Below are positions 1-23,012 of a stretch of 23,012 bases of DNA, one piece after another. The stretch covers positions 1 through 23,012 of the IMG/VR virus record IMGVR_UViG_3300037264_007292; one strand, written 5' to 3'. The DNA is from a virus. The notes under the pieces are model-generated. The model was given only the letters and a program-made list of their open reading frames with translations, was not told the origin of the DNA and searched no databases. The translations under genes were made by a program, and so were the position numbers. The stretch's first letter is position 1, and each line of letters opens with the position of its first letter.

Positions 1-1
1 G

Positions 2-121
2 ATCAGCGCGATTGCTCTCGTGGCCCTCATCTACGACCAGCGCCGGGACGATGTGATGTGCCAGTCCGGCGAACACACACCGCTCACGGAACAGGGAGAA
101 TCGACCATGACCCGAAAATGA
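2..121 (+). CDS. C-terminal fragment of an unidentified protein (left edge)
   Basis: An open frame enters from the left edge and ends at TGA 119-121, giving 39 residues. The fragment begins with a short hydrophobic stretch (residues 1-10, ISAIALVALI) followed by a charged polar tail ending in MTRK, the look of a small membrane-associated protein tail. Two ATGs lie near its end (107 and 118); the second would give only a nine-residue peptide ending at 147. No family is recognised. The frame was chosen because it is the most protein-like of the three at this edge, but the fragment is too short for certainty. Confidence 0.3.
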   Translation: MSAIALVALIYDQRRDDVMCQSGEHTPLTEQGESTMTRK

Positions 122-219
122 GCGCCTACCTCTGCCTCGTCCGATAAAGAGCCGCCCCGTCCAACCCGGTCCTCAGCGCGTCCAGCTGGGGGCCGGGTCC
201 AACCCTCGCCCACCCTGCC

Positions 220-975
220 GTGAGTCTTCCCGCCCAGCCCAGCGCCCGACCAAACCCCAGCCCAGCGATACGGCCAGACGCGGGTAGGACCGCTGCCTCT
301 GGTGACTACCCCCTCGACTGGACTGCTGATACCGTGAGTCTCATGCCGCTGGACGCTGCCGCTCGTGCTGCCGCTGCTGCCGATGCCAGGCTGTCGGCGA
401 GTGCCGCCGCGAGACTGCTCAGGGACCCCGGCTGCGGTACCGCGGCTGAGCGTCATGCTGCGGCTGTGGTCCTTGGTGGGGCAGTCACGCCCCGGAAGAG
501 CGCCAGCAGCCGCCGCAATTGCCTCCGGGGTCTGGCGGTGATCCACGCGCACGATCCGACGAGCCGGATCATGAGGGCGATTGTCGCGGGTGAGGTACTG
601 GCTCCGGTGCAGGTGGAGGTCTGGACGACCCGGCATCGCCTCGGCCCAGCAGCGGCCAGTCGCCAGCGGATGCGCCGGACCCCCACTGGGCTGCGCTGGC
701 AGTACGACAGCCGTTATGCTGGCCTGACCGAGGCCCGACACGCCGCCGATGTCATCCTGTCTGCCGATCCGTCTTTGACAGCGGCTGTCTTCCTTGATCC
801 ACAGGGACGACGTTGTGGGTACACCGCATCCACTCCACTCGGCAACCGAGCCAAATCCACCGGCGTGATCCAGCCCCATCTTCCGGCCGAACAGGCCGTG
901 GCCGAGGCCACCGGTCGAACCGCCGGGGCCGCCGGGTGGCCCCCCCCTACTCCCCCCATCCGCAAAAAGGGATAG
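220..975 (+). CDS. Hypothetical Ala-rich protein, weakly supported
   Basis: A 251-codon frame opens with GTG at 220 and ends at TAG 973-975. Residues 1-38 are Pro-rich and probably not translated; GTG 334 or ATG 343 are better starts, although none has a clear Shine-Dalgarno sequence. From about residue 42 the protein has an Ala-rich helical segment. The more structured C-terminal part (about 165-230) contains a helix followed by an alternating hydrophobic strand (TAAVFLDPQGRRCGYTA). It ends in a Pro-rich KKG tail. I do not recognise a family. A competing 282-codon frame covers 31-879 on the minus strand; its product is Gly/Ser/Arg-rich and less protein-like, and every other gene here is on the + strand. 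The call is tentative. Confidence 0.35.
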   Translation: MSLPAQPSARPNPSPAIRPDAGRTAASGDYPLDWTADTVSLMPLDAAARAAAAADARLSASAAARLLRDPGCGTAAERHAAAVVLGGAVTPRKSASSRRNCLRGLAVIHAHDPTSRIMRAIVAGEVLAPVQVEVWTTRHRLGPAAASRQRMRRTPTGLRWQYDSRYAGLTEARHAADVILSADPSLTAAVFLDPQGRRCGYTASTPLGNRAKSTGVIQPHLPAEQAVAEATGRTAGAAGWPPPTPPIRKKG

Positions 976-996
976 GGTTTTAGGGGTGGGGGTGGG
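975..996 (+). other. Putative G-quadruplex motif
   Basis: Four G-runs (GGG, GGGG, GGGGG, GGG) separated by loops of 5, 1 and 1 bases satisfy the canonical four-tract rule. The motif begins at the stop codon of the left ORF and is preceded at about 944-959 by two long C-runs on the same strand, so a C-rich/G-rich hairpin is an alternative fold. A T-tract (TTTT, 998-1001) follows within two bases, so a termination role is possible. This is sequence-pattern evidence only. Confidence 0.4.
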
Positions 997-1136
997 TGTT
1001 TTCGAGCGGCGGCCGGCGCGGGAGGGACTGGTGGGGCCTGAGCGTGGTCGGGCGCGTGAGGGTGGGTGCGGTGGGGTGTGAGCGTGGGCCAGGCGGGTGT
1101 TGAGAGGCGGGTTGTTTTTCTGAGGGGGTGGGCGTG
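976..1136 (+). promoter_or_regulatory. G-rich non-coding leader before the packaging genes
   Basis: About 160 bases hold no credible gene. The + strand is extremely G-rich and C-poor, with repeated GGGTG and GCGGG runs. The stretch ends in a strong Shine-Dalgarno-like GAGGGGG at 1122-1128, placed eight bases before ATG 1137. It separates the uncertain left ORF from the terminase transcription unit, so a promoter or leader is expected here, but I cannot point to convincing -10/-35 boxes. The purine-rich composition continues through the next genes to about 2300. Confidence 0.35.
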
Positions 1137-1463
1137 ATGGGTGGACGGGCGCGAGCGGCGACGGGTCGGGGACGGGCGCGAGCGACGGGTCGGGTACGGG
1201 CGTGGATCGACGAGTTGGCGGACGAGACGGAGGAGGAGATTGTGGTGTGTGACGGGTTGGATGAGGCGTTAGTGGGGGTGACGTGTTACCAACCTGGGCG
1301 GCCGGTGTGCGCGGTGTATCGCTATGCGGGGTGTGTGCGGGTGCTGGTGGAGCAGGGGATGAGTGAGGAGGAGGCGGTGGAGTATGTGGAGTTCAACACG
1401 GTGGGGGCCTGGGTGGGCGATCGGACGCCGGTGTTCGTGAGGTATCCGGAGGACGAGTTATGA
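1137..1463 (+). CDS. Conserved small phage protein upstream of terminase
   Basis: A 108-residue protein whose C-terminal half (about residues 30-108) has the pattern of a widespread phage protein of unknown function: a DGLDEALVG motif, a PVCAVYRYAGCVRVLVEQGM stretch, then EEAVEYVEFNTVGAWVGDRTPVF. ATG 1137 is preferred over GTG 1128 and GTG 1134 because GAGGGGG at 1122-1128 sits at ideal spacing. Residues 3-20 are an Arg/Gly/Ala low-complexity extension encoded by an imperfect DNA repeat, so the true start could be further in. The stop overlaps the start of the small terminase (ATGA), which implies translational coupling. The family match is from memory of its sequence pattern; its function is unknown. 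Confidence 0.8.
   Translation: MGGRARAATGRGRARATGRVRAWIDELADETEEEIVVCDGLDEALVGVTCYQPGRPVCAVYRYAGCVRVLVEQGMSEEEAVEYVEFNTVGAWVGDRTPVFVRYPEDEL
1143..1193 (+). repeat. Imperfect 27-base tandem repeat inside the coding start
   Basis: Two near-identical copies (1143-1169, and 1170-1193 with three bases missing) of a GGACGGGCGCGAGC...GACGGGTCGG unit encode the Arg/Gly/Ala-rich N-terminal extension of the 108-residue protein. The three-base deletion keeps the frame. A further partial unit follows. Confidence 0.6.
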
Positions 1464-2131
1464 CGGAGCAGGACGAGACGGCGGTGGCGGTGGCGGGTGC
1501 GGTGGAGGGGCATGAGGAGGCGCCGTCGGCGGTGGGGGCGGACGGGTTAACGTGGCGGCAGCGGCGATTTGCGAAGGAATATGCGAAGGATTTTGACGGG
1601 TCGGCGGCGTGTCGGCGTGCGGGGTATCAGGGGATTCCTGGGACGCTGGGGACGAAGGCGTATGAGTTACTGCGGCATCCGGGGGTGAAGCGGGCGGTGA
1701 GTCGGGCGTGCGTGGCGATTGAGGCGACGGTCCAGGTGAAGGCGGAGCAGGTGGTGGGGGAGTTAGTGCGGCTGGCGATGGCGGACATTCGGGAGATTTT
1801 CGATGAGGAGGGGCGGTTAGTGCATCCGCGGGAGTGGACGGACCAGATGGCGTCTGCGGTGTCGAGTGTGGAGTTCATCACGCGGGAGGTGGGGCAAGGG
1901 GAAGTGGAGCACGTGGCGAAGGTGAAGTTATGGGACAAGCCGAAGGCGTTGGAGTTATTGGCGAACCATCTGCGGCTGTTGCGGTCGACGGTCGAGCATG
2001 TGAATGTGCAGGAGCGGGTGTTTGAGTCAGACGAGCAGTTGCAGATGCGGATTTTGGCGTTGGCGATGGACGTGGATGCGGGGACGCGGGCGAAGGTGCG
2101 GGCGTTACTCGAGGCGCGGGAGACGAATTGA
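1460..2131 (+). CDS. terS: Terminase small subunit
   Basis: This 223-residue protein recognises phage DNA and loads the large terminase for packaging. After a 30-residue acidic/Ala-rich leader it shows the Terminase_2-type helix-turn-helix region: TWRQRRFAKEYAKDFDGSAACRRAGY at about residues 31-56, then the TLGTKAYELLRHPGVKRAV segment. The central part carries LVRLAMADIREIFDEEG and the conserved LWDKPKALELLANHL segment near residue 160-170, both usual in this family. The start overlaps the upstream stop as ATGA and its own stop overlaps the TerL start as TGATG. Codons end overwhelmingly in G, unlike genes from about 2450 onward. Confidence 0.92.
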   Translation: MTEQDETAVAVAGAVEGHEEAPSAVGADGLTWRQRRFAKEYAKDFDGSAACRRAGYQGIPGTLGTKAYELLRHPGVKRAVSRACVAIEATVQVKAEQVVGELVRLAMADIREIFDEEGRLVHPREWTDQMASAVSSVEFITREVGQGEVEHVAKVKLWDKPKALELLANHLRLLRSTVEHVNVQERVFESDEQLQMRILALAMDVDAGTRAKVRALLEARETN

Positions 2132-2910
2132 TGCGGGGGAGTGAGGCGACGACGCCGGGGGAGGAGTTGCGGGAGGGGTTGGCGAAGCTGCAGTCGCGGC
2201 GGACGTCGAAATTTCGGCAGTATTTTCCGGAGACGGGGCCGTTGCGGCGGGCGTTGTATGTGAAGCACACGGCGTTCATGGCGGCCGGCGCGACGCATCG
2301 AGAGCGGGTGTTCCTGAAGGCGAACCGGGTGGGCGGGACCGAGACGGCGGCGTATGAGCTCACCTGTCATCTGACGGGGTTGTATCCGGCGTGGTGGAGC
2401 GGCCGACGGTTTGGCGGGCCGATCAAGGGGTGGGCGGCGGGGCAAACGATGCTCACGACCCGCGACATTGTGCAGGTCGCGTTGATGGGCCCGACCGAGG
2501 GCGTGGCCGGCGGGGACTGGTCGGGCATGATCCCGGCCGAATGCGTCGATCGGACGAGCCGGAAGAGCGGGGGCGTGTCGCTCTGTCTCGACCAGGCCCT
2601 GATTCGGCACATCAGCGGCGGGATGTCCTGCCTGGAATTCAAAAGTTACGACCAGGGCGAGGTCGCGTTCATGGGTACCGTCCAAGACGCCATCTGGCTC
2701 GATGAAGAGCCGCCGGAAGCGGTGTACACCGAATGCGTGATTCGGACGATGACGAGCAATGGGCTGATTCTGGCGACGTTTACGCCGTTACTGGGCCTGA
2801 CGCCGTTCCTGCAAAGTTACCTCACGAGTGCGTCGATGCCCGATGCGCAGGGGGCGTTGCAGCCGGCGATGCACGTGTTTTGGCCGGACCGCGGCGACCA
2901 CGCGATCTAG
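2131..2910 (+). CDS. terL: Terminase large subunit, ATPase part (split gene)
   Basis: This is the 259-residue N-terminal half of the packaging motor. It has the P-loop region at residues 60-72 (VFLKANRVGGTE), WAAGQT..TTRDIV near 101-114, the Walker B acidic pair in IWLDEE at 188-193, and the ATP-coupling motif TFTPLLG at 216-222. The P-loop lysine is Gly (G69 in RVGGT, where relatives have RVGKT), although Lys63 lies at the front of the loop, as in some terminases. The frame stops at TAG 2908-2910 just where the linker to the nuclease should begin; the nuclease continues in the next frame. ATG 2131 is chosen (TGATG overlap with terS). Codon choice shifts from G-ending to C-ending across about 2300-2470, inside this gene. 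Confidence 0.88.
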   Translation: MRGSEATTPGEELREGLAKLQSRRTSKFRQYFPETGPLRRALYVKHTAFMAAGATHRERVFLKANRVGGTETAAYELTCHLTGLYPAWWSGRRFGGPIKGWAAGQTMLTTRDIVQVALMGPTEGVAGGDWSGMIPAECVDRTSRKSGGVSLCLDQALIRHISGGMSCLEFKSYDQGEVAFMGTVQDAIWLDEEPPEAVYTECVIRTMTSNGLILATFTPLLGLTPFLQSYLTSASMPDAQGALQPAMHVFWPDRGDHAI

Positions 2911-2947
2911 CGGGGGCGGAAAGCATCTAAATGCGCATAGGAACGCG

Positions 2948-3685
2948 ATGAGCCGCTTCGTGATTGGGGCGACCTGGGACGACGCACCGCATCTCACGGC
3001 CGAGGCCAAAGCGGATCTCTGGGCGTCGATTCCCGCGTTCCAAAAAGATGCGCGGTCGAAAGGCATTCCGCAGCTCGGATCGGGCGCCATTTATCCCTTT
3101 CCCGAATCCGACATCCGCGTGGCGGACTTCGCGATCCCCACGCACTGGCCGCGCGCGTTCGGCTTGGACTGCGCCCTCGGCGGCACCACCGCGATCGTCT
3201 GGGGCGCGCTCGACCGCGACTCCAACACGCTGTATCTCTATTCCGTGTACACCCGGGCCGCCGCGGAAATCGCCATCCATGTCGACGCCTTGGCCGCCCG
3301 CGGCAAGTGGATTCACGGCGTCGGCGATGCCTCCGGCGTGATTGACGCCGACCGCACGAGCTTCCTGTCGAAATATCGGCAGTACGGCGTGAACGTCGAT
3401 TTGCCCGACAAGACGATCGAAACCGGCATCCAAGACGTGTATGACCGCCTCTCTGCGGGTAAACTAAAGGTGTTCACGAGCTGCGTCGCGTGGTTCGGGG
3501 AATATCGGTTGTACCGACGCGATAAACTAGGCCGGGTGGTGAAAGCACTCGACCACACGATGGATGCGACACGCTACTTGGTCCGATCGGGACTGAGTCG
3601 CGTGCGCCTCTGCCCCGCCGAGCCCGTCACCGAGACGGCCTTGGAGTACGGCGAGCACCACGCCGCGACGGCGTGGATGCGCTAA
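2948..3685 (+). CDS. terL: Terminase large subunit, nuclease part (split gene)
   Basis: This 245-residue protein is the RNase H-fold nuclease half of TerL, which cuts the concatemer during packaging. It opens with the conserved FVIGATWDDAPHLTAEAK region (residues 4-21) and DARSKGIPQLGSGAIYP (34-50). Candidate metal-binding acidic residues are D74 (FGLDCALGG), D127 (GVGDASG) and D206 (HTMDATRY), so the domain looks intact. It is in the +1 frame relative to the ATPase half. All frames but this one contain stops between 2908 and 2951. ATG 2948 has its own AGGAA at 2939-2943, so it may be translated independently. The same frame stays open upstream to about 2828, so a frameshifted fusion is also possible. 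Confidence 0.88.
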   Translation: MSRFVIGATWDDAPHLTAEAKADLWASIPAFQKDARSKGIPQLGSGAIYPFPESDIRVADFAIPTHWPRAFGLDCALGGTTAIVWGALDRDSNTLYLYSVYTRAAAEIAIHVDALAARGKWIHGVGDASGVIDADRTSFLSKYRQYGVNVDLPDKTIETGIQDVYDRLSAGKLKVFTSCVAWFGEYRLYRRDKLGRVVKALDHTMDATRYLVRSGLSRVRLCPAEPVTETALEYGEHHAATAWMR

Positions 3686-3701
3686 CGAGGAGACGAGAGA
3701 C

Positions 3702-4127
3702 ATGCCCCCCACGCCTGGTATCGTCGAAGACATGGCCGAAACGGACGACCGCCAAGTCGCCGTGACCGCCCCGAAAGACCCCGGCCGCGCCGGCCCCCCG
3801 ACGCCCGCGGGCCCGACGATCTCCGATGTCCGACGGATTGAACTCGAGCCCGCCGAAAACGGCGCGATCGTCGCCCGCGTGTTCCTCAAGACCAAAGACC
3901 TCGCGATGGGCATGGACGGCAAGACCTTCGCCTTCCCCAACGTCGATGCGCTCGAACCGTTCCTCAATGACCATTTCACCGCCGCCGCGCCCGACGTCGC
4001 GCCCGAGGCGGCAGAGGGCCTGGGCCCCGAGGGCCCGCCGCTGCCGCTCACGCCGATGGGTCCACCGGCGAGTCCGCCGATGAGTCCGCCGCCCGTGCCC
4101 GGTCGGCCCGGTCGTCTCATGTCGTAA
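3702..4127 (+). CDS. Hypothetical phage protein with Pro-rich tail
   Basis: This 141-residue protein starts at ATG 3702, seventeen bases after TerL-C, with a GAGGAG ribosome site just upstream. Residues 1-40 are polar and Pro/Ala-rich. A compact domain at about 42-95 (RRIELEPAENGAIVARVFLKTKD, then FPNVDALEPFLNDHF) looks like two strands and a helix. The last 45 residues are a Pro/Gly/Ala tail with PMGPP and PMSPP motifs. I do not recognise the family. Its position between terminase and portal is typical of small accessory head-region proteins. Confidence 0.7.
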   Translation: MPPTPGIVEDMAETDDRQVAVTAPKDPGRAGPPTPAGPTISDVRRIELEPAENGAIVARVFLKTKDLAMGMDGKTFAFPNVDALEPFLNDHFTAAAPDVAPEAAEGLGPEGPPLPLTPMGPPASPPMSPPPVPGRPGRLMS

Positions 4128-4144
4128 CCCGAACGAGGAGTCCC

Positions 4145-4237
4145 ATGAAACACACAGGCAAAGGCGCCACGACCGGTGCCAAAACGTCCACCAAGACGAT
4201 CAAGGCCATCGCGACCACCAAAGGCGCGTGCGCGTAA
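4145..4237 (+). CDS. Short Lys/Thr-rich basic peptide
   Basis: A 30-codon frame runs from ATG 4145 to TAA 4235-4237. An excellent GAGGAG ribosome site at 4135-4140 sits five bases upstream. The peptide is almost entirely Lys, Thr, Ala and Gly (KTSTKTIKAIATTKG) and strongly basic, which could suit nucleic-acid or virion packing, though this is only composition. It fills the gap between the 141-residue protein and the tRNA, and the tRNA begins seven bases after its stop. Confidence 0.55.
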   Translation: MKHTGKGATTGAKTSTKTIKAIATTKGACA

Positions 4238-4244
4238 CACCGGC

Positions 4245-4321
4245 CGCGGGGTAGTTCAGCCCGGTAGAACATCCGGCTCATACCCGGAAGGTCGTGGGTT
4301 CAAATCCCGCCCCCGCAACCA
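4245..4321 (+). tRNA. Initiator-type tRNA-Met (CAT anticodon)
   Basis: A 77-base cloverleaf can be drawn by eye. The acceptor stem is 5' CGCGGGG with 3' CCCCGCA, leaving a C1-A72 mismatch, which is the hallmark of bacterial initiator tRNA. The D stem is GTTC/GAAC with loop AGCCCGGTA. The anticodon stem is TCCGG/CCGGA with loop CTCATAC (anticodon 4279-4281). The variable loop AGGTC matches E. coli tRNA-fMet, the T loop is TTCAAAT, and an encoded CCA ends the gene. Two initiator traits deviate: only two of the usual three consecutive G-C anticodon-stem pairs are present (29-41 is C-G), and the 11-24 pair is T-A rather than purine-pyrimidine. Confidence 0.93.
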
Positions 4322-4322
4322 C

Positions 4323-4637
4323 ATGAGCCCGATGGCTGCGTCACCGAAAACTGTCGTCGTTCCCGTGTCGCCGGCCCTGGCTGCGGCGAACCAGATCAGC
4401 CGCGAGCATTGGCGGACGGCGGCGTTCCACACCCTCTGGTCGGTCGCCGACGCGGACACCCGGACCCGGATCGCGATGGGGGGCTCCGCCAAGTTCGTCC
4501 GCGAAGCCTCGACGTTCTACGCCCCGCACGCGTTCGAGTCCGACGATCTCCACTGGATCTTCGACCGCTTCAAACACGCGTGGGCGACGGACGTCCTCGA
4601 ACGCCTGCCCATCACCACCAAGACCTCGATCGCATGA
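4323..4637 (+). CDS. Hypothetical helical protein abutting the tRNA
   Basis: This 104-residue protein could start at ATG 4323, one base after the tRNA CCA end, or at ATG 4332. With the first start any ribosome site would lie inside the mature tRNA; no Shine-Dalgarno is visible for either. From residue 15 the sequence is helical (ALAAANQISREHWRTAAFHTLWSVADADTR, then DDLHWIFDRFKHAWATDVLERLP). It is not recognised. Its stop overlaps the portal start as ATGA, which argues that the frame is translated and coupled to portal synthesis. Confidence 0.7.
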   Translation: MSPMAASPKTVVVPVSPALAAANQISREHWRTAAFHTLWSVADADTRTRIAMGGSAKFVREASTFYAPHAFESDDLHWIFDRFKHAWATDVLERLPITTKTSIA

Positions 4638-6952
4638 GCGATATCACCGTCACGGTCGCACGCGAGACGGAAGAAGGCCGCACCACCGCCACCGCCGTGA
4701 CCCAGGTCGCGGACCTCCTGAGCCGGGCCGGGACGCAGTTCCGAAAAATTGCCGACGCGGAAGCGACCCTGCGCGTCAACCAACTCGATGACCTGCACTT
4801 CCGAGCCTCGGAACAGTGGGATGCCCAATCGATCACCGATCGCGACAGCGACGGGCGCCCGCGTCTGACGATCAATCGACTGGGCCAGTTCATTCGCCAA
4901 GTGACGAATGCCCAACGCGCCGCGAACCTCGCCATCGAAGTCCTGCCCGTCGACGATAAAGCGGATGGCGACACGGCCGAAGTCTTCCAAGGCATCATCC
5001 GCAATATCGAGAACCAGAGCGATGCGCAAGTCGCGTACTCGACCGCGGGCGACCACCAAGCCACGATCGGACGCGGCTACTGGCGCATCGTGGCCGAGTA
5101 CACCGACAATTTTAGTTTTACCCAAGAACTCCGCATCAAACGCGTCCGCAATCCGTTCATGGTCTACATGGACACCGCCGTGCAAGAACTCGACTATATG
5201 GACGCGACCATGGCGTTCGTGGTGGAAGATCTCGATCGCGACCTCTATCTCGCGAAATATCCCGACTCGAAACTCGCGAGCCTCACGAACTTCACGAGCC
5301 CCGGGGCCGACCTCGTCGATTGGGTCTCCCCAGGCAAAATCCGGATCGCCGAATACTGGTGGACCGAATGGACCGATGACGTCATTGTCTTGATCAGCCT
5401 GGACGGCCACGAAGAAGTGCTCACGCTCGACGCGTTCCAGACGATGCCGGCGTCGCTCCAAGGCAAAATCGTCGAGAAGACCCGTCGGACCGTCCGGACC
5501 AAGCAGATCAAAATGGCGATCATCAATGCCGTCGAAGTCCTGGAGGGGAATGAGGACTTGACGGATGGGCGGGTGTGGCCCGGCCAGTGGATTCCGATCA
5601 TCCCCGTCATCGGCGATGAAATCGACATTAACGGGAAAGTCGACTACCGCGGCATGGTCCGGGACGCCAAAGACCCGCAACGGCTCTACAACTTCCAGAA
5701 TAGTGCGCTGGCCGAAGTCCTCTCGCTCGCGCCACTCAGTCAGTGGGTCGGCTATGCGGGGCAATTCGAGGGCCACGAAAAGAAGTGGCTCCAGGCGAAT
5801 CGCCGTCGCTTCCCCTACCTCGAAGTCAATGCCTTCGATGTGGCCGGCAAACCCGTCGGGCTCCCCCAGCGCATTTCCGCCGAGCCCCCGATTGTCGCCA
5901 TCGTCCAGGCCATTCGCCAAGCCGATAACGACCTCAAAGCCACCACCGGCCTCTTCGATCCGTCGCTCGGGCAGCGCGGGCCGCAACAATCCGGGAAAGC
6001 CATCACCGCCCTCAAAGAACAAGGCGAACTGGCGAACTCCAACTTCCTGGACAATCTGGGACGGGCGATTCGCGCCACCGGCAAAATGTTGGTCGATCTG
6101 ATTCCGTCCTATTACGATGCCCCGCGCATCATTCGCATCCTCGGCAACGACGACACCAAGAAAACCGTGCTCGTCCACGCCGGCGCCACCGACCTGCCCA
6201 CGGAGATCCCGGGCGTCGAGGGCATCTACGACCTCTCCGTGGGCCGGTACGATGTGACCTTCGCCGTCGGCCCGTCCTACGCCACGAAACGGCAGGAAGC
6301 GTCGCGGTCCTTGAACGAATTCATCCAGGTCTATCCCGCCGCGTTTCCCGTCCTCGGCGATCTGATCGTCAAGAACATGGACTGGGCTGGCTCGAAAGCC
6401 GCCGCGGCCCGCTTACACAAAATGGTGCCGCCACAGTTCCTCGACGAAGCCGAAGGGGGCCCACCGCCGGTGCCGCCAGAAGTGCAACAGCAGATCGAGG
6501 CAATGCAAGCCCAGTTGACGGACGTGTCTGAGCAATTGTCCAACGCGACCCGCATCATTGAGAGCAAACAGGTCGAACAGCAATCCATCACCGCCATCAA
6601 ACGTGAAGAAATCGCCTCCAAGGAGCGGATCGCGGCCCTCGACGCCAAGATCGAGATGACCAAACTCCACGACAAAGCGGCCCAAGACCAACAAATGGTC
6701 GCCCTGAAGGCGGAAGTGGACCGCATCGACCTCCTGCTCACACAAGCGCATGACCTGGCGAAGATCCATCACGAGACGGCGCAGTCGAATTACCAGCAGG
6801 ACCGCGATCGGGCCGACGCACAAGCGCAGACGTCCCGCGACGCCCAGGCCCACACGTCGGCCGCCGCCGCGACCCCGGCATCGAAACCACCCCGTCGGCA
6901 ACGGATCGAACGGGATGCGAATGGGTTGATCACCGCTATTGTGGAGGAATAG
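4634..6952 (+). CDS. Portal protein, P22-type
   Basis: This 772-residue protein would form the dodecameric ring through which DNA enters and leaves the head. It shows the P22-portal pattern: an N-terminal helical region, RPRLTINRLGQFIRQVTNAQR near residues 75-95, the HQATIGRGYWRIVAEY segment, VRNPFMVYMDTAVQELDYMDA, and a central TTGLFDPSLGQRGPQQSGKAITALKEQGELANSNFLDNL segment. P22 gp1 is 725 residues, so the length fits. The last 170 residues are a long Gln/Glu/Lys-rich coiled coil ending in a polar tail. ATG 4634 is set by the ATGA overlap with the previous gene. The family assignment is strong. Confidence 0.9.
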   Translation: MSDITVTVARETEEGRTTATAVTQVADLLSRAGTQFRKIADAEATLRVNQLDDLHFRASEQWDAQSITDRDSDGRPRLTINRLGQFIRQVTNAQRAANLAIEVLPVDDKADGDTAEVFQGIIRNIENQSDAQVAYSTAGDHQATIGRGYWRIVAEYTDNFSFTQELRIKRVRNPFMVYMDTAVQELDYMDATMAFVVEDLDRDLYLAKYPDSKLASLTNFTSPGADLVDWVSPGKIRIAEYWWTEWTDDVIVLISLDGHEEVLTLDAFQTMPASLQGKIVEKTRRTVRTKQIKMAIINAVEVLEGNEDLTDGRVWPGQWIPIIPVIGDEIDINGKVDYRGMVRDAKDPQRLYNFQNSALAEVLSLAPLSQWVGYAGQFEGHEKKWLQANRRRFPYLEVNAFDVAGKPVGLPQRISAEPPIVAIVQAIRQADNDLKATTGLFDPSLGQRGPQQSGKAITALKEQGELANSNFLDNLGRAIRATGKMLVDLIPSYYDAPRIIRILGNDDTKKTVLVHAGATDLPTEIPGVEGIYDLSVGRYDVTFAVGPSYATKRQEASRSLNEFIQVYPAAFPVLGDLIVKNMDWAGSKAAAARLHKMVPPQFLDEAEGGPPPVPPEVQQQIEAMQAQLTDVSEQLSNATRIIESKQVEQQSITAIKREEIASKERIAALDAKIEMTKLHDKAAQDQQMVALKAEVDRIDLLLTQAHDLAKIHHETAQSNYQQDRDRADAQAQTSRDAQAHTSAAAATPASKPPRRQRIERDANGLITAIVEE

Positions 6953-6954
6953 TC

Positions 6955-7590
6955 ATGGCCTACAAAGCCTTCGACGATCGGGAACAAGAGACCACGTCCA
7001 CGCCGCCCCCGCAGGAAGCCGCACAGGTCAGGAACACCACTCGGCCCCACTGGGATGCCCAGACGCCGACGTCGTCAGCACCAGAGAAGAAGACCGCCCC
7101 TCCGTCCGCCGGGAAGCCGAAGAACTTCCACGCCGTCCACTTGGACGATGACGAATATCAGGACTACCTGAAGCACAAGCAGCAGCGGAACGCCTCGCGG
7201 ACGCGCGTGGATGAGGACATCGTCCCCATGAGCAACGTGGGAGGTAAACTGGTGCCCACGGGGCATACTCGACCACAGACGACGATGCCGGTCGACATCG
7301 AGTCGAGCAATCTGAGGGTTGACAGTCGGGGCGGGGCATACAGGCATCGTGAGGACATGACGTCGCACCGGAGAATTTTTGGTGAGGGCGCTCGCGTCAG
7401 TGATCCGGCGACGGATCGGGATAAGCGCGAGTTTGGCAACTTCCTACTGCGCCCTCTGTCATCGTCAGATGACGATCGGGCGATGGCCATGCGGCCTCGT
7501 GCGGCGAATTGGGGCAAGGACATCAACCTGCCTGCGGAATCGATCAAGAAGCCGCCGGTCAAGCCACGTAGCAGCCACGACAAACGCTAA
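6955..7590 (+). CDS. Hypothetical disordered head-region protein
   Basis: This 211-residue protein begins at ATG 6955 two bases after the portal stop, with GGAGGA at 6942-6947. It is polar and low in hydrophobics. Residues 1-60 are Pro/Thr/Lys-rich, a short acidic HLDDDEYQDYLKHKQQR segment is at about 63-80, and the C-terminus is basic (KKPPVKPRSSHDKR). No signal peptide or membrane segment is seen. No family is recognised; such disordered proteins after the portal may act in assembly, but this is inference. Its stop TAA overlaps the next ATG. Confidence 0.72.
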   Translation: MAYKAFDDREQETTSTPPPQEAAQVRNTTRPHWDAQTPTSSAPEKKTAPPSAGKPKNFHAVHLDDDEYQDYLKHKQQRNASRTRVDEDIVPMSNVGGKLVPTGHTRPQTTMPVDIESSNLRVDSRGGAYRHREDMTSHRRIFGEGARVSDPATDRDKREFGNFLLRPLSSSDDDRAMAMRPRAANWGKDINLPAESIKKPPVKPRSSHDKR

Positions 7591-7994
7591 TGTCCCTCAC
7601 CCCTCACTATGCGACGGTCGCGCTGAACGCCAAGGTTGATGCCTTGGCAGCCTTGTTGGATGGGGGCACCCTCCAGTTGTACACCCGACCCCAACCGGCG
7701 TCGGCCGACGTCGCGGTGACGACCCAAATCCGCCTCGCGACTCTCCCACTCCAGGGCGTCGCGTTCACACCCGCCAAGCAGGGGAAGGCGTCCGTGTCCG
7801 CGACCCTCACCGCGTCGGCGGAGGCCGAGGGGACGGTGACGTGGTTTCGCGCGATGACGAAGACCGGGACGCCCGTCCTCGATGGATCCGTCGGCACCGA
7901 GGAGGCGAATCTCATCGTCAGTAGTGCTAAGATAGCTCGCGGGATCGTCATCGAGATTCGCGAGTTTATGTTACAAGAACTCGCCGGTACGTAA
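7590..7994 (+). CDS. Conserved beta-rich phage protein (virion-associated family)
   Basis: This 134-residue protein starts at ATG 7590 within TAATG. It has the recurring pattern of small beta-rich phage proteins: GGTLQLYTRPQPASADVAVT near residues 25-45, LATLPLQGVAF, then GTVTWFRAMTKTGTPVLDGSVGTEEANLIVSS and a closing strand region. Proteins of this pattern are common near structural genes of uncultured phages; their role is not settled and may be decoration or tail-associated. No signal peptide is present. It is the last gene before the modification cassette. Confidence 0.75.
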   Translation: MSLTPHYATVALNAKVDALAALLDGGTLQLYTRPQPASADVAVTTQIRLATLPLQGVAFTPAKQGKASVSATLTASAEAEGTVTWFRAMTKTGTPVLDGSVGTEEANLIVSSAKIARGIVIEIREFMLQELAGT

Positions 7995-8009
7995 CCCGAT
8001 GTGATCGGG
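7995..8009 (+). other. Perfect short hairpin before the modification cassette
   Basis: CCCGAT-GTG-ATCGGG begins directly after the preceding stop codon: a six-base-pair stem with a three-base loop. No T-tract follows, so it is not a classical intrinsic terminator. It may limit 3' decay or modulate readthrough into the glycosyltransferase genes. GAGGAG at 8016-8021 follows, ahead of the next start. Confidence 0.35.
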
Positions 8010-8029
8010 CCTCATCGAGGAGACATGGT

Positions 8030-8926
8030 ATGAGCGTGTCAATCATTATTCCCTGCCGTCACGAGCGCTTCCTCATTCCCACCGTCAATAATCTCCTCAC
8101 GAAAGCCGACGGGGAGATTGAAGTCATCGTCACCCTCGATGGGTACACCGACGCCGAGGTCGCCGCGCTTTACCAGGCGGAAGTCCCCCTGACGACGGAC
8201 AGCCGAGTGACGCTGGTCGTGAAACCTCTCGCGGTGGGCATGCGCGAAGCCATCAATGCGGCGGCCGCGGTCGCCACCGGCGACTATCTGATGAAAATTG
8301 ATGGACACGTCCTCATGGCCCAGGGCTTTGATACCGTGCTCATCGCCGATATCGAACCGAATTGGGTCGTCGTGCCACGCCGGTATGCGCTCGATCCGAT
8401 CGCGTGGTGCATTGCGGCCGATCGCCCGCACATTGACTACCACTATTTGAGTTGGCCGTATATCGACCCGGCCCACGTGGGGTTGCATGGCCGGTGGTGG
8501 CGCGAGCGGCAACACGCCCGGGCCGATGTCCTAGTCGATGACGACATGAGCAGTCAAGGATCGTGTTGGTTCATGCACACGTCGCATTGGACCGATCGCT
8601 TGCAGGGCTTGTCGACCGATGGGTATGGCGATTTCATCCAGGAGTACCAGGAAATCGGCGGGAAAACATGGCTGGGTGGCGGGGCGTGCAAAACGAACAA
8701 GCGCACCTGGTACGCGCACCTCCACAAGGGCAAAACGTACGGCCGTGGTTACAAGGTCAGCCGGTCGAGTTGGGAGCGGGGGGTGCAGTACAGCGCCGAC
8801 CTCTGGATGAATAATCGCTGGCCCGATCGGGTCCATGACATCGATTGGCTCATCGAGAAATTTTGGCCGATTCCAACCTGGCCTGACGACTGGCGCACCC
8901 ACGACTTCTCCGATCTCGTGCGATGA
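8030..8926 (+). CDS. GT2-type glycosyltransferase, copy 1
   Basis: This 298-residue protein has a GT-A fold signature. It opens with SIIIPCRHERFLIPTVNNLL (residues 4-23), the strand VIVTLDGY (32-39), and the metal/nucleotide site DYLMKIDGH (85-93), where DGH stands for the usual DxD. The acceptor half has SSQGSCWFM, WYAHLHKGKTYGRGY and a FWPIPTWPDDW ending. The same landmarks occur in the genes at 12614 and in the N-terminal half at 14883, so the three are paralogs. It would move a sugar from a nucleotide donor to an unknown acceptor in the cytoplasm. ATG 8030 follows GAGGAG at 8016-8021; ATG 8025 is out of frame. Confidence 0.85.
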   Translation: MSVSIIIPCRHERFLIPTVNNLLTKADGEIEVIVTLDGYTDAEVAALYQAEVPLTTDSRVTLVVKPLAVGMREAINAAAAVATGDYLMKIDGHVLMAQGFDTVLIADIEPNWVVVPRRYALDPIAWCIAADRPHIDYHYLSWPYIDPAHVGLHGRWWRERQHARADVLVDDDMSSQGSCWFMHTSHWTDRLQGLSTDGYGDFIQEYQEIGGKTWLGGGACKTNKRTWYAHLHKGKTYGRGYKVSRSSWERGVQYSADLWMNNRWPDRVHDIDWLIEKFWPIPTWPDDWRTHDFSDLVR

Positions 8927-9189
8927 CGACCTCCGTCCTCGTCTCCAGTGACGCCCACACCGAAACCCTGGCGATGTCGCAACTCGCCGTCCTCCACGCC
9001 AGACTGGATCTCCAGCAACTGGTGGCGATCTGTACGGGCTATTGGCCGCGGACCGCCTTCCCCGAGGACGACCGCCTCGTGATCCTCCACACCGGGACGG
9101 TGTGGACCGAGGCCGAGATCTGGCGCGCGTTTACCATCCTGGCCACCGGTCACCACGGTGTCCGCTATGCAGAGTGGATCACACAATGA
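8923..9189 (+). CDS. Hypothetical small cassette protein
   Basis: This 88-residue protein overlaps the preceding stop (ATGA) and its own stop overlaps the next start (ATGA). It is soluble-looking and mildly acidic, with strands and helices (MSQLAVLHARLDLQQLVAICTGYWP, then DDRLVILHTGTVWTEAEIWRAFTILATG). No motif or family is recognised. Tight coupling on both sides places it functionally with the glycosyltransferase and the methyltransferase. Confidence 0.7.
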   Translation: MTTSVLVSSDAHTETLAMSQLAVLHARLDLQQLVAICTGYWPRTAFPEDDRLVILHTGTVWTEAEIWRAFTILATGHHGVRYAEWITQ

Positions 9190-9818
9190 CGACATACGAC
9201 CTCTTTCACCAGACGCTGAATCCCACCGCTAAACCCTCGCCCGTGATCCTCAACCAGTTTGGGCGAACCGACCTGATCCGTCTGCTCAATCAGGCCGCGC
9301 TGACCAAAGGGGTGGAAGTCGGCGTGGCCGATGGTCGACACGCGCTCTTACTGTGTCACGGCATTGCCGGCTTGGAACTCATCGGCGTCGACCCGTGGAT
9401 CCGCTACAAAGGCAACTCCCGTGGTGGCGGGCAGGAGCAGCAGTCGGGCAATCTGGAAAAGGCGAAAGCGCGACTGGCTGGATTCGGCGTCAAATTGCGC
9501 CAGGCCAAGAGCATGGACGCGGTGAAAGATGTTGAGATGGAAAGTCTCGACTTCTGCTATATCGACGGGAACCATACGTTTGACTACGTCATGATGGACA
9601 TTCTGGAATGGGCCAAGCGAGTGCGACAGGATGGCGTCATTGCTGGTCACGACTTCTATGAGTTTGGCCATGAGGCGCACAACTGGGCTGGGGTTCAAGA
9701 GGCCGTCGTGGCGTACACCACGGCGCATCACGTGACGGAGTGGTTCGTGACCGAAGAGCGGGAACCCACGTGGTTCTTCGTGAAAGAGGCGGAGAAGTTC
9801 CCGCATCGAGGCTGGTAG
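9186..9818 (+). CDS. Class I SAM-dependent methyltransferase (Methyltransf_24-like)
   Basis: This 210-residue enzyme has the Rossmann SAM site at residues 42-50 (GVEVGVADG), followed by LELIGVDPW (63-71). The acidic post-motif is LDFCYIDGNHTFDYVMMDILEWAKRV (121-146), then QDGVIAGHDFYEF (148-160). The IDGxHxxxxVxxD...GGxxxGHDF style is that of Methyltransf_24, often found in glycan biosynthesis and in phage genomes. The likely substrate is a sugar made by the neighbouring transferases, which is inferred from context. Starts and stops overlap both neighbours (ATGA on the left, TAGTG on the right). Confidence 0.85.
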   Translation: MTTYDLFHQTLNPTAKPSPVILNQFGRTDLIRLLNQAALTKGVEVGVADGRHALLLCHGIAGLELIGVDPWIRYKGNSRGGGQEQQSGNLEKAKARLAGFGVKLRQAKSMDAVKDVEMESLDFCYIDGNHTFDYVMMDILEWAKRVRQDGVIAGHDFYEFGHEAHNWAGVQEAVVAYTTAHHVTEWFVTEEREPTWFFVKEAEKFPHRGW

Positions 9819-10117
9819 TGGAGAATTCAACAACGCTGAAGCCGGTGATTGAGTGGCGAGCGGTCGTGGTGGGGGATATCTACGATTCCCGGTGTACGAT
9901 GCCGGTGTCAAGCGAACTACAGATGTGCTTGGACATGATCATGCGAGGGCCGATCAATCTCGCCATGTTGATCGGGGTGCTCGAAGAAGTTCGTGACGAT
10001 GCTCGTGCCAGAGAATCGTATCGTGCGGGATCGACGTGTCCCTCGTGTGGGATGGTGCATTCTCATATGAGCTGGTGTTCATTGGCGACATCTGGGCTCA
10101 CGATAGGAGGGACATGA
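9818..10117 (+). CDS. Small hypothetical protein with Cys/His cluster
   Basis: A 99-residue frame starts at GTG 9818 inside TAGTG and ends as ATGA with the next gene. A helical middle (SSELQMCLDMIMRGPINLAMLIGVLEEVRDDARARESYR) is followed by CPSCGMVHSHMSWC, a CxxC-x4-H-x-H pattern that could bind zinc. The overlaps on both sides support translation. The function is unknown. Confidence 0.55.
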   Translation: MENSTTLKPVIEWRAVVVGDIYDSRCTMPVSSELQMCLDMIMRGPINLAMLIGVLEEVRDDARARESYRAGSTCPSCGMVHSHMSWCSLATSGLTIGGT

Positions 10118-11007
10118 AGGTCTATGTCCAACCCCAACCGCATCAGTCTCGTGGTCTCGCCCGTATCGGTGACGCCGTGGCCCGCTACGTTCCAGCCGGC
10201 GTCGATGTCGTCACCGACGATGCCCAGGCCGAGCTCATCGTCCTCCACGTCATCGGGCGGATCGGCCACGTGACCCGACGCATTGCCCAACTGAAGGCCG
10301 AAGGCCGGCGCTACGCGATCATCCAATACGCCCTGCGGTCGACCAAGGCCAGCCACACGCGCGACTGGGCTCCGCTCTGGCGCGATGCCGCGGCCGTGTG
10401 GTGCTCCTACGATTTGGCGGCCGCACTGGAGGTCGATGGCTTCGGTGCCCACGACATTAGGGGGATGCCGTTCTACTACGCCCCCTATGGGGCCGATGAC
10501 ACGATCTTCACCCCCCAGGTCCAGCCGCATCCGCGCCCCTTCCTGGCCTGTACGACCGGGTTCTCCTGGATGACCGAGAGTGTGCGCGAGGTGGCCTTGG
10601 CAGCACAGGTACGCGGCGGAAAGGTCTTCCATCTCGGCCCAGATCTCGGGCGGGAGTGGCTCACGTGTGCCATGAATATCGACGACCAGACGCTCGCGAC
10701 TTACTACCGCCAGTGCCAGTGGGTCTCGGGGCTGCGGCGGACGGAAGGGTTCGAGATGCCGGCCGTCGAAGGGCTCCTGTGCGGCGCTCGGCCGATTCTG
10801 TTCGACGTCCCCCACTACACGCACTGGTATGGCAGCCTCGCGCGCTACGTGCCCGAACGGGCGTTCCGGGCCGACATCGTGACGGATCTCATCTACGTGT
10901 TCGGGTTGCGGGTGCCCACGGTGACGACGGCCGAGCGGGCCGACGCGGTGAAGCGGTTCCATTGGCCGACGTTGGTGGGGCAATTCTGGAAGCAGGTGCT
11001 GGCATGA
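10114..11007 (+). CDS. GT-B type glycosyltransferase (GT4-like)
   Basis: This 297-residue protein begins at ATG 10114 with GGAGG at 10106-10110, overlapping the previous stop. An in-frame ATG at 10036 exists but lacks this ribosome site. The N-terminal half has strand-helix units, and the C-terminal half carries the donor-site signature RRTEGFEMPAVEGLLCGARPI, an EX7E motif typical of GT4-like transferases. At under 300 residues it is shorter than standard GT4 enzymes (about 350-400). It differs in fold from the GT-A enzymes in the same cassette, so it probably adds a different linkage. Donor and acceptor are unknown. Confidence 0.8.
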   Translation: MKVYVQPQPHQSRGLARIGDAVARYVPAGVDVVTDDAQAELIVLHVIGRIGHVTRRIAQLKAEGRRYAIIQYALRSTKASHTRDWAPLWRDAAAVWCSYDLAAALEVDGFGAHDIRGMPFYYAPYGADDTIFTPQVQPHPRPFLACTTGFSWMTESVREVALAAQVRGGKVFHLGPDLGREWLTCAMNIDDQTLATYYRQCQWVSGLRRTEGFEMPAVEGLLCGARPILFDVPHYTHWYGSLARYVPERAFRADIVTDLIYVFGLRVPTVTTAERADAVKRFHWPTLVGQFWKQVLA

Positions 11008-12617
11008 GTTCCCCGTATTCCGCCATGAAGTTCTACGCCCACCAAGACCGGCTGGCGATGCTGCGGGTCGGCCAACACGTGGCGCCGCTGCATGTGCAGC
11101 TCATCGTGTCAGATTTGTGCCAACAAAACTGCGGGTTCTGCATGGCAGTTGGTACAATGGTCTCTACGCCATCAGGGGACAGGCGTATAGAGGAGATCAA
11201 AGGTGGCGACACCATTTACGGACCCGACGGGCAAGCAACGAGGACGCGGGAGACTTCGGTACGCGACGTGGAGGAAGTGGTTGAACTTGTCGCCGGAGGT
11301 TGTCGCATCGTTGCCTCCCCTGAACACCCGGTACTGACGCAGGATGGCTGGAAGGAAATCGGTCGAATCCACACAGGGGATTCCGCCGTTGTGCGAGTGC
11401 GGATGCGGGAAACCTGTTGTAGCGTCACGCGTGCAGGTGTTGGTGGTCTGGAAGCGGGACCACCGATGCCGCATTCCGAACGCGCTACTTGCGGCGATTC
11501 AGGACTTCGTATCGCAGGACTCGCGTTGGAGCGGGGCTTGGAATTACGACCAGTTACTTCGGTACGACGTATCCACGGACCTGTTCGCGTCTACAACGTA
11601 AGCTGCGACCCCGTTGAGGCGTTCGAGGCCAACGGCATCGTCGTCCACAACTGTGCGTATCGCCAAGAGGGCTACACCACGAATACCCTCTTCGGCGTCG
11701 AGGAAGCGGGGCGCCGGAACAACAATCCGAACCGGCAGATCCCCACCGATAAGGTCATCGAGATCCTCAGTGATTGTGCCCGTCTTGGCGTCAAAGCGAT
11801 TCAGTTCACCGGGGGCGGCGAGCCGTGCCTCCACAAAGACCTCGACCGCTTCCTGCGGTATGGCGAGGCGTGCGCCTTCGATCTGGCGCTGGTCACGAAT
11901 GGGGTGGCCGTCACGCCGGCGATTCTCGAGCCCCTCCTGGCGGGCGGGGACAACTGGGTGCGGTTCTCGATTGACGCCGGCACGGCGGAGACCTATTGCG
12001 CCATGCGTCGGGCGCCACGCCAGCATTGGACCCAGGTCTTCAACCATATCGGGATGGCCGTGAAGATGCGCGATGACACGCCGAGGGCTCGGCTCGTCAT
12101 TGGCGTCGGGTTCGTCGTGACCAAGGAAAATTGGAGAGAAGTCGTCCAGGCGACCCAACTCGCCAAGGATCTCTGTGTCGACAACATCCGCATCAGCGCC
12201 GTCTTCCAATCAGACGATGCGGACTACTTCAAGGACTTCCATGTCGACGCCGCGCACGCCTGCGCGCAGGCCGAACAGCTCGCGACTGAGACATTTCAGG
12301 TGATCAACATGTTCGGCGACCGCCTCAGCGATCTCGAGCTCGCGCATCCCGACTACACCGCCTGCGGCGTGCAGCGCCTCACGACCTATATCGGTGGCGA
12401 CCAAAGCGTCTACCGCTGTTGCAACTTGGCCTATCACCCCCGTGGGTTCCTGGGGTCGCTCATCGACCGGCGCTTCTACGATCTCTGGAAGGATACCCAG
12501 ACGCACAAGGACTTTGATGCCTTCGACGCGCACGGGTGTCCGCGCTGCCAGTTCAACGAGAAGAACCGCGTCATGGCCGAGGCGATCAAGCCGATCAAAA
12601 ACGTGAACTTCGTATGA
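11004..12617 (+). CDS. Radical SAM enzyme interrupted by an intein
   Basis: The precursor is 537 residues and the spliced enzyme would be 366. Residues 39-46 give C-x3-C-x2-C, the [4Fe-4S]/SAM motif. The third cysteine is also residue 1 of an intein (46-216) ending in VVHN, and the C-extein starts with Cys217, which restores CxxxCxxCAYR on splicing. Downstream are FTGGGEPCLHKDLD (the GGEP SAM motif), LVTNG, and a Cys-rich end (CGVQ..., RCCNL, CPRC) like a SPASM or twitch auxiliary cluster domain. The reaction is unknown; sugar or peptide modification fits the cassette. The start overlaps the GT-B stop (ATGA) and the end overlaps the next GT2 start. Confidence 0.9.
   Translation: MSSPYSAMKFYAHQDRLAMLRVGQHVAPLHVQLIVSDLCQQNCGFCMAVGTMVSTPSGDRRIEEIKGGDTIYGPDGQATRTRETSVRDVEEVVELVAGGCRIVASPEHPVLTQDGWKEIGRIHTGDSAVVRVRMRETCCSVTRAGVGGLEAGPPMPHSERATCGDSGLRIAGLALERGLELRPVTSVRRIHGPVRVYNVSCDPVEAFEANGIVVHNCAYRQEGYTTNTLFGVEEAGRRNNNPNRQIPTDKVIEILSDCARLGVKAIQFTGGGEPCLHKDLDRFLRYGEACAFDLALVTNGVAVTPAILEPLLAGGDNWVRFSIDAGTAETYCAMRRAPRQHWTQVFNHIGMAVKMRDDTPRARLVIGVGFVVTKENWREVVQATQLAKDLCVDNIRISAVFQSDDADYFKDFHVDAAHACAQAEQLATETFQVINMFGDRLSDLELAHPDYTACGVQRLTTYIGGDQSVYRCCNLAYHPRGFLGSLIDRRFYDLWKDTQTHKDFDAFDAHGCPRCQFNEKNRVMAEAIKPIKNVNFV
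11139..11651 (+). mobile_element. Mini-intein (171 aa) in the radical SAM cluster motif
   Basis: The Hint splicing domain runs from Cys46 to Asn216 of the precursor. Block A reads CMAVGTMVSTPSGDRRIEEI; block B is GGCRIVASPEHPVLT with His108 (SPEH where TxxH is usual); blocks F and G read RVYNVSCDPVEAFEANGIVVHN with the penultimate His and terminal Asn. The +1 residue is Cys. All residues for class 1 splicing are therefore present. There is no in-frame homing endonuclease; a linker of about 70 residues joins block B to block F. Integration at a catalytic cysteine is typical of inteins, which favour conserved active sites. Confidence 0.9.
11344..11601 (+). pseudogene. Possible out-of-frame homing endonuclease remnant inside the intein
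   Basis: In the +1 frame relative to the intein an 85-codon frame encodes GIPPLCECGCGKPV at about residues 12-25, then a basic VVWKRDHRCR segment and later DSRWSGAWNYD. A CECGCGxPV knuckle followed by an RGH-like basic strand is a familiar opening of phage HNH endonucleases, and WxGA resembles a second element of such proteins. No HNH catalytic motif follows. I read it as a possible frameshifted and deleted endonuclease between Hint blocks B and F, but chance overlap in a GC-rich frame is a real alternative. Confidence 0.25.
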
Positions 12618-13474
12618 CGCCGGTCGTCAGCGTCCTGATTCCGTCTCGGGAGGAAGTCTTCCTCGATCGGACGATCGCGGACGTGCTCGCGAAGGCCGTC
12701 CTGCCGATCGAAATCATTGTCATCCTGGATGGGTACGCCCCTACCCTCTCGGTGATCGACCCCCGCGTGACCTATGTGACGTACCCCACACCCGTGGGGA
12801 TGCGCACCGCCCTGGCGACAGCCTCCAAGGCCGCCCGCGGCGACTTTCTCATGAAATTGGATGCCCACTGTCTCGTCCAACAGGGTCTCGACCAGGTACT
12901 CGCCAACGCCTGTGGTCCGCAGACGATCGTGATCCCCCGTCGCTATCGGTTGAATGAAGAGGCCTGGACGCCGAGGCTGGAGGAGGGGCCGGTCGACTAC
13001 GAGTATTTTATTTGGCCGAAGAAGTTTGATCCACCAGGCTTGCACGGGTTTCACTGGGTCGATCGCACGCAGCGTCGGCTGGCGATCACAGTCGATCCGA
13101 CCCTCACCTTTCAGGGATCGTGTTGGTTCATGCCGGCGGAACATTTTCGCGCGCATCGGTTTCTCGAGGATCCCGGCTATCAGGGTCTCCCGCAACAGGA
13201 AGCGGAGGAACTGGGCCTCACGACCTGGACACAGGGCGGTCGGGTGATGGTCGTCAAAGATACGTGGTATGCCCATCTGTTTAAGGGAAAAAAACATGGC
13301 CGCGGCTATCGGATCGACAAGGACGTGTCCGACGCCTGTTATCGCTATTCGTTCGAGACTTGGGTGTACCAGCATCGACCGGCCTTCAAGGCCGTGATCG
13401 AACAGTTTTGGCCGATTCCGGGTTGGCCGGACAACTGGGAAGAGAAACTCGATGATCTGAAAGGCCCCCGATGA
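12614..13474 (+). CDS. GT2-type glycosyltransferase, copy 2
   Basis: This 286-residue GT-A enzyme is paralogous to the one at 8030. Landmarks are VSVLIPSREEVFLDRTIADVL (5-25), IIVILDGY (34-41), GDFLMKLDAHC (76-86, DAH as the DxD-type site), TFQGSCWFM, WYAHLFKGKKHGRGYRI and FWPIPGWPDNW. It lacks the zinc ribbon of the 14883 paralog. ATG 12614 overlaps the radical SAM stop, and its own stop overlaps the next gene, so enzyme amounts are probably coupled. Donor and acceptor are unknown. Confidence 0.86.
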   Translation: MTPVVSVLIPSREEVFLDRTIADVLAKAVLPIEIIVILDGYAPTLSVIDPRVTYVTYPTPVGMRTALATASKAARGDFLMKLDAHCLVQQGLDQVLANACGPQTIVIPRRYRLNEEAWTPRLEEGPVDYEYFIWPKKFDPPGLHGFHWVDRTQRRLAITVDPTLTFQGSCWFMPAEHFRAHRFLEDPGYQGLPQQEAEELGLTTWTQGGRVMVVKDTWYAHLFKGKKHGRGYRIDKDVSDACYRYSFETWVYQHRPAFKAVIEQFWPIPGWPDNWEEKLDDLKGPR

Positions 13475-14193
13475 CGCCGCTGGCGTCGATCATCATCGCC
13501 ACGTATAACCGGCCCGCGGTACTCGACCGCACCCTCCGCAGTATCGTGCGGCAAGTGGTGCCGTTCCCGTACGAGGTCATTGTGGTGGATGACGGGTCGG
13601 ACGATCCCCAAGCCGTATCCGTCGTTGTGGCGCAGTATGGATTCCCCCCAAGTGTATCGCTGGCCCCGACCCGGTACCGGAATCCCGCGGTCGCGCGCAA
13701 TGTGTCCGTGCAGCGGTCCATGGGGTCGATTCTGATCCTCCAGTCGGACGACGTGGAGCATGACGGTCAAGCCATCACCACCCTCGTCTCTCGCCTGCAA
13801 GAAGATCACGATACGTGTGTCCTGGCGACGGTCACGAACGTCGACGCCGAGGGCCGGCCTCTCGATCTCTATACCGGTCCGCACAAACGGCGACTCCTGT
13901 TCTTTCTGGGCGCCGTCCGTCGTGAGCATTTTCTCGCCGTCGGCGGATTCGACGAGTCGTTCATTGAGCCCGGCTACGAGGATAAGTGGTTTGGCACGTG
14001 TCTCGAGCGCATCGGGGTGCAGCCCTGTTTCCTGAATGATGTGCACGGCCGGCATCGGGACCATCCACGCCCCGACAACAGTAAAAGTCCGGTGTCTAAA
14101 AAAGTGTACCGCGATCATGTCACACATGCGGAACAGGTGGGCGGCTGTTGGCGTGCCTGGTCCAGTCCCTTCGTGGCGCCCCATGCCTGCTGA
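13471..14193 (+). CDS. GT2-type glycosyltransferase, canonical type
   Basis: This 240-residue protein is a classic family-2 type enzyme: ASIIIATYNRPAVLDRTLRSI (5-25), EVIVVDDGSDD (35-45), NPAVARNVSV (71-80), the metal site LQSDDVEHD (90-98), and GGFDESFIEPGYEDKWFGTCLERIG in the C-terminal half, where galactosyltransferase-like enzymes carry GGFDE..GxED. It ends in a basic HGRHRDH segment and a variable tail. It is distinct from the DAHC-type paralogs. The start overlaps the previous stop (ATGA), and the tail overlaps the next gene by 11 bases. Confidence 0.87.
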   Translation: MTPLASIIIATYNRPAVLDRTLRSIVRQVVPFPYEVIVVDDGSDDPQAVSVVVAQYGFPPSVSLAPTRYRNPAVARNVSVQRSMGSILILQSDDVEHDGQAITTLVSRLQEDHDTCVLATVTNVDAEGRPLDLYTGPHKRRLLFFLGAVRREHFLAVGGFDESFIEPGYEDKWFGTCLERIGVQPCFLNDVHGRHRDHPRPDNSKSPVSKKVYRDHVTHAEQVGGCWRAWSSPFVAPHAC

Positions 14194-14890
14194 CCTCACG
14201 CTGCTGTACTACTCGTGCAACGTGATTCCAGAGGGGTTCGCGACCCGCGTCCGCGCGCATTTATTGTCGATCAAAGACCCCGCTTGGCCGATCGTCAGTG
14301 TGACGCATGAGCCGATCGACTTCGGCCGCAATATCGTCGTGGGACAAACCTTAGGCCGCTCGGTCTGGGCGATCTATCAACAAATCGCCATCGGGGCCGC
14401 CGTCATCGAGACGCCCTATGTGGCCTGTGTCGAAGACGACAGCCTGTACACCCCGGCCCATTTCGAGACGCGCCCGAACCCCGGGGAATTCACGTACAAC
14501 ATCAGCCGGCTCTGGCTCGAACAGGACACGTTTCGGTATCGTCGCCGGACGGGCATGTTTACGTGCATTACCGAGACACAGGCGCTTCGAGACGATCTCG
14601 CCAGACGTCACGCCAAGTACCCCACCTGTGTCTGGCACAAAAAGGATCGGGATACCGTGCCGGCGCCCGCCTGGTTCAAGTACTACGGCGAACCCGGCCG
14701 GTGTAATACGCTCCTTAAACTCCCGCCCGTGCCCTGGTCCTATGTCGAGACGCCAGACGCGCCACCCGTCACGGTCAATCACTTCACCAGCCTGGGCGGG
14801 AAGCGGCGAACCGAAATGGGCGATACGCTGTTTGTGGACCATCCCTATTGGGGTTCGGCCCCCGACTTGTGGAGACAGGTTCATGGCTGA
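14183..14890 (+). CDS. Glycosyltransferase-like protein with EDD motif
   Basis: This 235-residue protein begins at ATG 14183. It has a GT-A-like layout: DLTLLYYSCNVIP (4-16), WPIVSVTHEPIDFG, IYQQIAIGAAVIETPYVACVEDDSLYTPAHF (64-94) with an acidic EDD at 84-86 that probably binds the metal, then NISRLW and a late VNHFTSLGGKRR. Its EDDSLYTPAHF segment matches EHDVLYSASHF in the C-terminal half of the next protein, so the two are homologous: one standalone and one fused. Enzymatic activity is inferred from this motif only. Confidence 0.7.
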   Translation: MPADLTLLYYSCNVIPEGFATRVRAHLLSIKDPAWPIVSVTHEPIDFGRNIVVGQTLGRSVWAIYQQIAIGAAVIETPYVACVEDDSLYTPAHFETRPNPGEFTYNISRLWLEQDTFRYRRRTGMFTCITETQALRDDLARRHAKYPTCVWHKKDRDTVPAPAWFKYYGEPGRCNTLLKLPPVPWSYVETPDAPPVTVNHFTSLGGKRRTEMGDTLFVDHPYWGSAPDLWRQVHG

Positions 14891-16688
14891 GTTGAGCGTG
14901 CTCATTCCCTCGCGCAATGAACGCTGGCTGAACCAGACGATTACGGATGTCCTGGCGCATGCGACGCGCGACACCGAGGTGATCGTCGTCTTGGACGGGG
15001 CGTGGCCGGAGGACCCGATCGCGAAACATTCACGCGTTCATGTCGTCTATCAGCCCGTCTCGATTGGCCAGCGGGCGGCGACCAATCTGGCGGCGAAACT
15101 CTCACAGGCCCCGTACCTGATGAAACTCGATGCGCACTGTAATGTGGCGCCGGGATTCGATGATGTGTTGATCCGGTGTGCCGAGACGTTGGGACCGAAG
15201 ACAATTCAAGTGCCAGCCCAGTACAACCTGCATTGTTTCGACTGGATCTGCGACACCTGTCAGGAACGGACCTATCAGGGCCCCACGCCGACGGCGTGCC
15301 CGAAATGCCAAGGGCTGCCGCACCATCGTGAGGTCATCTGGAAGATCCGCCAATCACGCCTGACGGTCTCCTGGCGCTTCGATCGGAACCTGCACTTCCA
15401 GTATTGGGGCGAGTACAAAAATCGACCGGAGAATCAGGTCGAGTTCCTCGACGTCATGAGTTGTCTCGGGGCGTGTTGGTTTGTCTCCGCCCACCGCTAC
15501 TGGGAGATTGGCGGACTCGATGAAGGACACGGCAGTTGGGGCCAGATGGGCACGGAGATCGCCTGTAAGTCCTGGCTGTCCGGGGGCCGGCTGGTCTGCA
15601 ATAAACGGACGTGGTTTGGGCATATGTTTCGGACGCAGGGCGGAGATTTCGGGTTTCCCTACCCCTTGTCCGGGAGCGCGGTCGACCGGGCCCGAAAACA
15701 TTCCAAATCCTTATGGCTTGACGGACGCTGGCCCCAGGCCATCCGGCCGTTGTCGTGGATGATTGAGAAGTTCGCGCCGGTGCCCGATTGGACGACACCC
15801 GAGACCGGGGCGGACACCGAGGCGCAACGCGCGCGCGAACGCGCCGATCTGGAGGATCCGGAACCGATCACCCCGCAACTGTCGGCCTCCATCGCGCCCG
15901 TCCTCGACATCCCCCTGCCCCCGATCACGTGGCCGTCCACCTGGGCGACGACGCCCTCGAAAGGCCTCATCTACTACACCGATAGCCGACTCGATCCAGA
16001 CCTGATGCAGGGGGTTCAGCGGCAACTCGTCCGGGCGTGTGCCGGTCTGCCGATTGTGGCCGTGGGGTTGGCGCCATTCGTCTGGCCAGAGGCCACGGTC
16101 ATCACCCTCCCGCGGCCGCGGGGCTACGAGACCATGTTTCACGAGATTTTGACCGCGCTTGAGGCCCAGACGACCGATGTCGTCTTCTTTTGCGAACATG
16201 ACGTCCTTTACAGCGCGAGTCACTTCACGTTTACCCCACTTCGGCGGGATACTTACTACTACAACCAGGCCGTCTGGCGCGTGGATGCGCTCACGGGTCG
16301 GGCGGTGACCTACGTCACCAAGCAAACCAGTGGGTTGTGTGCCGATCGGGGACTGTTGATTCGGCATTATCGAGAGCGGCTTCGGCGGATTGCCGCGGCC
16401 GGGGGGAAATACCCGCATCAGATGGGGTTTGAGCCCGGATCACATGGGCGCCCCCAACGGGTGGATGATGTGCCCTCAGCCGTGTGGCAGTCGACGGTCC
16501 CGAACGTCGACATTCGACTCCCGGGCTCGTTGACCCCCTCGCGCTGGTCACCGGCCGAGTTCCGGAATGCACGCAGTTGCCGGGGCTGGATCGAAGCAGA
16601 CGGTGTGCCAGGCTGGGGTGTGACGAAGGGACGATTCGCGGAGTTTTTTCAGGAACAGACACCGGGGCAGGTGAAGGAGCAGGGATGA
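14883..16688 (+). CDS. Two-domain glycosyltransferase (GT2 plus EDD-type domain) with zinc ribbon
   Basis: This 601-residue fusion starts at ATG 14883, overlapping the previous gene by eight bases. The N-terminal half (1-310) is the DAHC-type GT2 seen at 8030 and 12614: LSVLIPSRNERWLNQTITDVL, YLMKLDAHC (78-86), CLGACWFV and WFGHMF. Unlike the paralogs, it has a zinc-ribbon-like insert at 123-142 (CDTC-x12-CPKC). A polar linker (about 310-360) leads to the C-terminal domain: GLIYYTDSRLDP, TTDVVFFCEHDVLYSASHFTF, and KQTSGLCADR. The fusion suggests two successive transfers by one protein. The final segment is Trp/Arg-rich and unassigned. Confidence 0.82.
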   Translation: MAELSVLIPSRNERWLNQTITDVLAHATRDTEVIVVLDGAWPEDPIAKHSRVHVVYQPVSIGQRAATNLAAKLSQAPYLMKLDAHCNVAPGFDDVLIRCAETLGPKTIQVPAQYNLHCFDWICDTCQERTYQGPTPTACPKCQGLPHHREVIWKIRQSRLTVSWRFDRNLHFQYWGEYKNRPENQVEFLDVMSCLGACWFVSAHRYWEIGGLDEGHGSWGQMGTEIACKSWLSGGRLVCNKRTWFGHMFRTQGGDFGFPYPLSGSAVDRARKHSKSLWLDGRWPQAIRPLSWMIEKFAPVPDWTTPETGADTEAQRARERADLEDPEPITPQLSASIAPVLDIPLPPITWPSTWATTPSKGLIYYTDSRLDPDLMQGVQRQLVRACAGLPIVAVGLAPFVWPEATVITLPRPRGYETMFHEILTALEAQTTDVVFFCEHDVLYSASHFTFTPLRRDTYYYNQAVWRVDALTGRAVTYVTKQTSGLCADRGLLIRHYRERLRRIAAAGGKYPHQMGFEPGSHGRPQRVDDVPSAVWQSTVPNVDIRLPGSLTPSRWSPAEFRNARSCRGWIEADGVPGWGVTKGRFAEFFQEQTPGQVKEQG

Positions 16689-17203
16689 GGAAGAAGACCG
16701 GGATTGGGATGTGGGTGGTGGCACTGGGGTTGCTGGTGGGGTTGGCGGCGCCGGCCTGCTCCACGCTGTCCTGGAAGCCGGGGCAGGTGCTGACCTCGAA
16801 TCTCCGGGTCAGGACGGCGGAGTTTGTGGACGACTTCACCGTGGCGATCGGGTTGATTGACGAGGCGGCGGCGGTGGCCGATACGCTGCCGTTGCCGACC
16901 GCGGTGAAGGACGGGATCGACTGCGCGATCAAACAGGCGTTGGGCGACGATGCCCCGTCGGTCCTCGTGGTCCGCGTCTGCGGGTCCGTGCCGACGCGCA
17001 CCGATGCCAAGGTTCGCGTGGCGATCCGGACGCTTCGGCAATTGATGACGGACGTGTCGATCAAGAGCGCCGTTCGCGCCGCACTCGATGTCATTGTGCC
17101 GATCGTGGATCGGATGGTGCAATCGGGCAATACGCGGTTGTCGCTCTTGGCCAACATCTTACGGTATACGCTGCGGGGCGTCACTGCGGCAGGAGGAGTC
17201 TGA
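16685..17203 (+). CDS. Putative lipoprotein
   Basis: This 172-residue protein has a lipoprotein signal: basic MRKK, a hydrophobic core at residues 8-22 (GMWVVALGLLVGLAA), then Cys25 in PACS, a tolerable but not ideal lipobox. The mature part is helical (RTAEFVDDFTVAIGLIDEAAAVADTL, and RTLRQLMTDVSIKSAVRAALDVIVPIVDRMV). The start overlaps the fusion transferase stop (ATGA). It would be exported and lipid-anchored in the host envelope. Roles in superinfection exclusion or lysis are possible, but there is no motif for either. Confidence 0.72.
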   Translation: MRKKTGIGMWVVALGLLVGLAAPACSTLSWKPGQVLTSNLRVRTAEFVDDFTVAIGLIDEAAAVADTLPLPTAVKDGIDCAIKQALGDDAPSVLVVRVCGSVPTRTDAKVRVAIRTLRQLMTDVSIKSAVRAALDVIVPIVDRMVQSGNTRLSLLANILRYTLRGVTAAGGV

Positions 17204-17439
17204 TGGCAAGTTTCGCCACGATCGAGGCGCTCATCAAGCTCGGCATCATGGGCGTCGGGGCCATCCAGAAGATGCGAGCCAGTCACGCGGCCGGACAGTT
17301 GGCGATCCATGACGGGATTGGCAATCCGATGGACGCGGCGGCATTAGCGTCGCACTTCGCGGCATGGGAAGCGGCGGCTGATGCGGCCAGCGCCCATGCC
17401 AGCCAGCGCATCGAAGATCGTCACAAGCACGACAGCTAA
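17203..17439 (+). CDS. Small Ala/His-rich hypothetical protein
   Basis: This 78-residue protein starts at ATG 17203 within TGATG. It is helical throughout. The first 25 residues (ASFATIEALIKLGIMGVGAIQKM) are amphipathic or weakly membrane-seeking, and the end is charged (SQRIEDRHKHDS). No family is recognised. The overlap with the lipoprotein gene and the good ribosome site of the following gene (AAGGAGG at 17438-17444) indicate one transcription unit. Confidence 0.65.
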   Translation: MASFATIEALIKLGIMGVGAIQKMRASHAAGQLAIHDGIGNPMDAAALASHFAAWEAAADAASAHASQRIEDRHKHDS

Positions 17440-17449
17440 GGAGGATCAG

Positions 17450-17767
17450 ATGAAAGGCTTACTACTCGCGCTCGCGTTTGTGCTCGTACTCCCCGCGTGT
17501 TCGTCCACGTCGCCGACTGATGCGCCGATCATCTCGAGTTTCTCCGCCGACGCCTTGACGATCAAGGGTGGCACGTTCGCCGTGCTGCGCTGGGATGTCG
17601 TCGGCGGAGATTCGACCACAGTGCGGATTGACCCGCAGGTCGGCAACGTCCCGAGCACCGGGAGCGTCTCGCTGGTGTTGACCTCGACGACGACGTTCAC
17701 CCTCACCGCTCGCGCCAAATCCGGGTCGTCGTCGCAGCGGGTGCTGACCGTCATCGTTACCCCGTAA
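17450..17767 (+). CDS. Putative lipoprotein with Ig-like beta domain
   Basis: This 105-residue protein has a clear lipoprotein signal: MKG, hydrophobic residues 4-14, then LPAC with Cys17. The mature part (25-105) is Ser/Thr/Val-rich with alternating strands (ISSFSADALTIKGGTFAVLRWDV, SVSLVLTSTTTFTLTARAKSGSS, VLTVIVTP), resembling the small immunoglobulin-like domains that follow lipobox signals in bacterial surface proteins. It would be anchored in the host envelope. ATG 17450 has AAGGAGG upstream at 17438-17444. The function is unknown. Confidence 0.75.
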   Translation: MKGLLLALAFVLVLPACSSTSPTDAPIISSFSADALTIKGGTFAVLRWDVVGGDSTTVRIDPQVGNVPSTGSVSLVLTSTTTFTLTARAKSGSSSQRVLTVIVTP

Positions 17768-17786
17768 GGGTCAAAAGGAGGCGGTG

Positions 17787-18863
17787 ATGAAGTCTGTATT
17801 GGGGTTGCTCGTTGGCCTGCTCGGCGGGTATGTGGCTGGTGCGGCTGCCATGACACTGTTCGCACCGACGCCCGTGACATGGGACGCCTCGACCTGTGCG
17901 GCTGGCGTCTACGATGTTACCGCCACCGCGACGAGGACCGGCTCCCCGTCGCAGACCTTCACCTTGACGAACGTGACGCTGCCCGCGCCACAGGTGACCG
18001 TGAGTTTTGCCGACCTCCCGCCACTCGTCTACAACGTGACCGCCGTGTCGACTCGCCGGTCCGATGGACTGGTCGCGACGTCCAGCGCACAGAGCGTCGT
18101 CGGATTGGGCACGCCATTGCCGACGCCGACCCCCACACCCACGCCCACCCCCACGCCGACGCCGACCCCCACGCCCACGCCCACCCCGACGCCGGTTCCA
18201 GGCCAGTCGCCAGATTGCACGCAGGTTATTGCTGTGAATGGCAATTCGCCAGCGATTGTCGATGCACTACTGCACAGTTGGGCGATTTCTTCGACCTGGA
18301 CGTTGCGCGATGGCGCATATTCGATTCCAGGCGGTGGAGACATCGGCGGCGCGTCGGGCACGAAGCTGATGCTGGTTGCTGGCGTCGTCCATGCGTATGA
18401 CGCGCGGCCAGCGAAGCTGCAGTGGTATCGCTGGAATGAGCGGCCGCCGTTTGCCGGCATCGGTGGGACAACGACGTACGGGAGCTGGACAGCAGTGGGG
18501 GCGGCGGATCCTGTGTGCCCCGTGCCTACGCCGACCCCGACCCCGACGCCCACGCCGACCCCCACGCCGACCCCCACGCCGACCCCCACGCCGACGCCGA
18601 CACCCGCACCGCTTCTGGTCACCGCCGTGATGGCCGTCAAGACGTGCACTGTCGTGCTCACGGCAGACCCGCCGGATGCGTCTGGCGGCTGGAAGGCGCA
18701 GTTTCGGCGCGGGTCTGGGACGAGCGTGGGCACGGCCGATGCGACGTCGCCCTATACGCGGTCGACGACACTGAGCGCAGGGACGTACCAGTTCTATGTC
18801 GTCTGGACGAAGACGGGGATGGTGACGCAGACGAGCGTCATCGCGCTGCTGGACTGCAAGTGA
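17787..18863 (+). CDS. Membrane-anchored beta-domain protein with two Thr-Pro linkers
   Basis: This 358-residue protein begins at ATG 17787 with AGGAGG at 17776-17781 (GTG 17784 is less likely). Residues 4-26 form one hydrophobic segment (SVLGLLVGLLGGYVAGAAAMTLFA), an uncleaved anchor or signal. A fibronectin- or Ig-like domain follows (about 36-107), then a Thr-Pro linker of about 30 residues. Next come a second domain with CTQV...WYRWNERPPFAG and a second Thr-Pro linker. The C-terminal Ig-like domain (KTCTVVLTADPPDASGGWKAQF to the closing LLDCK) has two cysteines that may pair. The layout suits a surface-exposed stalk. The Thr-rich linkers could be glycosylation sites, which is inference. 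Confidence 0.75.
   Translation: MKSVLGLLVGLLGGYVAGAAAMTLFAPTPVTWDASTCAAGVYDVTATATRTGSPSQTFTLTNVTLPAPQVTVSFADLPPLVYNVTAVSTRRSDGLVATSSAQSVVGLGTPLPTPTPTPTPTPTPTPTPTPTPTPTPVPGQSPDCTQVIAVNGNSPAIVDALLHSWAISSTWTLRDGAYSIPGGGDIGGASGTKLMLVAGVVHAYDARPAKLQWYRWNERPPFAGIGGTTTYGSWTAVGAADPVCPVPTPTPTPTPTPTPTPTPTPTPTPTPTPAPLLVTAVMAVKTCTVVLTADPPDASGGWKAQFRRGSGTSVGTADATSPYTRSTTLSAGTYQFYVVWTKTGMVTQTSVIALLDCK
18120..18195 (+). repeat. Short-period repeat encoding Thr-Pro linker 1
   Basis: Tandem CCGACG/CCCACG-type hexamers encode alternating Thr and Pro. The codons vary between ACG and ACC, so the array is not a single pure repeat. Confidence 0.8.
18524..18609 (+). repeat. Short-period repeat encoding Thr-Pro linker 2
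   Basis: A second array of the same type, with a clear 12-base unit (GCCGACCCCCAC) at 18553-18590. It is more homogeneous than linker 1, which suggests recent slippage or duplication. Confidence 0.8.
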
Positions 18864-19414
18864 TGCTGAAGACGCACTGTAAACACGGCCACCTGTTCGA
18901 GACCCATGGGACGTGGGTCCAGTCGGCCAACCATCATCGTGGTGCGCGTCTTTGTGTGACTTGCCGTAAGCGACGGAAGCACGAGGTGAAACGCCGAGCG
19001 GCCGGCCTAGACGGCTCCGCGCTTGCCACAAACGAGTCGTTCGCGTCGCTCCGCATGAGACAGGTGTGGGAGGCTCGCCGACAGAAATGGCCGACGGGCA
19101 TCTCGGCCGAGGGCCTGGCCTCCCTTCACGCCAAGCGTCTAGTACTCGCAGAGCGTTCGATGATGTGCCGCCGCGGACATCGGTGGACGACTGCGAACTC
19201 GTTGATGAAGCAGGGGAAGCGATACTGTCGCGCCTGCATTGCCCGTGGTCGAGGACGCGCCAAGTGGGCCACGCTCGTCCATGCGCGCACGCAACGCGAG
19301 ATTGCCGAGGTCCGCCGGCAGATCGTGAAGCATCATCCGGATCGTGGCGGACGCGGCGGACCGGCCTATCGACGCGCGATTCGGCGATACGCTGAACTGA
19401 GGGCCGTGGCGTGA
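18863..19414 (+). CDS. Double zinc-knuckle protein with J-domain-like C-terminus
   Basis: This 183-residue basic protein starts within TGATG. It contains two CxxGH...CxxC units: CKHGHLFETHGTW...CVTCRKRR (about 6-37) and CRRGHRWTTANS...YCRACIARGR (about 100-127). This knuckle type accompanies many phage HNH nucleases, but no HNH motif is seen. The C-terminus (about 142-183) reads EIAEVRRQIVKHHPDRGGRGGPAYRRAIRRYAELR, which matches helix II, the HPD loop and helix III of a J-domain. The usual tyrosine or phenylalanine before HPD is His here. It could be a DNA-binding protein that recruits host DnaK; this is inference. Confidence 0.72.
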   Translation: MLKTHCKHGHLFETHGTWVQSANHHRGARLCVTCRKRRKHEVKRRAAGLDGSALATNESFASLRMRQVWEARRQKWPTGISAEGLASLHAKRLVLAERSMMCRRGHRWTTANSLMKQGKRYCRACIARGRGRAKWATLVHARTQREIAEVRRQIVKHHPDRGGRGGPAYRRAIRRYAELRAVA

Positions 19415-19521
19415 GCATCACCGCCGTCAAGCCGATGACTATGGTCGCTGGACCGGCCGTGACCGATTACGTTGACGGCAGCAAAGTCATCACTTGCCGT
19501 GTCTACCAGCAGGTTCCATAG
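19411..19521 (+). CDS. 36-residue hypothetical peptide
   Basis: GTG 19411 overlaps the preceding TGA (GTGA) and the frame ends at TAG 19519-19521, immediately before the next GTG start. The peptide (SITAVKPMTMVAGPAVTDYVDGSKVITCRVYQQVP) looks like a small beta hairpin with one cysteine. Exact packing between two genes supports translation; no family is recognised. Confidence 0.5.
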   Translation: MSITAVKPMTMVAGPAVTDYVDGSKVITCRVYQQVP

Positions 19522-19908
19522 GTGGAGACACGACATGCTACGCGTCATGGCGAGTGCAACCACTGCGGCTGGTGCTGCGAGTATGAGGGGAAAACCGTCG
19601 CGCAGGTGGAGAATCCGAAGGGCGTGAGCGACCCGCGTTACTACCGACTACGCGGGTTTGTGCTGGACCATCGCGAGGGAATTCCGGTGATGGCGCGACG
19701 GACGGTGTGGATGCGTGCGGTATGTCCGGAGTTTCAGGGGGCGAAGGTGACAGAGCGGTGCGGGATCTATCAGGATCGTCCAGAGACGTGTCAGGCGTTT
19801 CCGACGCGACCGGCACAGATCGTCGGGACGCCGTGTAGTTATTGGTTTGAGCGAGACGGTGTACGTGTAGGCGGCGGCCTGGGGTCGCCCTATCCAACAG
19901 AGGAGTGA
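19522..19908 (+). CDS. YkgJ-type CxxCxxCC metal-binding protein
   Basis: This 128-residue protein starts at GTG 19522 directly after a TAG. It carries CNHCGWCC at residues 12-19, then VCPEFQ, CGIYQDRPETCQAFP in the second half, and a late cysteine in GTPCSYWF. This is the signature of the YkgJ/UPF0153 family (zinc- or iron-chelating, Pfam CxxCxxCC), whose biochemical role is unclear. Family members occur in bacteria and phages. All characteristic cysteines are present. It sits between the zinc-knuckle gene and the virion-type genes. Confidence 0.85.
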   Translation: METRHATRHGECNHCGWCCEYEGKTVAQVENPKGVSDPRYYRLRGFVLDHREGIPVMARRTVWMRAVCPEFQGAKVTERCGIYQDRPETCQAFPTRPAQIVGTPCSYWFERDGVRVGGGLGSPYPTEE

Positions 19909-19911
19909 ATC

Positions 19912-20208
19912 ATGGCGCTATGGGATGTGACACAAACGACGACCTACATGACCGGCACGCCGCTGCGACCGCCGCAGACGAGTAATCTAGGCGTCTACGA
20001 TGACGCCACGACTGTGACGACAGATGTGCTGCTGAATTTCTTCGGCGTGAGCGAAGGAAGCAATATGCAGGTGTCCTCGCCCAGCGCCAGCCTCATCGTG
20101 GCGAAGATCCAGTACTCGGCGCAGACCCCGACACCGGCTGGATGGCAGCGGGATCGGGAAGTGGCCTACGACTACGTGGTGGAGTTTCGAGCGGTGCGGA
20201 GGAGCTGA
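19912..20208 (+). CDS. Hypothetical small virion-type protein
   Basis: This 98-residue protein starts at ATG 19912 with GAGGAG ending nine bases upstream. It is beta-rich (TTTYMTGTPLRPPQTSNLGVYDD, ASLIVAKIQYSAQTPTP, VAYDYVVEFRAVRRS), with no signal peptide or recognised domain. Position directly before two beta-rich virion-like proteins suggests a structural accessory role, by context only. Confidence 0.65.
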   Translation: MALWDVTQTTTYMTGTPLRPPQTSNLGVYDDATTVTTDVLLNFFGVSEGSNMQVSSPSASLIVAKIQYSAQTPTPAGWQRDREVAYDYVVEFRAVRRS

Positions 20209-20211
20209 CCA

Positions 20212-21309
20212 GTGGCACGCGTTGCACAAACTGGGTTTGAAGAGGGCAATACGGCGCAACTGGAGGGGTTCGACATCTTTTTTAGCACCATCGTCACCAG
20301 TCCTGTAAGAACCGGAACCTATGCGATACGAGCGAGCAATCTGAGAGTAACCTGCCTCTCCGGTAATTACTTTCGATGTTACCTGGTTGTTACCGGCACG
20401 CCAGCCGCCACATGGCTATTCTATAATGTTGATGATCACTCGCATGTCAGAATGAATGCCGACCGGACTGTTTCAGTCGTGAACGACGACGCCAGCGTGG
20501 TCGGCACTTCCGTTGGTAAGATTCCTACCTCCGGATGGGTTCTTTTTGAGTATCACTGGGTTAGCGGAACAGGCACAGCCATCGCACAACTGAAGCTCGA
20601 CGGCGTGTTAGAGATTGATTCGTCGACCGCTACACTAACGGGCATTGCGGAGAAACTCCACGGGGACCCCGGCGTGGCCCTTGTTGCCGATGATCTAGCC
20701 ATGAATGATACAACAGGATCGATCAACAATTCTTGGATCGGCCCAGGGCAAGTTACGAACATACGGCCGGTCTCAGACACAGCAACGATTAACTGGACTT
20801 CTACAGCTGCGGGTCACGCATCTGAAGTTGATGAGATCGGCGGCACGGACACGACCACCTACGTCAGTACGACCAGCAAGACGCAGGACCTTGAAGACCG
20901 ATGGAATCTCACACAGATGCCAAGTGACATGATGGACGGTGCCAGGATTAACGCAATTATGCTCGGCGTTTACGGCGGTGGAGATGCGTCGACGTCCCGA
21001 ACTGCACTCTTGCGCCTGCGCGACGCGTCGAATAACTTGCTCGATAGCGCGGACACAGAGTGGAACCTGAATGGGTGGAAATATGTGTGGCAGCTGATCT
21101 CACGAGAAACGACCTGGGAAGCAACACCAAAGCCTCTCACGAAGGCGTACCTCAATGGCGTAACTGCCGCTGCGATTGATACGAACACCAACACACGCTT
21201 GATCCGTTGGAGTGCTGTCTGGGGTAACGTAGACTGGACGAATATCTCGTCGCCCCCTTGGCCATTCGCGCGTAATCAGAGATTTGAATACAGACGGAGG
21301 TATCGTTAA
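20212..21309 (+). CDS. LamG/ConA-like beta-sandwich phage protein
   Basis: This 365-residue protein starts at GTG 20212 three bases after the previous stop. The layout resembles phage proteins with a concanavalin-like sandwich: VAQTGFEEGN (4-13), RTGTYAIRAS, SGWVLFEYHWVSGTGTAIAQLKLDGVLEIDSS (about 104-136), a DDLAMND/SWIGPGQV segment, and a second beta module with DEIGGTDTTTYVSTTSKTQDLEDRW. Such proteins in uncultured phages are thought to be virion- or tail-associated, perhaps carbohydrate-binding. No catalytic motif is visible. The coding sequence is noticeably less GC-rich and uses more A/T-ending codons than its neighbours. Confidence 0.75.
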   Translation: MARVAQTGFEEGNTAQLEGFDIFFSTIVTSPVRTGTYAIRASNLRVTCLSGNYFRCYLVVTGTPAATWLFYNVDDHSHVRMNADRTVSVVNDDASVVGTSVGKIPTSGWVLFEYHWVSGTGTAIAQLKLDGVLEIDSSTATLTGIAEKLHGDPGVALVADDLAMNDTTGSINNSWIGPGQVTNIRPVSDTATINWTSTAAGHASEVDEIGGTDTTTYVSTTSKTQDLEDRWNLTQMPSDMMDGARINAIMLGVYGGGDASTSRTALLRLRDASNNLLDSADTEWNLNGWKYVWQLISRETTWEATPKPLTKAYLNGVTAAAIDTNTNTRLIRWSAVWGNVDWTNISSPPWPFARNQRFEYRRRYR

Positions 21310-21798
21310 ATGGCTCGCATGTATCGCGTTCCCTACACAGGCACCATCACTAACGCAGGCGCAGACACCGACTACATGGCGTTGACGCCTGCCGATGATA
21401 AACCGATCCGCCTCGCCGGGTGGATTCTTGGACAGTCCACAGAGGTGGGTGATGCCGCCGAGGAAGGGCTGCGCTTGACGCTCCGGCACATGACCGCCAC
21501 GGTCACGATCACTGGCGGCACGGCGGTGACGCCGGTCGCGAATCGGCCAGGCACGGCAGACGTCGCGGCTGCGGGGTTCACGGCGACGGCGAACAGCACC
21601 ACGGTCGCAACAACCAACGGCACGAGCACCATCATGGAGGAGCTTGGCTGGAATAACCGTGCGTCCCCGTGGGAGCGGTGGATTCCCGAAGAACTCCGGC
21701 CGATCGCGACACAAGGGGAGTATCTACTGCTCCGCCAAGAGACGACATTGGCCGATGACATGACGGGGGAATTCACGTTCTTCGTGGAAGAATTGTAA
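21310..21798 (+). CDS. Conserved beta-rich phage virion-type protein
   Basis: This 162-residue protein begins at ATG 21310 immediately after TAA, with GGAGGT at 21296-21301. It has a pattern seen in uncultured phages: MYRVPYTGTITNAGADTDYMALTPADDKPIRLAGW (4-38), GDAAEEGLRLTLRHM, then NRASPWERWIPEELRPIA and a closing strand ending in FVEEL. Proteins like this usually lie beside LamG-type and repeat-rich proteins in the structural region. The exact role is unknown. Confidence 0.78.
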   Translation: MARMYRVPYTGTITNAGADTDYMALTPADDKPIRLAGWILGQSTEVGDAAEEGLRLTLRHMTATVTITGGTAVTPVANRPGTADVAAAGFTATANSTTVATTNGTSTIMEELGWNNRASPWERWIPEELRPIATQGEYLLLRQETTLADDMTGEFTFFVEEL

Positions 21799-21842
21799 CC
21801 ATTGCGCGACGTCTGATCAATAAGACGGCGTTGGTGTAAGCG
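21799..21842 (+). other. Short spacer before the Ser-Pro repeat gene
   Basis: Forty-four bases with stops in frame. A weak five-pair inverted repeat (CGTCT...AGACG) is present but no T-tract, so it is not a convincing terminator. The next start, GTG 21843, lacks a strong ribosome site. Confidence 0.3.
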
Positions 21843-23012
21843 GTGGCCATATTCCGACGCAGACGCACATTTCGGTTACCACGCCGTCCTCCGGTGTGGT
21901 CGACAAGTGGCGTTTCGTCCGCGAGCGTTTCCCCCTCGTCCTCGGTCTCGCCCTCAGCGTCTGAGTCGCCGTCGGTCTCGCCGTCGTCCTCGGTCTCGCC
22001 GTCGTCGTCGACGTCGCCCTCAGTCTCGCCGTCGTCCTCGGTCTCGCCCTCGTCGTCGGTCTCGCCCTCAGCGTCAGCGTCTCCGTCGGTGTCCCCGTCA
22101 TCGTCGGTCTCGCCATCGGCGTCGGTCTCGCCGTCGGTCTCGCCGTCATCGTCGGTGTCGCCGTCGTCATCGGTCTCGCCGTCGGTCTCCCCCTCGTCGT
22201 CGGTCTCGCCGTCATCGTCGGTGTCGCCGTCTGCGTCAGCCTCGCCGTCGGTGTCGCCGTCGTCCTCGGTGTCGCCGTCGTCGTCGACGTCGCCGTCCGT
22301 GTCGCCGTCGTCGTCGGTCTCCCCCTCGTCCTCGGTCTCGCCCTCAGCGTCTGAGTCGCCGTCGGTCTCCCCCTCGTCCTCGGTGTCACCGTCGTCGTCG
22401 ACGTCGCCGTCCGTGTCGCCGTCGTCGTCGGTGTCCCCGTCATCGTCGGTGTCGCCGTCCGCGTCGGCCTCCCCGTCCGTGTCGCCGTCATCATCGGTGT
22501 CGCCGTCGTCGTCGGTCTCGCCGTCGGTCTCGCCGTCGTCGTCGGTGTCGCCGTCCGCCTCGGCGTCCCCGTCCGTGTCGCCGTCGTCGTCGGTCAGTCC
22601 GTCGTCGTCGGTGTCCCCGTCAGCCTCGGCGTCCCCGTCGGTCAGCCCGTCGTCGTCGGTCTCCCCGTCGGCGTCGGAGAGCCCGTCGGTCAGCCCGTCG
22701 TCGTCCGTCTCGCCGTCGGCGTCGGCATCCCCGTCCGTGTCGCCGTCGTCGTCGGTCAGTCCGTCGTCGTCCGTCTCGCCGTCGGCGTCGGAGAGCCCGT
22801 CGGTCAGTCCGTCGAGTTCGCGGTCGCCGTCGGCGTCGGAATCCCCGTCGGTCAGCCCGTCGTCGTCGGTCAGTCCGTCGTCGTCCGTCTCCCCGTCGGC
22901 GTCGGAGAGCCCGTCGGTCAGTCCGTCGAGTTCGCGGTCGCCGTCGGCGTCGGAATCCCCGTCGGTCAGCCCGTCGTCGTCGGTCAGTCCGTCGTCGTCC
23001 GTCTCCCCGTCG
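21843..23012 (+). CDS. Ser-Pro repeat protein, open at the right edge
   Basis: GTG 21843 opens a frame with no stop through the last base (390 codons). A short basic head (AIFRRRRTFRLPRRPPVW) is followed from about residue 22 by an unbroken low-complexity array of SPSSSV, SPSAS(A/E/V) and SPSV units, mostly Ser with Pro and Val plus occasional Glu, Thr and Arg. Codons are almost all TCG, CCG, GTC and GTG. The basic head and the place after virion-type genes suggest a stalk, fibre or surface protein. Such an array could be heavily O-glycosylated by the upstream transferases; that is inference. Complementary-strand frames here are shadows of the repeat. The C-terminus is outside the window. Confidence 0.75.
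   Translation, partial: MAIFRRRRTFRLPRRPPVWSTSGVSSASVSPSSSVSPSASESPSVSPSSSVSPSSSTSPSVSPSSSVSPSSSVSPSASASPSVSPSSSVSPSASVSPSVSPSSSVSPSSSVSPSVSPSSSVSPSSSVSPSASASPSVSPSSSVSPSSSTSPSVSPSSSVSPSSSVSPSASESPSVSPSSSVSPSSSTSPSVSPSSSVSPSSSVSPSASASPSVSPSSSVSPSSSVSPSVSPSSSVSPSASASPSVSPSSSVSPSSSVSPSASASPSVSPSSSVSPSASESPSVSPSSSVSPSASASPSVSPSSSVSPSSSVSPSASESPSVSPSSSRSPSASESPSVSPSSSVSPSSSVSPSASESPSVSPSSSRSPSASESPSVSPSSSVSPSSSVSPS
22791..23012 (+). repeat. 114-base tandem duplication in the Ser-Pro array
   Basis: The segment beginning GAGAGCCCGTCGGTCAGT at 22791 recurs at 22905. The second copy is identical for all 108 bases available before the edge, which corresponds to a 38-residue protein repeat. A further identical 50-base pair links 21930-21979 with 22320-22369, so the array has grown by several unequal duplications. 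Confidence 0.85.

Follow-up and report, generated by a model that had tools for sequence, protein, structure and literature searches.

A mini-intein in a phage radical SAM gene, probably derived by deletion from an intein with an out-of-frame endonuclease

Background

Inteins have been described with the endonuclease either as an in-frame domain or, if the intein is split, as a separate gene between the two halves. Fractured genes with split inteins, accompanied by free-standing and partly Vsr-like endonucleases, were reportedly described by Dassa et al. in 2009 (NAR 37:2560, as cited in PMC12350094). A further arrangement is that of the ShiLan insertion, whose endonuclease ORF is out of frame, which has no splicing domains and which is thought to remain within the protein (PMC11855218). 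Our search of the open-access literature for endonucleases encoded out of frame within a contiguous intein returned only reports of the ShiLan type.

The element studied here lies in IMG/VR record IMGVR_UViG_3300037264_007292, of which the whole 23,012-nt stretch was analysed (the window). With canonical class 1 inteins and mini-inteins (e.g. the Mtu RecA mini-intein, PDB 3ifj) it shares the Hint fold, Cys1, the block B His, the His-Asn pair and Cys+1, and also the location in a conserved active-site motif and the loss of the endonuclease that gives a mini-intein. However, the endonuclease of canonical inteins is an in-frame domain, whereas in the family of the window it is encoded by the +1 frame, and the middle of the intein frame seems to be meaningless filler. 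The likeness to ShiLan is an insertion free of host-frame stops that carries an endonuclease ORF in a different frame, but ShiLan lacks an intein splicing domain, while here intein halves lie on both sides of the out-of-frame endonuclease; in the window itself the splicing domains flank on both sides (Pfam and structure model), which separates it from a ShiLan-type insertion. Fractured genes also have an endonuclease gene between the halves at the usual point, and of a Vsr-like type (a likeness that is tentative here), but their intein frame is broken, whereas in the window family one cis precursor spans the endonuclease gene; the window has a single open frame in place of the separate ORFs of a split intein. 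The intein-containing Rv2578c family of radical SAM proteins (NCBIfam NF038136) has its intein at the same motif cysteine with an ungapped alignment up to Cys1, but the window scores 38.2 bits against this model, the cut-off being 700, and belongs to a different enzyme family.

Anatomy of the intein and its insertion site

The features of the radical SAM gene are as follows (intein residues are numbered from Cys1).

11004..12617, forward strand: radical SAM gene, ATG at 11004 to TGA at 12617, stop included (PF04055; uninterrupted relatives)
11004..11138, forward strand: N-extein, 45 aa, last residues CQQNCGF (alignment with the intein-free P0004)
11118..11141, forward strand: CxxxCxxC of the precursor, made of Cys39, Cys43 and intein Cys1 (residue 46) (sequence)
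11139..11651, forward strand: mini-intein, 171 aa, intein frame (Pfam, NCBIfam and PDB matches; Hint-fold model; Foldseek)
11316..11327, forward strand: intein block B, S-P-E-H, a TxxH variant with His63 (sequence, relatives compared)
11409..11534, forward strand: intein residues 91-132, pLDDT below 50 (AlphaFold2), read as out-of-frame filler
11646..11654, forward strand: penultimate His, terminal Asn and Cys+1 (sequence)
11652..12614, forward strand: C-extein, 321 aa, probably including the later Cys of a SPASM-like region

The precursor is encoded by one unbroken ORF of 537 codons (537 aa) and would be 366 aa long once spliced. Its extein is a radical SAM protein (PF04055, 54 bits against a Pfam cut-off of 29.5) with CQQNCGFC at the predicted join. 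Across the insertion the sequence reads SDLCQQNCGF/C...VHN/CAYRQEGY (slashes at the intein ends), which on removal of the intein becomes CQQNCGFCAYR; the sequence after excision reads SDLCQQNCGFCAYRQEGY. Of the splicing residues, Cys1 (TGC, 11139-11141), block B His63, His170, Asn171 (AAC, 11649-11651) and Cys+1 (TGT, 11652-11654) are present. Block B departs from the usual TxxH in having Ser for Thr (S60-P-E-H63, i.e. SxxH) with the His kept, and among the related inteins SPEH is also found in L086, the others having TGxH.

As for the identity of the element, the Pfam matches to Hint_2 (PF13403, E 1e-5) and Intein_splicing (PF14890, E 2e-5) do not reach the curated cut-offs, and the model of the intein C-terminal region (TIGR01443, matching VVHN/C) scores 15.8 bits, the cut-off being 15.6. 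A PDB sequence search with the intein returned solved inteins and intein-like domains (best E 5e-7). The AlphaFold2 model has a Hint fold that is mostly confident at residues 1-90 and 133-171, and with this model Foldseek found inteins and Hint domains (best E 8e-9; 52 chains below 1e-3). The element is best explained as a cis-splicing class 1-type intein that sits at the third motif Cys, and the precursor is predicted to splice and thereby restore CxxxCxxC.

An uninterrupted site was sought among relatives gathered by a scan with the extein alignment of the window and L014, which gave 52 viral and 4 genome loci. CxxxCxxC is uninterrupted at the insertion point in 48 of the 52 viral loci and in all 4 genome loci, most of them reading CxxxCxFCAYR, and the join left by the window intein is therefore seamless. 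The remaining 4 viral loci have inteins (L038, which is the same as L014, L045 and L054) or, in L064, a short odd insert. The intein-free homologue from podovirus MW202801 also aligns over the join, at 27% identity overall. It may be noted that the radical SAM relative at L064:3932-4300 reads SDLCQQDC-VNPDGTP-WCAYR, with a few additional residues separating the second Cys from the third; the insert may be an intein scar, or the motif may be aberrant. Close radical SAM relatives are also present in bacterial assemblies (L075-L078; Rhodopirellula, Zixiibacteriota, TA06 and Laterigemmans), and one of these, L076, resembles the viral contig L030 and looks like the same element.

The initial annotation had placed a mini-intein at 11139-11651, at the third radical SAM Cys, and these coordinates are exact, and its identity as an intein has support from Pfam, TIGR01443, PDB and Foldseek. 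All the splicing residues that it claimed are present, the block B motif being SPEH and not TxxH, and the precursor does read C-x3-C-x2-C with intein Cys1 as its last Cys. The seamless join to radical SAM families and the intein-free phage homologue, both of which it had proposed looking for, are borne out by the above loci and by the MW202801 copy. It had also called the enzyme a phage enzyme, which agrees with the P22-type portal and large terminase on the same contig, making the contig podovirus-like.

The radical SAM gene is surrounded (8030-16688) by one methyltransferase and at least four glycosyltransferases of family 2, an arrangement resembling the gene island of MW202801, where the intein-free copy lies between the capsid gene and glycosyltransferases. 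The enzyme is probably part of a sugar-modification pathway. Elsewhere in the window the large terminase (2128-3685) is present as two overlapping ORFs in different frames (Terminase_6N at 2128-2910 and Terminase_6C at 2828-3685), a split that is due to a frameshift, or else to an indel from assembly, near 2870-2910, and the ORF at 17784-18863 has two long PTPTPT repeats and encodes a low-complexity linker-like protein.

An endonuclease remnant in the +1 frame

The anatomy, site and join given by the initial annotation are thus correct, yet the description was incomplete, as the remnant of an endonuclease in the +1 frame of the intein had been overlooked. Its parts are:

11344..11601, forward strand: +1-frame ORF of 85 aa followed by TAA, out-of-frame endonuclease remnant (alignment to L014; codon statistics)
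11389..11409, forward strand: start of the remnant, zinc-finger-like motif L-CECGCG in the +1 frame (DNA near-identical in L014, L085 and L086)
11410..11436, forward strand: approximate deletion junction, about 190 endonuclease codons of L014/L085 absent, frame kept
11437..11598, forward strand: end of the remnant, VLVVWKRDHR...WSGAWNYDQLLRYD...ASTT in the +1 frame (both frames conserved with L014 and L045)

Local alignment of the remnant to the +1-frame protein of L014 gave a score of 144 (z 25.8, reached in 0 of 1000 shuffles) and matches the L014 endonuclease at its two ends. Codon statistics trained on the other genes of the window favour the +1 frame at about 11415-11565 and disfavour the intein frame at about 11415-11580. 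The bases 11389..11409 encode the CECGCG motif when read in the +1 frame but VRVRMR as part of the intein, and the CECGCG motif is also found in phage endonuclease-like proteins such as L006. What remains in the +1 frame is the first zinc-finger-like motif and the last approximately 55 endonuclease codons, the latter (11437..11598) sharing bases with the part of the intein that leads up to and enters block F. Since the intein is 171 aa long in the window and 362 aa in L014 and L085, about 190 codons have been lost with the frame preserved. The +1 ATG at 11344 has no ribosome-binding site before it. Taken alone the window is not significant, as only 0.5 intein-frame stops are expected, and its meaning depends on the relatives, which are metagenomic contigs except FoX3 (see below); with these, the alignments point to the window intein having arisen by deletion from one with an overprinted endonuclease.

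Relatives with a complete out-of-frame endonuclease-like ORF

Direct viral scans using the window intein or the C-extein found nothing, nor did a DNA pattern of a TN-x-CN-type radical SAM motif followed by an intein start. The pattern that revealed the family, with which viral contigs were scanned, was intein block B and then CxCGCG regardless of frame, and in all the true inteins obtained (L008, L014, L018) the CxCGCG motif is out of frame. Five full-length radical SAM inteins are listed below, L079 being the full version of L008, together with the result of synonymous shuffles in which the endonuclease protein was kept fixed, its codons were swapped among synonyms and intein-frame stops were counted.

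L014: intein at second Cys, 362 aa; +1-frame endonuclease-like ORF; stops expected 9.0, observed 0, P 0 of 20000
L085: intein at second Cys, 362 aa; +1-frame endonuclease-like ORF; stops expected 6.8, observed 0, P 1.5e-4
L054: intein at third Cys, 295 aa; +1-frame endonuclease-like ORF; stops expected 4.3, observed 0, P 2.6e-3
L079: intein at third Cys, 410 aa; +1-frame endonuclease-like ORF; stops expected 7.5, observed 0, P 1e-4
L086: intein at third Cys, 341 aa; +1-frame endonuclease-like ORF; stops expected 7.9, observed 0, P 0 of 20000

Each of these genes is a single open frame of 697-816 codons (725 aa for the L014 precursor) with a +1-frame ORF of 212-294 codons as counted from the zinc-finger-like motif, and the third frame at these loci has 10-19 stops. 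With each P at or below 2.6e-3, the chance of a stop-free intein frame over the five loci jointly is essentially nil. Between L014 and L079 the endonuclease frame is similar at z 39.1 and the intein-frame centre at z 3.2, and the mismatches between L014 and L085 fall at endonuclease codon positions 1, 2 and 3 in 101, 88 and 158 cases, respectively. Conservation extends to both frames over the last approximately 23 endonuclease codons, as this DNA also encodes the run-up of the intein to block F. Among the window, L014 and L045 the substitutions are too sparse for their periodicity to decide the frame. The shuffle probabilities, the similarity in the endonuclease frame and the third-position mismatches together argue for dual-frame constraint, in which the endonuclease frame is constrained at the protein level and the intein frame to remain open.

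These comparisons also bear on the reading of the window element as an ordinary mini-intein whose +1 similarity is due to chance or is a by-product of conserved intein residues, the DNA of VRVRMR happening to encode CxCGCG. The motif taken alone is indeed conserved in both frames and the statistics of the window by itself are weak, but this reading is very unlikely given the match to both ends of L014, the long +1-frame ORFs of the relatives, the concentration of mismatches at the endonuclease third position and an intein-frame centre that is unconserved between families.

Another reading is that the endonuclease is truly in frame and has been shifted by two compensating assembly or sequencing errors. 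The frameshift in the terminase gene shows that indel errors are possible in this contig. However, five independent contigs share the +1 offset, FoX3 (a cultured and completely sequenced phage) and L080 have a +2 offset, and each pair of errors would also have to keep the intein frame free of stops, against the probabilities listed above; we consider such errors a highly improbable cause. A compensating frameshift pair limited to the window intein was dropped as a candidate, the relatives having the same offset.

Regarding the nature of the +1-frame protein, that of L014 (289 aa) has two CxCGCG-type fingers, an NNPMKDP motif and an NPDF...KKVIEI core, and a PDF...K.IIE-type motif is common to the +1 proteins of the relatives and the free-standing L006 protein, which scores 19.4 with DUF559, below the Pfam cut-off of 20.6. 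The endonucleases of the radical SAM inteins were not recognised by Pfam or PHROGs, a PDB sequence search with that of L054 gave chance matches only, and none of the +1-frame proteins of the window, L014, L054 and L079 had a tblastn match among phage records. The predicted structure of the L054 endonuclease has a pLDDT of 35 and no fold is claimed for it. From motifs and alignment the +1-frame protein would be an endonuclease of uncertain type, perhaps Vsr-like (EDxHD). A ribosome-binding site is not consistently present before the endonuclease ORFs, though a plausible one exists in L054 (GAGG then ATG), and the start sites vary from locus to locus.

A second mini-intein is present in L045, at the second Cys, and retains in its +1 frame only the last approximately 48 endonuclease codons. 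The splicing domains of the window and L086 are 50% identical, compared to 32% for the exteins of the same pair, and the second-Cys inteins form a closer group among themselves (53-60%). This fits with movement of the intein between divergent radical SAM genes, with the motif codons as the target.

The idea of an iron or redox switch

In the initial annotation it was suggested that cluster binding and the first splicing step would compete for Cys1, giving a possible iron- or redox-sensitive switch. On this reading a cluster bound by the precursor on CxxxC and intein Cys1 would block the first splicing step, and splicing would report iron or oxygen status. The arrangement at the third Cys is shared by the window, L054, L079 and L086, and stress-responsive inteins have been reported from other hosts, as for mycobacterial DnaB (PMC6195587). 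But the inteins of L014, L085 and L045 are at the second Cys and their precursors lack CxxxCxxC, so competition between cluster and splicing is no family-wide property; for Cys1 it is chemically possible in the third-Cys inteins and absent by construction in the second-Cys ones. Insertion into the most conserved codons is also what homing leads one to expect, and most relatives have no intein. We therefore regard the switch as very unlikely.

The same layout in phage helicases

On the L018 contig a helicase precursor (L080) has an intein at DE/C..VHN/CH, with PF14890 at 46.8 bits, above the cut-off, and its +2 frame encodes a LAGLIDADG_2 endonuclease (E 6e-25; 88.6 bits, cut-off 25). In gp40 of the cultured Xanthomonas phage FoX3 the intein scores 46.5 bits with PF14890, and LAGLIDADG_2 is again found in the +2 frame (E 8e-22; 78.3 bits, cut-off 25). 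As FoX3 and L080 share the layout, it is neither an artefact of metagenomes nor limited to one enzyme. Both the 314-aa intein and the +2-frame LAGLIDADG of gp40 (L081:1938-4304) are unannotated, the gene being listed as a putative DNA helicase.

Helicase genes broken at the DEC box by intein halves were also seen in Pectobacterium phage Ymer (L082) and Escherichia phage AN_ECEAS (L083). Here a LAGLIDADG-like gene lies between the halves in another frame and there are stops in the intein frame, i.e. these are fractured genes, and both phages are cultured ones. Their layout lends some support to reading the window likewise as a fractured gene, with the halves of a split intein encoded on either side of a free-standing endonuclease gene, made as separate proteins and joined by trans splicing. 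Yet in the window and in all radical SAM relatives the intein frame is free of stops from N-extein to C-extein, so that one precursor is possible, and a fractured gene is hardly to be expected here.

Proposed origin and implications

As judged from the sequence comparisons, the window intein thus very probably arose by deletion, its ancestor being an intein with a homing endonuclease overprinted out of frame on the same strand. In the full-length relatives a separate translation event (an internal start or a frameshift) would make the endonuclease, which would then cut intein-free alleles at the motif codons and so spread the intein. The window copy, without the nuclease core, could splice but could not home by itself. 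In the precursor the out-of-frame filler would form a disordered loop at the place where the Hint fold usually takes up an endonuclease, and this would account for its being tolerated.

More broadly, and with somewhat less assurance, we think it likely that overprinted inteins are a distinct and recurrent architecture, in which two open frames are under selection and the endonuclease is translated separately. It would have arisen at least twice (+1 in radical SAM genes and +2 with LAGLIDADG in phage helicases) and would link mini-inteins and full inteins to fractured genes, with the window as a fossil stage. Annotation pipelines will miss such endonucleases because they are hidden inside longer ORFs, FoX3 gp40, labelled a helicase, being a case in point. 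One DNA stretch would serve as intein filler in one frame and as endonuclease in another while the precursor is left uninterrupted, which would account for some of the inteins whose large centres are unrecognisable. With overprinting, splicing and homing would be uncoupled at the translation step, and overprinted inteins may be a missing step from fractured genes to ordinary inteins.
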